A stretch of 64,000 nucleotides of DNA from positions 1 through 64,000 of the forward strand of contig NC_018721.1 in NCBI RefSeq assembly GCF_000153485.2, in the 5' to 3' direction. Made by a program: the position numbers and the translations under genes. The stretch's first letter is position 1. Every line of letters starts with the position of its first letter. This DNA is from Psychroflexus torquis ATCC 700755. Lineage in GTDB: Bacteria > Bacteroidota > Bacteroidia > Flavobacteriales > Flavobacteriaceae. Below are positions 1 through 64,000 of this stretch, in pieces. The notes beneath the pieces are model-generated. The model did no database searches, was not told the DNA's origin, and saw nothing but the letters and a program-made list of their open reading frames with translations.

Positions 1-1371
1 TTATTGAGCTTTCGCAAGGGTTTTCAAACGTGCATACTTTTCTATGTCAAATAGGTTGTAAAATTTAACCAAATTCTCATAGGGTCGCTGGCGTAGCTTC
101 CGATGCGCTTTCCTTCCTTTGCACTTCATCCATTTAAATAATTTGTAATCCAGATGCTTTTTAATGATTTTTATGGTTTCCCAAATATGTGTAACCTTAC
201 TGATAGAAAAGTAATTTAGCCAACCTCTTAATAATTGATTAACCTTCCATACTATCCACTCAATTGTCCAATGTTTTCGATTTGCAAATAATTCTCGCAA
301 TTTTGAAAACAATTTAGACCGTGACTTCATACTGGGTCGTACATTGGTGTAATTCTTGGCATTCCATCCAAATTTGGACTTTATACTTCTAAATTCAAAC
401 CCCAAAAAGAATAAACTGCTCTTGCTACTATGCAGAAGTTTTGTCTTTTCTTTATTTAACGTTAATCCCATATTGTCCATTATACTAGTGATATAGTCCA
501 GTATCTCTTTGCTGAAATACCATTTACCCATCAATAGAAAATCATCTGCATAACGAACTATGCGGATGTTTGCCTTGGCAAACTTCCCCTTTGGATTGTT
601 TACAATCTGGTCAAATGCATGGAGATATATGTTGGATAATAATGGCGAGATAACTCCCCCTTGTGGACTTCCTTTGGTACTCGCTACTAGCTTTCCGTTG
701 GGTAGCCGTACAGGCGCAGTTAACCATTGATGTATCAAACTTAAAATACTATGATCTACCAACCTTTTCTTTAGTAAAATAAATAATTTAGTATGCGGGA
801 TGGTGTCAAAATACTTCGACAAGTCCGCATCATAGACAAATTGATGCCTATCATAAATATTTTGTTTTACTTGCTTTATGGCGTCTTTTGCTCCTCGTTT
901 GGGTCTAAATCCAAAAGAGGTATGCTCAAAATCTGCCTCCCAAAGTGGCTCTATTAGCATCTTTACTGCCATTTGAACCACGCGGTCGCGAATTGTTGGT
1001 ATTCCTAATACCCTAAAATCTCCTTCCTTTTCCTTGGGGATGAGCTTTTGCTTTACTGCTTGGCTCCTGTAGGTGTGACCTTGTAAGTCTTGTTGAATCT
1101 CGCCAAGAAAAACAGATATTCCTTGCTTTTCAATAGCGTCAAAACTTTGATTGTCTACACCTACCCCTTTAGAATAGTTGCTCCTAACTCGTCGAAAAGC
1201 TTCTATAAGCGTATTGCCTTCACAGAGTTTTCCGTAAAGACTATAAGCCTTGAAGCCCTTATCTTGCTTGGCTCTAATATATAGCTTCCTCTGAAAAACA
1301 CGAATAGCTGCATCGCTTTGCGATGGACTTGTTAATAGATTTACATCAATACTTGTCATTCTGTCTTTCAT
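1..1371 (-). CDS. ltrA: Group II intron reverse transcriptase/maturase
   Basis: This 456-residue intron-encoded protein should copy intron RNA into DNA and help it splice. The sequence shows the reverse transcriptase fingers and palm: GIPTIRDRVVQ, FGFRP near residue 154, the catalytic D of YDADLSKYFD, SPQGGVISPLLSNIYLH, and the active-site YADD box (RYADDFLLMGK). A maturase X-domain follows (LRGWLNYF and the basic C-terminus). No HNH endonuclease domain is visible after the maturase domain, so target priming would need another 3' end, as in group IIC and similar introns. The frame is intact and of normal length for endonuclease-less maturases. It lies inside the intron that begins at 1839. 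Confidence 0.93.
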   Translation of the reverse strand: MKDRMTSIDVNLLTSPSQSDAAIRVFQRKLYIRAKQDKGFKAYSLYGKLCEGNTLIEAFRRVRSNYSKGVGVDNQSFDAIEKQGISVFLGEIQQDLQGHTYRSQAVKQKLIPKEKEGDFRVLGIPTIRDRVVQMAVKMLIEPLWEADFEHTSFGFRPKRGAKDAIKQVKQNIYDRHQFVYDADLSKYFDTIPHTKLFILLKKRLVDHSILSLIHQWLTAPVRLPNGKLVASTKGSPQGGVISPLLSNIYLHAFDQIVNNPKGKFAKANIRIVRYADDFLLMGKWYFSKEILDYITSIMDNMGLTLNKEKTKLLHSSKSSLFFLGFEFRSIKSKFGWNAKNYTNVRPSMKSRSKLFSKLRELFANRKHWTIEWIVWKVNQLLRGWLNYFSISKVTHIWETIKIIKKHLDYKLFKWMKCKGRKAHRKLRQRPYENLVKFYNLFDIEKYARLKTLAKAQ

Positions 1372-1839
1372 ATAAGCATATCTAAAGTAGTGTCCCTTTC
1401 CTAATTAGAGTTTTGTTGTCTCTAACATCATAGGTACTATGAACACCTCCGACTTCTCTTGCTACAGCTAGTAATTTCGTAATACTTATGTACTAGCTTT
1501 TATAGTTGCCACCATTTGTAACAAGAGACCTCCCACGTTTCGTAGTTTTCCATCTATAACCACGCCATCCCTATGACTCCGGTAGATTGTTACACTTCAT
1601 ACTACTGTTTATCCATGCAACATAACAGGGTTCGAGAACGTCGAAACTCTCCCCAATCTACAGATACACTTATCGAAGCTACTACGGGTTCACACTTGCG
1701 TATTACAGCTTGGTTATTTGAACATGCCCAGCTTCAGCGAAATCCTCACAAATTTAACTGTCGGCAGCTCTTCTAAATGAACAGCAAATTATTTAGGTAG
1801 GATTTACACCTACTGGAAAACCACAACTTCGTGGCGCAC
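1..1839 (-). mobile_element. Group II intron, 3' end outside window
   Basis: On the minus strand the sequence starting at 1839 reads GTGCGCCACGAAGTTGTGG, the typical 5' end (GUGYG) of a bacterial group II intron, followed by structured non-coding sequence and then the maturase gene 468 bases later. The maturase stop codon is bases 1-3, so domains V and VI and the 3' splice site lie beyond the window edge. The 5' exon ends in CACGTTG, the end of an attC-like repeat (1840-1970), so the intron sits in the crossover sequence of a putative integron cassette array. The intron class cannot be fixed without domain V. Confidence 0.85.
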
Positions 1840-1970
1840 CAACGTGTTTGTATAAGGTTAGTGGCGTGTTTGAGTAACTAATTTAGTAAAGAAAAGCCGA
1901 GTAGAAAATCTGCGAGGATTTTCGTAAGTAGGCGAGGACTAGCCATTAATTTTATACGTTGTTGGCAACT
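1840..1970 (-). repeat. attC-like cassette repeat A
   Basis: This imperfect palindrome of about 131 bp is clearly homologous to repeat B at 2602-2737. Both share the order outer arm, TTAATTGC-type block, central AAAAT...ATTTT hairpin, TTAGTTRCT block and a TATACAAA outer arm. Read on the minus strand it starts GTTGCCAACAACG and ends CACGTTG, where the group II intron begins. Its first eight bases, GTTGCCAA, are the exact reverse complement of TTGGCAAC, which opens the cassette on the other side of the 206-residue gene. That is the relation expected of an integron attC. It overlaps the end of the upstream gene. Confidence 0.65.
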
Positions 1971-2572
1971 GTTTTTTTTATAATTTCACTTAATAATCCA
2001 ATATTCAATATGTTTATAAATAAAATCAAAAGTAGTGTTCCTCCGTTTTCCAATAAATAGTTAAATATGTAAAATTGTGTTTTAGGTTTTTTAATTTTCC
2101 CTTCACCTCTTTTAAGCTTAAAAAAAAGTTTTTCAACTTCATAAAAGTCTGTTTTACTCAAACTTATTAATTCAATTTTTTCTGAATTTTTTAGTGAAAT
2201 TATAGTTTTATAATTAGATAACAAAAATCCCTTTTCAAACATATTCACTCCTGAGTAAATTTTTGTTTTTTCCTCAGTTTGTTTTATAGTTTTTATTTCC
2301 TCAAACTTTAAATTAGTTTTTTGAGGAAGTAAATATTTTTTTATTGTTATTCCATTTCTAGATATTTTTAATATTCGGATTTTAAATAATTGGTATAAAA
2401 TTATAATAGAAAATAAAGCAAAAATTCCAGCAAAACAATAGCCAATTATTTGATGTTCACCATTTGAAACTTGTAAACAAAAAAGTGCCACAATTAAAAA
2501 GAAAAAGAAACCGGAAATAAGTCCGCCAAAAAGGAATAATCTCGGTTTTGTTTTAAATAAAATATCCTTCAT
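1952..2572 (-). CDS. Hypothetical membrane protein in a cassette
   Basis: This 206-residue protein has two N-terminal transmembrane segments (about residues 13-35 and 42-62), a cytoplasmic-type domain rich in Lys and Glu (about 70-165), and a third hydrophobic segment near residues 175-195. I do not recognise the family; the layout (two helices, then a PH-like region with ISRNGITIKK) resembles small Bacteroidota membrane proteins of the DUF304/PH-domain type. It is the only gene between two copies of an attC-like repeat and reads in the same direction as the broken integrase, as a gene cassette would. Base composition is very AT-rich, like the neighbouring cassette. Confidence 0.75.
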   Translation of the reverse strand: MKDILFKTKPRLFLFGGLISGFFFFLIVALFCLQVSNGEHQIIGYCFAGIFALFSIIILYQLFKIRILKISRNGITIKKYLLPQKTNLKFEEIKTIKQTEEKTKIYSGVNMFEKGFLLSNYKTIISLKNSEKIELISLSKTDFYEVEKLFFKLKRGEGKIKKPKTQFYIFNYLLENGGTLLLILFINILNIGLLSEIIKKTVANNV

Positions 2573-2601
2573 TCTTCAAATTTCAGTTTGTTACACAAAT
2601 A

Positions 2602-2737
2602 GTTGCCAATGGTTTGTGTATGGTTAGTTGCGTGGTTAAGCAACTAAATTAATAAACAAATACGGACTAGAGAAAATTCCGAAGGAATTTTCCAAATAAG
2701 CACTTGCCAAAGCAATTAATTATACACCGTGTTGAAC
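2602..2737 (-). repeat. attC-like cassette repeat B
   Basis: This is a 136-bp imperfect palindrome. On the minus strand it opens with GTTCAACACGGTGTAT, fits RYYYAAC at GTTCAAC, contains the hairpin AAAATTCCTTCGGAATTTT, and closes with ATACACAAACCATTGGCAAC. The outer arms pair with each other (GTGTAT with ATACAC, and GTTGCTTAACCACGCAAC folds separately). It is homologous along its whole length to repeat A at 1840-1970. Its own cassette gene is missing: an IS91-type unit adjoins its 5' edge, so it is probably the remains of a cassette lost or cut by that insertion. Confidence 0.65.
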
Positions 2738-2790
2738 TAATCCTCGTACCTCGGAAGCTTCTAGAGTCAAGCTAAAAATACATTATCTTG

Positions 2791-3725
2791 ATGGATTCAC
2801 AAAAAACCTATAATGATGTATTTAAAAAAAAGTCAAAACGATTTTAGAAACGGCCTTAGACCAAGTTCCCGACTTTAAAGAACTTGCCCTTACTTTAGAA
2901 AAAAGCTTTGCCATCAATGGTAAAGCAAAAAGCACCTTAAACAATTACTTGCGCTGCCTTGCTCACTTGGCTATTTACTATAAATGCAGTCCTGTCCACC
3001 TTAGTGAAGAAGAGATCAACGACTACTTATTCCACTGCCAGAACCTACACAACACGCCTTCCGAAAGCTTTTTTAAACACACCATCTATGGTCTTCGATC
3101 TGCTTACAAGGTGATGGGAATGGATAAAAAGCGCATCCAGCTTCCGCAAATAAAAAGGCAGAATGATCTTCCCATTGTGCTCAACAAAAAGGAAGTTCGC
3201 GAGTTATTAAAGGCTCCTAAATACCTAAAACATCAATTGATGTTAGCTATGCTTTACGGCTGCGGATTGCGTAGCTACGAGCTTTGTAATTTGTTGCAGG
3301 CTGATATTGACTTTGAGCGTAAAACGGTATTTGTAAAAAAACAGAAAGGAAAAATAGACCGCTACGTTCCTTTGAGTGCTCATTTAATTAGAGGCTTACA
3401 AAAATATTTTAAAACAGAAAATCCTGTAAAACATGTTTTCAACAGTCAGAAAACCACAGATTGTCTGCCAGGACCGATCACTACAAGAGCTCTCCAATGG
3501 GTTATTAAAGAATGTCGTCCTAAGGTAAACACACAAAAGAAGTTCACAGCCCACACTCTTAGACATTCCTACGCCACCCATTTGCTTGAAGATGGGCTCA
3601 ATATTATGTGTTTAAAAGAGCTTTTGGGGCACGCTCATATAGAAACTACCATTGTGTATTTGCAAGTGTCCAATTCTGGAAGTTCAGTTAAATTCAGTCC
3701 CCTGGATACCTTGTTTACAAACTAA
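2791..3725 (+). CDS. Tyrosine recombinase of IS91-type unit, frameshifted start
   Basis: This is a phage-integrase/XerD-type recombinase. The catalytic domain shows GCGLRSYELCNL (first Arg), KKQKGKIDRYVPL, HTLRHSYATHL (H-x-x-R) and LLGHAHIETTIVYLQV (His and the Tyr nucleophile). The open frame from 2949 lacks part of the N-terminal SAM-like domain. In-frame coding similarity continues upstream (ILETALDQVPDFKEL) to an A8 run at 2824-2831. A good start, ATG at 2791 (MDSQKTYNDVF), lies in another frame and joins the body only with one extra A. The gene is therefore frameshifted, or read by slippage on the A-run. Its stop overlaps the transposase start (TAATG), so the two are coupled. Confidence 0.8.
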
Positions 3726-4858
3726 TGCAACCCAAACATAGAGTAGCAGATGTATTGAATCTAGAGGTAGATCATCTACAAGAAATAGCCCATACCAGTT
3801 GGAATGAAAGAGCTTTGCATGCGATAAGAAAATGCCGCACTAAAGCTCTTGGTGGACATTTAGATTGGTGTATGAATTGCAAGAAGCTCCATTTGCAATT
3901 CAATTCCTGTCGCAATAGGCATTGTCCTACTTGCCAAGGGCATAAGCAGCATGAGTGGGTTGCTGCAAGAACGCAAGAACTCCTTCCTGTGCCTTATTTT
4001 CATGTTGTTTTTACACTCCCAGACCATCTCAATTCTGTGGCAATACCTTATCCCAAAGTGCTTTATAAGATCTTATTTGATAGCGCTTGGGAAACCCTAT
4101 CTGCCTTTGGACACAACCCCAAACATCTAGGTGCAAAACTAGGGATGATTGCCGTGCTACATACTTGGGGTCAGAATTTGCAATTGCACCCGCATTTGCA
4201 CTGTATTGTTCCAGGGGGAGGTGTTTGTGAGGCAGGATTCTGGAAAAAAGGAACAGCAAAAGATGATTTTCTATTTTCAGTAGAGGCGATGAGTGATAAA
4301 TTTAGAGGTCGTTTTGTGTCCAAATTACGAAAAGCACTTCCCCAATTACCCCAATCTTTATATGATAAGTTGTTCAAAAAAGAGTGGGTGGTGTATGCCA
4401 AATCTCCTTTTGGAAAACCAGAACATGTGATTGAATATTTAGGTAGGTACACCCATAAAATAGCGATAAGTAATCACCGTATCTTGTCGATTGATAAAGA
4501 AAAAAGGAGGATTACATTTAGTTTAAAAGACTATAGAAAAGGTGGGCAAAAAACCACACTAACACTCTCCACTAAAGAGTTTATAAGGCGTTTTCAACTC
4601 CATATTCTTTCCAAAGGCTTTACTCGAATAAGGCATTATGGGTTTTTGAGCAGCAGTTGGAAAAAAGAGAAGTTGCCGCTACTACAATTGCAATTAAGAG
4701 ATAAAAACTTGGCACACATATTAACCTTTGCCACTCAAGAGAAGTCCTTACATCGCTGTTGTCCAAGTTGTAAAAAGCAAACCTTGATCACACTTTTTAC
4801 TTTTGACAGTCGCGGGCCGCCAAAGGATCACAAAAAAATTATAAAGGATAAACTATAA
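3725..4858 (+). CDS. IS91 family transposase
   Basis: A 377-residue Y2-type rolling-circle transposase. The N-terminal zinc-binding domain has C-x2-C...C-x4-HCPTC (CMNCKKLHLQFNSCRNRHCPTC, about residues 48-69), followed by the LPVPYFHVVFTLPDHL strand and the conserved HLHCIVPGGG metal-binding motif (about residues 157-166). The YLGRYTHKIAISNHRI segment (about 240-255) carries the expected catalytic tyrosine region. The C-terminus has a second CCPSCKK zinc knuckle. Length is normal and the frame intact. The start overlaps the recombinase stop by one base. It cuts and replicates one strand of the element. Confidence 0.93.
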   Translation: MQPKHRVADVLNLEVDHLQEIAHTSWNERALHAIRKCRTKALGGHLDWCMNCKKLHLQFNSCRNRHCPTCQGHKQHEWVAARTQELLPVPYFHVVFTLPDHLNSVAIPYPKVLYKILFDSAWETLSAFGHNPKHLGAKLGMIAVLHTWGQNLQLHPHLHCIVPGGGVCEAGFWKKGTAKDDFLFSVEAMSDKFRGRFVSKLRKALPQLPQSLYDKLFKKEWVVYAKSPFGKPEHVIEYLGRYTHKIAISNHRILSIDKEKRRITFSLKDYRKGGQKTTLTLSTKEFIRRFQLHILSKGFTRIRHYGFLSSSWKKEKLPLLQLQLRDKNLAHILTFATQEKSLHRCCPSCKKQTLITLFTFDSRGPPKDHKKIIKDKL

Positions 4859-5097
4859 TACAAAAATTAAAAAACAGTTCTAAAAAGAGCCTTGACTTAC
4901 TAGTGCCTAAACTGAAGGAAAATGATAAAAAACAGCAGATTCTAACACAAAAAAAGCATGATCTCACTAAAAAGTACCTTATTTAGATAAGCAACTGAAT
5001 AAAAAGGGATGCAAAGCACTCTAAAAACAACCTTCTCCTCTTGTAAGGTTCCTGCCAACTCATCGAATTCCCCCTTACCAGCAATCCCGGATCAGTC

Positions 5098-5154
5098 AAC
5101 AAATCATATAGCTTTGGCCTATCGGCAAGCCATATGCTTAGTTATTGTAAAACG
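5098..5154 (-). repeat. attC-like repeat C, apparently truncated
   Basis: After the stop of the two-gene cassette, the minus strand reads GTTTTACAATAACTAAGC, then an imperfect palindrome CATATGGCTTGCC...GGCCAAAGCTATATG. Its first nine bases, GTTTTACAA, are the exact reverse complement of TTGTAAAAC, which opens this cassette at 6081. The far arm does not return to that sequence and instead runs into the IS91-type unit, so the repeat seems cut by that insertion. It is shorter and more diverged than repeats A and B. Confidence 0.5.
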
Positions 5155-5158
5155 TTTT

Positions 5159-5662
5159 TTATTCAGACGGGAATTTATATTTACCATCTATTAACTCCCA
5201 ATTATTTTTCTTTCGGTCAAACACAAATCTCATATCAGGAACGTAGCCATTTGTTCCGCCACATTCTAATGCAAAATCCGCTTTTTTAAATCTCAGTCCG
5301 TTGTTGAAATGAATTTTCCGCTTTCCTGTAATATTTACAATTCCAAAATTCACGTCAACTGTATCAATTCCAATTATTTTGTGAGTAAGACGCAAAACCC
5401 GAATTGTCTTTTTTCCTTTAATTGACAAATCAATTAGTTCTTCATTAGTCAAGAATTTGTATCGGTCAGATACATTCAGTTTGGAAATTCGTTTTCCGTT
5501 TTCATTTAGTTCGATATATTTCCAACCGCTGGAAAGCAAAAGATCAAATCTACTATTCAATACTTGGACATAAATACTGTCCAATTCGCCTTTTTCAATC
5601 GTATTCAGTTCGTTTTCTTGTCCAAAAGTCAAAAACCCAATTAAAGTCAATATGATTGTCAA
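5159..5662 (-). CDS. Hypothetical secreted protein in a cassette
   Basis: A protein of 167 residues from a TTG start. It begins with a short hydrophobic stretch (TIILTLIGFLTFGQ) that looks like a signal peptide ending near residue 15, so export to the periplasm is likely. The rest is a mixed alpha/beta domain with no motif I recognise. It follows the preceding gene by only 11 bases with no repeat between them, so both belong to one cassette. A better start could lie in the overlap with the upstream gene. Small exported proteins of unknown function are typical cassette cargo. Confidence 0.65.
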   Translation of the reverse strand: MTIILTLIGFLTFGQENELNTIEKGELDSIYVQVLNSRFDLLLSSGWKYIELNENGKRISKLNVSDRYKFLTNEELIDLSIKGKKTIRVLRLTHKIIGIDTVDVNFGIVNITGKRKIHFNNGLRFKKADFALECGGTNGYVPDMRFVFDRKKNNWELIDGKYKFPSE

Positions 5663-5673
5663 AATATTTTTTT

Positions 5674-6069
5674 TTATTTTATTCGTACAAATTTTCCAGA
5701 ATGTGAAATCACGTGTAAATTCACTCGCATTGTAAAATCAATCGTATCATTTTTACAATCCGTAATCTCATAGTATGGTTTTCCATTTGACATTAGGCTT
5801 TTTTGGAATTCAGTCAACGAGTCTTTTGGTTTTTCAATAGTTTTTAATCTAAAAGAGTTCTCTCCAAGACTTTCAATCTTATATTTACGGTTCAATTCAG
5901 AGTTTGTTTCGGTTAAGTTTTGTCCGTTTATTTCGAACTCAAATTTTGGATAGTTAGAAAACTGTTTGTCATAAATAACTTTATACTTACCGTTATTCAA
6001 ATCGCAATTGGTATCAGCGCATTTAAATCCGAAACAGAATAATATTAATATGTACAGAGTTTTTTTCAA
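5674..6069 (-). CDS. Hypothetical lipoprotein in a cassette
   Basis: A protein of 131 residues from a TTG start (TTGAAAAAAACTCTG). The N-terminus KKTLYILILFCFGFKC is a signal peptide with a plausible lipobox Cys at residue 17, so it is probably an anchored envelope protein. The rest is a small beta-rich domain (KYKVIYDKQF, KYKIESLGENSFRLK) of unknown family. It is the first gene after the broken integrase and would be driven from its side. The cassette starts about 12 bases upstream at TTGTAAAAC. Confidence 0.65.
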   Translation of the reverse strand: MKKTLYILILFCFGFKCADTNCDLNNGKYKVIYDKQFSNYPKFEFEINGQNLTETNSELNRKYKIESLGENSFRLKTIEKPKDSLTEFQKSLMSNGKPYYEITDCKNDTIDFTMRVNLHVISHSGKFVRIK

Positions 6070-6072
6070 AAT

Positions 6073-6126
6073 GTTTTACAACGTACGGATAACACAACAA
6101 GTTGTGTTATCTCCATTATTAAAACA
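6073..6126 (-). promoter_or_regulatory. Palindrome and cassette junction, putative attI region
   Basis: Between the integrase stop (6127) and the first cassette gene lies a perfect palindrome, arms GATAACACAAC and GTTGTGTTATC with a 2-base loop (6088-6111), and then CGTACGTTGTAAAAC on the minus strand. TTGTAAAAC (6081-6073) is matched in inverse by the start of repeat C at the end of the cassette. In integrons with an inverted integrase gene, attI lies in this position, just 3' of the integrase. The palindrome could equally be a transcription terminator, although it has no clear T-tract. Confidence 0.4.
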
Positions 6127-7417
6127 CTAATCTAAGGGATTTTTTATTGATTTAAATGTATTTGTTGCCACATGAGTGTAAATTTCTGTCGTTTTAGTGG
6201 ATTGATGCCCTAATAATACCTGTATTTGTCTTAAGTCAACTCCTGCTTCTAGAAGATGTGTAGCAAAACTATGCCTGAGCATATGAGGAGTTACAGGAAT
6301 TCTAATCTTTGCTTTAAAAGCCGCTTTCTTTACAACGTTAACGACCGCTTGACCACTGTACTTACCAACCTTCTGCCCTTCAAATAAATACGCTTTCGGT
6401 TTCCAGTTTCTGTAATAGCAGCGTAAATCTAACAATGCATTTTGCGATAATAGGGTAAGCCTATCCTTATTCCCCTTGGCCTTTTTTATCCGCACAAGCA
6501 TACGTTTACTATCTATATCTTCAAGTTTTAAATTAATCAATTCACTGCGGCGTAAACCAGAGCCATACAGAAGTTCAACAATACACCTGTGTTTAAGGTT
6601 ATTGGTGTGAGCAATAAGGGCCAGAACCTCTTCCTTGGAAATTATAGTAGGTAGCTTATATCAATTTAGTTTTTAAATGTTGTATTAAAAATTTGAATTA
6701 TTTTTTACTTAATTGAGGAAAAAAATATAAGCATAGCATTAGTTACGGTTCTATTTTATGACGATTAATAAGTGAAAAAGAAACTTATTTTATCCGACAT
6801 TTAGATACTATATTGGTATGAAACTCCTTTCTAGGTCTTTCTATCTCATAAAACCGATTAGGCATACCCAATACAACTTCATAATAAAATTTGATGGCGT
6901 TAATGGCTTGATTAACGCAAGAGTTGGACTTACCTTGGCGAATAAGCAGTTGTAGATACGCCCGTATGTGGCTTTCATTAATGGCCTGCAAATCTATATG
7001 TGGATACTGGTTTATAAAGTGTTCAAAAAAATGAACATAAGTTCGTATCGTGCTATTCGCATACCGTTTAAGCTCTAGTTTTAGTAAGTATTCTTCCGGA
7101 CAAACACGGTGCTGTTTGGTGACTTTCCGTTTTCTGTACCAGTCAATATCTACCTCTTCATTAGAGGTATGAATAGGTCTATTGGTTAGAAATCGGTTAT
7201 AATTAATCCAAGCCACTCCTTTAAAAGTAGTGTAAATAGTAGACAGGTTGTTTTTGGTATTTAAAACATAGGCCATATTATGATCTGCACTCCATTTAGG
7301 ATTATCCAGACTTTTTATAAGCGCCTGTAAAACCTTATCTGGTGTAAACTTGATACCTATCATTTTTTTATTGTTGAGCATCAAATGATAGAGAGTAATG
7401 TTCTTGAGCATATTCAT
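6127..7417 (-). pseudogene. Integron-type tyrosine recombinase split by a MITE
   Basis: Two fragments of one recombinase. Residues 1-199 (7417-6821) carry the N-terminal SAM-like DNA-binding domain and end at ...YEIERPRKEF. The catalytic half (about 6656-6127) runs LPTIISKEEVLALIAHTNN, YGSGLRRSELINLKL, then HMLRHSFATHLLEAGVDLRQ, LLGHQSTKTTEIYTHV and IKNPLD. A 160-bp MITE (6659-6818) sits between them and supplies a stop, so no full-length enzyme can be made. Joined, the protein would be about 375 residues. The THV...PLD ending is like IntI enzymes (THV...SPLD), although related XerD-like enzymes of Bacteroidota share it. It reads in the same direction as the cassettes. Confidence 0.85.
6659..6818 (+). 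mobile_element. MITE copy inside the integrase gene
   Basis: A 160-bp element with imperfect inverted ends (TATCAATTTAGTTTTTAAATGT at the left; the right end reads TACCAATATAGTATCTAAATGT in reverse), flanked by TTA and TGA, both TNA. The interior shares GCATAG.ATTAGYTACGGT with the MITE copies at 8124, 9765 and 37134 in the same orientation. It interrupts the tyrosine recombinase. Confidence 0.8.
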
Positions 7418-7451
7418 AATTCAATACTACATTAGTTTTAGATTTTAAATG

Positions 7452-7473
7452 GTATATTAGTCGTATAATATAC
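7452..7473. promoter_or_regulatory. Near-palindrome between divergent genes
   Basis: GTATATTAGTCGTATAATATAC is a near-perfect inverted repeat in the 64-bp gap between the integrase gene and the zinc-ribbon gene, which diverge from it. It could be an operator acting on both, or part of overlapping promoters. No binding protein can be named. Confidence 0.35.
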
Positions 7474-7481
7474 GTTTAAAA

Positions 7482-7835
7482 ATGATTGATCATAAAATCT
7501 GTCCAGTCTGTGAATCTCCCCTAAAAGGAAGATCAGATAAGAAGTTTTGCTCTACAAAATGCAAGTCGATTCACCAGTACGAAACTCGGCAGAAAAAAGA
7601 AGCCTTCTATTTGGAAGTAGACCGACGATTGAAAACGAATCGGAAAGTATTAAAAACATATAATTTTAGGGGATTTACTACTGTGCGGAAAGAATTGCTT
7701 ATCAACGATGGGTTTGATCCTAATTTTTTCACACACTACTGGAAAAATAGCAAAGGAGATATCTATCTTTTCGTTTACGATTATGGATTTTTAGACCTTA
7801 AAAAGTCAGGGAAGGACAAATACCTTATTGTTTAA
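7482..7835 (+). CDS. Small zinc-ribbon protein beside the integrase
   Basis: A protein of 117 residues. Residues 6-30 form a C-x2-C...C-x3-C knuckle (KICPVCESPLKGRSDKKFC and the next Cys). A helical middle (YETRQKKEAFYLEVDRRLKTNRKVLK) and a conserved-looking C-terminus (GFDPNFFTHYW, YLFVYDYGFLDLKK, YLIV) follow. It resembles an uncharacterised family of short zinc-ribbon proteins common in Bacteroidota. It starts 64 bp from the integrase start and is read away from it, across a shared palindrome. A role in DNA binding is inference from the zinc ribbon only. A weak hairpin (7839-7868) follows the stop. Confidence 0.75.
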   Translation: MIDHKICPVCESPLKGRSDKKFCSTKCKSIHQYETRQKKEAFYLEVDRRLKTNRKVLKTYNFRGFTTVRKELLINDGFDPNFFTHYWKNSKGDIYLFVYDYGFLDLKKSGKDKYLIV

Positions 7836-8123
7836 TGGCAAGAGTATATGAGGAAATAAATACTCTTGTACACTTAGCCAGTTTCTGAGCAATTAAGAAA
7901 AAAAACTCCTGCCAACCTCTAGGATAGATTAAAGATGTTTCACTACAGAAGTCATAATCAAAAGAAACCTTTTGAAATAGAGGGTTAGTGTCTTAACTGG
8001 TGGAAACTTGACTTCATCCTTGGAAGGCAAGTCGAACCACTTACATGAATTTTGATTGTAGTAATTTCAGTTTTTTTTTACCACTTTTTCTCTTCCCCTA
8101 GCTTCTTTTCTGTGGAAACAGTC

Positions 8124-8332
8124 TTATACTTAAGTAAATTTATAAAGACGTGTAAATAAATTGAATTATACGACGACCTAACTCAGCAGAAATTTTTTAT
8201 GGATTGAAGTTAAAATAATTTGCATTGCCTTAGCTACGGTAATCATTTTTGATAAAAAGTAGACGAAAAAAGCCTGTGCCTAAATCGTTTCAGTAAAACG
8301 ATATCTGGCACATTATAGGTTTAAATTAGTAT
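8124..8332 (+). mobile_element. Diverged MITE copy
   Basis: This follows the same order of blocks as the copies at 9765 and 37134: AATAAATTGAATTAT, GCATTGCCTTAGCTACGGTAAT, TTTTTGAT..AAA, AGCCTGTGCC, CAGTAAAACGAT and CATTATAGGT, ending in AAATTAGTATA. Ends are degraded, so limits are approximate. The rest of the 7836-8349 gap shows no gene. Confidence 0.65.
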
Positions 8333-8346
8333 AGTAGGTTTGGTGA
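8332..8346 (+). repeat. Inverted repeat left of MFS gene
   Basis: TAGTAGGTTTGGTGA here is the exact reverse complement of TCACCAAACCTACTA at 9616-9630. The pair brackets the MFS gene. Confidence 0.6.
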
Positions 8347-8349
8347 AAT

Positions 8350-9540
8350 TTAGGTCTTGTGGGAAAGAACACCTATAGTTTTGCGTCTTAGCGCAATCAA
8401 ACCTAGAATAGGGCCTAGAGCTAAAATGACATAAATGCTATTTGAATCGGTTAACTTAATCATCATAGTCATTATTTGAATGCTAATTATGGTTATGGAA
8501 TACCCTATACAATTAACGATAGTAAGTGCGGTGCCTTTCATCTCTGCTGGTGCATTCTGAGCAACAAGTGTTGATAAAAGGGGTGAATCTGCAATGACTA
8601 CTATTCCCCAAAACATAAGAAATCCAAGAAACAAGCTTTCAAATTCACTAGTAAATACCCATGGAGAAATAAGGCAACATCCACAGGATAAAAGAAGGAC
8701 CATAAAGGCTGTCCGTTTGGTCCCTAAAACTTGTGAGAGATAGCCGCCAAATAGACAGCCCATCGCTCCTACTCCAATAATTAGAAATGATAGTAGAGGA
8801 ATATTAAATATGACTTGTGGATGTTCTACGTTGTATTTTTTTAGCATAATGGGTATAAAGGCCCAGAAAGCATATAACTCCCACATATGTCCAAAATATC
8901 CAAAAGCCACAGACCGAAATTTTAGATTGCGGAATACGCTAAAAAATGCTGATAAATCCGTTCGCTTGCTTTGTTTTCTGAACGGACCATCAGGCACCAG
9001 TATAAACATTAACAAGCCCCCTAAAACCCCAAGAGATGAAGTTGTTATCAGTACCGATTTCCAAGAATATACAAGAGTCATTTCGCTTAACAAATGAGGA
9101 AATGCAGTTCCCAACACTAAGGCACCAACTAAAAATCCCAGCGACTTACCAAGTCCTTTTTCATAATAATCCGCGGCAATTTTCATCCCAACTGGATAGA
9201 TACCCGCGAGAAAAAAGCCTGTAAAGAAACGAAGTGTAACTAAGCTCAATAAATTGTTTGCCTCCCATATGACTCCTAAATTGAAGAGTGATCCCAATAA
9301 AGCACTCACTAAAAAAACTTTTGAAGGTGGAAAGCGATCCGCGATTGTCAAAATAGCGAAAATCAAAGTGCCGATGATAAATCCAAACTGTACGGCTGAA
9401 GTTAAGTGCCCCAAAGCACTCACACCAAGATCAAAACTTATAACAAGATCGTTTATCACACCATTCCCAGCAAACCAAAGCGAAGTGCAGCAGAACTGAG
9501 AAAAAACAATGACGGGAAGTATTAATTTAGAGTGTTTCAC
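8350..9540 (-). CDS. MFS transporter
   Basis: A 396-residue membrane protein with about 12 hydrophobic segments, normal for the major facilitator superfamily. The first half shows the loop RFFTGFFLAGIYPVGMKIAADYY, typical of helix 4-5 in this group, and a central hydrophilic loop (PDGPFRKQSKRTDLS) separates the halves. The substrate cannot be told from sequence; YfkF/nitrate-nitrite-like and cyanate-like MFS are alternatives. No partner genes are nearby: a MITE lies on each side and a 15-bp inverted repeat brackets it. The frame is intact. It could have travelled with the repeats, but composition matches its neighbours. Confidence 0.9.
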   Translation of the reverse strand: MKHSKLILPVIVFSQFCCTSLWFAGNGVINDLVISFDLGVSALGHLTSAVQFGFIIGTLIFAILTIADRFPPSKVFLVSALLGSLFNLGVIWEANNLLSLVTLRFFTGFFLAGIYPVGMKIAADYYEKGLGKSLGFLVGALVLGTAFPHLLSEMTLVYSWKSVLITTSSLGVLGGLLMFILVPDGPFRKQSKRTDLSAFFSVFRNLKFRSVAFGYFGHMWELYAFWAFIPIMLKKYNVEHPQVIFNIPLLSFLIIGVGAMGCLFGGYLSQVLGTKRTAFMVLLLSCGCCLISPWVFTSEFESLFLGFLMFWGIVVIADSPLLSTLVAQNAPAEMKGTALTIVNCIGYSITIISIQIMTMMIKLTDSNSIYVILALGPILGLIALRRKTIGVLSHKT

Positions 9541-9615
9541 TTAGAATAATATTCAATTTTACTTAACGCCTTAGTAAAATGAATACAGCGTTAAAACATC
9601 TAAACTAACACATAC

Positions 9616-9630
9616 TCACCAAACCTACTA
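9616..9630 (+). repeat. Inverted repeat right of MFS gene
   Basis: TCACCAAACCTACTA, the exact reverse complement of 8332-8346. Its core ACCAAA resembles the MITE ends, but it faces away from the MFS gene. Confidence 0.6.
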
Positions 9631-9920
9631 GCTAAAAGACTCATAGAATAATTAATCGTTGCAACCATGTTTCAAGACGCCTATTTCCAACTGAAGTATA
9701 TTGATTTTGGACATTATAAATGCTTTGAATAGTTCTGAATTTTTGATAACCAAAGATGATATAATGCCAAATTATATTTATAATGCCGTATGAATAAATT
9801 GAATTATTTTTTGATTGATTGAAATCAAAAATAACTAGCATAGCCTTAGCTACGGTAATTATTTTTGATGAAAAGCAGGCGAAAAAAACCTGTGCCGAAT
9901 TCGTATCGGTAAAACGATTT

Positions 9921-11186
9921 AAGACCGTTGCATAATCCAACGATTTCGCTATAATCTCTTTTTTATGCTGATTATTTTTGGTGTTTTGTCTAAAACCTTC
10001 TTTTTAAGTTCTATTTCTAGCCTTTATAGTTATTTTTCTTATTGTTTTTCTCCTAAATTTTACAATTAGACGCAATTATCCCTGGACTTCGATACAAATT
10101 GTAACACATGGCTTCCATAAGATTTTGGGTATGCATTTTTTCTATTCCTCGATATCTTGCTAACCCTCCGTTAAACCATCTTTTTATTCCTCCAAATGTA
10201 CGCTCTACCTTGAATCTTGTTTTACCTATTAATTTATTGAACTTCCTTTCCCAACGTGTTAAAGGTTTGTTCTTGTAAGCTTTTCTTAGAATATGATTTT
10301 TTAGATTTCGCTTTTTGAGTAGTCCTGCATTTTTCTTTGACTGATACCCTTTATCTGCTTTTAATGGGATGCCTTTTGGTAAATCTATATTCACTGTTTC
10401 TAGCACGTCTTCTAAATTGGCTATCTCATTTTTACTTGCCGTAGTGGTTAAGACTCCTATGACAAGACCTTCGTTATCAGTCACATGATGTTTTTTAAAT
10501 CCAAAATGATACTTCCCTCTTTTCTTTAGCCATGTTCCATCTGTATCTACACTGTCAGCATACTGCTTTTTTACCTTTATCTCTTCTTCGCTGCGATCTT
10601 CGGTTACCTCGTGATTGGTCTTTCCTTTTGGTCGAAGTGGGGTATCGATGACACTAGCATCGACTATGATCCCCTTTTTAACAATGATGTTGTGAGCTTC
10701 CAATTGTGCATTAATGATGCTGAATAGCTTCTCAAAAGTTTTAGTTTTTGTTAACGCGGTTCTAAATCTACTCAAGGTGCTATGATCTGGCGCAACTTCA
10801 TCTATATTCATCCCGCAGAAATAACTGAAAGAGATGCTGTCGTTCAACCTATCTTCTACTTCATAATCACTCAATCCATACCAACTTTGCAAAAGACACA
10901 TTTTAAACAACAGTAGACCGCTATAGGAAGGTTTACCTACAGCACTTTTACCTCTAGAATAATCAGTATCTATTAGCTTTTCGATGTTATCCCAATCGAT
11001 TAGTGTATTTATTTGGCTGAAAAACGTTCTTTTTATCTTTCTTGATCGCAAATCACAAATTGTGTCTGCTATTGTAGGCTGTTTCTGTAGTTTCATACAT
11101 TAAAAATAAGACTTAATACCCTTATATACAAACAATTAAGGTGATTTAAAAACTTTATTTATTAGATTTTACCTTGCAACGGTCTT
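9921..11186 (-). mobile_element. IS5-family insertion sequence, complete
   Basis: A 1266-bp element with inverted ends AAGACCGTTGCA (left) and TGCAACGGTCTT (right) and one transposase gene. GATTT occurs on both sides (9916-9920 and 11187-11191). Removing the element and one GATTT restores the sequence of the uninterrupted MITE at 37134-37321, so both ends are certain. Confidence 0.93.
10053..11096 (-). CDS. IS5 family transposase
   Basis: A 347-residue DDE transposase. The N-terminal part (LIDWDNIEKLI, LFKMCLLQSWYGLSDYEVEDRLNDSISF) is the usual IS5 helical region. The catalytic residues sit in GIIVDASVIDTPL (first D), LKADKGYQS (second D) and FKVERTFGGIKRWF (E), with the RYRG motif after it. 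The gene is intact and of standard length, so the element may still be active. It occupies an IS whose ends are fixed by the interrupted MITE. Confidence 0.95.
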   Translation of the reverse strand: MKLQKQPTIADTICDLRSRKIKRTFFSQINTLIDWDNIEKLIDTDYSRGKSAVGKPSYSGLLLFKMCLLQSWYGLSDYEVEDRLNDSISFSYFCGMNIDEVAPDHSTLSRFRTALTKTKTFEKLFSIINAQLEAHNIIVKKGIIVDASVIDTPLRPKGKTNHEVTEDRSEEEIKVKKQYADSVDTDGTWLKKRGKYHFGFKKHHVTDNEGLVIGVLTTTASKNEIANLEDVLETVNIDLPKGIPLKADKGYQSKKNAGLLKKRNLKNHILRKAYKNKPLTRWERKFNKLIGKTRFKVERTFGGIKRWFNGGLARYRGIEKMHTQNLMEAMCYNLYRSPGIIASNCKI

Positions 11187-11402
11187 GATTTATTGCGTCA
11201 TTATAGGTCTAATTTGGTATAATATATGCATGATAAAAGCTTTAGTAAACATTAGCGCCTAAGCATTAAAAAAGAAGAACTAATCCAGGAAGAGTTGTTA
11301 AGTTTCGATTCACTTTATGGGATTCAAATTTGAAATAAATTTTGCAGAGTTTTAGGTTAGGCTTTAAAGCTCATGAGAGCCATTGAAAGGACGAATTACA
11401 AC

Positions 11403-11981
11403 TTATTTTTCCTTTTTGGAGCCACTTACTATCCTAGAAACAATTCCTTTTTGGTCTGTAAATTCTGCTATCAGGACACCCGACCAATGGAGAACGATAA
11501 AGCCAACTAAGTAATAAACACCAAGCTCATGAATCTCTTCCATTGACTTTTTGAATGCTTTGGGACCAAATTCTATAATCAGCCCAGTAGCTAATGAAAC
11601 AACTACACAGATGTAAAAAAAGATATAGGTCCATTTCTGAAATTTCTCTTTGATGGATAGGTTATTCGCAAAAGGATTTTGAAATTTCATTTTTCCAAAA
11701 AGAGGAAGAATAAAACGAATACTGAATAAACCAGTCAAGACATATCCCATATATATATGCCAGTCCCACATAGGTTGTCTTATTTTCTTAGCTAGAGAAA
11801 TAAGTTGGTCTTGAGTAAGTGTAAAGTCTGTATCACTAAGGTAAGTTTCAATAATAGCAGCGACACTATACTTATTCAACCAGGTTAACCTAAGGAAAAT
11901 CGTAATTAACAAAAGCAAAAAAGCAATAGAAATTGCCCAGTGAACTAGTCTATACAGGTTAGAATACTTTTTAGTCCTCAT
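11403..11981 (-). CDS. Cytochrome b561-type membrane protein
   Basis: A 192-residue protein with four hydrophobic helices, the size of a di-haem cytochrome b561/b6 subunit. Candidate haem ligands are the His residues of YRLVHW (helix 1), WDWHIYMGYVLTG (helix 2) and IHELGVYYLVGFIVLHWSGVL (helix 4 and its lead-in). Such proteins pass electrons between the quinone pool and a partner, often a hydrogenase, formate dehydrogenase or periplasmic oxidoreductase. No partner gene is adjacent; the flanks are an IS and a toxin-antitoxin relic. A role as an orphan b-type cytochrome is inference. Confidence 0.85.
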   Translation of the reverse strand: MRTKKYSNLYRLVHWAISIAFLLLLITIFLRLTWLNKYSVAAIIETYLSDTDFTLTQDQLISLAKKIRQPMWDWHIYMGYVLTGLFSIRFILPLFGKMKFQNPFANNLSIKEKFQKWTYIFFYICVVVSLATGLIIEFGPKAFKKSMEEIHELGVYYLVGFIVLHWSGVLIAEFTDQKGIVSRIVSGSKKEK

Positions 11982-12084
11982 GATTTTTTACTTATAGGAT
12001 GATGCATTAGTATTAAATAATATATAAAAATACCCCTATAAAATAGATAACTGAACTTCTATAGCAGTAACATTTTAAAATGAT

Positions 12085-12225
12085 CTAAAAGTAGAATGAT
12101 TTCTTTAAAGCATCCATCGAACCTCTAGAATTTTGAAATTTTGGATTAATTGGGTCAAAATGATGCAATCCATCTGATAATAGATTACTAGGGTTGTCTT
12201 CATAGCTATCAAACTTTTCAATCAT
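12085..12225 (-). CDS. Small open frame after antitoxin relic
   Basis: A 46-codon frame starting ATG at 12225, overlapping the stop of the antitoxin relic by one base (TTAATG). It reads MIEKFDSYEDNPSNLLSDGL and ends KKSFYF. No family is recognised. It may be a coupled small gene or the displaced tail of another gene. The surrounding 900 bp (11982-12891) otherwise hold only toxin-antitoxin remains. Confidence 0.3.
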   Translation of the reverse strand: MIEKFDSYEDNPSNLLSDGLHHFDPINPKFQNSRGSMDALKKSFYF

Positions 12226-12383
12226 TAATTTGATGAGGATATATTTTTATCATTTAAATATGAGATGGAAGTATTTAACTGCATGGACCTTTCTTTTATG
12301 TCAATTGGAGAATCGAAAATCGCTTCCAATCGCTCAAGTGCGTTTCGGTAATCTTTTTCGGATTTAATTGGCTTTAATTTCAT
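12225..12383 (-). pseudogene. HigA-type antitoxin remnant
   Basis: A 52-residue frame, MKLKPIKSEKDYRNALERLE then AIFDSP. The first 24 residues are the hallmark N-terminus of Bacteroidota HigA-like antitoxins, which normally run to over 100 residues and end in an HTH. Here the later part is unrelated and short, so the DNA-binding domain is lost. It follows the toxin remnant by 10 bases, the usual higB-higA order. Confidence 0.6.
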
Positions 12384-12393
12384 AATATTATTT

Positions 12394-12713
12394 TTAAATC
12401 GTTTCAGCCTCTATTTTGTCATACCCGCCTGCCTGAAGTGCAGGTTCGGCGTGTGTAACAATAAAACCGATGAATGCCCCTTGTTTTTCATTACTGAATT
12501 TGACAATCAGTCGATAAGAATTTCCTTTTATATTGAAAACTACTCGACCATTTTTTTTAGAATACTTGCATTGATGTAAGTCTGTTTTACATCATTTGGT
12601 GAAAACCATTTTACACCTTTAGCCGTATCATAACAAGTCTTCAACTACTGTTCTGAATCAGAGTGCTTTTTCTACTATTCCCAAAGTATGCTCTTTGCAA
12701 TTATTCGTTTCAT
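12394..12713 (-). pseudogene. HigB-type toxin remnant
   Basis: The frame pieces spell an mRNA interferase of the RelE/HigB family: MKRIIAKSILWE, then after stops KGVKWFSPNDVKQTYINASI, then after a shift in an A8 run GRVVFNIKGNSYRLIVKFSN and ending YDKIEAETI. At least two stops near the start and one frameshift make it dead. The conserved THAEYDKI ending is interrupted in frame by seven extra codons, PALQAGG, encoded by a palindromic insert. It sits directly upstream of the antitoxin remnant. Confidence 0.7.
12424..12444 (-). repeat. In-frame palindromic insert in higB
   Basis: A 21-bp segment, CCTGCACTTCAGGCAGGCGG plus G on the minus strand, containing the inverted pair CCTGC/GCAGG. It adds exactly seven codons between HAE and YDKI and is much richer in GC than its surroundings, like palindromic coding inserts of the RPE kind. 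Confidence 0.55.
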
Positions 12714-12891
12714 TTATACGGCTAAACAACGCAAATACAAAAGTTCTTATATATAGAACCTGTATCAATATTTTTCACTTGAAGGCTAGCTTAATAAAAA
12801 TCAATAATATTATAAAGTGCTTTTAATTCAAACCTTTGAAACGCTTTTATTGTAGTATAAGAATAACCATATATCCAAAACATCCACCCCT

Positions 12892-15174
12892 TCACGACTG
12901 TTTATCGATGATAGAATACCGATAGCGTTCTGTTGCCTTTTCTAAGCTTTCTGAAAGCGATTTTAACCAGCCCATGTGATTGGATATCAAATAGGCTTCC
13001 TGAAGGGCATGAAGCGTTTCAGTGTCTAATTCAGTATAACCTTGTCTGATGTTTTCATCTCTCTTTTTTGATAAATGTTGGTAGTTGCCCAACAACTTCT
13101 CCTGTGCATCTTCCCCGGTTTCTTCAGAAACTTTTTTCTTTAATTGAATAGGGTCCAAGCTATCACAAGCCATCTGTAGCGTGTTGGCAATTTTTTGGAT
13201 AAGTAGATTAAACTCTACAGAAGCAGGAGTGGTTCTATGATTAATGATAAAATTGCCGATGGACGCAATGGCAGAAATCATAGTCTGATTGAGTGTCACC
13301 ATTTCATAAATTAATTGGAATTCATTTTGTTTCGATTTTGGATCTTGCGTCAATCGTTGGAAGGCTGCATTTAAATTACTAATCGCCAGAAAAGCGTCTT
13401 TCCTTGCCAGATTATAAGAGAGTTTGTTTGTTGAGGGATCTTGATATAATTCTTGTGTTGCTAAGAGGTATTTTTTATTCATTTCTAAAGCATTCAAAAG
13501 CACCTGTTTGAGATTGTTTGCTTCCCAACTAGGAAATATGGTGTAGTTTGCAACAACGGCGATTGCCGCTCCAATTAGGGTGTCGAGGACGCGGTATTGA
13601 ATTACCTCGAAGGCATCGGGATTGATTAAGGAATACACAAAGACAATACTGATGGTGATTAATGCAGCTGCAGACTTATAATTTTGCTGAATTAATGCAA
13701 ATGCAAATATCAACGATACTAATGCTAATACAGAATAGACCACTACATTTTGAGTAATAAGCACAATACCAACAGCCACTCCAGCGCCTATAAGGGTTCC
13801 AATGATACGATCTTTTGAGCGCTCTTTGGTTAAGCCGTAGCTAGGGCGCATAATAACAACGATCGTTAGCAAAATCCAATAGGTGTTTTGAATATCCAAA
13901 AGAAAACCTAATAGATAGGCCAGAACAATAGCAATGCTAAGACGTAAGGAATGTCTAAACATGGTGGAATCCAAACTCAAGTTTTGAACAAGAACATTCA
14001 ATCTGTATTCTTGGAGTGTTAAAAACTGACTCGAATCTTGTCTTTTTAAGGAGACTTTGGAGGCTTCTTGGACATTTGCCATCACCCGTCTAATAGCTTT
14101 GATCTCTTGAAGTAACTGTTTTTGATAATCGTATAAATTTTTCAATACCAAAGCACCCTCGCGCGCTTGGGGTAATTTCACAGCATCGATATAATTTGAG
14201 ATGGAATCATCAGCATTTGAAAGCGCCTTTAATAAATGTTCTTTATCTGGCATTTCATCATTTTGAATCAATAATTCTGACAAGCGTATGAGATGGTTAC
14301 CCATAACTTTATTCAGGGTTTTGAAGGCTTTTAGAAATTCTTTATGCTCGCCAAAAATTCCATCGATTGTCTTATAATCTAAATGTTTAGCTTCTATCAA
14401 TTCAAAAATCTTGATGGAAGAAAGGAAGATCAATAGTTGCTTCTCTTCATAACGCGAACGCCCAGAACGTTTACGGGCTGTAAGAAGTGTTTCTCGAAGT
14501 GTCTCGTGCTTATCGTTGATTTGATGTTGAAGGACGAAGGTTTGATTGAGGCGTCCATCCCGCTTGTTTTTCTTGGTTAATAGTTTTGCTCGTAATTTTA
14601 GGTAGTCCCCTATGAGATGGAGCGTATCTGACAAGAGTTGATTCTGATCTTTTTTAGGAAAAATCTTTTGAAAAATTAAAGATAGGGTCAAATACCAAAG
14701 CCCTCCAACTCCCATCAAGGCGACATGAACAAAAATTTCATGTGCTGTTTCTTTTTGAGCGGCAAAAGCGAGGACCATGGCCAGCAAACCAGAAAAGGAA
14801 ACCAAAGACGCTCTAAAACCATACACTGAAATGAGTGATACTACAAACGAAATAACTATAATGACCAACAGCAAAAGAGGTAAGAAAGGTTTTGAAAATA
14901 AGATGATACTAGTAATAAGCATGGTTAGCCCAATACTTATCAAGACAGCATTAACTTTACGCTTATTACTTCCAGGAATGTCTCCAGGTGCGTTTAAAAA
15001 AGCACCTACGGCAACAGGTAACGCATATTCAAAATATCCTAAAAAATACATCACACCAAAAGGCACAGCTACCCCAACCCCAAGCCGAATACCACGGTCA
15101 AAATTGGTGCTTTTTAAAAATAATTCTAGTTGTTTGAGTTTTTCTTTCAAGCAGTTATTTATGTTTAAAAACAA
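12892..15174 (-). CDS. FUSC family (YccS/YhfK-like) membrane protein
   Basis: A 760-residue inner membrane protein. The N-terminal half has about six membrane helices (GVGVAVPFGVMYFLGYFEYALPVAVGAFLNAPGDIPGS and on), then a long soluble helical region (about 170-400). A second membrane block (about 405-545) carries the FUSC signature YWILLTIVVIMRPSYGLTKERSKDRIIGTLIGAG, and a helical C-terminal domain follows. This matches the YccS/YhfK and aromatic acid exporter type. Substrate and role are unknown; efflux is suggested by the family. It is a single gene. The 388-bp upstream gap holds its promoter and one hairpin. Confidence 0.88.
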   Translation of the reverse strand: MFLNINNCLKEKLKQLELFLKSTNFDRGIRLGVGVAVPFGVMYFLGYFEYALPVAVGAFLNAPGDIPGSNKRKVNAVLISIGLTMLITSIILFSKPFLPLLLLVIIVISFVVSLISVYGFRASLVSFSGLLAMVLAFAAQKETAHEIFVHVALMGVGGLWYLTLSLIFQKIFPKKDQNQLLSDTLHLIGDYLKLRAKLLTKKNKRDGRLNQTFVLQHQINDKHETLRETLLTARKRSGRSRYEEKQLLIFLSSIKIFELIEAKHLDYKTIDGIFGEHKEFLKAFKTLNKVMGNHLIRLSELLIQNDEMPDKEHLLKALSNADDSISNYIDAVKLPQAREGALVLKNLYDYQKQLLQEIKAIRRVMANVQEASKVSLKRQDSSQFLTLQEYRLNVLVQNLSLDSTMFRHSLRLSIAIVLAYLLGFLLDIQNTYWILLTIVVIMRPSYGLTKERSKDRIIGTLIGAGVAVGIVLITQNVVVYSVLALVSLIFAFALIQQNYKSAAALITISIVFVYSLINPDAFEVIQYRVLDTLIGAAIAVVANYTIFPSWEANNLKQVLLNALEMNKKYLLATQELYQDPSTNKLSYNLARKDAFLAISNLNAAFQRLTQDPKSKQNEFQLIYEMVTLNQTMISAIASIGNFIINHRTTPASVEFNLLIQKIANTLQMACDSLDPIQLKKKVSEETGEDAQEKLLGNYQHLSKKRDENIRQGYTELDTETLHALQEAYLISNHMGWLKSLSESLEKATERYRYSIIDKQS

Positions 15175-15404
15175 AGTTAAGGTAATTGTGGGGGAAGCAT
15201 TGTCTAGTAAGTTTATTTTAGTAGGTGTTCAAACATGACTATAAAATCACCAAACATTAACTGTTTTTAAAACCCTTTTCAGTACTGACTGATTTTGTGT
15301 TGTAGTCAATTGAAGAAATCAGCTGTCCGAAAACAGATTTACTTGAAAAACAATTACTTTTACCCATCGTGTATTGTATTTCACAATACTAAATTACAAT
15401 TCAT

Positions 15405-15436
15405 TTAAAAAAGCCCTCTTTTGGGTTTCTTTTTTA
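15405..15436 (+). terminator. Terminator-like hairpin, T-rich tail
   Basis: AAAAAAGCCCTCTTTTGGG followed by TTTCTTTTTT: a short GCCC/GGG(T) stem with a T-tract. It lies in the 388-bp gap between divergent genes where no coding frame is seen, so its transcript is unknown (possibly a small RNA from 15240 onward). Confidence 0.4.
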
Positions 15437-15562
15437 TCGGACAACAAGGATTAAAAATATAATATGGTTTGCTTTTTTAAAAAATCCACTTATAAATGAG
15501 GAGTAAATGTAAAGAACAGCCTTAATTAAATACAAAAAAAATCTAACTCTTAGACAAATAAA

Positions 15563-16921
15563 ATGAATGAAAGCACTTTAATTAAAAATGTAACTCTTGT
15601 GAATGAAGGGAAAATACAAGTTGTAGATGTACTCATTGCTGAGGGACTTATACAGCAAATTGGAAAGATTGAGGTTAACCCAAACCACAAAATAATAGAC
15701 GGCACTGGCAAACACCTCTTCCCAGGAATCATAGATGGTCAAGTTCATTTTAGAGACCCAGGCCTAACCCATAAAGGCGACTTATACACCGAAAGCAAAG
15801 CCGCTATAGCTGGTGGAGTGACTTCTTTTATAGATATGCCAAATACAGTTCCAAATATCTTGACTGTTGAAAGCTTAAAAGAAAAATTTGACATTGCTTC
15901 CAAAAAATCACTAGCAAACTACTCCTTCTTCCTCGGTGTAAATGGTGATAATATAGATGAGGTTGTAAAAATGGATACAAGCCAATTTATTGGTGTTTCT
16001 GATGATGGCTTGTATTTTACCAAAAAAGGAAATCTACTGGCAGATAATCCTGAAATAATGGAAAAACTATTTGCCAACTGCAAATCTATTATCGCCATTC
16101 ATTCTGAAAAGGAAGAAATTGTAGAAAAAAACGAACAGGCCTTTAGAGAGAAATACGGCGATGATATACCTGCAAAATTTCATCCTGTGATCAGGAGCAC
16201 TGAAGGCTGTTATGAAGCTACCAAACGCGCTATAGATTTAGCAAAAAAACACGACGCCAGATTGCATATTTTGCATTTAACTACGGAAGCAGAAACTCAT
16301 TTATTTCGTAACGATATCCCACTGAAAGAAAAAAAAATAACAACCGAAGTTTCTGTACATCACCTCTGGTTTTCAGACGTCGACTATGAGCGATTAGGAA
16401 TGCTTATTAAATGGAATCCAGCCATAAAAACAAAAAAAGACAAAGAAGGCTTATTAAAGGCACTACTTGATGATAGAATAGATCTTATAACCACAGACCA
16501 CGCCCCGCATACGTTGGAAGAAAAACAACAACCCTATTTTCAATCTATGTCGGGTGCACCCATGGTTCAGCATACGCTCAATTGTATGTTGGAGTTTTAT
16601 AAACAAGGCCTCATTTCATTAGAGAAAATTGTCGAAAAAATGTGCCATAACCCTGCTATTTTATATAGTATGACCAACAGGGGATTTATCCGAGAAGGGT
16701 ATTACGCTGACTTAACCTTAGTAGATTTAAACAACCCGTGGACAGTGACCAAAGACAACCTGCTTTACAAATGCGGTTGGTCTCCTCTGGAAGGAACAGC
16801 ATTTCAAACAAAAATTGAACACACTTTTGTAAATGGAAATTTGATTTATGACCATGGTAGTTTTAAGGAAGATACATTTGGGATGCCCATAGATTTCAAT
16901 ACTAAAGAGAAACAAAAATGA
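15563..16921 (+). CDS. pyrC: Dihydroorotase
   Basis: A 452-residue amidohydrolase that closes carbamoyl-aspartate to dihydroorotate in pyrimidine synthesis. Motifs are GIIDGQVHFRDPGLTHKGDL (about residues 57-75), GGVTSFIDMPNT, IAIHSEKEE, LHILHLTTEAE and LITTDHAPHT, the metal ligands and catalytic Asp of the family. The first His of the usual HxH pair is Gln (QVH), as I recall for Bacteroidota enzymes of this class. It is first of a three-gene run: its stop overlaps the next start (ATGA). Allantoinase is the main alternative but the context fits pyrC better. Confidence 0.9.
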   Translation: MNESTLIKNVTLVNEGKIQVVDVLIAEGLIQQIGKIEVNPNHKIIDGTGKHLFPGIIDGQVHFRDPGLTHKGDLYTESKAAIAGGVTSFIDMPNTVPNILTVESLKEKFDIASKKSLANYSFFLGVNGDNIDEVVKMDTSQFIGVSDDGLYFTKKGNLLADNPEIMEKLFANCKSIIAIHSEKEEIVEKNEQAFREKYGDDIPAKFHPVIRSTEGCYEATKRAIDLAKKHDARLHILHLTTEAETHLFRNDIPLKEKKITTEVSVHHLWFSDVDYERLGMLIKWNPAIKTKKDKEGLLKALLDDRIDLITTDHAPHTLEEKQQPYFQSMSGAPMVQHTLNCMLEFYKQGLISLEKIVEKMCHNPAILYSMTNRGFIREGYYADLTLVDLNNPWTVTKDNLLYKCGWSPLEGTAFQTKIEHTFVNGNLIYDHGSFKEDTFGMPIDFNTKEKQK

Positions 16922-17874
16922 CCCAAATTTCAAGTGACATTTCAAAAGCAATTGAACTCCTAAATAAAGAAGATGTCGTAGCAATACCTACCGAAACTGT
17001 TTATGGATTGGCAGGAAATATCTATAGTGAAAAAGCAATTCGAAAAATATTTCAGGTCAAACAAAGACCTTTATTTAATCCGTTAATTGTTCATATACCT
17101 TCTATCGACCAACTTGAAAAAGTAGCACGTGAATTTCCGATTAAGGCTCAAAAGCTGGCTGAAGCCTTTTGGCCTGGTTCTTTAACGCTAATTTTGCCTA
17201 AAAAATCAAACATACTTGAGATAGTAACTGGGGGTAAAGATACCGTTGGCGTTAGAATTCCAAACCACCCCGTTACTCTAAGTTTGTTAAAACAATTATC
17301 TTTTCCACTAGCAGCTCCAAGCGCAAATCCCTATAACAGGATTAGTCCCACAAGTTCTTATCACGTTGAAGGGTATTTTGGAAACGCATTACCTATGGTG
17401 CTTGAAGGTGGTGAATGCAAAAACGGAATAGAATCTACCATTATTGGCTTCGAAAATAACGAAGCTATACTCTATAGGCTAGGAGCTATTTCTGTAGAAG
17501 AAATTGAAAAAATAATTGGAAAAATTCAGATAAGAAACAAAAGCGACACAACCCCTAATGCCCCAGGAATGTTAGCAAAACACTACGCCCCCAAAACAAA
17601 GATGTACCTTTTGGACGATATTGATGAATTTATTGAAAATAACAAAAGTAAGAAAATTGGTGTCCTAAGATTCCAAGGAAAGCTGAATACCACGCGTTTT
17701 GAACATATAGAAATCTTATCAAAATCTGGAGATTTAAAGGAAGCTGCTTCCAAGCTCTACAGTACATTACATAAACTAGATAACTTAAATTTAGATATAA
17801 TTGTAGCTGAAAGATTTCCAGATGTTGGTCTAGGTAAATCTATTAATGATAGATTAGAAAGAGCCATAAAATAA
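16918..17874 (+). CDS. sua5: L-threonylcarbamoyladenylate synthase (Sua5/TsaC)
   Basis: A 318-residue protein with the YrdC domain at residues 1-195: VVAIPTETVYGLAGN (nucleotide and threonine site), VKQRPLFNPLIVH, FWPGSLTLIL, VGVRIPNHP and SANPYNRISPTS. The second domain with NAPGMLAKHYAPKTKMYL is the Sua5 C-terminal domain, which distinguishes it from shorter TsaC. It makes threonylcarbamoyl-AMP for the t6A37 modification of ANN-reading tRNAs, in the cytoplasm. The start overlaps pyrC by four bases, so it is translationally coupled. Confidence 0.93.
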   Translation: MTQISSDISKAIELLNKEDVVAIPTETVYGLAGNIYSEKAIRKIFQVKQRPLFNPLIVHIPSIDQLEKVAREFPIKAQKLAEAFWPGSLTLILPKKSNILEIVTGGKDTVGVRIPNHPVTLSLLKQLSFPLAAPSANPYNRISPTSSYHVEGYFGNALPMVLEGGECKNGIESTIIGFENNEAILYRLGAISVEEIEKIIGKIQIRNKSDTTPNAPGMLAKHYAPKTKMYLLDDIDEFIENNKSKKIGVLRFQGKLNTTRFEHIEILSKSGDLKEAASKLYSTLHKLDNLNLDIIVAERFPDVGLGKSINDRLERAIK

Positions 17875-17888
17875 TTATTACTTACTTC

Positions 17889-18737
17889 ATGGATACTGCT
17901 TTATTTAAAAATAGACGTCTAGTCATAGCCACAAAACACGAAAAGGAAAGAGTGATTGCACCTCTTTTAGAGGAGGCTTTAGGAGTATCATGCTTTATAA
18001 AAGAGGGTTTCGATACAGACAAGTGGGGAACTTTTTCTGGCGAGGTAGAAAGAAAACAAGACCCCATAGCTACTGCAAGGCAAAAATGTTTGAAGGCAAT
18101 GGAACTAAGCAATTGTGAGTTAGGTGTAGCTAGTGAAGGTTCCTTTGGCGCTCATCCTTCCGTATTCTTTACAAGTGCTGATGATGAGTTTTTGATTTTT
18201 ATTGATAAGAAAAACAACTTGGAAATTATAGCCAGAGAATTAAGTATGGAAACCAATTTTAATGGTCAGGAAATTAAAACAGAGACAGATCTATTGGACT
18301 TTGCAGAATTGGTAAAATTCCCATCGCATGGCCTTATACTTCGTGAGTCAAAAACGGACACTACTACTATAATAAAAGGGATAACAGATGTAAGTCAATT
18401 AAAAAAGGCCTTTAAAGAACTGATGAACACGTTAGATTCTGTTTATGCAGAAACGGATATGAGAGCAATGTTCAACCCAAGCAGAATGGCTGTCATTGAA
18501 AATGCAACCAAAAATTTGATTGCTAAAGTAAATTCCTGCTGTCCCCGATGTACTAGTCCTGGTTTTGGAATATCGGATGTTAAGAAAGGATTAAAATGCA
18601 GCTGGTGTGGATTGCCTACCAACTCGACATTAAGTTTTATATATAGCTGCCAGAAATGCAATTTTACTAAAGAAGACATGTATCCACATAAAAAAAGAAC
18701 AGAAGACCCCATGTATTGCGATTATTGCAATCCATAA
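17889..18737 (+). CDS. DUF6671 family zinc-ribbon protein
   Basis: A 282-residue protein whose N-terminal two thirds (ALFKNRRLVIATKHEKERVI, GTFSGEVERKQDPIATARQK, ASEGSFGAHPSVFF, DFAELVKFPSHGLILR) match the DUF6671 pattern. The C-terminal third has paired zinc knuckles (CCPRCTSPGF, CSWCGLP, CQKCNF, CDYCNP). The function is unknown. It follows sua5 by 14 bases and so is the third gene of the pyrC operon. Its link to the neighbours is only positional. Confidence 0.8.
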   Translation: MDTALFKNRRLVIATKHEKERVIAPLLEEALGVSCFIKEGFDTDKWGTFSGEVERKQDPIATARQKCLKAMELSNCELGVASEGSFGAHPSVFFTSADDEFLIFIDKKNNLEIIARELSMETNFNGQEIKTETDLLDFAELVKFPSHGLILRESKTDTTTIIKGITDVSQLKKAFKELMNTLDSVYAETDMRAMFNPSRMAVIENATKNLIAKVNSCCPRCTSPGFGISDVKKGLKCSWCGLPTNSTLSFIYSCQKCNFTKEDMYPHKKRTEDPMYCDYCNP

Positions 18738-18869
18738 ATGAATGAATAATAGGAATAAGGCATGGAATAGAAATTTTTTTAATGACCAAAATGGATTTTA
18801 AAATTGAGTAAGCAAAGAAAATATAATTTGAACGAAATTGGATGTCATGTTAAGTAGTGTAAACTAAGA

Positions 18870-19139
18870 CTTTAACATTCCAAATTGAAAGTTGGTCTTC
18901 TGCTCAAACTGGTGAAATAATACCACATAGAAAATTCAATCATAGCAGTAAATCTAAGTTGGAAGGAAATCTCAACCGAACGCGCTGAACAAACTGAATT
19001 TAAAGAAAATCAAAAAAAATACCTTAGGTCTATAATTGCAATCAATTTTATCTTTTTTACTATCGAAATGTCTACGGCTTATTCTCAAAACCCAAGGGTT
19101 TTGTTGTCGATAGCTTATATATGCAAGCAAATAGCTTAG
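18870..19139 (+). pseudogene. Cation efflux (HMA-CDF) protein remnant
   Basis: From 18930 a frame reads ENSIIAVNLSWKEISTERAE and continues QTEFKENQKKYLRSIIAINF then IFFTIEM. This matches the linker and first membrane helix of Bacteroidota cation transporters that carry an N-terminal HMA-like domain. Weak HMA traces lie just upstream in another frame, and all later helices are missing. The rest of the 18738-19193 gap shows nothing else. Confidence 0.5.
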
Positions 19140-19193
19140 TCCACAAAATTGGTTTATTTAAGAACTGGAATAATGCTATCTCCAAAATCACAC

Positions 19194-19925
19194 TTATTTT
19201 TGGTAAGCCTTCTGGTAAGATGACCATATTTCGTAGATGGGCTGTCCTTTGGAACTATTCCCTTGGTGATGCCATTCTCCCTTTATAACCTCATAATTAA
19301 ATTCTAGATCTGCCCCTACTCGATCTTTATCCTTTGAGAAAAAAGTAATACGCTCGGTATAAATACCGTTTTGGGCAGTGTATGTTCCACCACCACTAGC
19401 TCCTAAAGTTTTAGTATCAGAATTAAACGCTATCCATTGAAAACGACCACCTCCCAGAATTTTAACGGTACGTCTATCACCTGGTGTCATAGTCTTCATC
19501 TCTCCATCGCGTTGCCTACCCGTAATGACCCAATTACCATTTAGATCGTCATTATTTATAGAAACCCTTTCCCAAACCTTGTTCGAGGTTGCACTTGAAA
19601 GTTGAATACTACTTTCGTTAACCCAAGTCATTAAATACTGGTGCTCTATCCCGATCTTAGAATCATCATAAGTATCAAAGTCTCTAATTTCTATAAGATT
19701 TTTATTATCTATACGAAACTCACCTCCGGCTGCTCCTAGAAATGAATTATCCAATACATCCCTAGATCCTAAAGCAAAGTAACCCTCCTGTACAATCTTT
19801 ATAACTTCTCGATTGGTTACAGCCTCACCGTTTAGATAGGTAAGCGTCCAAGCTCCATCCATAGTTTGTGCCTTTGAAATAAATAGACCTAGAAAAAGGA
19901 CACATAAAAAGAGTAGGCATTTCAT
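19194..19925 (-). CDS. Hypothetical exported protein, two lipocalin-like repeats
   Basis: A 243-residue protein with a signal peptide (MKCLLFLCVLFLGLFISKAQ, cleavage about residue 20). Two related halves follow, one opening MDGAWTLTYLNGE and one LNGNWVITGRQRDGE, each followed by beta strands with GG-rich turns (GAAGGEFRIDN; GASGGGTYTAQNG), like a duplicated lipocalin-like domain. No catalytic motif is seen. It probably sits in the periplasm or on the outer membrane. It is separated by 125 bp from the outer-membrane protein gene upstream and may be transcribed alone. Confidence 0.75.
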   Translation of the reverse strand: MKCLLFLCVLFLGLFISKAQTMDGAWTLTYLNGEAVTNREVIKIVQEGYFALGSRDVLDNSFLGAAGGEFRIDNKNLIEIRDFDTYDDSKIGIEHQYLMTWVNESSIQLSSATSNKVWERVSINNDDLNGNWVITGRQRDGEMKTMTPGDRRTVKILGGGRFQWIAFNSDTKTLGASGGGTYTAQNGIYTERITFFSKDKDRVGADLEFNYEVIKGEWHHQGNSSKGQPIYEIWSSYQKAYQK

Positions 19926-20050
19926 CAGTTTTGGAATTAGATTAGAACTCTTAATTTAGAAAAATAAGAGTTCTAATGGTTAAGTGAACCAATACAATTA
20001 TGGTCTAAACATCTACTCTAAGGATGCTATTGAAGTCGCACTGTTACACG

Positions 20051-21220
20051 TTATGGACTTACAAAATTAAGCCCTACATTAAAGAAAAAAGGATTTTCAA
20101 AACTATTTACCATTCCAAAATCCTGGTCGCCAAAAAATCCTCTAAAAAAATCTGCATCACCGTCTAATTCATCAGCATCATAAGACCAATCATATCTGAG
20201 TCCAGCTTGGACACTTGCCCAGATGTATCCTGAAATTTTAGTTTGAAATTCCAATTTAGGTCTAACTTCTCCTCTTCGTATTTCATAAGAATTTCCATTA
20301 ACTGAATAATCATCTATGCGGTAACTTTGACCCTCTAAATCAAATCCTGCAAGAAGAAGTGAGTTTTGGTTGATGTTGTAACGCAAATACGCTCTAGCTG
20401 GAAATAAGATCTCTGTTCCCCATTTTTTATTATCAGAAGTCCAATCAAACATGATAACAGGCACATAATTTAGATTTCCGACTCTATATGTTCTAGATAC
20501 ACCTACTCCCCATCGGAAATAATCATTTACCCGTCTTCCATAGATAGCAGCTGCACTATATCTAATGGTGCTCAAAGACTGGAATTCGTCCAAACCGTAA
20601 TTACCACTTAAATCCATCTGAGTTTGAAACACTAAAAATTCTGTCTCATTCAGAGGGAAAAAGAAGGTATTGGTCCAGTTGATATTTCGAAGTCCATCCT
20701 CATTTAGAATACGACCTAAACTTCTTGCTTCGGTCCCATCTGGAAGGAATGTTGGAGACCGAGGAGAATTCAAATTTTCTCTTATATTATAACGCGTATC
20801 CATAAAATTAATTCCCGATTGCCAAACAAAACTACTTTTTGAAATAATAGGAATGTTGGTGTTCAATCTGAAACCACCAGTAAAATTTGCTCGCCCAGTT
20901 TCATTAATAGCTGGATTCTCCTCATCTACATCAAAACCATTATCAAGAGATTGAGGAAAGGTGACATTTGAAAACTCATACTTATAGGGCATCTGAGCAT
21001 CAAAACTAACCCCTATAAATTTCTGGGGACTCATCCCAGAAATTTTAGGACTAGCATAGCGTTTTACCGGAGTGTCATCCTCCAATTCAAAATCATCATA
21101 CTTACTGTAATCTTCTTCATCCTCTTGAGCTTGAATTGTATTCATACCAAAACCAAAAAGTACAAGCAGCGCAAAAATTTTGTAATTGTAATTCATATGT
21201 CCAAGATTGATTAAAAACAT
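20051..21220 (-). CDS. DUF6268-type outer membrane beta-barrel protein
   Basis: The likely start is ATG at 21196 (MNYNYKIFALLVLFGFGMNT), which gives a clean signal peptide ending at IQAQ; the longer start adds eight residues before it. An acidic linker (EDEEDYSKYDDFELEDD) leads to many alternating beta strands ending in NPFFFNVGLNFVSP, a typical barrel end. The layout fits the DUF6268 family of outer membrane proteins. The ligand is unknown. It lies next to a DUF2147 gene and a broken lipoprotein gene on the same strand, perhaps a small envelope operon. Confidence 0.75.
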   Translation of the reverse strand: MFLINLGHMNYNYKIFALLVLFGFGMNTIQAQEDEEDYSKYDDFELEDDTPVKRYASPKISGMSPQKFIGVSFDAQMPYKYEFSNVTFPQSLDNGFDVDEENPAINETGRANFTGGFRLNTNIPIISKSSFVWQSGINFMDTRYNIRENLNSPRSPTFLPDGTEARSLGRILNEDGLRNINWTNTFFFPLNETEFLVFQTQMDLSGNYGLDEFQSLSTIRYSAAAIYGRRVNDYFRWGVGVSRTYRVGNLNYVPVIMFDWTSDNKKWGTEILFPARAYLRYNINQNSLLLAGFDLEGQSYRIDDYSVNGNSYEIRRGEVRPKLEFQTKISGYIWASVQAGLRYDWSYDADELDGDADFFRGFFGDQDFGMVNSFENPFFFNVGLNFVSP

Positions 21221-21265
21221 TTAGTAAAGGTATTAACCTCAACAACTTAATGTTTAAATTGATAG

Positions 21266-21745
21266 TTATTTTTTTCTAATAAGTCTTCTCCAAGTGTCTG
21301 TTCTACCAAAGGTTTTTACCCCCACATAACCTCGAATATCTAAGGTGTTTTCATCTTTCATAGTAATTATACAGCTGTAGCTTGTTCCATTTTCTGGATC
21401 GTATATAGTACCTTCTTCCCATATTCCTTCGCCTTGATATTCAAAGTCTTTTAAAATACGGAAGCCACGCAAAGGTGCATTTTGCATACTTTCATCTGGA
21501 TTATTTTTATCTACTTTAGGCTCTCCAGTAACTGGATCGATAGGCTCTTTTAGCCAAACAATTTTTCCGTAAAATTTGTTATCAATCTTATCGATTTTCA
21601 CCTTTGCCTTACCGTGTCCTGGTTCCCATACTCCAACAATATCGCCTGCTTCTTGAGCAAAACTAAAGTAACCTAATAAACAAAATGTGATCAAAAAAAG
21701 CTTAGTCTTCATAGTTTTCAATATTAAATTAATTTTTGGTTTCAA
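21266..21745 (-). CDS. DUF2147 domain periplasmic protein
   Basis: The best start is ATG at 21712 (MKTKLFLITFCLLGYFSFAQ), giving a signal peptide. The mature part begins AGDIVGVWEPGHGKAKVKID, followed by FYGKIVWLKEPIDP and ends GRTDTWRRL, the hallmark pattern of DUF2147, a lipocalin-like exported domain of unknown function. Length is standard. The gene starts about 17 bases before the end of the preceding lipoprotein gene, so the two may be co-transcribed. Confidence 0.85.
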   Translation of the reverse strand: MKPKINLILKTMKTKLFLITFCLLGYFSFAQEAGDIVGVWEPGHGKAKVKIDKIDNKFYGKIVWLKEPIDPVTGEPKVDKNNPDESMQNAPLRGFRILKDFEYQGEGIWEEGTIYDPENGTSYSCIITMKDENTLDIRGYVGVKTFGRTDTWRRLIRKK

Positions 21746-22284
21746 TTTCTAAAGTCACTATTAAATCGAAGATAACATCTTCGTAATATTCATCTTCTAG
21801 CATGTCAAAATCTCCAATAAAAGTGATACGCTCGTCTGAAATTGCTGTTTGCAAATCTTCTTGCTCATCTGCCACTTGAAAAGTGTATTTTTTGTTGGGT
21901 TGAATATTATCGTCTAAAAGACCAATCTTAGTCATATCTGTATACTTAGATGTCATTTCAATTACCATTTTCCCAATCTTTGGAAAATCCATTCCCTCTC
22001 GAGTCTGAATTTGAATTGACTTTACTTGCGCTTTTTCAATTTTGATAGTCTCTTCGAGTTTTGGAAATAAATCTTCCAAAGAGAATTCCCAAGTTGCCGT
22101 TGCTGTGTTTGACCCTTCAAAAAGAGGACCTATAGCCTTTAGATCAAGAACAGGTGTTGTGATTTCATGCTTTTCAGTCTCCACAGAACGTTGTGATTTC
22201 ATGCTTTTCAGTCTCCACAGAACATGAAAACATAAAACAAATGAGAAGTAGATAACTTCCTAATATTTTTAAATTATGATACAT
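21729..22284 (-). pseudogene. Lipoprotein gene frameshifted by 34-bp duplication
   Basis: The body (from 22202) is a 157-residue beta-rich domain with LKAIGPLFEGSNTATATWEF, EREGMDFPK-like strands and an acidic C-terminus. The family is not recognised. Upstream, from ATG at 22284, a perfect lipoprotein signal (MYHNLKILGSYLLLICFMFS, then Cys and SVETEKHEITT) runs in another frame and stops. The two frames overlap in a tandem 34-bp duplication. Removing one unit joins the signal to the body at HEITTPVLDL. As read, only a cytoplasmic fragment could be made. Confidence 0.75.
22157..22224 (+). repeat. 34-bp tandem duplication
   Basis: The 34-bp unit 22157-22190 (starting TTGTGATTTCATGCTTTTCA, ending CCACAGAACG) is repeated at 22191-22224, differing only in the last base. 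Since 34 is not a multiple of three, it shifts the reading frame of the lipoprotein gene. Confidence 0.95.
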
Positions 22285-22510
22285 TGGTTGTTTTTTTTAA
22301 AATAAATCTTTATAAAATATACTTATTTCCATAAATAAGAATTTAAGGAATTTATTTATTCAAAAAAAGTTAATATATATTATAAATAAATTTTATATAT
22401 CATTTTTATCAAATGAATAATAGTGAGTTATAGCTCTTAAAACAAAATTCAGAAGTGAAAATTGACGGCTAAATTTATTTTGTAAAAGTTATACCTATTA
22501 AAAATAAGTC

Positions 22511-22805
22511 TTAGTGTTCATTAGTCATATAAGTTCGGTGAACCCAAAGTGAATTTAAATTGAGAACTTTAAATAATTCTTTTGGCTCGAATGTGGTTTG
22601 GATGTTAATTAGTCTGGTTCCATCGATATGGTATTGGTTGAGCTGTAAACGTCGGACTTTGGCACCGCTTAAATTTTAATAACCAACACTAAAATGAAGG
22701 TTGAATTTTGAAAGTGGGTAATCAATTCTAAGACTGAACACATCCACACCACCAAGAGCTTCTAATCTTGACTTAGAGATAGAAATGACACCACCCAAAC
22801 TCTTT
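22511..22805 (-). pseudogene. Unidentified coding remnant
   Basis: One frame reads GVISISKSRLEALGGVDVFS, LRIDYPLSKFNLHFSVGY, a stop, then NLSGAKVRRLQLNQYHIDGT and on to NEH and a stop. The protein-like composition with one internal stop suggests a dead gene, perhaps an outer membrane protein. The rest of 22285-23274 holds only shorter scraps, with no intact gene. Confidence 0.35.
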
Positions 22806-23365
22806 TGAAAACAAAAAACGACCTACTTAAAAGCTACTATTTAGGCAGCGCCAACTTCCACTTTGGAAATAAATCAATTCAGCTTAAAACTCAAAACATT
22901 TGTACTTTATCCTGATTGTACCTATCGGTTTACCTTATCGAATTGTTAGTCTTAAAATAAAGATTGAGACTGTGCTTATTGTAATCCAAGCTCATCTATC
23001 CATAAGAAGTCTTCAAATTCCTTCTTTATTAAAATATCATAGAACGAAAATCCCACTAGTCTTCTCTTCCTAAAATTGGATCAACTGTGTTGAGATCGAT
23101 TCCTATTGTTTTATAAGTGAAACTGGTTTAACTTTTCAGATTCCCATGAGATCCATTATGCTTAAATCGCAAGTATTAATGAAAAAAATGTAAAAGGATA
23201 CTTTATGTATACATAGAGAATAGATGTGGATAGAGAACAGTTCTAGTTCAATCAATGAATATTTAAAAGAGCATCTATTGATTTTTTATCTTCAGAATTT
23301 TTATAATTTCACTTTTAGCTGAAGCGGAATTGGTAATTCTTAAAAATAATGGTCCCATAGGTATA

Positions 23366-24481
23366 ATTCATTTAAAGATATTAACCTCGCACTTAAAGAT
23401 CTTTAATTTTATGCAGCATATTTGATGCTCTCATGTTTAAAATATTTTGCTACCCTTTCGCTATCATTTTGAAGCATTTTCATATGATTCTCTAAATTTT
23501 CTTTCATTTTTTCTTGTGTTTTTGGTGCCGGTTTATCCGAGAGTCCATACTTTAAATCGCAATTCAGATATTCATCTGGGTTTCGCTCAGGTGAGTATGA
23601 TGGCAGGTAAAATAGTTCTATGGTTTCGCCATTTTCTTCCGCCCATTTCTTTACAACTTTACTATGATGGACTCGTAAATTATCAAGGATTAAGAATACT
23701 TTGGTTTCTTGCGATTTGATGAGCTGTTCTAAAAATTGAATAAATACATCTGAGTTCATATTTTCTTTATATATCATAAACTGAATTAAACCCTGATTTG
23801 TAACTGTAGAAATCATGTTGATTGAAAACCGCTTCGACATATGTTTTTTAACAGGAGTTTTTCCTTTTGGAGCATAGGAACGTCCATGATGATTATTGTT
23901 TTTTACACCCGTTTCATCCCCCCAATGGATAGTTGCCTTCTCTTGTTTTGCCTTCCCTTTTATTGCTGGGTATTCTTCGTCTAACCATTTTTGAACTTTT
24001 TTGGAACATTGTTCATAAGCTCTCTTTTTTGGCTTTTGAGGCGTGAATCCCCAAGCGTTGAGATAATTACCGACAGCTCTTCTTCCGATTGTAATACTAA
24101 ACTCTCTTGCTATCAAATCCCTTACTGCCCTTGTAGTCCACAAAGCATAATCTAACTTTAGTTGATCGGGCATTACATCAATAATCATTTTTTGGATTGC
24201 AGCTTCTTGATCTTTATTGAGTAGTTTTCGATCTTCTGATTTGACTCCTCGTTTTTGATATGACAAAGATTTATGACCTTCTTTATTGTAAAGCTTCCAC
24301 CAATCTCTAACAGTATTTACATGAACACCGTAAAACAGAGCTATGTCTTTTTTTTTATCTCCACGTTTTATCATTTTTACAGCATCCCTTCGAATTATAC
24401 CTCTTTCCTGATCAGAAACACTCCTTAAGTCTATTTTTTCCATCTATAAATATACGAAATATTTAACTATAAATAAAGAAC
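23366..24481 (-). mobile_element. IS630-family insertion sequence
   Basis: One transposase gene with short flanks. Weak inverted ends (ATTCATTTAAAGATA at the left; GTTCTTTATTTATAG reversed from the right) and TA on both sides fit the TA target of IS630. Limits are supported by the split T9SS-type gene but are good only to a few bases. Confidence 0.7.
23409..24443 (-). CDS. IS630 family transposase
   Basis: A 344-residue DDE transposase. The N-terminal HTH (KKDIALFYGVHVNTVRDWWKLY), a linker with the RAVGNYLNAWGFTPQKPKKRAYEQ winged-helix-like part, and the catalytic core (IHWGDETGV for the first D, FLILDNLRVHHSK for the second, LPSYSPERNPDEYLN for the E) are all present. The frame is complete, so it could be active. 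It interrupts the sorting domain of the neighbouring exported protein. Confidence 0.94.
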   Translation of the reverse strand: MEKIDLRSVSDQERGIIRRDAVKMIKRGDKKKDIALFYGVHVNTVRDWWKLYNKEGHKSLSYQKRGVKSEDRKLLNKDQEAAIQKMIIDVMPDQLKLDYALWTTRAVRDLIAREFSITIGRRAVGNYLNAWGFTPQKPKKRAYEQCSKKVQKWLDEEYPAIKGKAKQEKATIHWGDETGVKNNNHHGRSYAPKGKTPVKKHMSKRFSINMISTVTNQGLIQFMIYKENMNSDVFIQFLEQLIKSQETKVFLILDNLRVHHSKVVKKWAEENGETIELFYLPSYSPERNPDEYLNCDLKYGLSDKPAPKTQEKMKENLENHMKMLQNDSERVAKYFKHESIKYAA

Positions 24482-25429
24482 TATTGATTCGAAGTTAATA
24501 GTTCATTTAGATTCGACACCTCATTTTGATATAAATCACTACCAGTTGCGGAAAATAGACTGATATTCAATTTATTATAAGTACTTGAAAATTGAATTTT
24601 TGAATCTTTTGTAATTGGATTAGGATAAACTACTGCCATTTTTGTTGGTTTATTTTCAAAAGAGTCTAGATTTAAAAGACCCCCTTCTTCAATGCAGACG
24701 AAAAAATCAAGAGAATTTAAAAACCCTCCCATCATTTCACCAAATTCTTCAAAAGACCTAAGAAAAACAACTCTAGCCAACAAAGGCGAAAGGGTGCCTG
24801 TAAAGGCATTATCAGCATCGATAATATTCTTTTCAAGATAATTGATGTCATCATCAGAAATTTGATCATTGGCGATAATAAAGTTGATGAACTCTTCTTT
24901 CTGAAAATCATCAGGCAAACTACTAATTTCAAGAACAACATAATACTGATAGACCCCTTCAATGGGCAAACACTCATAATCAAAACAACTAAAAAATTTG
25001 AAGGAATCATCATAATCAACTAAAATGGAATACATTTCCTGATTAGCCTCTATTGAAACTCTTCGAGAATTTGAGTTCTCAGGATTAATTTTTTCAACAT
25101 TGATAATATCATCATTCAAAGTAATGATCTCTTCTTCTGATATATTTTCTTTAAGAGTTATAAAATCAATCAAGTCATTTTTATTGAAATCATCACTCAA
25201 AATTTCTATGTCTAATTGAGCAGTGTATTGAAACAATCCCTCTTCTGTCTGACAAGAATTTTGAGTATAGGATATGTTCACTAAAAGAATAATACATAAA
25301 TAGGTGAAGTTTAATTTCATAAAAAATACTTAATATTAAAATAAACAATTGATAATCAGATAAATATAGTTAGATAAAACATCATAATCTAAAAATAAAA
25401 AGCTTTTTCAGAATTTACAGTTCTTATTT

Positions 25430-25590
25430 TACGGTTTTTTCAAATCCATTCTGAAATCAATTTTAAAACCACCGGAGACATCGTTTGCTCTATAAGTTGA
25501 TATTCAAAATATCTCCTGTATCACTGTCTTGGAAAAGGTGATTTAAGCCTTTAAGCTCCTAGGTCTTCACATTTATAATTTCTTACTTTT
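25430..25590 (-). pseudogene. Fragment: C-terminus of an alpha/beta hydrolase paralogue
   Basis: This stretch aligns base for base, with scattered differences, to the last 150 bases of the hydrolase gene at 29459-30826 (for example ACCACCGGAGACAT and GCTCTATAAGTTGATATTC). It lies upstream of the T9SS-type gene exactly as the intact hydrolase lies upstream of the chimeric fragment at 28904. It is the residue of a duplicated two-gene block. The 25591-25876 gap has no gene; a small GAGGG/CCCTC hairpin near 25700 precedes the receptor gene. Confidence 0.65.
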
Positions 25591-25876
25591 TAAAATTCAA
25601 TGGAGAACACTCAATATGTTTTACTATGAATGAATCAATTTATTAGATGCATCCTAACAAAACATAAATCAACTATTCAATTTTTCTCTAACAGGATCGA
25701 GGGAGAAACCCTCAATTAGTATTTTACTTAACTTTTCTGAATGAAATTAATCGCTAAGCCTTCTACAAACGCTTATGTATGTTAAACATTTTTAATAAAA
25801 ATAAATTAAAACTTAATTTTAACATAAATTATCTTATTTTAGCATAAATTAGTCTAATAAATCAAAAAATGTTAAC

Positions 25877-28747
25877 ATGAAAAAAAATTATGTATTACGA
25901 TTAATGGTAATGTTTTTATTCAGTTTTTCTTTCTTTGCACAGGAAGTTGAAATAAAAGGAGTAATCACAGACCAAGACAACCAGCCGCTCCCCGGAGTTA
26001 CTGTGGTGGTTGAAGGAACAAATAGAGGAGCTACAACAGATTTTGATGGCAACTACACTATCAAGGTAGAAAAGGGAGAAACACTTTTATTTTCTTATAT
26101 TGGTTTTGACCCACAAAAGATCAAGATTGAGAATAATACGACTATTAATGTCACCTTAAAGATGGGTATGCAGCTTGATTCTGTAGTCGTTATAGGTTCC
26201 AGGAGCCCTGGAAGAACGACTGTGAATTCTGCAGTAGCTATAGATGTCTTTGATATTCAACAACTTACCAAAGCTAGTCCGCAGGTAAACTTGAACCAAA
26301 TATTAAATTATGTGGCACCATCTTTTACGTCCAACACACAAACCATATCGGATGGAACAGACCATGTTGATCCAGCTTCTTTAAGAGGTTTAGGTCCAGA
26401 TCAAGTTTTGGTTCTTATCAACGGAAAAAGAAGACATACGTCTTCTTTGATCAATGTCAACGGAACCTTTGGTCGGGGAAGTGTAGGAACAGATCTTAAT
26501 GCTATACCAGCGGCGGCTGTTCAGAATATTGAGGTGTTACGAGACGGTGCCGCGGCTCAATATGGTTCTGATGCTATTGCTGGTGTTATCAATATAATTT
26601 TAACAGATAAAACAAATGAGCTTCAACTCAATGTAACTTCTGGAGCCAATTTTTCAAGAAATGCCAACAGCCAAACTGGAGGTGTTGATGGAGAGACTAC
26701 AAATGTTAGTGCCAGTTACGGTTTGGACTTGGGAGATAAAGGTGGATTTATCAATTTTAGTGGAGACTTCGATATTCGTGAAGATTATAACAGAATGAAA
26801 GAATGGGAAGGTGATGTATACAATAGATACAACACTGTAGAGCGATTTGCCAATGCTGATGGTTACGATATCACCAATCTTCTAGATAATGATGTTTCTG
26901 ATGTGATCCAATACGGTAATCAAGCTGGTTTTAATTTGGATCCAAATGCAACAAAAGAACAACTACAAGATATCTTATCGGTAGACAATACCTCTGCTGA
27001 ACTTGAAGCAAGAAATCAGGTAAGAAGTGATTTCAATATGAGAGTTGGTCAATCCAGGCTTAGGGGTGGTCGCTTGTTTGTAAATTTTGCTTTACCTCTT
27101 GATGATGATGGTACAGAATTATACTCGTTTGCAGGAATAAGTTCAAGAAACGGAAATTCTGCAGGTTTCTACAGGCTACCGAATCAGAGTAGAACATTTA
27201 CACCTACTTATATCAATGGATTTTTACCAGAAATTAATTCTAAAGTAAAAGATGAATCTCTTTCAGTTGGTATTAAAGGTTCAGTTGGTGACTGGAATGT
27301 GGATTTCAGCAATACTTATGGAAAAAATAGTTTCCTTTATGTCATTGGTAATACTTCCAATGCGTCCTTGCAAAATGCATCTCCAACTGTTTTTGATGCT
27401 GGTGGATTTTCTTTTGCTCAAAACACTACCAATCTTGATGTCAGTCAATTTTTTGAAGATGTATCTAAAGGGCTTAATGTTGCTTTTGGTGGAGAACACC
27501 GTTTGGAGACTTACGAAATTGTTGCTGGACAAGAATCATCTTATTCTCAATATACCTCAGCAGGAGAAGTTATTACTTTAGCTTCGCAACAACCAGCAAC
27601 AGACTTTTTTGGAGCAGCAAGGCCTGGAGGTGCTCAGGTTTTTCCTGGTTTTAGCCCAAAAAATGAATTAAACAGAAGTCGTTCTAGTGTTGCCGGTTAC
27701 GTAGATGTAGAGCTTGATGTCAGTGAGGAATTTCTATTAAGCTTTGCTAGTCGCTATGAAGACTATTCAGATTTTGGTTCAACTGTTAATTTTAAACTTG
27801 CATCTCGTTATAAACTTACAGACAATGTCAACTTAAGGGCTTCTGCCAATACTGGATTTAGAGCACCATCTTTGCATCAATTAAATTTCAACTCTACGTC
27901 TACTATTTTCGATCAAAATGGCGATCCACAGGAAGTGGGTACCTTTGCCAACGATAGCAGAGCTGCTGAATTACTAGGTATTCCCGAATTAAAACAAGAA
28001 ATTTCCAGAAGTATAAGTTTAGGATTAACGGGGAAATTTCCTGAAGCTAATCTTACATTCACAGCAGATGCCTATTGGGTAGGAATTGATGATAGAGTGG
28101 TTTATACGGGCCAATTTACTGGCCCAGGAACGGGAACTGAACTGGATAATCTCCTAAGACAAGCTAATGCTTCGAGAGCTTCCTTTTTTGCTAATGCTAT
28201 TGATACAGAGTCCAGAGGTTTTGATTTTGTCATTACTCATAAAACCAATATCGGTACCAATTCCAAGCTTAACACAGACCTTTCTGGAACTCTATCACAA
28301 ACACGACAAGTTGGCGACATTAAGGCCTCTGAAGTCTTAACTAATGCAGGACTTGTTGATACTTATTTCCCACAAGATAGCAGAGTTTATCTTGAAGAAG
28401 CTGTGCCTAGAACCAAAATTAATCTAACCAATAATTATACAGTTGGAAATTTTAATGTTTTCCTTAGAAACGTATTTTTTGGTAAGGTCACTGAAGCAAC
28501 TCCAACAATAGAAAATCAGCAAATTTTTAGTGAAAAATTAGTCACCGATTTATCCTTCGGCTATGTTGCGTCTCCTAGTTTAACTTTTACTCTTGGTGCT
28601 AATAATATATTCGATATTTATCCAGACCGTGCAGAAGATGCATTTGGAAATAGAAGCGGTGGTCGTTTTGACTGGTCAAGGCGTGCTCAGCAATTTGGCA
28701 TTGCCGGCCGTTTCCTTTTTGCTAGAATGAGTATTACACTCCAATAA
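25877..28747 (+). CDS. TonB-dependent outer membrane receptor
   Basis: A 956-residue receptor. It has a signal peptide ([16 protein letters not shown]), a carboxypeptidase regulatory-like domain ([20 protein letters not shown], about residues 22-110), a plug (about 115-245: [20 protein letters not shown] and [20 protein letters not shown]), and a long beta-barrel ending [12 protein letters not shown] with a C-terminal aromatic or hydrophobic residue as required for assembly. There is no SusD gene beside it, so the substrate is more likely a siderophore, vitamin or other small ligand than a glycan. Energy would come from TonB-ExbBD. A strong terminator follows. Confidence 0.93.
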
Positions 28748-28760
28748 AATTGTTTAATCT

Positions 28761-28810
28761 ATAAAATAAGAGACCCTATTTCAAAATTGAAATAGGGTCT
28801 CTTATTTTAT
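28761..28810 (+). terminator. Rho-independent terminator of TonB receptor gene
   Basis: Perfect 24-bp arms (28761-28784 and 28787-28810) around a two-base loop, core AGAGACCCTATTTCAA, with A- and T-rich outer ends. It can act on both strands. Confidence 0.9.
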
Positions 28811-28903
28811 AATGAATTGATATATGTAAATTTAAAAAAAGATGATTACCCATTAAGTTCTAAAAATTAGTACTTATTATGAGCTGTTTTTGAAAAGATT
28901 TCT

Positions 28904-29240
28904 TTAATATACTTCGTGACTTGAAGAGATCTTTTCTATAATACCATACTCTTTACTATCCTCGGTTTCTATCTTCTGGAAAAGAGGGTTTAAACTTTTA
29001 AACTCCATAGTCTCCACATTTGTATTTTCATCCTTTTTAATTTCCAACTCTATAACTGCAAGATTTTCTTTAAGAGTTATAAAATCAATCAAGTCATTTT
29101 TATTGAAATCATCACTAAATATTTCTATGTCTAATTAAGCAGTGTATTGAAACAATCCCTCTTCTGTTTGACAAGAATTTTGAGTATAGTATAAATTCAC
29201 TTAAAGAATAATACATAAATAGGTGAAGCTTAATTTCATA
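28904..29240 (-). pseudogene. Chimera of T9SS-type gene start and hydrolase end
   Basis: On the minus strand this begins like the 25320 gene (signal and QYTA-LDIEI region, with a CAA to TAA stop) and continues NKNDLIDFITLKEN. It then switches to the end of an alpha/beta hydrolase (LAVIELEIKKDENTNVETME... LFQKIETEDSKEYGIIEKIS). The intact partners are at 24481-25320 and 29459-30826. The switch falls where both genes encode KEN, a short shared sequence, so a deletion joined two tandem blocks. Confidence 0.7.
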
Positions 29241-29302
29241 AAAGAACATTTAACGTTAAAATAAAAAATTGATAATCAGATAAATAAAATTGATACATCT
29301 AA

Positions 29303-29430
29303 AAAGCAAAGAATCCTTGGGGCAAGCCCACGAGGCATTTAGATGGTCGTTTTTGATTGATGAAAACCATCCGTTTTCAAACTTTTCTTAAAACACGAGG
29401 CAAGCCTCGTGGAATTAAACCCAATAGAGA
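29303..29430 (+). repeat. Structured insert with palindromes
   Basis: About 125 bp absent from the equivalent place near 25395. It contains the perfect palindrome CACGAGGCAAGCCTCGTG (29394-29411), the related half CCCACGAGGC near 29328, and a GATGGT...ACCATC hairpin. It is GC-richer than the flanks. It may be a short mobile repeat or a structured RNA. Confidence 0.5.
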
Positions 29431-29458
29431 TTAAAGCCTTTTTCGGAATTTACAGTTT

Positions 29459-30826
29459 CTATTTTACAATTTTTGACACCCATTCTGTAATCAATTGTAA
29501 AACCACCGGAGACATTATTTGCTCTATAAGTTGATATTCTAAAATATCTCCTGTATCGCTATCTTGGAAGAGGTGATTTAAACCTTCTAGCTCGTGAGTT
29601 TCAACTTCCGTATTACCGCCATCACCCAACGCTTTATCTATAGCTGCTAAATTCTCTTTGGCAGACACTTGAAAGTCTTTACTTCCGTTAAGGGCAAGTA
29701 CAGGACAAGATACTTTTTGGAAGTAATTGGCAGGACTAGATGTTAGGATCGCCATCAATTCTAGATTATTGACGATAGAATTTACCATATCGTTAAGCTC
29801 CTTTTCAGGTATAGTAGTTTGGTATTTAATTGCTAGATTTTTTTGTAATTCTGATTTGAGAGCTTCGCCTTCTAGATTTGATTTTCTAAGTTCTGAGTAT
29901 AGGCTAGCTAACATTTCATTGGTCCCATCAATTTGTTTATCTGTCGCCCCTCTTAGTATAAGGAGATCTTTGCGCTGCTTAAGCATCATCACATCACCGT
30001 TAACCCCCGGAGCAGCTAGTAAAACTAAAAAGTCAATGTCGTTTTCAATAGCGAGTTTTGGGGCGAGTATACCTCCCAAGCTATGTCCTAACAAACCTAT
30101 TTTAGTACTATTTATTTGAGTGTTGGATAAAAGAAAATTGATGCCCGCTTGTGCATCTCCCATTTGAGTAGCTATAGTCATTTCTGAAGTTCGTCCACCA
30201 GACTCTCCTACCCCTCGCTCATCGAATCTCAAAACTGCAATCCCACTTTGGGTAAGTTCATGAGCCAAAAGCAAAAATGGCTTATGACCAAATATATTGC
30301 TATCTCTATCCTGAGGTCCACTGCCACTCAAAAGCAATACAGCAGGAAATGGACCGTCTCCTTTTGGTAAGCTAAGTGTCCCTGCCAAAACGACATCGTC
30401 ACTTGTGCTTTTATAACTCACCTCCTTAATCACATAAGCATATGGTGGCTTTGGTTCTTGAGGTCTATTCGGAAGAGTGTTCCCTCTTTTAAAATCAAGT
30501 TTGAAAGACATTCCATTTTGTGAAAAATTACCAACGATGGTATCTTTTAGGGCTAATTTTCCCTGATACTGAATACCTAACTCCTTAATTTTGATGGTTA
30601 ACAAAGAATCAATATAAGTGGTGGCGTCAGACTTATATCCTTCTACACCTTGTAAAGGGACATCCATCGTTGAAGCAAATCCGTTTTCTGTTGCATTAAT
30701 ATGGAAATTTATACCAAGAGAATTCCCTTGAAACTTCAACTCACCTTGCCAGTCTCCTGTAATGTCTTGAGCTAAAGTAATTGAGGATAAAACTAGTGTT
30801 AATAAAAAAGTGCAAAGTGTTTTCAT
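29459..30826 (-). CDS. Exported alpha/beta hydrolase
   Basis: A 455-residue protein. It has a signal peptide (MKTLCTFLLTLVLSSITLAQ), an N-terminal beta domain (about 21-125: DITGDWQGELKFQGNSL), then an alpha/beta hydrolase core with oxyanion-type AVLLLSGSGPQDRDSN, FDERGVGESGGR, the nucleophile elbow GLLGHSLGGILAP (Ser), ALNGSKDFQV (Asp) and LEGLNHLFQ (His). The full triad suggests an active esterase or peptidase of the S9-like/BAAT type acting in the periplasm. Substrate unknown. Fragments of a paralogue at 25430 and 28904 show that this gene was once duplicated. Confidence 0.88.
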   Translation of the reverse strand: MKTLCTFLLTLVLSSITLAQDITGDWQGELKFQGNSLGINFHINATENGFASTMDVPLQGVEGYKSDATTYIDSLLTIKIKELGIQYQGKLALKDTIVGNFSQNGMSFKLDFKRGNTLPNRPQEPKPPYAYVIKEVSYKSTSDDVVLAGTLSLPKGDGPFPAVLLLSGSGPQDRDSNIFGHKPFLLLAHELTQSGIAVLRFDERGVGESGGRTSEMTIATQMGDAQAGINFLLSNTQINSTKIGLLGHSLGGILAPKLAIENDIDFLVLLAAPGVNGDVMMLKQRKDLLILRGATDKQIDGTNEMLASLYSELRKSNLEGEALKSELQKNLAIKYQTTIPEKELNDMVNSIVNNLELMAILTSSPANYFQKVSCPVLALNGSKDFQVSAKENLAAIDKALGDGGNTEVETHELEGLNHLFQDSDTGDILEYQLIEQIMSPVVLQLITEWVSKIVK

Positions 30827-30892
30827 AGGAATTTATTTAATTTACAAATTTGGTTGCCATTTTAAATATGCCTTCAAAAGAAGTCAAGTAAG

Positions 30893-31684
30893 TTAAGTAT
30901 ACTCTTTTTTCGCTCCATCTTCAGGAATCCATAAGGTATCCAAAGAGATATTATTTTTAAGATCCTTTCGCTGAGTAGGGCAATGATTTAGAGCTTCCAA
31001 ATGGTTACAAATCACTTGACCTTTACTTTCCTCCACAAATTTTATAATATCTACCATAGTCATCAAAATTGGGTCGTGCTCATCGAGTTGAGCAGACCCG
31101 CAGGGGATCACACTTACATCAGGTTCTTTTTTGAACACAATGTCCTTAACCTCTTGGGTGTAAATTGTATCAGAACTTAAATATAGACTAGGTTCATTCG
31201 GCAATTCTATATAAAATCCCATCACGTTACCCATTAATTCAGCTACTTTACCATAACCATGAGTCGCAGAAGTGCCTTGTATAGTTCCTCCCAAAAAAGA
31301 AACGGCTTTGTTATACTCCAATTCTTGGACGACATGTAAACCTTTGGACTTTAGAGCATCCGCATCCAACTTACTGCAAGTTATAGGGATTTGTCTTTCT
31401 TTTAAGAAATCGATTCCAGCTTCATCTATGTGGTCTGCATGTTGGTGAGTAATCAAGGCATGCGTGGTTTTATCTAATACGTCTGAGGCTTGTTCTGGTA
31501 AAGCGACTAAAGGATTCCTAAAAGGCGGAAAGCGTTTAGAAGTGAATGTTTCTATGCTTCCCACTTCGCCAAGCATAGGATCTACTAAGATATGCTTAGT
31601 TTCTGTTTCGATAACAGCAGTAGCATTTCTAAGGTGATGATATGTCATTATTCTGATTTTGTTTTTAATTGGCCCAATGCTCAA
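30893..31684 (-). CDS. MBL-fold metal-dependent hydrolase
   Basis: A 263-residue protein; ATG at 31648 (MTYHHLRNATAVIE) is a likelier start because it begins right at the first beta strand. The metal-binding signature ALITHQHADHIDEAG (HxHxDH), the later ATHGYGK, LSSDTIYT (Asp) and ICNHLEALNHCP (His) mark a beta-lactamase fold close to UlaG-like hydrolases. It lacks a signal peptide and should be cytoplasmic. The substrate is not evident. It is followed 66 bp later by the exported hydrolase gene on the same strand. Confidence 0.85.
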   Translation of the reverse strand: MSIGPIKNKIRIMTYHHLRNATAVIETETKHILVDPMLGEVGSIETFTSKRFPPFRNPLVALPEQASDVLDKTTHALITHQHADHIDEAGIDFLKERQIPITCSKLDADALKSKGLHVVQELEYNKAVSFLGGTIQGTSATHGYGKVAELMGNVMGFYIELPNEPSLYLSSDTIYTQEVKDIVFKKEPDVSVIPCGSAQLDEHDPILMTMVDIIKFVEESKGQVICNHLEALNHCPTQRKDLKNNISLDTLWIPEDGAKKEYT

Positions 31685-31751
31685 AGATAATTCAACTTTT
31701 ATTATGAAGTTAAATTGATGCTATTGCTTTTATTTGCAGAAAAATCAAAAG

Positions 31752-31768
31752 ATGCAGATAAGTATAAA
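31752..31768 (+). pseudogene. Detached 5' end of the GNAT gene
   Basis: ATGCAGATAAGTATAAA encodes the first five codons (MQISI plus part of K) of the acetyltransferase gene. Removing the IS and one copy of ATAAA restores ATG CAG ATA AGT ATA AAA CCT TTT in frame with the body after 33347. Confidence 0.85.
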
Positions 31769-31821
31769 ACTCAAGTTTCGCACCCATTATTCACAGGGTT
31801 TAATTGGAAAAAAATAGCATG

Positions 31822-31846
31822 AAAACCAAGGGAAACCCCTGGTTTT
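31822..31846 (+). terminator. Hairpin ahead of the transposase gene
   Basis: AAAACCAAGGG...CCCCTGGTTTT pairs over 11 bases just inside the IS left end. This is a common device that blocks outside transcription from entering the transposase gene. Confidence 0.55.
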
Positions 31847-31883
31847 ACTGTATCTTTAAGTAACTAAACACAAAGTACAAAAC

Positions 31884-33317
31884 ATGCTACAACACGAATA
31901 TATTGCAAAAGTTCAAGAAATAAAAGGGAAGTTTAATAAGGTTTGGTTTAATTCAGACTATTTACGGGCACATCTAAATATTTTAGGCTTCAATAGAATA
32001 AAAAAACAATTCAGTTGGTGCAAAAAGGCGGGTTTTTCATTTGAGGATTTGATCGCTACACTCTTGATTTTGCCCCTTATTGGAATTAATTCTATTTATG
32101 GACTTACAACTGACAAAGATCCAGAACTTAATAAATGTGGAAAAGATTCATACTATCGAATCTTGGCAAATCAAAAAATTAATTGGAGAGCTTTTTTGGC
32201 CCAGTTTGTAAAGCAATATCTATTGAAAGATGAACTCTTCACCCCCTCAGCAGACCCTACAAGATGCTTGATCTTTGATGATACTGATCTTTCAAAAACA
32301 GGAAAGACTATTGAAGGAGTCTCAAAGATCTACAACCATGTGTCAAAGACCTACTATTTAGGTTTCAAGCTACTTGTGGCTGGGTATTGGAATGGAAGTG
32401 TTTTTATCCCCATTGATTTTAGTCTGCACCGTGAGAGCAAAACATCAAGATTAAAATATGGTCTAACCGCAAAGCAGCGTAAGGCCCAAAAGAAGACACC
32501 AAGATGTAGTAAAACAGTTGCGGCAAAGAGGTATAGGGAACTCAATAAAAAGAAAACAGACCTAGTAGTGCAAATGTTTTCCAGGGTTGTAAAGCGTAAA
32601 ATTCCTGTAGACTATATTTTAATAGATACCTGGTTTACAAGTGTGGGATTACTTAAAAAGTTACGAAGTATTTGCAGTTCGACCCATATTATTGGGATGT
32701 ATAAATACAATAGTAAAATTGAAGTCAGATCAAAGGTCAAAACTTTAGCACAACTTAAAAAACAGAAAGCAAAGCCCAAGCGCTGTCGTAAATTCAATTA
32801 CTACTACCATCATTACATAGCTGAAATTGATGGGCTCAAGGTTGCTCTCTTTATTTCAAAGCGTGGGAAGAACGGCAAATGGCACACCTTAATAACCACT
32901 GATACATCACTCAAATTTGTAAAAGCAATTGAAGTATATAGTATTCGATGGTCAATTGAAGTCTTTTTTAAAGAAGCCAAGCAGCTCTTTGGTCTTGGAA
33001 AGTGTCAGTCTACCAATTTTGATGTCCAGATTGCACAAATAACAATTGCAATGACCCAATATCTGCTTACAAGTATTCGGTACAGAATGGAGGCTTATGA
33101 AACCATAGGCGGATTATTTAAAGATTTAAAACAGGATTATATTGAAAATAAGCTGAATATCAGAATATTGGCAGTTGTCAACTTAATTTTAACCAATTTG
33201 GAAAAACTAGTAGAATCAATTGATATTGAACTTATTACATCCAAAATAATAGAGGATATTGAGAGTTATGGGTTTCTAACAAATACCCATAGCTTTAATC
33301 ATCAGGGTGTTAAGTGA
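31884..33317 (+). CDS. IS4 family transposase
   Basis: A 477-residue DDE transposase with the N-terminal region GFSFEDLIATLLILPLIGINSIYGL. The catalytic residues sit in CLIFDDTDLSKTGK (first D), VDYILIDTWFTSVGLLKKL (second D) and YSIRWSIEVFFKEAKQLFGLG, the Y-R-E signature (Y-x2-R-W-x-IE-x-FFK). The long insert between the second D and E is usual for the IS4 group. The frame is complete and the ends are intact, so mobility is possible. The 5-bp target duplication suits IS1634-like members. Confidence 0.93.
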   Translation: MLQHEYIAKVQEIKGKFNKVWFNSDYLRAHLNILGFNRIKKQFSWCKKAGFSFEDLIATLLILPLIGINSIYGLTTDKDPELNKCGKDSYYRILANQKINWRAFLAQFVKQYLLKDELFTPSADPTRCLIFDDTDLSKTGKTIEGVSKIYNHVSKTYYLGFKLLVAGYWNGSVFIPIDFSLHRESKTSRLKYGLTAKQRKAQKKTPRCSKTVAAKRYRELNKKKTDLVVQMFSRVVKRKIPVDYILIDTWFTSVGLLKKLRSICSSTHIIGMYKYNSKIEVRSKVKTLAQLKKQKAKPKRCRKFNYYYHHYIAEIDGLKVALFISKRGKNGKWHTLITTDTSLKFVKAIEVYSIRWSIEVFFKEAKQLFGLGKCQSTNFDVQIAQITIAMTQYLLTSIRYRMEAYETIGGLFKDLKQDYIENKLNIRILAVVNLILTNLEKLVESIDIELITSKIIEDIESYGFLTNTHSFNHQGVK

Positions 33318-33327
33318 AATTGATTAG

Positions 33328-33849
33328 GTGCGAAACTTGAGTATAAAACCTTTTAGTTCCTCTGAAGTTGAATCCCTCGAAGAGTTGAGCCAGAAGACCT
33401 TTAAAGAATCCCATGGACATAGTGCTACTGAAATAGATGTCCAAAACTATGTTGATTATCACTTCAACACCCACACTTTATCAAAAGATCTTGATGACTC
33501 CACTATCTACTTCAATAAAATACTTTTTGACGACCAACTGGCTGGATATTCCAAATTAATAGTAGACAAACCTCATCCTCTTTCCGATATATCGCCAATA
33601 GCTAAATTTGAAAGGCTTTATCTTTTAAAAGATTTTTACGGACTTGGTCTTGGCAAAGAGCTTCTAAAACACAATATAGAAATCGCTAGAACACATCAAC
33701 AAAAAGCCCTTTGGATATTTGTATGGACTGAAAATGAAAACGGACTTAAGTTTTATAAAAAAAATGATTTTAAAATTATTGGCACTCACAACTTCAAAAT
33801 AAGTGACCAACATTCCAATCCCAATTTTGTAATGTTGAAATTATTATAA
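33328..33849 (+). CDS. GNAT acetyltransferase, start displaced by an IS
   Basis: A 173-residue frame. The acetyl-CoA site is LKDFYGLGLGKELLKHNIEIA (R/Q-x-x-G-x-G/A type, about residues 102-122), with FVWTENENGLKFYKKNDFKIIG as the C-terminal beta-alpha of the fold, like PA4026/YhfO-type acetyltransferases. The native start (MQISIKPFSS) lies before the IS at 31752. What remains can start only at GTG 33328 inside the IS end, giving the new N-terminus MRNLSIKPFSS in frame. The core is therefore whole and may still be translated, but without the normal promoter. The substrate is unknown. Confidence 0.75.
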   Translation: MRNLSIKPFSSSEVESLEELSQKTFKESHGHSATEIDVQNYVDYHFNTHTLSKDLDDSTIYFNKILFDDQLAGYSKLIVDKPHPLSDISPIAKFERLYLLKDFYGLGLGKELLKHNIEIARTHQQKALWIFVWTENENGLKFYKKNDFKIIGTHNFKISDQHSNPNFVMLKLL

Positions 33850-34210
33850 GTTTTTCAAAAATTGTAATGCCCTCTATAAATTCCTTACCTGTTTGAGAAG
33901 AAACTGTAGCCAAATCTCCCCGTTTTAAATAGGAATCTTCATATCATGACTCGTCAAAATCTTAAGAGCCTCATAGTTTTTGAAATTTTAAGCTTAAAAG
34001 AAAGCACCTAAAATCTCATTTGGATTTTAAACCACCGTTACAAAGGATATGATTCGTGAAAAAATAATTAAATAGAACTAAACTATGACCAGCAGATTTT
34101 TTAAAGATATAAGACATTTCAAACTCTAGCAAACCTTATGATATTGCAGCTATTTTCTTTTGAATTTAGGGACAAATCGTCTTATCTTTCCCTAAATAAA
34201 CTTAGAACCT

Positions 34211-34720
34211 ATGAAAGTACTTGGTATTTCAGGCTCGGCTAGTCGGTATAGTAGTAATTACTATCTTCTTAAAGCGATACAAAGTTACGCTGAAGGTGAG
34301 CATACTATGAGCGTTTACGATCTCCTACCAAACTTTGAATTGTTTACCCCTGATAAACTTAAAAACGGAGTCCCTCAAAACATTTTAACATTCAAAACCC
34401 AAGTAATAGATGCTGATGCTATCATTATTTGCACACCAGAATACACCCATAATATCCCAGCTGTTTTAAAAAATATGATAGAATGGTGTACCGCTTCTGG
34501 TGAATTTGCTCATAAGAGAATCTTGCCCATTACCTTTACACCTATTGCTCCTAGAGGTGAATTTGCGATGTCCTCTTTACTGATGTCGTTACAAACTATG
34601 GATGCTAAAGTCGTTTCTCAACTTCCGCTTTATAAAACCGATGTGGATATAGAGCACCAGCAGATTGAACTTTCAGAAGACGTCCGAGACCTCGTTGGAG
34701 CTGCTCTGGAATTGTTTTAA
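34211..34720 (+). CDS. NADPH-dependent FMN reductase family protein
   Basis: A 169-residue flavodoxin-fold protein. KVLGISGSASRYSSNYYLL is the FMN phosphate loop (GS-S....N), IICTPEYTHNIPAVLKNMIEW is the conserved PEYN-like segment, and an SLLMSLQTMDAKVV helix completes the fold. It is likely a cytosolic NAD(P)H:FMN or quinone reductase. It stands alone; the 33850-34210 gap before it shows only a scrap of minus-strand coding-like sequence (about KRGDLATVSSQTGKEFIEGI) and no intact gene. It is followed 62 bp later by the metalloprotease gene. Confidence 0.88.
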   Translation: MKVLGISGSASRYSSNYYLLKAIQSYAEGEHTMSVYDLLPNFELFTPDKLKNGVPQNILTFKTQVIDADAIIICTPEYTHNIPAVLKNMIEWCTASGEFAHKRILPITFTPIAPRGEFAMSSLLMSLQTMDAKVVSQLPLYKTDVDIEHQQIELSEDVRDLVGAALELF

Positions 34721-34782
34721 AGTATTGTTTTAAATTTAACAGTTTTATAAATTAAAGTTAAATATATTGTTTCAAAAATAGC

Positions 34783-36939
34783 ATGAAAATAATTTATTTA
34801 ATAGTTTTTTTAATATGTGCTAATACTTTCTCTCAGAACTTCTCATCCATTGAAGAAGCAATGGAAAATGCTAGTAAAAAAAGTGAAAACTTTAAAGAGT
34901 ATGCTGTTTTTGAGCAGTCTACACAAAAAATAAATTCTTCACTTAGAGACATTGCCCCAGACATCCAGTCTATTTATGTAAATAAATTAGCTCTTACAAC
35001 TATTCAAAAAGAAACCCCTGAGTTTATTCACTTTTATGTTTACCATCAAGGGGATACATTATCTGTTAAAATGCAAAGACATCAAGTTTTAACAGATGAC
35101 TTTAAAGTTCGTAATCAAGACGGCGACATTTTGAAATACAAACCCGGACTATATTACCGTGGAATAGTTAATAATGACTTTAAATCTTTAGCTGTTTTTA
35201 GTTTTTTCGATGAAACTGTGAATGGAATAATTTCAATCCCCTCTAAAGGGAATAGAATTGTCGCTCAGCTTCTTAATAAAGATCAATTTGTCATATACAA
35301 CGATGCGAAAATGACTATGGACCACGATTTTTCTTGTCAAGTATATGAAATTGAACACTTTGGAAATTTAGTCCCTCAGACAGATTTTTCAAATAGTACT
35401 TCTGCCTCTGCAAATTGCGTTAAAGTATTTTATGAACTGACGAATGATATTTATGTAAACAATTCTTCATCTACGAGTTTAACTTTAAACTGGTTAACAT
35501 CGGTGCATAATATTGTTGCAACATTGTATAGTAATTCCGATATTCCAACTGCATTAAGTGAAGTCTTAATTTGGCAAGTTGAAGACCCATATACAGGAGA
35601 CAATATAGATAAATTGATTTTTTTCAGAGAGAATAGAATTGCATTTAATGGGGACATAGCTCATCTCTTAGACTTACCAGCAACTGGAGGTGTTGCTTAT
35701 ATAGATAGTTTGTGTCAAGATTTTAACCATGCCTTTTCAGGACTATTTTTAAATTATCAAGAATTACCCACTTATTCATTTACAGTAATGATTATATCAC
35801 ACGAGATGGGCCATTCTCTGGGATCGCCTCATACTCATGCGTGTTTTTGGAATGGGGACAATACAGCCATTGATGCCTGTGGTCCAAATAATGGATTTTC
35901 AGAAGGATGTGATGATGCCGAGATACCATCAGAAGGGGGGACTATAATGAGCTATTGCTATCTTGATGCAACTGGAACCAACCTTGCCTTGGGATTTCAT
36001 CCGCAGGTTGAAGCATACATGAACAGTAATATCGATACAAAATCATGTCTTGGCACTGACTGTATAAATTCATGCACAAGAACTATTGCAGGAGTGACTG
36101 TAAGCCAATCTAATGAAAACTCTTTTACTGTAAATATCGAAGATGTTATCTCTAATTCTTGGATATATAGAATTTATGAACAAAATACAGTTCCTGGTCC
36201 TATCAATTCTACCAATAGCAATTCAATCCTATTTAACGAAGATGTAAAGCCCAACACGTATTATATAATCCAAGTAGCTAATAATTGCTCTAGCGGTGAT
36301 GTGGGCGGATCATTTCAATCAAATTATCTAACTGATGATGATTGGTGTTCTGGAAGACTATTTACAGATATAGGAGGTTTAAATGGTAATTACCCGAATA
36401 ATCATAATTTCCTAAAAACATTCTATCCTGAAGATTCTGCAGATAAGATTAGTTTGACTGTAAATGATTTTGATCTTGAAGATGGAGCTGATTTTATGAC
36501 GATTTACGATGGAGAATCTATCAACTCACCTATATTTTTGGAGGGTGAGAATCTTACTGGAAATAATTTAACGACAACTTATTTCGAGGCTTCCAATACC
36601 ACTGGTGCTATTACTGTAAGTTTTACATCCAACTTTGCAAATGCTAATAATTCTGGATGGGAGATTTTAGTTTCTTGTGAGACTCTATCAACACTAGAGT
36701 TCTCTGAAGATGATATCGCTATCTATCCAAACCCTTTTAATGATAAATTATTCATCACTTCTAATGTAAATTTCGATAAAGTATTGATATATGACATAAA
36801 TGGTAAGCAAGTTTATAAAAAAAACATTGAGTCTCTATCAGAAAATTATCTGAACTTGAATCAGCTGAATACAGGCATCTACTTTCTTGAGTTGATTAGC
36901 AAAGACTCTTCTTATATAAAAAGAATCATCAAAAGATAA
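34783..36939 (+). CDS. Exported reprolysin-like metalloprotease with T9SS tail
   Basis: A 718-residue protein: signal peptide (IIYLIVFLICANTFSQ), a propeptide-like region to about residue 205, and a metzincin catalytic domain with MIISHEMGHSLGSPHTHACFW (HExxHxxxxxH zinc site, about residues 337-350) and the Met-turn GGTIMSYC. A fibronectin-like segment and a CUB-like domain (CSGRLFTDIGGLNGNYPNN... FMTIYDG) follow, then a type A sorting domain (IAIYPNPFNDKLFIT... GIYFLELISKDSSYIKRIIK). It should be secreted by T9SS and attached to the surface or released. It is a single gene with its own terminator. Confidence 0.92.
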   Translation: MKIIYLIVFLICANTFSQNFSSIEEAMENASKKSENFKEYAVFEQSTQKINSSLRDIAPDIQSIYVNKLALTTIQKETPEFIHFYVYHQGDTLSVKMQRHQVLTDDFKVRNQDGDILKYKPGLYYRGIVNNDFKSLAVFSFFDETVNGIISIPSKGNRIVAQLLNKDQFVIYNDAKMTMDHDFSCQVYEIEHFGNLVPQTDFSNSTSASANCVKVFYELTNDIYVNNSSSTSLTLNWLTSVHNIVATLYSNSDIPTALSEVLIWQVEDPYTGDNIDKLIFFRENRIAFNGDIAHLLDLPATGGVAYIDSLCQDFNHAFSGLFLNYQELPTYSFTVMIISHEMGHSLGSPHTHACFWNGDNTAIDACGPNNGFSEGCDDAEIPSEGGTIMSYCYLDATGTNLALGFHPQVEAYMNSNIDTKSCLGTDCINSCTRTIAGVTVSQSNENSFTVNIEDVISNSWIYRIYEQNTVPGPINSTNSNSILFNEDVKPNTYYIIQVANNCSSGDVGGSFQSNYLTDDDWCSGRLFTDIGGLNGNYPNNHNFLKTFYPEDSADKISLTVNDFDLEDGADFMTIYDGESINSPIFLEGENLTGNNLTTTYFEASNTTGAITVSFTSNFANANNSGWEILVSCETLSTLEFSEDDIAIYPNPFNDKLFITSNVNFDKVLIYDINGKQVYKKNIESLSENYLNLNQLNTGIYFLELISKDSSYIKRIIKR

Positions 36940-36993
36940 CCTGAACTTCTAAAAAAAAAGTTCAAAACGATTTGAATTTTTTAATTAAAATAT

Positions 36994-37052
36994 GATCTCT
37001 GTATTATCTATAAACTGACTTTCAACTTATAAATAATGCAGAGATTTTTTTT
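36994..37052 (+). terminator. Long hairpin terminator of metalloprotease gene
   Basis: ATCTCTGTATTATCTATAAA pairs with TTATAAATAATGCAGAGAT about 18 bases later and is followed by eight T residues. A weaker TTCAAA/TTTGAA hairpin with T-tract lies just before it (36960-36982). Confidence 0.7.
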
Positions 37053-37133
37053 ATGTTAATTCTACTTCGTTGTATTTTAGACTCACTATAATCCAGAGGT
37101 TTATAAAATAATTAAGCATACATGTTCTTCTAA

Positions 37134-37321
37134 TACCAAATTATATTTATAATGCCGTATGAATAAATTGAATTATTTTTTGATTGATTGATTGAAATCA
37201 AAAATAACTAGCATAGCCTTAGCTCCGGTAATTATTTTTGATGAAAAGCAGGCGAAAAAAGCCTGTGCCGATTTCATATCGGTAAAACGATTTATTGCGT
37301 CATTATAGGTCTAATTTGGTA
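37134..37321 (+). mobile_element. Intact MITE copy
   Basis: A 188-bp element with 21-bp imperfect inverted ends (TACCAAATTATATTTATAATG; reversed right end TACCAAATTAGACCTATAATG) and TAA on both sides. It is non-coding, with an internal CAGGC/GCCTG hairpin. It is the reference copy for the interrupted one at 9765-11219 and fills most of the 36940-37454 gap. Confidence 0.9.
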
Positions 37322-37454
37322 TAACCAATTACAGGAGTATGTTGTGGGTTTCAAAAGTAAAAAACATAAAATCTCAATGTTTTAAGACAGTTTGTGTCTT
37401 ATTTCAAAAAGACTAATCAATTTTATAAGACTCAATTTGAATTTAAATTAAACC

Positions 37455-38246
37455 CTATTTTAAAATCTTTAAAAGCCGATCCCATGCCTTTTCTCTAGCT
37501 TGGCTATTTTCCAAAGAGGCGTCTGGTTGTGCACCACTTCTCATAAACCCATGTCGGCCACCTAGGTAGATGTCATAGTCATAAAAATTTCCAAGTTGAT
37601 TCATACCTTCTTCTGTTTTTGGTATAGTTGCATTTACTCTAGCATCGTTACCTCCATAAAATGCGTATACTGGAACTTGAATCTTTGCTAGATCTGCTTT
37701 ATCTTTTGGAGCAGTACCGTAAAAGACAATAGCCTCTTCCAAATCTGGATTGTGAGTAGCATAGCTAAAACTTTGTGAGCCCCCCCAACAAAATCCAACG
37801 ACAGAAATTTCTCCATTTCCTGCAGGAATAGATCTAGCATAGTCGAAGACAGCATCCAAATCTGAAGTTACTTGCTTTGAGTTCAATTCATATAAGGCAT
37901 TACGAGCAGCATCAGAATTTTCAAAATCGCTAGTTTTGGACATATTTTCTGAAGTGCTGGATAATAAATCTGGAGCTATGGCTATAAATCCTTTAGCAGC
38001 CATCTCATCTGCAAAACGTCTTGCCCAGTCGTTTAGCCCTCTATTTTCATGAATGACTAAAATCACTTTTGCTTTTTGGGATACTTCTGGATAAACGACA
38101 AAATTGTAGAAGGTGCGCCCATCATTCTCCAATTCTAACCATTCGTGATGCCTCTATGACTTTTCTAAGACTTCTAAATCCGATTACGCAGATATTGTAA
38201 GGCTAATAAACAGCAAGCCAATTGTCAAAATTTTTGAAAGCATCAT
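37455..38246 (-). pseudogene. Exported dienelactone hydrolase with two stops
   Basis: From ATG 38246 one frame reads a signal peptide (MMLSKILTIGLLFISLTISA), stop TAA, SDLEVLEKS, stop TAG, RHHEWLELENDGRTFYNFVV, then an intact dienelactone hydrolase domain. That domain has VIHENRGLNDW (Glu), VVGFCWGGSQSF (Cys nucleophile), NDARVNA (Asp) and LGGRHGFM (His). Both stops differ from Gln codons by one C to T change. Only a cytoplasmic form from TTG 38132 (225 residues) could be made without readthrough. The core triad is complete. The most likely state is a recent nonsense pseudogene. Confidence 0.75.
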
Positions 38247-38299
38247 TTCTATGATTTAAGCTCAATTTTTAAGTTTAACAATTTAATAAATTTAGATCA

Positions 38300-39010
38300 C
38301 TACTGCCGAAGGACCCATAAAGCTCCTAAAGCAATAACAATAGCGAGTCCGTAACTCAACAAGGTCCCAATAAGCACATATTCTGTTAGCTTTCTGTCCT
38401 TAGATCTAGATAGATCGCTAAAGCGAAATATAGATTTAGCTGCAATCAAAAACCCTATACCAGCCCAATACTCCATAACTACAAATCCAAAAATGAATAA
38501 ACGTTCTAATATCCCTATATATAAGCCTGCCTTCTCCAGAGCTTCACCATCGAAGGTTTTGAGATCCCATTTGGATAAAGCTACTTTCAAAATAACAGCA
38601 GAAACGGAAGTAAGCATTATAAAAGCTAAAATCCATATCATCCATTGCTCTGAAGGATTTAAAAAGCTAATCCAATTGATGTCAAAATAAATCCCTAGTG
38701 CCCCTACAAGAATAAGAAGGTGCAACAATTGATCTCCAAAAAAAAGATAGGAAGCCGGTAAGCGATGCTTTAGTTTTATTTTAATGACATCTATGATTAA
38801 ATGACTAAATCCAATAGCTACGATGACTGGAATTAATTTGATCTTAAAAGCTGTAAAAACAAACATCAAAAGGAAGTGAATACCTATATGCAGCCATAAG
38901 TAGATAGACTTCAATCCTTTTTCTTCTTTATCTTTTACCCACTTGTTAGCTTGCAAGACAAAATCTCCCAAAAAGTGTGCTAGTAAGAATTGAAGTAAAA
39001 TCGTTGTCAT
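38300..39010 (-). CDS. DUF3307 membrane protein
   Basis: A 236-residue integral membrane protein with about seven hydrophobic segments. The opening LLQFLLAHFLGDFVLQANKWVKDK, with paired His and Asp residues, and GFSHLIIDVIKIKLKHR are the DUF3307 signature. Its function is unknown. The start overlaps the stop of the SatD-like gene by four bases, so both form one operon under the operator at 39643-39717. This pairing of DUF3307 with a SatD-like regulator recurs in other bacteria. Confidence 0.88.
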   Translation of the reverse strand: MTTILLQFLLAHFLGDFVLQANKWVKDKEEKGLKSIYLWLHIGIHFLLMFVFTAFKIKLIPVIVAIGFSHLIIDVIKIKLKHRLPASYLFFGDQLLHLLILVGALGIYFDINWISFLNPSEQWMIWILAFIMLTSVSAVILKVALSKWDLKTFDGEALEKAGLYIGILERLFIFGFVVMEYWAGIGFLIAAKSIFRFSDLSRSKDRKLTEYVLIGTLLSYGLAIVIALGALWVLRQ

Positions 39011-39606
39011 TGTTTTAACATAATTGATTTATAATACTTCAATAAACTTTGAATTTCCTTATATCCAGCCTTCTGAAGTGTAAAACTTAATGTACTTGGC
39101 GACTTTTTGAGCAGTTCTGCAATTTGCTTTTGAGTATAGCCTGGATGTTCTAAAATAACTTTAAGAGTAACCGAATCTACACTTGACCAGGCATTGAAGG
39201 TAAGTAAACCCAAATCCAGCATTAAATTCAAAATTATATCTTGTTGTTCATCCCCAGTATTTACAGCTAAATGATCTGATTTTAAATTTTCAAAACACTC
39301 ACCCGACCTGTAAAATGCGTCCCCTTGCTCCTCTGTTATTTTGCCAATAGGCCCTTTTGAATTTCCTATGCCTATAGCCAATCTTACATCTAAAGCACTA
39401 AATTGTTTAATGCAGGCTTTAATGTATAAACAAGCTTCTAAACTAGATTCTATGTTGGTCTTTAATTGAAAGCTATCTCCTCTATAAACTTCCCAATCTT
39501 CAGAAGAATTTCCATACCGATTCAAGGCATTCTTTAAAGACTCAAGCCAATCTAAAGATTTTCCTTCTCTAGAATTAATAATGTCTCCAGTGATTACAGC
39601 TATCAT
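39007..39606 (-). CDS. SatD-like regulator
   Basis: A 199-residue protein. Residues 1-130 match the SatD fold (MIAVITGDIINSREGKS, VYRGDSFQLKT, VRLAIGIGNSKG, GDAFYRSGECFENLK), like a nucleotide cyclase-type core without its catalytic set. The C-terminal part (TLKVILEHPGYTQKQIAELL KKSPSTLSFTLQKAGYKEI) is a helix-turn-helix. It probably controls its own operon with DUF3307: three palindromic sites end 37 bp before its start. The signal is unknown. Confidence 0.82.
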   Translation of the reverse strand: MIAVITGDIINSREGKSLDWLESLKNALNRYGNSSEDWEVYRGDSFQLKTNIESSLEACLYIKACIKQFSALDVRLAIGIGNSKGPIGKITEEQGDAFYRSGECFENLKSDHLAVNTGDEQQDIILNLMLDLGLLTFNAWSSVDSVTLKVILEHPGYTQKQIAELLKKSPSTLSFTLQKAGYKEIQSLLKYYKSIMLKQ

Positions 39607-39642
39607 AAAAATTATTTTGAACAGTATAAAAATACAAAAATA

Positions 39643-39717
39643 TTCGATATATACATCGGATTACTAGTTATTCGTTATATGTATCGAATTATTAATTATT
39701 CGATACATATAACGAAT
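39643..39717. promoter_or_regulatory. Three-site operator of the SatD-DUF3307 operon
   Basis: Three 18-bp sites of form TTCG-N10-CGAA begin at 39643 (TTCGATATATACATCGGA, one arm imperfect), 39671 (TTCGTTATATGTATCGAA) and 39699 (TTCGATACATATAACGAA), spaced by exactly 28 bp. Sites 2 and 3 together form a perfect inverted repeat with 20-bp arms. They lie directly upstream of the HTH-containing SatD-like gene, the natural candidate for binding. Confidence 0.75.
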
Positions 39718-39857
39718 TTAATTCAATTCCAGGATTTATTTTTAAGTTTAAGTTATAGCTTGGTCAATTAAATGAAGAAGAAAGCATTGATTTAATATTG
39801 AACATAAACCAATAGACTTATCTACTCCAATTTTACAAATAGAAATTCTATATTTAA

Positions 39858-40751
39858 TTGCATTTAAAACTTGATCTAATGACCAAAAAAGCAAACGAAT
39901 TTCAAGTCACTTCAAAGATAAATTTAAGAAAAACCCCCACTTCTTTAACTCCAAAAAAGGGAGATAAAAAAATGAAAAAAGAGTTGGAAAAAGTAAGGAG
40001 AGAATTAGGTGATTTGCAGAATATACTTTACGCTCACGGAAAATATTCTGTACTTGTTTGTATACAAGGCATGGATACTTCAGGAAAAGATAGCTTAATT
40101 CGTGAGGTGTTTAAAGACTTCAACATTAGAGGGATTATTGCTCACAGTTTCAAAAAACCAACATTACAAGAACTTAAGCATGATTTCCTTTGGAGACATT
40201 ATAAAGCTTTGCCTGCTCGTGGAAAGTATGCCGTCTTCAATCGGTCACATTACGAAAATATTATTATCTCAAGAGTTCACCCAGAAATTATTCTCAATGA
40301 AAACAATCCATACATCAACTCTATTGAAGACATAACTGAAGAGTTTTGGACCAAAAGAATTCAGCAAATTAAAAATTTTGAAAATACTATCAGTAGCAAT
40401 GGGTGTATCATCTTCAAATTTTATTTACACATTTCTAAAGAGGAACAAAAACATAGGCTTTTGAGGAGATTAAATAAGCCAGATAAAAACTGGAAATTCG
40501 CCCCAGAAGATATAGAAGAGCGCAAATTGTGGGAGGATTATAGTCTAAACTATGAGAAAGCCATTAATGAAACCTCCACAAAAAGTGCTCCATGGTATGT
40601 CATCCCTTCAGATCATAAAGATCAAGCCCGGCTATTGGTTGCTAAAATTTTAAAAGAAAAAATGTCGTCTTACAAGGATATTCAAAATCCAAGCTTGCCT
40701 CCTCATTTGGAAATGAAGCTAGATGAATACAAAAAAATATTAAAAGAGTAA
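39858..40751 (+). CDS. Polyphosphate kinase 2 family protein
   Basis: A 297-residue protein; the start at ATG 39879 (MTKKANEFQVTS) is also possible. Walker A GMDTSGKDSLIREVF (about residues 71-85), the lid Arg pair region FKKPTLQELKHDFLWRHYKALP, Walker B YAVFNRSHYENIIISRVHPE and FKFYLHISKEEQKHRLLRRL mark PPK2. These enzymes move phosphate between polyphosphate and nucleotides. The single-domain size fits class I or III, which cannot be told apart here. It is monocistronic, on the opposite strand from satD, with 140 bp of open sequence upstream. Confidence 0.92.
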   Translation: MHLKLDLMTKKANEFQVTSKINLRKTPTSLTPKKGDKKMKKELEKVRRELGDLQNILYAHGKYSVLVCIQGMDTSGKDSLIREVFKDFNIRGIIAHSFKKPTLQELKHDFLWRHYKALPARGKYAVFNRSHYENIIISRVHPEIILNENNPYINSIEDITEEFWTKRIQQIKNFENTISSNGCIIFKFYLHISKEEQKHRLLRRLNKPDKNWKFAPEDIEERKLWEDYSLNYEKAINETSTKSAPWYVIPSDHKDQARLLVAKILKEKMSSYKDIQNPSLPPHLEMKLDEYKKILKE

Positions 40752-40835
40752 TATATCTTAACGTGTATTATCCTGGAGACATCCACTTGAAACTAAATAT
40801 AAAGTAAGCTTACCTTATTTTACAGTAGCTTATAT

Positions 40836-41744
40836 TTGCGCTTGATACTAGCTTCAATGAAAACTAAAATTCTCATATTATTTATTTTTGCATTTCAAAT
40901 TAGCCATTCTCAATCCATATTTGGAGAGGATAAAGTCATTACAAAAAGCATGTCAGAGCGCTGGGAATTAGATGATGAAGATAAAAATGGGACCTTTAAA
41001 TTAACTTATTACAATCCTGTGTATGTTTTACCCACACGATGGTCCAACAACCCGAACGAACTACCACAAAGTGAAAACCCAGAGAATAGCTTTGAAGACC
41101 CTGAAAATTATAATCAGATAGAAGCCAAATTTCAATTGAGTTTAAAAACTAAGCTCATTCAATCCTTTTTATTCGGTCATGGTGATATATGGTTAGGTTA
41201 CACTCAGTTAGCAAATTGGCAAGTTTACAACGACCCCATCTCAAGACCTTTTAGAGAATTAAATTATGAGCCTGAACTTATTGTCAACTTTCCGCTCAAC
41301 ATCACTCTATTTGGGCTGGATTTGAGAATGGCTGGTTTTGCCTTTAATCATCAATCCAATGGTAGAGATTTACCAAGATCTAGAAGCTGGAATAGATTAG
41401 TATTCCATGCCGCTTTCGAAAGAGATAACTTTCAAATGTACCTAAGACCATGGATAAGAATAGAAAGTTCCGACAAGGACGACAACCCTTCTATAGAAAA
41501 TTATATAGGTCGTCTGGAAGCCACTTTTATATATAATATAAATAAGCATAGCTTATTAGTTATTGGAAAAAATGCAATGGATTTTGATGAAAACCGAGGG
41601 AGTTTGGAGGTTAACTATTTATATTCTGTAAAATCTAATCTTAGACTTCACTTACAAGTATTTACTGGCTATGGAGAAACCTTGATCGATTATAATCACA
41701 AGCAAACGACCATTGGTCTTGGAGTTTCCTTTATAGACTGGTAA
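40836..41744 (+). CDS. pldA: Outer membrane phospholipase A
   Basis: The better start is ATG 40857 (MKTKILILFIFAFQISHSQS, a signal peptide). The rest forms a 12-strand barrel with the PldA signatures: FNHQSNGRDLPRSRSWNR holds the catalytic His and Ser (H-x-S-N-G), and GYGETLIDYNHKQTTIGLG is the calcium and Asn region near the C-terminus. Length is normal. It hydrolyses phospholipids that reach the outer leaflet. It stands alone between PPK2 and the helicase operon. Confidence 0.9.
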   Translation: MRLILASMKTKILILFIFAFQISHSQSIFGEDKVITKSMSERWELDDEDKNGTFKLTYYNPVYVLPTRWSNNPNELPQSENPENSFEDPENYNQIEAKFQLSLKTKLIQSFLFGHGDIWLGYTQLANWQVYNDPISRPFRELNYEPELIVNFPLNITLFGLDLRMAGFAFNHQSNGRDLPRSRSWNRLVFHAAFERDNFQMYLRPWIRIESSDKDDNPSIENYIGRLEATFIYNINKHSLLVIGKNAMDFDENRGSLEVNYLYSVKSNLRLHLQVFTGYGETLIDYNHKQTTIGLGVSFIDW

Positions 41745-41921
41745 GACACCGCAAGTCAATTTTTATTATACCCGTCTGTAAATCTTTAGCGGGTGGATTT
41801 AAGAAAATAAAAAGGATTAAAATAACATCGTAAACAAGATTAAAATTACTCTTATTTTGTGGTTTGTTTTATAAAAACTAAGCAGATTTTATGAATAATT
41901 CTTTTGCGCAGGATTAAAATG

Positions 41922-41929
41922 TACCTTTG
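41922..41929 (+). promoter_or_regulatory. -7 box of helicase promoter
   Basis: TACCTTTG fits the Bacteroidota sigma-A -7 consensus TAnnTTTG, 58 bp before the helicase start. The -33 part is weak (TTTTG at 41902, spacing short). Confidence 0.45.
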
Positions 41930-41987
41930 CAAATAATTATATAAATGACCTATAATCCTATAGATTGTCATTTCAAAAAAACACTTT

Positions 41988-43259
41988 ATGTTATTTAAGT
42001 CATTAGGACTCTCTGAAGCTCTTGTAAAAGCTGTAAGCTCACAAGGCTATGATACCCCAACACCTATCCAAGAAAAATCGATCCCTGCAGTATTGGAAGG
42101 GAAAGATGTTTTGGCATCTGCCCAAACAGGGACGGGTAAAACCGCAGGTTTTACTTTACCCCTACTCCAATTGCTATCTCAAACACCACCCTTAAGAAAT
42201 AGACCTGTTCGTGCATTAATTTTGACACCAACCCGAGAGTTGGCTGCCCAAGTTCATCAAAGCGTAAAAGACTATGGGAAATTTGTTGATTTAAGATCTA
42301 CCGTTATTTTTGGTGGTGTCAATCAAAAGTCTCAAGTGTCTACCCTTCGAAATGGAGTAGATGTTTTAGTTGCAACTCCAGGTCGACTTATAGATTTGAA
42401 CAATCAGGGTTTATTATCTCTCGCAAAAGTTGAAATCCTAGTTTTGGATGAAGCAGACCGTATGCTTGATATGGGCTTTTTAAGAGATATCAAAAAAATA
42501 ATGAAACTTATTCCAAAACAAAGGCAAACTCTACTGTTCTCTGCTACGTTTTCTAGAGAAATAAGATCGCTAGCGAGTGAGTTTTTGAAAAACCCTGTGT
42601 CTGTAGAATCCACTCCTGAAAATACGACTGTGGAAGCTATTGAGCAGCAAGTCTATCGCGTTGCTAAAGAAAAAAAGACAGACTTGTTGATAAAATTAAT
42701 TTCTGAAGGGAATTGGGAGCAAGTTCTTGTGTTTTCAAGAACTAAACACGGCGCTAATAAGTTAGCTAAGAAATTGGAAGCTGCTAAAATAGGAGCTGCT
42801 GCTATTCATGGTAATAAAAGCCAAGGTGCTAGAACCAAAGCTTTAGCGGGTTTTAAAAGTGGTAGTGTAAAAGTATTAGTAGCCACAGATATCGCTTCTC
42901 GTGGATTAGATATTCCATTATTACCCTATGTAGTCAATTTTGAATTACCTAATGTATCTGAAGATTACGTGCATAGAATTGGAAGAACAGGAAGAGCAGG
43001 TGCCAGTGGACTTGCCGTTTCTCTAGTAAGTGCAGACGAAACCGTTTTTCTAAAAGATATTGAAAAGTTAATTGGTGATAAAATCCCTATGGATATTATT
43101 GAAGGTTTTGAGCCAGACCCTAACGCTTCCACCAAACCTTTTAATCCTCAGCAGCGAGGAAGAAAACCACAATCCAATTCTCGTTCTGGACAATCTAATA
43201 GACCTCAAAGAGAAAAATCTGGTAGCTCTAGACAAAGTTCGAACAAGCCAAGGCGATAA
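41988..43259 (+). CDS. DEAD-box ATP-dependent RNA helicase
   Basis: A 423-residue helicase of RhlE type with all motifs in order: Q-motif ([13 protein letters not shown]), motif I AQTGTGKT (residues 45-52), [17 protein letters not shown] near residue 155, SAT, then domain 2 with [27 protein letters not shown] and [10 protein letters not shown]. The tail is basic and low in complexity ([20 protein letters not shown]), as in RNA-binding extensions. It likely unwinds structured RNA, often in the cold. It leads a run with the VF530 and DinB-type genes (18-bp gap). Confidence 0.95.
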
Positions 43260-43277
43260 ACTTCAAAAAAGGGAAAC

Positions 43278-43505
43278 ATGAGCGTTCAAAAGAATAACCC
43301 TTTGCACGGCATTACTTTAGAGCAAATCTTAACCGATTTGGAAGCTTTTTATGGGTGGGAATACCTTGGAGTGACTATCAACATACGGTGTTTTAAAGAA
43401 AACCCTTCTGTAAAATCTAGCCTTAAGTTTCTTCGTAAAACCCCTTGGGCAAGAACTAAAGTAGAGCAGTTATATCTGAAGTTTCAAAGAGAAATTAATG
43501 GATAA
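43278..43505 (+). CDS. VF530 family DNA-binding protein
   Basis: A 75-residue protein that matches the VF530 (DUF2132) family over its full length: [40 protein letters not shown] and [19 protein letters not shown]. Members are small helical proteins proposed to bind DNA. The gene overlaps the DinB-type gene start by eight bases, so translation is likely coupled, and it follows the helicase gene closely. Confidence 0.9.
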
Positions 43506-44034
43506 GGCTCCACCAGAATATTGGCTTAGGGGCTCTATTAAAGGTGTTCCAGATTTATTACAGCCTGCTGCTCATGCCTTATTACAATCCAAACTAGAAG
43601 CCTACAAATATACTAAGTCATTTGATGAAACCTTGCTTTGGAAAACGCCTCATAGTAGAGCAAGTGTTGGATTTCACTTACAGCATATCACCGGAGTTTT
43701 AGACAGAATGCTATCCTACGCGCAAGAAAAAAGTTTATCTGAAGTTCAATTTAAGGAATTAGAAAACGAAGGTGTCCCTAATGCTGAAATTACAATAGAT
43801 ACCTTATGTCGTAACTTCGATACTAAAGTGGAAAAGGCGATAGACTATTTTAAAAAACTTCACCATACCGAATTAACCAGTAAGCGATGTGTTGGTAGAC
43901 AAGAATTACCATCCACACTTATTGGAGTCTTATTTCATGCTGCTGAACATAGTCAACGTCATATTGGACAACTTCTCGTCACTGTAAGTAGTCTTAAATC
44001 TAAAGATAGTGAGGCGAAATCTGCTCTTCTTTAG
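43498..44034 (+). CDS. DinB family protein
   Basis: A 178-residue four-helix protein. His residues in position for the DinB/YfiT metal site are in [17 protein letters not shown] (about residue 60), and [19 protein letters not shown] (about 150-165) holds the H-x3-H pair. Such enzymes are nucleophile transferases that often use bacillithiol or similar thiols. The start overlaps the VF530 gene. It ends the helicase run. Confidence 0.85.
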
Positions 44035-44043
44035 TTCTTATAA

Positions 44044-44505
44044 TTAAGAGTTTCTATGCTTTAATTGAAGCCCATAGAGAAAATTTCTTAAGTATTGGTC
44101 CATAAGTTCTCTGTATTGAGGTTGAGTAGGTCTCCTTAAAAAAGCACTTAACTCGTGCTTACTCACTTTTTTTCCTGCTAATTGATAAAGCTCTATAATC
44201 TCGTCTGACTTTAATTGAAACGCTATTTTTAATTTTTTAAGCACATCGTTATTATTCAAAAAAGTTTCTAACGCTGGTTGAGGTCCCTCCTTTTTTCCTC
44301 GTTTATCAACAATAAGTCCATTTAAGAAGATGGCAAGCATCTTATCTTCCATTTCCACATAAGCCTCATCTTCCTCATCCTTCAACCAATCGCTCACTTC
44401 TGCCCTAGTGACTTCTTTGCTCCCCATGGCAAAAAGAGACATCATTTTGGAATCGGAATAATCGAATGTATAACGTAGTCTTCGCAAAATATCATTAGTG
44501 GTCAT
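44044..44505 (-). CDS. DUF1456 family protein (YehS-like)
   Basis: A 153-residue protein made of two copies of a helical repeat: MTTNDILRRLRYTFDYSDSK...VTRAEVSDWLKDEED, and NNDVLKKLKIAFQLKSDEII...VSKHELSAFLRRPTQ. This is the DUF1456 pattern known from E. coli YehS. Function unknown. It converges on the DinB gene with a 9-bp gap and is divergent from the Crp/Fnr gene. Confidence 0.9.
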   Translation of the reverse strand: MTTNDILRRLRYTFDYSDSKMMSLFAMGSKEVTRAEVSDWLKDEEDEAYVEMEDKMLAIFLNGLIVDKRGKKEGPQPALETFLNNNDVLKKLKIAFQLKSDEIIELYQLAGKKVSKHELSAFLRRPTQPQYRELMDQYLRNFLYGLQLKHRNS

Positions 44506-44591
44506 AATTCATCATTTAAATAAGCCAGGAAGTCTCCTTCTCTTATACTTGTTATATAATAGTTGTCAAAAATAAAGAAGACTATAAGAAG

Positions 44592-45215
44592 ATGTTCGTT
44601 TTTTTATGGAATATATATGTAAACTTGTATTTTTATTTTTTCATGTACAAACAACTACTTAAGCATTTATCCAAGGATATTGAACTCACACCAGAAGAAG
44701 AACAAGAGTTCCTCAGCATATTAGAGCATCATACTTTTTTTAAAAAAAGTCTCCTTATACAGCCTGGCCAAAAAGTTGCCAAAGAATATTATGTACTCAA
44801 AGGTTGCTTAATAGCCTATTATCTAGATAAAGCTGGACAAAAACATATTATACAATTTGCTATAGAAGATTGGTGGATCAGTGACTTTGAGGCATTTTTC
44901 AATGCTTATCCAGCTCAATTGTTTGTGGAATGTATTGAGAATAGCGAAGTTTTAAGTCTTGACATATCGGTTTTAGAGGATTTATACTTTAGAATCCCAA
45001 AATTCGAGCGTTTTTTCAGACTTAAAATTACTAAAGCCTTTGTGGCCTTAAGAAACCGAATACTTTCTTCACTTCAAAAAGATAGCAAAACACGGTATCT
45101 AGAATTTTGTGAGCAATATCCAAACCTTCAAGGCAGAGTTGCCAATTATCATATTGCCAATTACCTTGGCATTACACCCGAAAGTTTAAGTAGACTTCGA
45201 AAAGGACTTCATTAA
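44592..45215 (+). CDS. Crp/Fnr family transcriptional regulator
   Basis: A protein of 207 residues from the first ATG; ATG 44643 (MYKQLLKHLSKDIELTPEEE) is the likelier start because the extra 17 residues are hydrophobic filler. The cyclic-nucleotide-binding fold runs FKKSLLIQPGQKVAKEYYVLKGCLIAYYLD...WISDFEAFF, followed by a dimer helix and a HTH (RVANYHIANYLGITPESLSRLRKGLH). No iron-sulphur Cys cluster is seen at the N-terminus, so oxygen sensing as in Fnr is unlikely. A perfect FNR/CRP-type box lies 67 bp downstream before the next gene. Confidence 0.9.
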   Translation: MFVFLWNIYVNLYFYFFMYKQLLKHLSKDIELTPEEEQEFLSILEHHTFFKKSLLIQPGQKVAKEYYVLKGCLIAYYLDKAGQKHIIQFAIEDWWISDFEAFFNAYPAQLFVECIENSEVLSLDISVLEDLYFRIPKFERFFRLKITKAFVALRNRILSSLQKDSKTRYLEFCEQYPNLQGRVANYHIANYLGITPESLSRLRKGLH

Positions 45216-45281
45216 TTTACGGTATTGAATTCATAACTAGCACTTTAATATTGACAGATTAACATAGATTAACGCTATGAA

Positions 45282-45295
45282 TTGATCTACATCAA
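45282..45295. promoter_or_regulatory. FNR/CRP-type binding site
   Basis: TTGATCTACATCAA matches the TTGATnnnnATCAA consensus without error. A TATATTTG -7 box (TAnnTTTG) lies at 45318-45325, which puts the site centre near -42 from the predicted start, the class II activator position. It serves the Hsp31-like gene. Confidence 0.65.
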
Positions 45296-45341
45296 TTTTT
45301 AAGGAGACCTGAGTCAGTATATTTGTATAAAATAAAATACC

Positions 45342-46025
45342 ATGAAAAAAATACTTTTTGTTATAACAAGCAACGATAAATTAGGAGATACAGGAAACAA
45401 AACTGGATTTTGGATAGAAGAATTTGCAGCCCCTTATTATAAGTTAAAAGATGCAGGTTTCGACCTTACTTTAGCGTCTCCAAATGGAGGACAACCCCCA
45501 GTAGATCCTAACTCTGAAACTGAAGATGCTGCTACAAAAGCAACAGAGCGTTTCAATTTGGATAAAGAAACTCAAGCCTTACTTGCCAAGACCCATTCTT
45601 TGTCAGAAATTAAAGAATCTGATTATGATGCTATTTTTTACCCTGGAGGTCATGGTTTACTTTGGGACTTAGTGGAGGATAAAAAATCGAAAGAATTGAT
45701 TGAATCTTTTAACGCCAATAAAAAACCACTCGCCTTTGTGTGTCATTCCCCAGCAATACTAAAAAATATAAAAGGCACAGATGGGCATCCATTAGTAAAA
45801 GATAAAAAAGTAACAGGCTTTACCAATCAAGAAGAGGACGCTGTTCAATTATCGAGTGTTGTTCCATTCCTATTAGAAGATATGTTAATTGAAAATGGTG
45901 GTGTATACACTAAGATTGAAGATTGGCATCCTTATGCTGTAGAAGATGGCAACTTGATTACTGGTCAAAATCCTGCTTCATCAGAAAAAGTAGCTGAACT
46001 TTTAGAAAAACAACTTAATGCATAA
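45342..46025 (+). CDS. DJ-1/PfpI family protein (Hsp31-like)
   Basis: A 227-residue type 1 glutamine amidotransferase-like protein. KILFVITSNDKLGDTGNKTG opens the fold with the Glu site in FWIEEFAAPY. YDAIFYPGGHGLLWDL leads to the nucleophile elbow KPLAFVCHSPAIL (Cys), and EDWHPYAVEDGNLITGQNPASS ends it. This is the Hsp31/glyoxalase III-like subfamily, acting on methylglyoxal or as a chaperone or deglycase. Regulation by the preceding Crp/Fnr protein is suggested by the box at 45282. A terminator follows. Confidence 0.9.
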   Translation: MKKILFVITSNDKLGDTGNKTGFWIEEFAAPYYKLKDAGFDLTLASPNGGQPPVDPNSETEDAATKATERFNLDKETQALLAKTHSLSEIKESDYDAIFYPGGHGLLWDLVEDKKSKELIESFNANKKPLAFVCHSPAILKNIKGTDGHPLVKDKKVTGFTNQEEDAVQLSSVVPFLLEDMLIENGGVYTKIEDWHPYAVEDGNLITGQNPASSEKVAELLEKQLNA

Positions 46026-46051
46026 TTTCATGCTTTGAGTATAATCAACTT

Positions 46052-46076
46052 AAGCCTCCTTTTGGGAGGCTTTTTT
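46052..46076 (+). terminator. Terminator of Hsp31-like gene
   Basis: AAGCCTCC-TTTTG-GGAGGCTT followed by T residues, 27 bp after the stop. Confidence 0.88.
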
Positions 46077-46121
46077 AATGGGTAATACCCACTTTTCCAT
46101 ATATTTCAACATGGATTTGGT

Positions 46122-46129
46122 TACCTTTG
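46122..46129 (+). promoter_or_regulatory. -7 box of FAD protein gene
   Basis: TACCTTTG, the TAnnTTTG consensus, 17 bp before the start codon at 46146, so the leader is very short. Confidence 0.45.
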
Positions 46130-46145
46130 CGTTATAATTTAGATC

Positions 46146-47738
46146 ATGCCATCCCTACCCCATCATATTGATATAAGAGTTAATCCAGAAGTTGCTCATG
46201 ATACTGAAGGCTTAAAAAAAGCCATTACTCAGTATCTCGACATTCCATCAAGCGACCTTTTAGATTTTAAAATTCTTAAACGTTCGATTGATGCTAGAGC
46301 GAGACAAATTAAGTTTCAGTTACGCATAGCCTATTATTCAAAAGGAGAAGAGGTGAATTGGCCATCACTACCGGTAAAAAAATATCAGCATACCAACGAA
46401 CAGAGTCCTAAAGTCATTGTAGTGGGAAGTGGGCCCGCAGGACTCTATGCCGCTTTAAAACTTCTTGAAAAAGGTCTAAAACCCGTTGTCATAGAACGTG
46501 GAAAAGAAGTAAGAGCCAGACGCCGAGATTTAGCAAAAATCAACAAAGAGCATTTGGTAAATCCAGAATCCAACTATTGTTTTGGTGAAGGAGGAGCTGG
46601 CACTTATTCAGACGGAAAATTATACACCCGTTCCGGTCATAAAAAAGCCATAAAAGAAGTGCTGGAAATTTTTGTTGAGCATGGGGCTAGTGAAGATATT
46701 CTCGTAGATGCACATCCGCATATCGGTACTAATAAGCTACCAAATATCATCACTAAGATGAGGGAAACAATTTTAGAATTTGGTGGAGAAATACACTTTA
46801 ACAGTAAGCTAACCGACTTTATCATAGATAAAGACCGCCTTACAGGTGTGGAGATTAACCAGAACCTAACTATCTATGCAGAGGCTTGTATTCTAGCTAC
46901 TGGACATTCTGCAAGGGATATATTCTATCTGCTTCATGATCGAAACATAAAAATAGAATTTAAAACCTTTGCTATGGGAGTTCGTGTGGAGCATCCTCAA
47001 TCACTTATAGATCAAATACAATATAAAAAACCAGAACGTGGAGAATACTTACCCCCTTCGGCTTATAGTTTGGTCGAGCAGGTAGATGACAAAGGAGTTT
47101 ATTCCTTTTGCATGTGTCCTGGTGGCATAATTGCCCCCTGTGCCACTTCCCCTGGTGAAGTAGTCACCAATGGATGGTCACCCTCCAAAAGGAATAATCC
47201 TTATGGCAATTCTGGCATTGTAGTGACTGTTGATGACGAACAATTGGAAGATTATAAAAAATATGGACCATTAAAAGGTTTAAAATTTCAGGAATATATT
47301 GAAAAAAAATGCTGGGCATTAGCTGGAGAATCTCAAAATGTTCCCGCTCAGCGTCTTCAGGATTTTATTAAAAAAAGGAAATCTGACTCTATCCCCAAAA
47401 ATTCATACCAACCAGGAACAACTTCAGTAGAAATGGATACTATTTTTCCTGAAACCATAACAAAGAGACTTCGACAAGGGTTTATAAATTTTACTCAAAA
47501 GATGAAAGGCTTTGATCATCCTGATGCTGTTATTTTGGCTCCAGAGTCTAGGACGTCCTCTCCTGTGAGAATTCCAAGAGACAAGGATACGTTAGAACAT
47601 CCTGATTTAAAAGGCTTATATCCTTGTGGTGAAGGAGCAGGTTACGCTGGAGGAATTGTTTCAGCGGCATTGGATGGCGAGCGTTGTGCCAATGCCATAG
47701 CAAAAGTAATGATGGACTCTCCTCAAATTTCTAAATAA
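46146..47738 (+). CDS. FAD-dependent oxidoreductase (COG2509-like)
   Basis: A 530-residue flavoprotein. An N-terminal domain of about 90 residues (IDIRVNPEVAHDTEGLKKAI) precedes the Rossmann motif VIVVGSGPAGLYAALKLLEKG with the adenine-binding VVIERG. NYCFGEGGAGTYSDGKLYTR, EACILATGHSARDIF and GLYPCGEGAGYAGGIVSAAL complete the pattern of uncharacterised FAD-dependent dehydrogenases of this group. The substrate is unknown. Conserved Cys residues (CMCPGG) sit mid-protein. It is a single gene with its own promoter. Confidence 0.88.
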   Translation: MPSLPHHIDIRVNPEVAHDTEGLKKAITQYLDIPSSDLLDFKILKRSIDARARQIKFQLRIAYYSKGEEVNWPSLPVKKYQHTNEQSPKVIVVGSGPAGLYAALKLLEKGLKPVVIERGKEVRARRRDLAKINKEHLVNPESNYCFGEGGAGTYSDGKLYTRSGHKKAIKEVLEIFVEHGASEDILVDAHPHIGTNKLPNIITKMRETILEFGGEIHFNSKLTDFIIDKDRLTGVEINQNLTIYAEACILATGHSARDIFYLLHDRNIKIEFKTFAMGVRVEHPQSLIDQIQYKKPERGEYLPPSAYSLVEQVDDKGVYSFCMCPGGIIAPCATSPGEVVTNGWSPSKRNNPYGNSGIVVTVDDEQLEDYKKYGPLKGLKFQEYIEKKCWALAGESQNVPAQRLQDFIKKRKSDSIPKNSYQPGTTSVEMDTIFPETITKRLRQGFINFTQKMKGFDHPDAVILAPESRTSSPVRIPRDKDTLEHPDLKGLYPCGEGAGYAGGIVSAALDGERCANAIAKVMMDSPQISK

Positions 47739-47742
47739 AAAA

Positions 47743-47769
47743 ACTGCCTATTTGAGATAAATAGGCAGT
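47743..47769 (-). terminator. Terminator of asnB
   Basis: Inverted arms ACTGCCTATTT and AAATAGGCAGT. On the minus strand the hairpin is followed by seven T residues, so it ends asnB; it may also serve the converging FAD gene. Confidence 0.85.
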
Positions 47770-47792
47770 AACAAACTAAAATTAAAAATAAA

Positions 47793-49367
47793 TTAATCGG
47801 CTTGATATATCTCTAAAACCCTAGCTGAAGGATCTTTAACATCCCCACACCATTTAGGCAACCACTGATAAGGGGTGAGTTGAAAGTGTGATTTATAATA
47901 ATATTCAAAGGTTTTGAGATAATAATATGCTTCTTTTGTTGCGGGTTCAGGAGAATATTTAAACTTTTCAGTTTGAAATTCTTCGTCAGAGACTAAAGTA
48001 TTGACGTGTTCTTGGATGACTGTACTCCATGATTTTTGCTTACTGCTCACACTATCTGAAAATCCGTTTTTACGACGCCATAGTATTTCTTCTGGAATTA
48101 AGTTTTCCTTTTCAAAAGCTTTTCTGATCAGGTACTTTTCAATTTTTTGGTCAGAAAATAGTCTGCTTTCAGGAGGTATAGACATGAAGAATTTCACAAA
48201 AGCTTTGTCAGCAAAGGGAACTCTTGCTTCTAGTCCCGCATTTGAAATTGACCTATCCGCTCTCTTCATATCAAAAAACTGAATATCCTTAAGCAATCTT
48301 ATGGATTCATGCTGAAAGCTTTCTGAGTCTGGTGCATTTTGAAAATACAGATAAGATCCAAATTCATCTGCAGTTTCTCCAGAGAATAAGACTTTCACAT
48401 CGGAGTGGTCTCTTACATATTTGGCGACAAGTTGGTGACCCACCGAAGCGCGTATAGTCGTGACATCATAACTTCCTAGCATATACACTGTATGCTCTAG
48501 TTCGTCTAAGAAATCTTGTTCTGTACAAACGATGCTATGGTGAATACTTCCTATATGATCTGCTACTATTTTGGCAGCAACAATATCTGGGCTTCCTTCT
48601 AAACCAATAGAAAACGTTTCTAATTGTTTCCCTTTTTCTTTTAATTTTCTAGCCAGTATTCCTGCTACAAGACTGCTATCTAACCCTCCGCTTAATAAGC
48701 AGCCTAGAGGTCTTTCACTCATCATCCGTTTTTCAACAGATCGAGTTAATAAGGTATTGATTTTTTCACAGTACTCCTCTTCAGTGAGATCTGTAGTGTC
48801 ATAATCATGAAAGAAGTAAGGTGTCACTTTATCCGTATAGGAATTCCAATAATGCCCTGGAGGAAATTGGTTTAATTCTTTTGAAAAGAGAATAGCTTTG
48901 GCTTCTGAGGCAAAATAAATTTCAGAGTCGTCATATCCCATATACATGCCTCTCACGCCTAAGTGATCTCGTGCAGCGATATATAGATCTTTGGATTCGT
49001 CATAAATAACAAAAGCAAACTCCCCGTCTATTTCTTGAAGCATTTTCTCTTCACCTATCAATTGATATAAATCGATAAGAATTTCACAATCCGATCCTGT
49101 CTCTAACTTAATATCATATTTATCTGCTAATTCTAAATAATTAAATATTTCTGCGTTGGCGACTAGCCAAACACCATTTTTATACATCGGTTGGTTTCCC
49201 ATTGGTGTTAAGCCATTTATGGCTAAACGATGAAAACCAAAATAGGTATTTTCTTTAATGGTCTTAAAGTCTGAGGAGTCTGGTCCACGGTGTTTGATTT
49301 TCATGAACTCATCCACTAAGAATTGACTAGATTTTGCACTTTCGATAGCTACAAATATTCCACACAT
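47793..49367 (-). CDS. asnB: Asparagine synthase (glutamine-hydrolysing)
   Basis: A 524-residue protein. The N-terminal glutaminase starts with Cys2 (MCGIFVAIES) and has KHRGPDSS, FGFHRLAING and NAEIFNYLEL. The synthetase domain carries the PP-loop LLSGGLDSSLVAG (SGGLDSS at residues 226-232) and VLFSGETADEFGSYLYF. It makes asparagine from aspartate, glutamine and ATP in the cytoplasm. It is divergent from an Lrp/AsnC gene 119 bp away, its probable regulator. Length matches the AsnB type. Confidence 0.94.
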   Translation of the reverse strand: MCGIFVAIESAKSSQFLVDEFMKIKHRGPDSSDFKTIKENTYFGFHRLAINGLTPMGNQPMYKNGVWLVANAEIFNYLELADKYDIKLETGSDCEILIDLYQLIGEEKMLQEIDGEFAFVIYDESKDLYIAARDHLGVRGMYMGYDDSEIYFASEAKAILFSKELNQFPPGHYWNSYTDKVTPYFFHDYDTTDLTEEEYCEKINTLLTRSVEKRMMSERPLGCLLSGGLDSSLVAGILARKLKEKGKQLETFSIGLEGSPDIVAAKIVADHIGSIHHSIVCTEQDFLDELEHTVYMLGSYDVTTIRASVGHQLVAKYVRDHSDVKVLFSGETADEFGSYLYFQNAPDSESFQHESIRLLKDIQFFDMKRADRSISNAGLEARVPFADKAFVKFFMSIPPESRLFSDQKIEKYLIRKAFEKENLIPEEILWRRKNGFSDSVSSKQKSWSTVIQEHVNTLVSDEEFQTEKFKYSPEPATKEAYYYLKTFEYYYKSHFQLTPYQWLPKWCGDVKDPSARVLEIYQAD

Positions 49368-49486
49368 AACAGATTATATTTAAATTATTTAAAGCAAATA
49401 AGAGATAATACTTAATATAAAACAACTTAAAAGACATAATTATTAAAAATAAGTTTTAATTTAGCTAAATACTAAAAATTATAAAG

Positions 49487-49933
49487 ATGCTAGATGTAAC
49501 TGATAAGAAAATCTTAAATATATTAAGTAAGGACGCTAGAGCTCCTCTAAAGCAAATTGGAAATGAATGCAACATGAGTCCTACAGCGGTTCATCTGCGG
49601 GTGAAAAAACTAGAGGAACAAAAGATTATCACTGGTTCGAAGAGTGTCATAGACACGTATTTATTGGGCTATCAAACTCAGAGTTTTATCGGTATTTACT
49701 TCAATAAAGCCAATATTTATAGGAAAGTAAGTCAAGCTTTGTATAAAATTGATGAAGTGGTAGAATGCAATTATACAACAGGTAACTTTTCACTATTAGT
49801 CAAAGTGATATGCAAAGACAATAAACACCTCACCGAAGTTTTAAGCAACAAGATTCAAACAATAGATGGCGTCGCTAGGACAGAAACCTTTATTTGTTTG
49901 GAACAGACCTTCACTAGAGAAATAGAATTTTAG
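49487..49933 (+). CDS. Lrp/AsnC family regulator
   Basis: A 148-residue protein: an N-terminal HTH (LDVTDKKILNILSKDARAPLKQIGNECNMSPTAVHLRVKKLEEQ KIITG) and a C-terminal RAM ligand domain (FIGIYFNKANIYRKVSQAL, CNYTTGNFSLLVKVICKDN, LSNKIQTIDGVARTETFICL). It diverges from asnB, a layout that suggests it senses asparagine or another amino acid and controls asnB. It is normal in length and intact. Confidence 0.92.
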   Translation: MLDVTDKKILNILSKDARAPLKQIGNECNMSPTAVHLRVKKLEEQKIITGSKSVIDTYLLGYQTQSFIGIYFNKANIYRKVSQALYKIDEVVECNYTTGNFSLLVKVICKDNKHLTEVLSNKIQTIDGVARTETFICLEQTFTREIEF

Positions 49934-49949
49934 AGTTAATAATACCGAG

Positions 49950-51521
49950 TTAATGCATTGATTTTTTTTCTAAAAACTTATTCCTTATGATTTGGTCTAC
50001 AGATACGTTTGTAATTTTACTTTCTAACCAAGATATAATATCTAGATATAAAAATGCTCTACGCTCGTAAGGGTCATCTTCGTATGTCTTGAGTTTTTCT
50101 AAAACTTCTCTAAAAGCTGATTTGAGGTCGTGAGGAAAAATATCTGGTAAGGCTTTCATAAAACTGATAATTTCCATTTGTACATCATTCAACTCATTCA
50201 TTTTGATAAGAAACTTATAAGTACTTCTTAAATGTGACTCCAAGTGGTAATCCATACCAGCGTCATAATGTGCGAAGAGATTTAATATTCTTGAGAAACA
50301 CATCAAATCTTCTCTCATGGTTAAAGATTTGTTGGAAATAATTTTATCCAAATAATGTATACACTCTTTATTGTTTCCTACACAAAAATAAAGGCTCGCT
50401 ATTTTGTAATAGAAAACCATAATGTGGTGTTCATCAATTCTGTTTTGAAAATGTTTTATACCCTTTAGGATATCAGTCACTAAGCTAAGCCCCTCTTCAA
50501 ATAAACCTTTTATAAAACAGAGGTTTAATCTATCGGTATTTAGATATAAAAAGACCAGCCCCTCAATATTATCATCTTTTGGAAAGGATTTTTTTGAAAT
50601 ATTCATTTCCATGTCTTCCAACACAGCTTCAAACCTTTTGTGATCTTGTATGTAAAATAAAGATTCCAACAGATATTGATTTCCTTTTAAAAACCAAACA
50701 GGGTTGAGGGAAATCATTTTAGGATAGTCTTGAAATAATTCTACCCATTTTTTGGAATATTTGTAACAGGCTATAAAATCTTGGATTAAGAAACTCAACC
50801 ATAAGTAAGAATTATAAAGCCATAGTTTTTCTCTAAATCCTAAATCCTTTACATCAAATTTTGGCAGATTAGAATTAAAGTAATCAAGAACTTCAACCTT
50901 CTCTTGGTCACTTTTTACATAGCCTGACTTTAAAATAATACTATAAAGTTTAAGTGACAAATTAGATAAACTACTCGCAATCAAATTAAGATTGCTAAAT
51001 CTGCTGGACTGTTCAATCAAATCATCTGCCCTACTTTCGATACTTCTAGTAATATACTGTGACTCTATAAGTTTTTCCAACTCAACAATCTCAAATACTA
51101 AATTCTTTTCTTCATGACTTACCGCTATTTCTTTAGCTTTACCTAAGATTTTTAGGCTTTGCTTATACAAACCCTTATGGTAAAGAATAGTAGCAAATTC
51201 TGTTTGTTCTCTTATTTGTGAACGTACATTCTGATGAAAAGGATTAAGCTTAAGGCTGATTAAAATCTGCTTATATAAATGTGCTTTTACATTGGCTAAT
51301 TGTTGTTTTTTCACAAAGCCCGTCGTCAAAATATCCTTTTCCTTATACTTAGAAGCCTTTTCCAAAAAGTTGAATAAATTCAAAAATTTTGAATCCTCAT
51401 TATCTTCCAATCGACCTACATATAGCTTAAACTGGCGCTTTTCAGATTTGGTTAAAGACTTTATCAATAAAAATAGGTTGTCTTTTTGATCTTTAATCAT
51501 CAATGAAATTTTTATATACAA
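49950..51521 (-). CDS. Hypothetical TPR-like helical protein
   Basis: The likely start is ATG 51500 (MIKDQKDNLFLLIKSLTKSE). About 515 residues, almost entirely helical, with TPR-like pairs such as ATILYHKGLYKQSLKILGKA and FYYKIASLYFCVGNNKECIHYLDK. The N-terminal part (LTKSEKRQFKLYVGRLEDNE) is a pattern I have seen in a Bacteroidota-only family of unknown function. There is no signal peptide. It diverges from leuA 146 bp away and converges on the Lrp gene. Confidence 0.75.
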   Translation of the reverse strand: MYIKISLMIKDQKDNLFLLIKSLTKSEKRQFKLYVGRLEDNEDSKFLNLFNFLEKASKYKEKDILTTGFVKKQQLANVKAHLYKQILISLKLNPFHQNVRSQIREQTEFATILYHKGLYKQSLKILGKAKEIAVSHEEKNLVFEIVELEKLIESQYITRSIESRADDLIEQSSRFSNLNLIASSLSNLSLKLYSIILKSGYVKSDQEKVEVLDYFNSNLPKFDVKDLGFREKLWLYNSYLWLSFLIQDFIACYKYSKKWVELFQDYPKMISLNPVWFLKGNQYLLESLFYIQDHKRFEAVLEDMEMNISKKSFPKDDNIEGLVFLYLNTDRLNLCFIKGLFEEGLSLVTDILKGIKHFQNRIDEHHIMVFYYKIASLYFCVGNNKECIHYLDKIISNKSLTMREDLMCFSRILNLFAHYDAGMDYHLESHLRSTYKFLIKMNELNDVQMEIISFMKALPDIFPHDLKSAFREVLEKLKTYEDDPYERRAFLYLDIISWLESKITNVSVDQIIRNKFLEKKSMH

Positions 51522-51646
51522 TATTAATTATCAGTGTCTTACTTGAAAAAAACTGAAATTGAACGTCGTAAAAATACCAATTATCGGTTATTTTTCAACG
51601 CTAATAACATATAGTTTTGAAATAGAAACATATAAATAATTTTGAT

Positions 51647-52822
51647 ATGTCACATGATAAAGTTGAAATTTTCGATACTTCATTAAGAGATGGAGAGCAA
51701 GTCCCTGGATGCAAACTCAATACCGAGCAAAAGCTCATTATTGCCAAAGAGCTTGATGAGTTAGGCGTAGATGTTATTGAAGCAGGATTTGCCGTATCGA
51801 GTCCTGGTGACTTCAACTCTATTGTTGCTATTTCTAAACTCGTTAAAAATGCTAGAGTATGTAGCTTAAGTCGAGCGGTTGAAAACGATATTAAGGTTGC
51901 TGCAGAATCTATTACCTACGCTAAAAGACCAAGAATCCATACAGGTATAGGGACTTCAGACTCTCACATAAAATATAAATTTAAATCCAACAGAGAAGAA
52001 ATCATACAACGAGCTTACGATGCCGTAAGTTATGCTAAAACTTTTGTCGAAGATGTTGAGTTTTATGCTGAAGATGCTGGTCGTACCGACAACGACTACC
52101 TAGCTAAAGTATGTGAAGTTGCTATAAAAGCAGGAGCTACTGTATTGAACATTCCTGATACTACAGGTTATTGTTTACCTAGCGAATATGGTGCAAAAAT
52201 CAAGTACCTTAAAGAGAATGTAAAGAATATTGATAAAGCCATTATTTCTTGTCATTGTCACAATGACTTAGGGCTTGCCACTGCCAATTCTATAGAAGCC
52301 GTTATAAATGGAGCAAGACAAGTGGAATGCACCATTAATGGCATAGGAGAACGTGCTGGAAATACAGCTTTGGAAGAAATCGTAATGATTTTGAAACAAC
52401 ATCCTTACTTAAATTTTGACACTAATATCAATACCAAACATCTTTTTAAATTAAGTCAGTTAATTTCTAAGCACATGGGTATTAGCCCACAACCTAATAA
52501 AGCAATAGTGGGAGCCAATGCCTTTGCACATAGTTCTGGAATTCACCAAGATGGGGTTATCAAAAGAAGAGATACTTATGAAATAATAGACCCCGCAGAT
52601 GTAGGTGTTACAGAATCTGCTATTATCCTTACAGCTAGAAGCGGTAGGGCTGCTCTAGCTTATAAAGCTAAAAACGTCGGGTATGATTTAACTAAACTAC
52701 AACTGGATGAAGTCTACGCTAACTTCTTAAATTTTGCAGATCAGCGTAAAGAGGTTAATGATGAAGACATTCACCAAATTATAGAAACAAGCAAAGTCTA
52801 CAGAGATATTATGTCGGCTTAA
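51647..52822 (+). CDS. leuA: 2-isopropylmalate synthase
   Basis: A 391-residue protein with [20 protein letters not shown] (catalytic Arg-Asp), [20 protein letters not shown] (metal HxH), [19 protein letters not shown] and [20 protein letters not shown]. It joins acetyl-CoA to 2-ketoisovalerate as the first leucine step. The enzyme is of the short type: the C-terminal leucine-sensing domain (about 120 residues in the long form) is missing, so feedback control may be absent or differ. It leads leuA-leuC-leuD-leuB; leuC starts 10 bases after its stop. A TAGTTTTG box at 51612 may be its -7 element. Confidence 0.92.
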
Positions 52823-52832
52823 AGATAAAACT

Positions 52833-54215
52833 ATGAGTAAAACATTATTTGAAAAGGTCTGGGATGCACATGTTGTAGATACAATCGAAGATGGTCCCCA
52901 GATTTTATATATCGATAAGCATTTAATCCACGAGGTCACCAGCCCACAAGCTTTTCAAGAACTAGAGAGAAGAAATATTCCAGTTTTCAGACCTGAAGAA
53001 ATTGTTGCCACAGCAGACCATAATACCCCAACTGTGGATCAACATTTACCAGTGAAGGACGAATTGTCAAGAAAACAACTTGCTCAATTATCCGAAAATT
53101 GTAAAAAGAACAACATAAAGCTATACGAACTTGGACATAAATACAATGGAATAGTCCATGTTATAGCTCCAGAATTGGGGATTACCCAACCTGGCATGAC
53201 TATAGTTTGTGGTGACTCACACACGTCTACACATGGGGCCTTTGGTAGCATTGCATTTGGGATTGGAACAAGCCAAGTGACTCAAGTATTTGCAAGTCAG
53301 TGTTTGTTACTGACCAAGCCAAAAAGCATGAGAATAAAAGTAAATGGAACTTTGAAAAATGGTGTCCTCCCCAAGGATGTGATTCTATACATCATCTCGA
53401 AGCTAGGAACCAATGTTGGAACTGGATATTTCTGTGAATACGCAGGAGAGGTATTTGAAAATATGTCCATGGAGGGTCGAATGACCGTTTGTAATATGAG
53501 CATTGAAATGGGTGCTCGAGGAGGAATGATTGCTCCCGACCAAACTACTTTTGATTATGTGAAAGGTAAAAAGTTTGCCCCTAAAGCTGAAAAATGGAAG
53601 TCTTCACTTGATTATTGGAAGACTTTACCATCTGATAAGGCTGCCATTTTTGATAGAAAATTCGTTTTTGATGCTGAAGATATTGACCCGATGATCACCT
53701 TTGGTACAAATCCTGGAATGAGCATTAAAGTAGGGCAGAAAATTCCTGACAAAAAAGATGCTTCTTTTGAAAAATCTTTGAAATATATGAACTTTCAAAA
53801 GGGTGAAGCTATGGCAGGCAAACCTATCAATTATGTATTTATAGGGAGCTGTACAAATTCTAGAATCGAAGACTTTAGAGTTGTTGCCCATTATGTAAAA
53901 GGAAAGCAAAAAGCAAAAAACGTGACCGCTTGGCTTGTTCCAGGCAGCAGACAGGTAGAAAACCAGATTGAAAAAGAAGGCTTAAAAGATATATTCCAAA
54001 AGGCAGGATTTGAATTACGACAACCTGGCTGCAGTGCTTGTTTGGCTATGAATGATGATAAAATTCCCGAAGGTGAATATTGTGTATCTACCTCAAATAG
54101 GAATTTTGAGGGAAGACAAGGTCAAGGCTCTAGGACTATTTTAGCAAGCCCTTTGGTTGCAGCTGCTGCAGCTATTGAAGGTAGAATTGTAGATATTACT
54201 AAACAACTGAACTAA
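52833..54215 (+). CDS. leuC: 3-isopropylmalate dehydratase large subunit
   Basis: A 460-residue aconitase-family protein. [12 protein letters not shown], the TADHNTPT and [14 protein letters not shown] motifs, and the three [4Fe-4S] cysteines in FIGSCTNSR and [11 protein letters not shown] are all present. With LeuD it isomerises 2- to 3-isopropylmalate. It is followed immediately by leuD (one base between stop and start), consistent with a two-subunit enzyme made together. Confidence 0.96.
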
Positions 54216-54216
54216 A

Positions 54217-54822
54217 ATGGAAAAGTTTACAACCCTAAACTCAAGAGCTATTCCGCTAGATATTGAAAATGTCGATACAGATCAAATCATCCCAGCGCGT
54301 TTTTTGAAAACTACAAGTCGAGAAGGTTTTGGAGAAAACCTTTTTAGAGATTGGAGATACGATAAAAAAGGATCAGAACGATCTGATTTTATTTTAAACG
54401 ACAAACTCTACTCTGGTAGTGTATTAATAGCTGGCGATAATTTTGGCTGTGGATCCAGTCGAGAACATGCTGCGTGGGCACTTTCAGATTATGGTTTTAA
54501 AGCCATAGTGTCTAGTTTTTTTGCGGATATTTTTAAAGGTAATGCCCTCAATAATGGTTTGTTACCCATTCAGGTAAGTCCGGATTTCCTTAAGAAAATT
54601 ATGAAATTGATTTCTGAAAAGCCTGAAACTCTAGTAAGAGTAGATCTTGAAAGCCAAACTATTTCTATAGAAAATTCAAAGCTTAAGGAAAGTTTTAAAA
54701 TTGATACTTATAAAAAAACTTGCATGATCAATGGGTATGATGACATTGACTTTTTATTGAGTAAAAAAAATAAAATAGAACACTTTGAGAATCAAAGAAA
54801 GTTACTTAACGTTTATGATTGA
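54217..54822 (+). CDS. leuD: 3-isopropylmalate dehydratase small subunit
   Basis: A 201-residue swivel-domain protein with [37 protein letters not shown] and [20 protein letters not shown], the substrate-binding Ser and Arg region. It completes LeuC. The 127-bp gap to leuB is longer than the other gaps in this operon and is AT-rich, without a clear terminator. Confidence 0.95.
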
Positions 54823-54949
54823 TGGGTTTGTGCGAGTTCTGTTTCTTTTAATTAAAGAAAAAAACGAGTTGTGTAAGCACGACTTTATTCTCGTATTTAT
54901 AAATATAAAGAAACGCTAAAAATAATAATAATTATAAAAAATATTAAAG

Positions 54950-56059
54950 ATGAAATTGAATATAGCTGTTTTAGCTGGAGATGGAATTGGGCCAGAAGTA
55001 AGCGATCAAGCTATTAAAGCATTGAATGCAATTGCTTTGGAATTTGACCACAAGTTTTCGTTTAACTATGCCAAGGTAGGAGGTGCTGCGATTGACGACT
55101 GCGGAGATCCCTTCCCACAAAAGACCTTAGAGCTTTGTAAAACTAGCGATGCTATATTGTTTGGGGCAATTGGTGATCCAAAATACGATAATGCTGAAAT
55201 ACGTCCAGAACAAGGTTTACTTAAAATGAGAAAAGAATTAGGTCTATTTGCAAACATAAGACCTGTAAAAGCTTTTGACTCATTATTGGATAAGTCCCCT
55301 CTAAAAACCCATCTTATAAAAGATGTTGACATTAGTATTTATCGAGAATTAACGGGTGGAATTTATTTTGGAAAAAAAGAGGTAAGTCAAGATGGTAATT
55401 ATGCCTCTGATTTGTGTGAGTATTCCAAAAAAGAAATTGAACGCGTAGCTCATTTAGCTTTTAAAGCAGCTAAAGCTAGACGCCAAAAGGTCACCTTAAT
55501 TGATAAAGCAAATGTCCTAGAAACTTCTCGCCTATGGAGACGAACCGTTACTGAACTTTCCAAAGCTTATCCTGAGGTAAAACTGGAGTATTTGTATGTA
55601 GATAATGCTGCCATGCAAATGATATTAAACCCTAAACAATTCGACGTGATTTTGACAGAGAATATGTTTGGCGATATTATAAGTGATGAAGCAAGTGTTA
55701 TCGGTGGCTCTATAGGTTTAATACCCTCAGCTTCTATTGGAGATAAGTATGCCTTATTTGAGCCTATTCATGGCTCCTACCCTGAGGCTAATGGAAAAGG
55801 CATTGCCAATCCTATCGCAGCTATTCTATCTGCAGCTATGCTTTTAGAACATTTTGGACTATTTGATGAGGCTGAAATAATTAATTATGCCGTAGAAAAA
55901 TCACTGAAATTAGGCATCACTACCCCAGATTTAGGTATAAAACATGAGGAAATCTCGACTTCTAAAGTCGGTGACTTTATAGCGGATTTCATCAGTAACC
56001 CGACTGACTCCAATCATAATTTTTTAAATATTCATATTGGACAGTCGACCATAATTTAA
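54950..56059 (+). CDS. leuB: 3-isopropylmalate dehydrogenase
   Basis: A 369-residue NAD-dependent decarboxylating dehydrogenase. LAGDGIGPEV opens the fold, RPEQGLLKMRKELGLFANIRPVK gives the substrate Arg residues, ELTGGIYFGKKE, DKANVLETSRLWRRT (Lys), ENMFGDIISDEASVIGGS (Asp), and the NAD site FEPIHGSYPEANGKGIANP. It makes 4-methyl-2-oxopentanoate, the last precursor before transamination to leucine. It ends the leu cluster at a shared terminator. Confidence 0.95.
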   Translation: MKLNIAVLAGDGIGPEVSDQAIKALNAIALEFDHKFSFNYAKVGGAAIDDCGDPFPQKTLELCKTSDAILFGAIGDPKYDNAEIRPEQGLLKMRKELGLFANIRPVKAFDSLLDKSPLKTHLIKDVDISIYRELTGGIYFGKKEVSQDGNYASDLCEYSKKEIERVAHLAFKAAKARRQKVTLIDKANVLETSRLWRRTVTELSKAYPEVKLEYLYVDNAAMQMILNPKQFDVILTENMFGDIISDEASVIGGSIGLIPSASIGDKYALFEPIHGSYPEANGKGIANPIAAILSAAMLLEHFGLFDEAEIINYAVEKSLKLGITTPDLGIKHEEISTSKVGDFIADFISNPTDSNHNFLNIHIGQSTII

Positions 56060-56090
56060 GCTTTAAAATCTCTTTTTATTAACAACTTTC

Positions 56091-56124
56091 AAAACACAGC
56101 ATTTCTTAAGAAATGCTGTGTTTT
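56091..56124. terminator. Bidirectional terminator between leuB and argH
   Basis: A perfect 34-bp palindrome: AAAACACAGCATTTCTT then its exact reverse complement. The A and T ends give a T-tract on both strands. The argH stop lies in its edge. Confidence 0.93.
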
Positions 56125-57397
56125 ATTTTGGAAATTTAGCTTTTATTTCTTCTAAACAGAGATTTCCTATACTGCCTTCGTGAGTGTGGCTTTTAGCAGA
56201 ATCCGAAGTATAGGTCCCTTCTTGAACTTGCTTCCCTATAGTTTGATAAGCTTCTCTAAATGACATTCCTTCAATTACCAGATTATTTATGCTATCTACA
56301 GTAGATAAATGCTGGTACTTTTCATCTGTTAAATCAATGTCTTTTACAATCACTTTTTGAATAGTATAATTAAAAATGTCAAGTATGTCTTTTACATCTT
56401 CAACTGCTGCAATGCTGTTTTCTTTTAATAATTGGAAGTCTCTATGATAACCGCTTGGCAAATTATTGGTAATTAAAACCATCTCGGTATGTAAAGCTTG
56501 AATTTTGTTGCATTTCCCTCTTATAAGCTCAAAAACATCAGGGTTTTTTTTATGTGGCATAATGCTACTCCCTGTAGTCAATTGGTCTGGAAAGGAAATA
56601 AATCCAAAATTCTGACTGTTATACAAACAGATATCCATAGCAAAACGCGACATAGTATTGCATAAACTTCCCAGAGCTAATGCTAAAGTTCGTTCGCTTT
56701 TACCACGACTCATTTGAGCAGCTACCACATTGTATTTTAATGTCGAAAAGCCTAGTTCTTTGGTTGTCAACTTTCTATTTATGGGGAATGAACTTCCATA
56801 TCCAGCAGCGGAACCCAAAGGGTTCTGGTCTACCGTTTTTAAAGCCGCATCCAATAAAAAGACATCGTCTATTAACTGTTCAGCATAGGCTGAAAACCAC
56901 AAACCGAAAGAGGATGGCATAGCCACTTGTAAATGAGTGTAACCAGGAAGCAAAGAGTTTTTATAGGTGTCTGCAAGCGATAGAAGCGTATCAAAAAAAG
57001 TTTTCGTTTTCGTTTTAATTTCCTTCAAATGGTCTTTATAAAACAAGTGTAAAGCAACCAAAACTTGATCGTTTCTAGAACGTGCCGTGTGAATTTTTTT
57101 ACCAACTTCACCTAAACTAGTGGTCAATTCAAATTCAATTTTAGAATGAACGTCTTCAAACTGAGGTTCAATTTTAAAAGTACCTTTTTCAATTTGTTGT
57201 GCTAGACCTTTTAAACCTTGTTCTAATAGAATTAATTCGTCACCAGTTAAAATACCGATGTGCCTTAACATTTTAGCATGTGCTAGAGATGCTTGAACAT
57301 CGTATTTAGCAATATGTAAATCGATTTCACGGTCGTTACCAACAGTAAATTGTTCTATTTTTTTGTCGATTGAAATACCTTTGTCCCAAAGTTTCAT
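56123..57397 (-). CDS. argH: Argininosuccinate lyase
   Basis: A 424-residue fumarase-superfamily enzyme. DVHSKIEFELTTSLGEVGKKIHTARSRNDQV and the signature GSSIMPHKKNPDVFELIRGK (catalytic Ser loop) are plain, with the GYTHLQVAMPSSFGLW block. It splits argininosuccinate into arginine and fumarate. It is slightly short against the 450-470 usual elsewhere, but similar to other Bacteroidota. It is the last gene of the arginine cluster, 19 bp after argE. Confidence 0.95.
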   Translation of the reverse strand: MKLWDKGISIDKKIEQFTVGNDREIDLHIAKYDVQASLAHAKMLRHIGILTGDELILLEQGLKGLAQQIEKGTFKIEPQFEDVHSKIEFELTTSLGEVGKKIHTARSRNDQVLVALHLFYKDHLKEIKTKTKTFFDTLLSLADTYKNSLLPGYTHLQVAMPSSFGLWFSAYAEQLIDDVFLLDAALKTVDQNPLGSAAGYGSSFPINRKLTTKELGFSTLKYNVVAAQMSRGKSERTLALALGSLCNTMSRFAMDICLYNSQNFGFISFPDQLTTGSSIMPHKKNPDVFELIRGKCNKIQALHTEMVLITNNLPSGYHRDFQLLKENSIAAVEDVKDILDIFNYTIQKVIVKDIDLTDEKYQHLSTVDSINNLVIEGMSFREAYQTIGKQVQEGTYTSDSAKSHTHEGSIGNLCLEEIKAKFPK

Positions 57398-57416
57398 AAG
57401 TGTAGTTTTACTAGTT

Positions 57417-58490
57417 TCAAATCTCAGTTTTATAGTACTTTTTTAGTAAATTAATGTAAGTTTTAATCCCATCTTCAATTTCATTTACATAAATAAATTC
57501 ATCTGCAGTATGCGATCGCGTACTGTCGCCTGGACCTAATTTTAACGAAGGGCAAGTTAATATCGCTTGGTCTGAGAGTGTTGGCGAGCCATAGGTTGTC
57601 CTTCCCAATTCTGTACCCGCTTTCACCAATTCGTGTTCGAGAGGAATAGAAGAAGAATTTAATCGAGTACTTCGAGGTATAATACTTGAGCAAGGTGCAT
57701 TTTCTTGAAGAGTTTGTACAATTTCCTCGTTGGTATAGCATTCGTTCACTCTCACATCGACGACCAACTCCACCTCCCCTGGTATCGCGTTGTGTTGTTT
57801 ACCTGCTTTTATTTGTGTTACGGTCATTTTTACATCACCTAAAACAGTTGATGTTCGTTCAAATTTATAATCTTGAAACCATTGCAAAACGGGTATGCAG
57901 TTATAAATAGCATTGTCGGTATTAGGATGAGCAGCATGACTAGGTGTGCCTTTTATTTTAGCATCAAAAACCACCAAGCCTTTTTCGGCAACAGCAAGCT
58001 GCATTAAGGTGGGTTCACCAACAATAGCCACCTCTATTTTTGGAATAATGGACAACATACTATTTAAGCCATTATCGCCGCTGTTTTCCTCTTCAGCAGA
58101 GGCTACGATGACTAAGTTGTACTTCAAGTCTTTCTTTGCATAAAAATAGGCGAAAGTGGCTAGTAAAGAGACCAAGCATCCACCAGCATCATTACTTCCA
58201 AGTCCATATAGCTTTCCGTCTTCAACCACAGCCTTAAATGGATCCTTGGTGTAACTACTATTAGGTTGTACAGTATCGTGATGAGAGTTGAGTAAGATCG
58301 TAGGTTTACTTTCATCAAAATATTTATTGGTTGACCAAATATTATTTTTGTGACGGTTAAATGGAATGCCTTGATGTTGAAACCAATGCTTTATAAGTTG
58401 CGCTGTCTGTTCTTCTTCAAAAGAAAAGGATGGCGTTTCTACGAGTTGTTTCAATAAGTTGATGGCTTTAGTTGTTAATTTGTCTATCAT
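57417..58490 (-). CDS. argE: M20 deacylase: N-acylornithine or acylcitrulline deacetylase
   Basis: A 357-residue di-zinc M20 peptidase: LLNSHHDTVQPN (His, Asp), LYGLGSNDAGGCLVSLLATF (bridging Asp), VASAEEENSGDNGL (catalytic Glu-Glu), VGEPTLMQLAVAEKG, and SDQAILTCPSLKLGPGDSTRSHTADEFI (distal His). In this pathway the carbamoyltransferase uses acylated ornithine, so the enzyme should remove the acyl group from acylcitrulline rather than from acylornithine. The start overlaps the argB stop by four bases. Confidence 0.9.
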   Translation of the reverse strand: MIDKLTTKAINLLKQLVETPSFSFEEEQTAQLIKHWFQHQGIPFNRHKNNIWSTNKYFDESKPTILLNSHHDTVQPNSSYTKDPFKAVVEDGKLYGLGSNDAGGCLVSLLATFAYFYAKKDLKYNLVIVASAEEENSGDNGLNSMLSIIPKIEVAIVGEPTLMQLAVAEKGLVVFDAKIKGTPSHAAHPNTDNAIYNCIPVLQWFQDYKFERTSTVLGDVKMTVTQIKAGKQHNAIPGEVELVVDVRVNECYTNEEIVQTLQENAPCSSIIPRSTRLNSSSIPLEHELVKAGTELGRTTYGSPTLSDQAILTCPSLKLGPGDSTRSHTADEFIYVNEIEDGIKTYINLLKKYYKTEI

Positions 58491-59269
58491 TTTGTTATGC
58501 TTGTAAAATATGTAAATGGGTTAAAAATCATTTCAGATTTGCCAATGCAGACTTTATTGACTTTATGATTAACGGCGTTTATGCTATTCTTAATTTTAGG
58601 AAGCATACCATCGGAAATTATTTTATTTTGAATTAACTCTTGCACATTATCTGGAGTTATAGATTCTATAACTGAAAATTCGTCGTTTATATCTCTTAAA
58701 ACTCCACTTTTTTCAAAACAGTAATATAATTCTGTTTGGTAGGTCTTAGCCAAAGCGATAGCTAATTCTGAAGCAATGGTATCGGCATTGGTGTTTAAAA
58801 GTTGTCCATTTTTATCATGTGTAATGGCGCAAAATACAGGCGTTATATTTTGGTTAATCAATAATTCCAGAACTTCTGTATTGACTTGAGTCACATCGCC
58901 TGCAAATCCAAAATCAACTGGAGTAGTAGGTCTTTTTGTAGAGATGATGCTATTTCCATCTGCGCCTGAAAACCCGATAGCATTGCACTGGTTAGCCTGT
59001 AGATTTGCAACTATATATTTATTGATTTTACCGGCATACATCATAACAATTATATCTAGAGTGTGGACATCGGTTATACGTCTACCATCAATCATTTTAA
59101 CTTCTACACCCATTTTTTTTGCCAAATCTGTCGCCGATTTTCCACCACCATGGACCAAAAGTTTAGGGCCTTTAAGGTTTGAAAAGTCTTTTAGAAACCC
59201 CAACAAAGCTTCATTATCATCTATAATATCCCCGCCTATTTTAATGACTTTAAGTGTTTTCATTCCCAT
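58487..59269 (-). CDS. argB: N-acetylglutamate kinase
   Basis: A 260-residue amino-acid kinase. KVIKIGGDIID (Lys and GG), LLVHGGGKSATDLAKKMGVE (substrate loop), DGRRITD, GADGNSIISTKR and NTNADTIASELAIALAK (Asp and ATP region) all fit. It phosphorylates N-acetyl- (or succinyl-) glutamate. The protein lacks the N-terminal helix of arginine-sensitive hexameric forms, so direct feedback inhibition is less likely; this is inference. It lies 25 bp after argF'. Confidence 0.93.
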   Translation of the reverse strand: MGMKTLKVIKIGGDIIDDNEALLGFLKDFSNLKGPKLLVHGGGKSATDLAKKMGVEVKMIDGRRITDVHTLDIIVMMYAGKINKYIVANLQANQCNAIGFSGADGNSIISTKRPTTPVDFGFAGDVTQVNTEVLELLINQNITPVFCAITHDKNGQLLNTNADTIASELAIALAKTYQTELYYCFEKSGVLRDINDEFSVIESITPDNVQELIQNKIISDGMLPKIKNSINAVNHKVNKVCIGKSEMIFNPFTYFTSITK

Positions 59270-59294
59270 ACTAATCTTCCCAGAGGGAAGGGTT

Positions 59295-60236
59295 TTATTT
59301 ATTCAAATTTTCTACGAGTTGCTTCAAAACCACTTGTGCAGCGAAGGTTCTGTTATTGGCTTGTTGCATCACAATGGACTGATTACTATCTAAAACAGCA
59401 TCTTCAACCACAACATTCCGCCTTACAGGTAAGCAATGCATAAATTTCGCATTGCCTAGTTTAGCTTTGGTCATTCTCCAGTTGTCATCTTGAGATAAAA
59501 TCTGACCATATTCCTTATAACTACTCCAATTTTTTACATACACAAAATCAGCATCTTTCAAGGCTTCTTCTTGATTGTAATTAATCTGTGAGTGTTTAGT
59601 AATTTCAGGGTTTAACTCATAGTCTTTAGGATGCGTGATACAAAAATCAACCTCCAAAAGCTGCATCATTTCAACAAATGAATTGGGTACAGCTTGAGGC
59701 AAAGCTTTTGGATGTGGTGCCCAAGACAATACCACTTTAGGTTTTCGTTTTGTGGTTAATTCTGAAATTGTTATCGCATCTGTCAATGCTTGTAAAGGAT
59801 GTGACGTTGCACTTTCCATATTAATAACTGGAACCGATGCATATTTTACAAAGCTATTCAACACATATTCAGACTCATCCTTTTTTTTGTCTTTTAGAGT
59901 TGGAAATGCCCGAACTGCAATCACGTCTGCATATTGCGAAATAACTTGAGCCGCCTCCTTAATATGCTCAGAAGTGTTGGTATTCATAACCGTGCCATCT
60001 TCAAATTCTAACTGCCATGCGTCGTTTACATTTAAAATCATGACTTCCATACCCAAGTTTCTAGCAGCTTTTTCTGTGCTTAATCGGGTACGTAAGCTGG
60101 CATTAAAAAATAACATGACTAAGGTTTTATGCTTGCCTAATTCCGAATAAAGAAAAGGATTATTTTTCAGCGATATGGCTTGCATAATAGTCTCACTAAG
60201 ATTTGAAATATCTGATATATTGGTATATTTTTTCAT
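59295..60236 (-). CDS. argF': N-acylornithine carbamoyltransferase
   Basis: A 313-residue transcarbamylase. The carbamoyl phosphate loop reads FFNASLRTRLS rather than the STRT of ordinary ornithine transcarbamylase. WQLEFEDGTVMN, SHPLQALTDAITISEL and MHCLPVRRNVVVEDAVLDS are typical of the acetyl/succinylornithine branch known from Xanthomonas and Bacteroides. It therefore makes N-acetyl- or N-succinyl-citrulline; which one cannot be settled from sequence alone. One base separates it from argD. Confidence 0.92.
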   Translation of the reverse strand: MKKYTNISDISNLSETIMQAISLKNNPFLYSELGKHKTLVMLFFNASLRTRLSTEKAARNLGMEVMILNVNDAWQLEFEDGTVMNTNTSEHIKEAAQVISQYADVIAVRAFPTLKDKKKDESEYVLNSFVKYASVPVINMESATSHPLQALTDAITISELTTKRKPKVVLSWAPHPKALPQAVPNSFVEMMQLLEVDFCITHPKDYELNPEITKHSQINYNQEEALKDADFVYVKNWSSYKEYGQILSQDDNWRMTKAKLGNAKFMHCLPVRRNVVVEDAVLDSNQSIVMQQANNRTFAAQVVLKQLVENLNK

Positions 60237-60237
60237 T

Positions 60238-61362
60238 TTACAATTCTAGTTTTAGGGCTTCAAATAAGAGGTCTATATGTTTTTTTTGAATAGTCAAAGG
60301 TGGGAGAATTCTAATGAGATTAGGATTTTTAGAACTTCCTGTAAATATGTGTTGATGATAAAGAAGATTTTTCCTTAAGGTAGCAACGGGAAAATCAAAC
60401 TCCAGACCTAGCATTAATCCACGTCCTTTAACAGCTTTTAATTTTGGGATTTTTTCAGCTTTACCAACAAAATAATTAGACATTTCTTTGGCATTTTGCA
60501 TCAAGTTTTCTTTCTCTAAAACGTCTAGGACAGAAAGCGTAGCTGCACAAGCTAGATGGTTTCCTCCAAAAGTAGTGCCTAAAAGTCCGTAAGATGCCTG
60601 GATACTTGGGTGGATTAAAATACCACCAACGGGGAAGCCATTGCCCATGCCTTTAGCTATTGAAATAATATCCGGTTTAAAATTATGCTTTTCAAAAGCG
60701 AAAAAATCACCAGTTCTACCAAAACCAGACTGTACTTCATCAGCAATTAGTACTGTATTGTATTGTTTACAAAGTTTTTCTAAACCTTGACAAAACTCAG
60801 TTGTACTTTGGTCTAAACCACCAACACCTTGAATGCATTCAACAATGACTGCACAAGTTTCGTTTTGTTTTAGAATATCTTCAACTGCATTTAAGTTACC
60901 CAACTCTACAAAATCAACACCTTGTTGAGCATTCAAAGGCGCTACAATCTTTGTATTATCTGTGGCAGCCACCGCTGCCGAAGTACGACCGTGAAAGGAA
61001 TTTTTAAAAGCTAAAATTCTGTGCTTTTGATTATGAAACGATGCTAATTTTAGAGCATTTTCATTAGCCTCTGCTCCAGAACTACACATAAATAAGTGGT
61101 AGCCTTTACAAGCAGAAAGGGCTTCGAGTTTATTAGCCAATTTAGCTTGTAACGGATTCTGAATAGCATTACTATAGAATCCGAGAGTTTGAATTTGTTC
61201 TGTGATTGCAGCTACATATGTTGGGTGGGAATGCCCAATAGAAATTACTGCATGTCCACCATAAAGGTCTAAATATTCAATGCCTTTATCATCGTAAACG
61301 TAAACATCTTTTGCACTAACAGGTGTGACGTCAAATAATGGATATACTTTAAATATACTCAT
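60238..61362 (-). CDS. argD: Acylornithine aminotransferase
   Basis: A 374-residue class III PLP aminotransferase. LFMCSSGAEANENALKLA (phosphate site), FHGRTSAAVAAT, LIADEVQSGFGRTGDFFAFEKH (Asp to the PLP nitrogen) and IISIAKGMGNGFPVGG (Schiff-base Lys) are all present. It converts acylglutamate semialdehyde to acylornithine. The start overlaps the proC stop by four bases, so the cluster is tightly coupled. Confidence 0.93.
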   Translation of the reverse strand: MSIFKVYPLFDVTPVSAKDVYVYDDKGIEYLDLYGGHAVISIGHSHPTYVAAITEQIQTLGFYSNAIQNPLQAKLANKLEALSACKGYHLFMCSSGAEANENALKLASFHNQKHRILAFKNSFHGRTSAAVAATDNTKIVAPLNAQQGVDFVELGNLNAVEDILKQNETCAVIVECIQGVGGLDQSTTEFCQGLEKLCKQYNTVLIADEVQSGFGRTGDFFAFEKHNFKPDIISIAKGMGNGFPVGGILIHPSIQASYGLLGTTFGGNHLACAATLSVLDVLEKENLMQNAKEMSNYFVGKAEKIPKLKAVKGRGLMLGLEFDFPVATLRKNLLYHQHIFTGSSKNPNLIRILPPLTIQKKHIDLLFEALKLEL

Positions 61363-62159
61363 ATCTGTTCTTTTTTAATGTTGTTAATCTTATTAAATGA
61401 AGCGACCATACCTTGTATTAGAGATGAGCTCAATCCTTTATGCTCCATTTCATTTAAGCCTTCAATGGTACACCCTTTAGGCGTAGTCACACGGTCAATT
61501 TCTTCTTCTGGATGTAGACCATTTGTAATCAATAAATTGGCAGCACCTTCACTGGTATACATAGCCAGTTCCTGGGCTTCTTTAGCATCAAAACCTAGTT
61601 GAATTGCGGCTTGAGTTGAGGCGCGAATGAGTCTCATCCAAAAGGCAATTCCACTTGCACAAATTACAGTTGCTGCTTGCATTTGAGATTCTGGAATAGC
61701 CAAAGTATGTCCTAATCTATTAAAAATAGCTTCAGCAACTTTTATGCGTTTAGCGCCTTTTTCATTACTACATAAACAAGTCATAGATTTTCCAACAGCA
61801 ATTGCTGTGTTTGGCATAGCTCGAATAATGAACTGGTCGTTACCAACTAAACCTTCAATCTTTGAAATTAAAAATCCAGTTATGGTTGAAATTAAGATGT
61901 GATTTTCTGTTAGATAAGGCTTTATATCTATTAGGATTTGTTCAAAATGTGTTGGCTGAACTGCAAAGATTAAAATATCGGATTGTTTTACAGCTTCAAG
62001 GTTTTCTGTAGTTAACGTTACATTTTTATAGCCATCAAATTCTTGAATATCATTCAAATCTCTTTTGGTTAAATATAAAGATGTAATCGCATTATTTGTA
62101 AGGAGTCCTTTTGCAATGGACTTCCCTAAATTTCCTGTTCCTATGATTGCAATTTTCAT
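61359..62159 (-). CDS. proC: Pyrroline-5-carboxylate reductase
   Basis: A 266-residue NAD(P)H-dependent enzyme: KIAIIGTGNLGKSIAKGLLT (Rossmann), DILIFAVQPTHFEQIL, FIIRAMPNTAIAVGKSMTCL and EEEIDRVTTPKGCTIEGLNEM (the ProC signature). It makes proline from pyrroline-5-carboxylate. Its place between argC and argD links proline and arginine supply, a layout also known from related flavobacteria. Gaps on both sides are small. Confidence 0.93.
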   Translation of the reverse strand: MKIAIIGTGNLGKSIAKGLLTNNAITSLYLTKRDLNDIQEFDGYKNVTLTTENLEAVKQSDILIFAVQPTHFEQILIDIKPYLTENHILISTITGFLISKIEGLVGNDQFIIRAMPNTAIAVGKSMTCLCSNEKGAKRIKVAEAIFNRLGHTLAIPESQMQAATVICASGIAFWMRLIRASTQAAIQLGFDAKEAQELAMYTSEGAANLLITNGLHPEEEIDRVTTPKGCTIEGLNEMEHKGLSSSLIQGMVASFNKINNIKKEQI

Positions 62160-62222
62160 GTTGTTGTGTTTTTTATTAACACCTGACAGGTTTTTAGAAC
62201 TAACAGGTTTTTGGTGAACTTG

Positions 62223-63200
62223 TTAAAAATAATTTGCTTTCAACTGTAAGCCTTCTTTTTCATTAAAACCAAACATCAAATTCATGTTTTGAACCGCTTG
62301 CCCTGAAGCCCCTTTTAAAAGATTATCAATAATACTTGTAACTAATAGTTTGTCGTTGTGTTTATGTAAATGAAGAATACATTTATTGGTATTTACCACT
62401 TGCTTTAAATGAATAGGATCGTCGGAAACAAAAGTAAATGCTGCATTTTTATAAAAATCTGAATACATTTTTTTTGCTTCTTCTATACTTCCTTCAAACT
62501 TTGTGTATAGTGTAGAGAAAATTCCTCTTGAATGGTTCCCGCGATTTGGCATAAAATTAATTTCTGAATTAAAATTAGACTGTAATTGATTTACAGTTTG
62601 GTTAATCTCCGCTAAATGCTGATGTGTAAATGCTTTGTAATGCGAAAAATTGTTGTCCCTCCAAGTAAAATGTGTCGTTGCTGATAGAGAGGTTCCTGCT
62701 CCAGTAGCTCCTGTCACTGCGTTAATATGTACATCATCTTTTATACCATTGGACTTGGCTAGTGGTAATAATGCCAATTGAATTGCGGTTGCAAAACATC
62801 CTGGATTTGCAATATAATTCGCTTCTTTAATAGCTTTTTTTTGTAATTCTGGCAAACCATAAACAAAGGCTTTTCCATTTAAATTAGAATCTGCTTCTAA
62901 TCTAAAATCAGTGCTTAAATCAATAATTTTTGTGGTTTCAGAAAAGCTGTTTTTTTCTAAAAATGCTTTAGAATTACCATGACCTAGACATAAAAACAAA
63001 ACATCGATCTCCGAATTTATTTTGCTTGAAAACACCAAGTCTGTTGACCCAATTAAATCCTGATGGATTTTACTGATTTTATGTTCAGCATTGGAAGTGC
63101 TATAAATAAAATTAATGTGAGTTTCAGGATGATTGAGTAGTAGTCTTATCAATTCTCCCGCTGTATATCCTGCACCGCCTATTATACCTACCTGTATCAT
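62223..63200 (-). CDS. argC: N-acetyl-gamma-glutamyl-phosphate reductase
   Basis: A 325-residue protein with IQVGIIGGAGYTAGELIRLLLNHP (NADP loop), NPGCFATAIQLALLPL (catalytic Cys), and GNHSRGIFSTLYTK with TSIIDNLLKGASGQAVQNMN (the conserved end of the family). It reduces acylglutamyl phosphate to the semialdehyde. The start overlaps the argG stop by four bases. Confidence 0.95.
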   Translation of the reverse strand: MIQVGIIGGAGYTAGELIRLLLNHPETHINFIYSTSNAEHKISKIHQDLIGSTDLVFSSKINSEIDVLFLCLGHGNSKAFLEKNSFSETTKIIDLSTDFRLEADSNLNGKAFVYGLPELQKKAIKEANYIANPGCFATAIQLALLPLAKSNGIKDDVHINAVTGATGAGTSLSATTHFTWRDNNFSHYKAFTHQHLAEINQTVNQLQSNFNSEINFMPNRGNHSRGIFSTLYTKFEGSIEEAKKMYSDFYKNAAFTFVSDDPIHLKQVVNTNKCILHLHKHNDKLLVTSIIDNLLKGASGQAVQNMNLMFGFNEKEGLQLKANYF

Positions 63201-63997
63201 GATTCTGAATTTACCTGTTGATAGATTTTATTCTGATTACCAAATATTTTAATGAATCCTTTGGCTTCTTCTGCCGTCCATCCTTTGTTCTCTTCTCCAT
63301 AACTCCCGAATTTGGCATTCATTAAATCATGCTTAGACTCTATACCATCCAACATAAAATGATAAGGCTTTAAACTCACAACCACATTTCCAGAAACTTT
63401 GGCTTGACTGCTTTCTAAAAAGGCCTCCGTATCTCTCATCACTGGATCTAAATACAGACCTTCATGTAAATGCATCCCATAGAAACTAGATAAGTATTCT
63501 TTATGCTGAAGTTGCCATTTGGTGAGTGTATGTTTTTCCAGTAAATGATGAGCTTTGATAATAATTAGAGCTGCAGCGGCTTCAAAGCCAACCCTCCCTT
63601 TAATGCCAACAATGGTATCCCCTACATGAATATCTCTACCAATTGCGTATGCCGAGGCTAGTTTGTTTAATAACTCGATATTTTTCTCTGGTGAATTTTT
63701 AGTGCTGTTTAAAGCTACAAATTCACCTTTTTCAAAGCTTAAGATAACTTTTTCACCTACTCCTTTTTTAAGTTGTGAAGGATATGCTGATTCTGGTAAT
63801 GGATTTTGAGAGGTCAAAGTCTCCTTGCCACCAACACTTGTACCCCACAGTCCTTGATTGATAGAATATTTTGCTTTATCCCATGGCATCTCAATACCAT
63901 TGGACTTCAAATAATCTATTTCTTCTTGTCTGGTTAATTTTCCATCTCTTATTGGTGTTATAATTTCTATTTCAGGTGCTAAAGTTTGAAAGATCAT
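63197..63997 (-). CDS. argG: Argininosuccinate synthase, C-terminal part
   Basis: A partial gene: the frame continues beyond the right window edge, so the ATP-binding N-terminus is not seen. The visible 266 residues include EIDYLKSNGIEMPWDKAKYSINQGLWGTSVGG, KNIELLNKLASAYAIGRDIHVGDTIVGIKGRVGFEAAAALI (class signature region) and LHEGLYLDPVMRDTEAFLES. It joins citrulline and aspartate. It heads the visible arginine cluster and overlaps argC by four bases. Confidence 0.93.
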   Translation of the reverse strand: MIFQTLAPEIEIITPIRDGKLTRQEEIDYLKSNGIEMPWDKAKYSINQGLWGTSVGGKETLTSQNPLPESAYPSQLKKGVGEKVILSFEKGEFVALNSTKNSPEKNIELLNKLASAYAIGRDIHVGDTIVGIKGRVGFEAAAALIIIKAHHLLEKHTLTKWQLQHKEYLSSFYGMHLHEGLYLDPVMRDTEAFLESSQAKVSGNVVVSLKPYHFMLDGIESKHDLMNAKFGSYGEENKGWTAEEAKGFIKIFGNQNKIYQQVNSES

Positions 63998-64000
63998 ATC

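Follow-up and report, generated by a model that had tools for sequence, protein, structure and literature searches.

Near the start of contig NC_018721.1 of Psychroflexus torquis ATCC 700755, a tyrosine recombinase in pieces stands before cassette-like genes and imperfect palindromes on the minus strand. The question is whether this is an integron and, if so, of which kind. An earlier note had read it as a decayed integron-like array with an inverted integrase of the Treponema type. The window, the whole stretch of DNA analysed (positions 1 to 64,000), most likely holds the broken head of an integron-like array in which a non-IntI Bacteroidota tyrosine recombinase captures circular cassettes, with a probability of roughly 0.87. 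The system is best read as part of a class of integrons that lacks IntI and has its centre in Bacteroidota and, going by the sequence, would recombine in the manner of an inverted-integrase integron. Its features, in minus-strand order, are:

7482..7835 (+), small divergent Zn-ribbon ORF of 117 aa, candidate accessory gene
6785..7417 (-), N-terminal integrase piece, an extension of about 95 aa followed by a SAM-like domain (PF13495, 1.5e-13)
6655..6822, MITE-like repeat between the integrase pieces, with 42 matches in its own genome, 1 of them identical
6127..6657 (-), C-terminal catalytic integrase piece (PF00589, E=4.4e-40)
6082..6126 (-), attI, palindrome at 6088-6111 with 11-bp arms and a 6-bp spacer, predicted crossover 6082|6081
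5145..6081 (-), cassette 1, from the crossover to the R'' half of attC1, ORFs 6069-5674 and 5662-5159
2732..5144, IS91-type element (Pfam and NCBIfam matches) inside attC1 at R'', ends set by eye, with genes for a tyrosine recombinase at 2949-3725 (+) and a Y2 transposase at 3725-4858 (+)
2607..2731 (-), inner part and R' of attC1, crossover 2610|2609, R1 122.6 bits and R2 109 bits
1843..2609 (-), cassette 2, ORF 2572-1952 of 206 aa
1841..1963 (-), attC2, crossover 1843|1842, R1 129 bits and R2 127.7 bits
1..1839 (-), group II intron directly behind attC2, extending past the contig start

The recombinase had rightly been placed on the minus strand, and it is present as the two pieces listed. 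The N-terminal piece shares 72% identity over 198 aa with the integrase of another locus (L090); the C-terminal piece is 76% identical to that of a further locus (L092), and against the top four rows of IntI and Xer it reaches 33-39%. The repeat that separates them is, as judged by copy number, consistent with the MITE that had been proposed. An identical copy is also found inside a second integrase platform of the genome, at 2.887 Mb, and the break in the integrase is therefore probably older than the duplication of the platform. The genome has one intact relative of the integrase, of 379 aa. The Zn-ribbon ORF matches DUF2116 below the cut-off for that family and is 31% identical to the divergent ORF that precedes the intact integrase; in 27 of 44 cases an integrase has a divergent Zn-ribbon-type ORF no more than 1.2 kb upstream.

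An attI identical to that of the window is present at 2.885 Mb, there with a different first cassette, and similar palindromes stand behind other integrases. Two covariance models for attC-like sites (R1 and R2) were run over the whole window, and they find two sites (1841-1963 and 2607-2733) where three had been claimed. A palindrome near 5095-5144, which may or may not be the third site of the earlier note, was rejected as part of the end of the IS91-type element. In attC1, which has CATT where the family has CGTT, the R'' half has been displaced to 5145-5153 (placed by eye). The start of cassette 1, TTGTAAAACATTTT, compared by eye, fits R'' in reverse complement and shows the A/G difference of the family at position 9, and the start of cassette 2, TTGGCAACTATTTG, can be set against the R'' reverse complement TTGGCAACTGTTTT. 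The ORF of cassette 2 has no Pfam match above cut-off. Strand folding of the window sites alone is weak, with z values of -0.6/-1.5 for attC2 and -3.3/-3.7 for attC1; sites folded in their circular form, described below, gave a stronger result.

Two cassettes on the minus strand is a correct count for the window and not for the array. The far end of the contig (4302000-4321832), which would adjoin position 1 if the single contig is circular, has seven further sites with the same strand, and a two-cassette remnant was rejected on these grounds. Both inserted elements had been recognized from the window alone. The IS91-type unit, which encodes a Y-recombinase and a Y2 transposase of its own, has 15 copies among the loci examined in the genome, its ends are common to other copies, and 2549 bp of the region are shared with another locus (L055) at 99.7%. 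The group II intron is supported by an Rfam match below gathering (RF02003 at 1698-1815, 44.7 bits against a gathering score of 49, E=1.4e-7) and by an intron-like GTGCG start at 1839 that follows CACGTTG, a kind of start seen four times in the loci of this genome; ORF 1371-1 is a putative reverse transcriptase from its sequence. The description as decayed fits the copy in the window and does not fit the other copies, which look intact.

The covariance search that had been proposed for the whole genome gave 68 attC-like matches at E<=0.1 (150 candidates scored), and at least 76 sites (76 candidates scored) were identified in one genome of the same family, very probably Flavobacteriaceae to judge by the named relatives in one tree. 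At 20 integrase loci, all 202 sites are on the integrase strand and 3' of the integrase, with 0.7-2.2 kb covered on the 5' side in 18 loci and about 12 kb in two. Across 80 named loci, covered for at most 10 kb each way, this is true of 37 of 39 sites; L271 has two sites upstream of the integrase on the other strand. The inverted geometry, with the integrase reading in the cassette direction and attI 3' of it, is thereby supported. In 16 of the 20 loci the first cassette starts 27-136 bp past the integrase stop codon, with 7 to 9 of 9 bases matching, and no cassette start was found near the integrase in 4. TAnnTTTG, a motif taken as a possible sign of the cassette promoter (Pc), is found between the integrase stop and the crossover in 5 of 19 loci, in an uncontrolled count.

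The repeats do not lie at random places without genes between them, as might have been the case; genes stand between them and their ends match, as expected of cassettes and attC sites. Complementary ends (at least 6 of 8 positions) are present in 148 of the 155 cassettes shorter than 1 kb and in 30 of the 60 of 1-3.5 kb, compared with 124 of 2592 same-locus decoys and none of 5000 permutations. The remaining 7 short and 30 long cassettes lack matching ends, and for the long ones missed sites are a likely explanation. An earlier test with a narrower model gave 62 of 107 at the same threshold (same-locus decoys 46/992), while the two flanks of a single linear site matched in 8 of 149. Among cassettes with matched ends, 165 of 178 have their longest ORF in the same direction as attC (7 opposite, 6 with none) and 174 of 178 start with TTR. 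For their sites in circular form, the more stable fold, by over 0.5 kcal/mol, is that of the bottom strand in 167 of 174 and that of the top strand in 2. When the alignment was fitted by the model, 11 of 13 stem pairs covary. When it was not fitted to the structure, 15 cells were changed on both sides and none of 500 shuffles scored as high; two weak measures, pairs changed on both sides and further pair types, were matched by 25 and 274 of 500 shuffles.

Identical cassettes recur in shuffled order in one genome, at L172, with different neighbours and alike from CG|TT onward, and a cassette is duplicated at L160; judged by sequence, cassettes at these loci rearrange as units. A stretch common to two genera (L164/L167, 714 bp, 88%) was discarded as a case of cassette sharing because its ends differ from the crossovers. 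There is no dominant cassette function: 81 proteins (78 of the 164 distinct forward ORFs, taken as every second one with four of 82 omitted, and the three of the window) gave 45 Pfam families, none with more than two members.

The same site family is found on phage-like contigs, with the opposite layout; in the two contigs examined, the genes run against the attC direction. Integrons in bacteriophages, with cassette sites on phage genomes, have been described together with integron-integrase genes (PMC9892861). The likeness lies in the presence of cassette sites on phage genomes, and the differences from that description are that the integrases on the contigs seen here do not have the IntI segment and that the genes of those two contigs run opposite to the attC direction.

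It is most improbable that the repeats are ordinary terminators or REP-like or MITE-like intergenic repeats and the recombinase an unrelated neighbour. The hairpins do stand between co-directional genes, in a genome rich in repeats and insertion elements, but such repeats would not be expected to have ends complementary cassette by cassette, to be linked to an integrase or to bound identical cassettes in shuffled order. That the cassettes are moved by a different recombinase, either XerC/D or one from phages, and that the linked integrase is dispensable is very unlikely. It would account for the 8 of 16 chosen genomes of the family, without an integrase match at 1e-30, that have sites (up to 27), and for the phage-like contigs, which combine the site family with enzymes of their own. 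Against it are the constant position and orientation of the sites beside the integrase and the presence of attI directly past the integrase stop codon.

The alternative closest to the earlier note, a canonical IntI integron with an inverted integrase as in Treponema that has merely diverged, is also very unlikely. The geometry is the same: in Treponema, transcription of the integrase gene heads for attI and has the orientation of the cassettes (PMC3607928), so that integrase and cassettes run the same way with attI 3' of the integrase. The NCBIfam integron integrase model TIGR02249 also matches both pieces in the window and the intact copy, but below cut-off, the intact copy having 187.7 bits against a required 265; the cut-off is reached by 84 of 296 genomes of the phylum and not by this one. 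The IntI integron is defined by an additional IntI-specific domain of the integrase around patch III (PMC9668308). From the box-I Arg to HxxRH there are 89 residues in 35 members of the group studied here, 90 in two and 92 in one (38 scored of 44), 131 in 17 and 103 in three IntI (20 scored of 22), and 96 in 13 and 92 in one of the 14 Xer rows. By sequence, the group is without the IntI-specific segment of about 40 residues.

In three trees the group falls outside the IntI clade. IntI forms one clade with a support of 100 in one tree and 100/100 in another to which viral rows were added, with no member of the group inside, and Xer forms a separate one (99 in the first tree, 100/99 in that with viral rows). 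The group itself has a support of 87 in the first tree (42 of 44 rows, with two phage integrases inside) and 95 in another (24 of 25 rows); with the viral rows added it is not monophyletic (6 changes), and backbone support is weak. The earlier note had named a firm grouping with plain Xer or phage enzymes as what would overturn it. Xer can be set aside, and phage-type integrases sit near or among the group. The Treponema enzymes are called integron integrases in the paper on them (PMC3607928), and the group is outside IntI, in trees without Treponema rows. The sites differ as well, with TTRRRY at 6 of 178 matched-end cassette starts, a long cassette-specific outer stem and a palindromic attI. 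The inverted geometry was thus correctly predicted, and its assignment to a Treponema-type IntI integron was not upheld.

The non-IntI system has much in common with IntI integrons, both class 1 and chromosomal superintegrons: one attC per cassette, R''/R' complementarity, an attI adjoining the integrase, a G|TT crossover (a predicted one here), strand asymmetry of the hairpins and group II introns behind attC. The canonical attC core of IntI integrons is GTTRRRY. The non-IntI system differs in that the integrase has no IntI-specific additional domain, GTTRRRY is rare, attI contains a palindrome and the outer stem, which shows a constant A/G difference, extends over about 12 positions. Strand choice in this site family may depend on wobble pairs. 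Group IIC-attC introns are reported behind attC (PMC8876359). The top matches of the integrase are archaeal XerA/XerC-like proteins, both by Foldseek (5hxy 2.1e-16, 4a8e 4.5e-16, with IntI4, 2a3v, close behind at 7.2e-15) and by PDB sequence (4a8e 1.7e-38, IntI4 2.9e-30). XerA is a dif resolvase; unlike the XerA/XerC-like proteins, many members of the group have the N-terminal extension of about 95 aa and linked attC-like arrays.

In the proposed mechanism, each circular cassette would contain one attC-like site, and its single bottom strand would fold into a long hairpin. The inner stem of the hairpin is common to the family, and the two ends of the cassette itself pair to give an outer stem of about 8-12 bp. 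The integrase would act on these linked sites, cutting at G|TT and putting the cassette into attI, the palindrome and short spacer ending in G|TT. Since attI stands just 3' of the integrase gene, new cassettes would join beside the integrase, with the same reading direction. The sequences themselves show the site family, the cassette ends and junctions, the orientation and the strand asymmetry; the action of this integrase on these sites, the single-strand route, the insertion at attI and the direction of growth are inferred from them. The copy in the window is broken by the MITE-like repeat in the integrase, the IS91-type element in attC1 and the group II intron at the start of cassette 3. 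Unbroken relatives with long rows of cassettes occur in related bacteria, and the genes in these arrays are apparently swappable.

According to the IntegronFinder 2.0 paper, In0 elements alone had earlier been detected in Bacteroidetes, and its authors report complete integrons from the Bacteroidetes/Chlorobi group, with Chlorobi, Ignavibacteriae and Salinibacter named (PMC9024848). No description of a Bacteroidota system of this kind was found in a thin and partial literature check, which is no claim of its absence from print; this supports the earlier suggestion of a little-described lineage.

A wider reading, for which we see the chances as even, is that integrons arose more than once and that a second class of them descends from XerA-like recombinases lacking the IntI domain. 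One attC family would then serve Bacteroidota chromosomes, with the integrase in the cassette direction and a palindromic attI, and phages, with the opposite layout. Strand choice would come from G.T wobble and the cassette-specific outer stem, and phages may spread the cassettes. The IntI-specific domain has been described as necessary for integron recombination (PMC9668308, citing Messier and Roy 2001). A system that lacks this domain and yet works on folded attC-like sites would open the origin of integrons and their strand choice to testing, and it points to a large pool of cassettes that standard searches may miss.

Read on the minus strand, the first 7.8 kb of the window comprises a small divergent Zn-ribbon gene and then the two pieces of a tyrosine recombinase. 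Directly behind the recombinase stop codon is a palindrome. Two cassettes come next, the first with two ORFs and the second with one; each is followed by an attC-like site, the first of which is split by an IS91-type element. Behind the second site there is a group II intron, which runs off the contig start. The recombinase pieces are set apart by a repeat of approximately 165 bp, for which the P. torquis genome has 42 matches. An earlier note had described the array as broken by insertions, and the repeat in the recombinase, the IS91-type element in the attC-like site, and the group II intron were all recovered. A second platform (integrase region plus attI) at 2.887 Mb has an identical copy of the repeat and matches 1494 bp of the window at 95.8% identity; inside its integrase region there is also a transposase gene that we take to be ISXO2-like. 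The window pieces match best to a group of related integrases of 44 rows (N piece 72%, C piece 76%). A further relative is present in the P. torquis genome:

3774742-3775878, stop-free integrase relative of 379 aa

It is 49-52% identical to the integrase C pieces and therefore belongs to another branch than the window's integrase. The small Zn-ribbon ORF is at 7482-7835 of the window; such an ORF is divergent and at most 1.2 kb upstream of 27 of the 44 integrases and is a candidate regulator or helper.

A covariance model built from 13 sites of the P. torquis genome (R1) identified 68 matches there at E<=0.1. Among 46 chosen genomes of its family, very probably the Flavobacteriaceae, 37 have sites at E<=0.01, with up to at least 76 per genome. 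R1 sites are present in 29 of the 30 picked for a strong integrase match and in 8 of the 16 picked for having no integrase match at 1e-30. Three genomes with no integrase match at 1e-30 (G059, G071, and G097) have 14, 27, and 18 sites, and look like arrays that have lost a former integrase. Of 295 genomes in the class, at least 46 have matches at E<=1e-4 to R2, a further model built from 150 sites, with 11 candidates scored per genome. In an alignment not fitted to the structure, 97% of stem cells pair and 15 are changed on both sides, neither value being reached in 500 shuffles; 4 of 13 pairs are changed on both sides (25/500 shuffles as high) and the number of pair types was equalled or exceeded in 274 of 500. 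The model-fitted alignment of 148 distinct sites, which is biased towards structure, has 11 of 13 pairs changed on both sides (0/500 shuffles).

Integron cassettes are expected to have complementary ends, since these form the outer stem of the attC in the circular cassette. Neighbouring sites in the sampled loci were compared, with at least 6 of 8 positions taken as a match. The ends match in 148 of 155 cassettes shorter than 1 kb, in 30 of 60 of 1-3.5 kb, and in 124 of 2592 decoys (mismatched pairs from the same loci); none of 5000 permutations reached the observed mean. Next to the 8 matched positions there is an A/G difference in 137 of the 155, giving an A.C mismatch on the top strand and a T.G wobble on the bottom strand. 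When 174 circular-form sites, all from cassettes with matched ends, were folded as DNA, the bottom strand was more stable by >0.5 kcal/mol in 167 and the top strand in 2. Compared by eye, both window cassettes obey the end rule, including the A/G position; cassette 1 needs the R'' half (an end part of the site) at 5145-5153, beyond the IS91-type element. The matching ends support the attC-like nature first proposed for the repeats.

There are also signs of movement. In locus L172, one cassette starts at 6132, 12606, and 17293, and three more start at two places each: 6554 and 16857, 8424 and 15508, and 7460 and 10105. Copies of one cassette have differing upstream bases, except for the final few in front of TT, where CG, CCG, or GGCG is shared. 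Locus L160 has a 657 bp repeat of 99.5% identity, with ends no more than 16 bp from crossovers and another site between the copies. The window platform and its sister at 2.885 Mb have the same sequence as far as CGTACGTTG and different cassettes after it.

Some mobile elements may be directed to the sites. The IS91-type element (window 2732-5144; loci L047-L064) carries its own tyrosine recombinase; AAT precedes 14 of 15 copies of one end and CAACAC follows all 4 copies seen of the other, and its apparent target is the R'' part of attC. Four group II intron copies (window 1839, L051, L052, and L053) begin immediately after CGTTG or CGCTG, and for three of them this is right behind an attC-like model match. 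The end of another element (GTGTGCCAAGAATCA, with near variants) is found in loci L047, L048, L052, L053, L055, L056, L058, and L064; CATA precedes 9 of 10 copies, several are within the inner arm of an attC-like site, and it looks like an attC-targeting insertion sequence.

At 20 integrase loci, all 202 sites have the strand of the integrase and are on its 3' side. Most of these loci have little 5' flank, so a fairer test is provided by 80 named loci, where as much as 10 kb was available on each side. These have 39 sites in 12 loci, every one with a Bacteroidota name, and 37 have the same strand and side, both exceptions being in L271. In 16 of the 20 loci, the first cassette was found to begin 27-136 bp downstream of the integrase stop codon. 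With three from P. torquis, two of them identical, these make 19 attI regions. A perfect palindrome is present in 14, its arms being 7-13 bp long and its end 5-11 bp short of the crossover; for each of these, at most 4 of 100 shuffles did as well. The arms are 5-6 bp in L168, L224, L226, and L227, and the 9 bp palindrome of L170 ends 19 bp away from the crossover. An integrase of the group is also found on the Chryseobacterium plasmid NZ_CP041688.1 (L177), where small co-directional genes follow it, along with an IS110 element and a group II intron; R2 found one weak attC-like site there (30.8 bits).

The inverted-integrase integron of the earlier note is supported in its geometry, but not in its membership of the IntI (integron integrase) systems. 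The 379 aa relative scores 187.7 bits against the NCBIfam integron integrase model, where the cut-off is 265, and the match falls into two stretches, of which the first stops at profile position 181; its alignment with IntI4 (2a3v) also comes apart into two, near the region preceding HxLRH. Between the box-I arginine and HxxRH, the 20 IntI scored of 22 have a spacing of 131 (17) or 103 (3) residues, the 38 scored of our 44 have 89-92, and 14 of 14 Xer have 92-96. A carefully built tree of 82 rows has IntI as one clade (100/100) and Xer as another (100/99). Our group is outside both, on a weak backbone, and is not one clade once viral rows are included. Without the added viral rows, 24 of our 25 rows fall in a group of 58 at 95, with 32 added relatives, mostly Bacteroidota, and two phage integrases. 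This group includes integrases from an Undinarchaeales and a Spirochaetota MAG (L280 and L282), near those of Bacteroidota; no R2 site was found in the downstream DNA searched, about 1 kb or less. Canonical IntI are over the cut-off in 84 of 296 genomes of the phylum, and only G136 of these is labelled as belonging to the class of P. torquis, with class membership listed for part of the 296. For an AlphaFold model (mean pLDDT 84.6, with low values near the catalytic tyrosine), the closest structures are XerA (5hxy, 4a8e) and then IntI4 (2a3v). The N piece has no Pfam match over the cut-off in roughly its first 100 residues.

Phage-like contigs have the same attC family with the opposite layout, alongside integrases lacking the IntI segment (L334, L339, L344, L348, L350, L356, L361, and L366). 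From 80 IMG/VR loci with related integrases, 50 were searched with R2, giving 40 sites in 14 loci. Every site is on the strand opposite the integrase and 38 are on its 5' side, the other two being in L350. Ends match in 21 of 25 neighbouring pairs and 6 of 74 decoys. The 14 integrases are 267-298 aa with a spacing of 83-92. An HNH protein and a DNA methyltransferase are among those encoded between sites; in L361 and L366, the two contigs with ORFs listed, the larger ORFs between sites point the same way as the integrase and opposite to the attC direction. By PHROGs, L366 has a replication initiator, HNH proteins, a DNA methyltransferase, and a DnaB-like helicase.

With the site family, cassette ends, junctions, linkage, and orientation established, the window system appears to function like an integron with an inverted integrase. 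We infer the action of the enzyme on the sites, a single-strand route, and the direction of growth. By profile, spacing, and tree, it is no member of the IntI integrons. Integrons may have arisen twice, or the IntI domain may have been gained later within one older system; the trees fit either.
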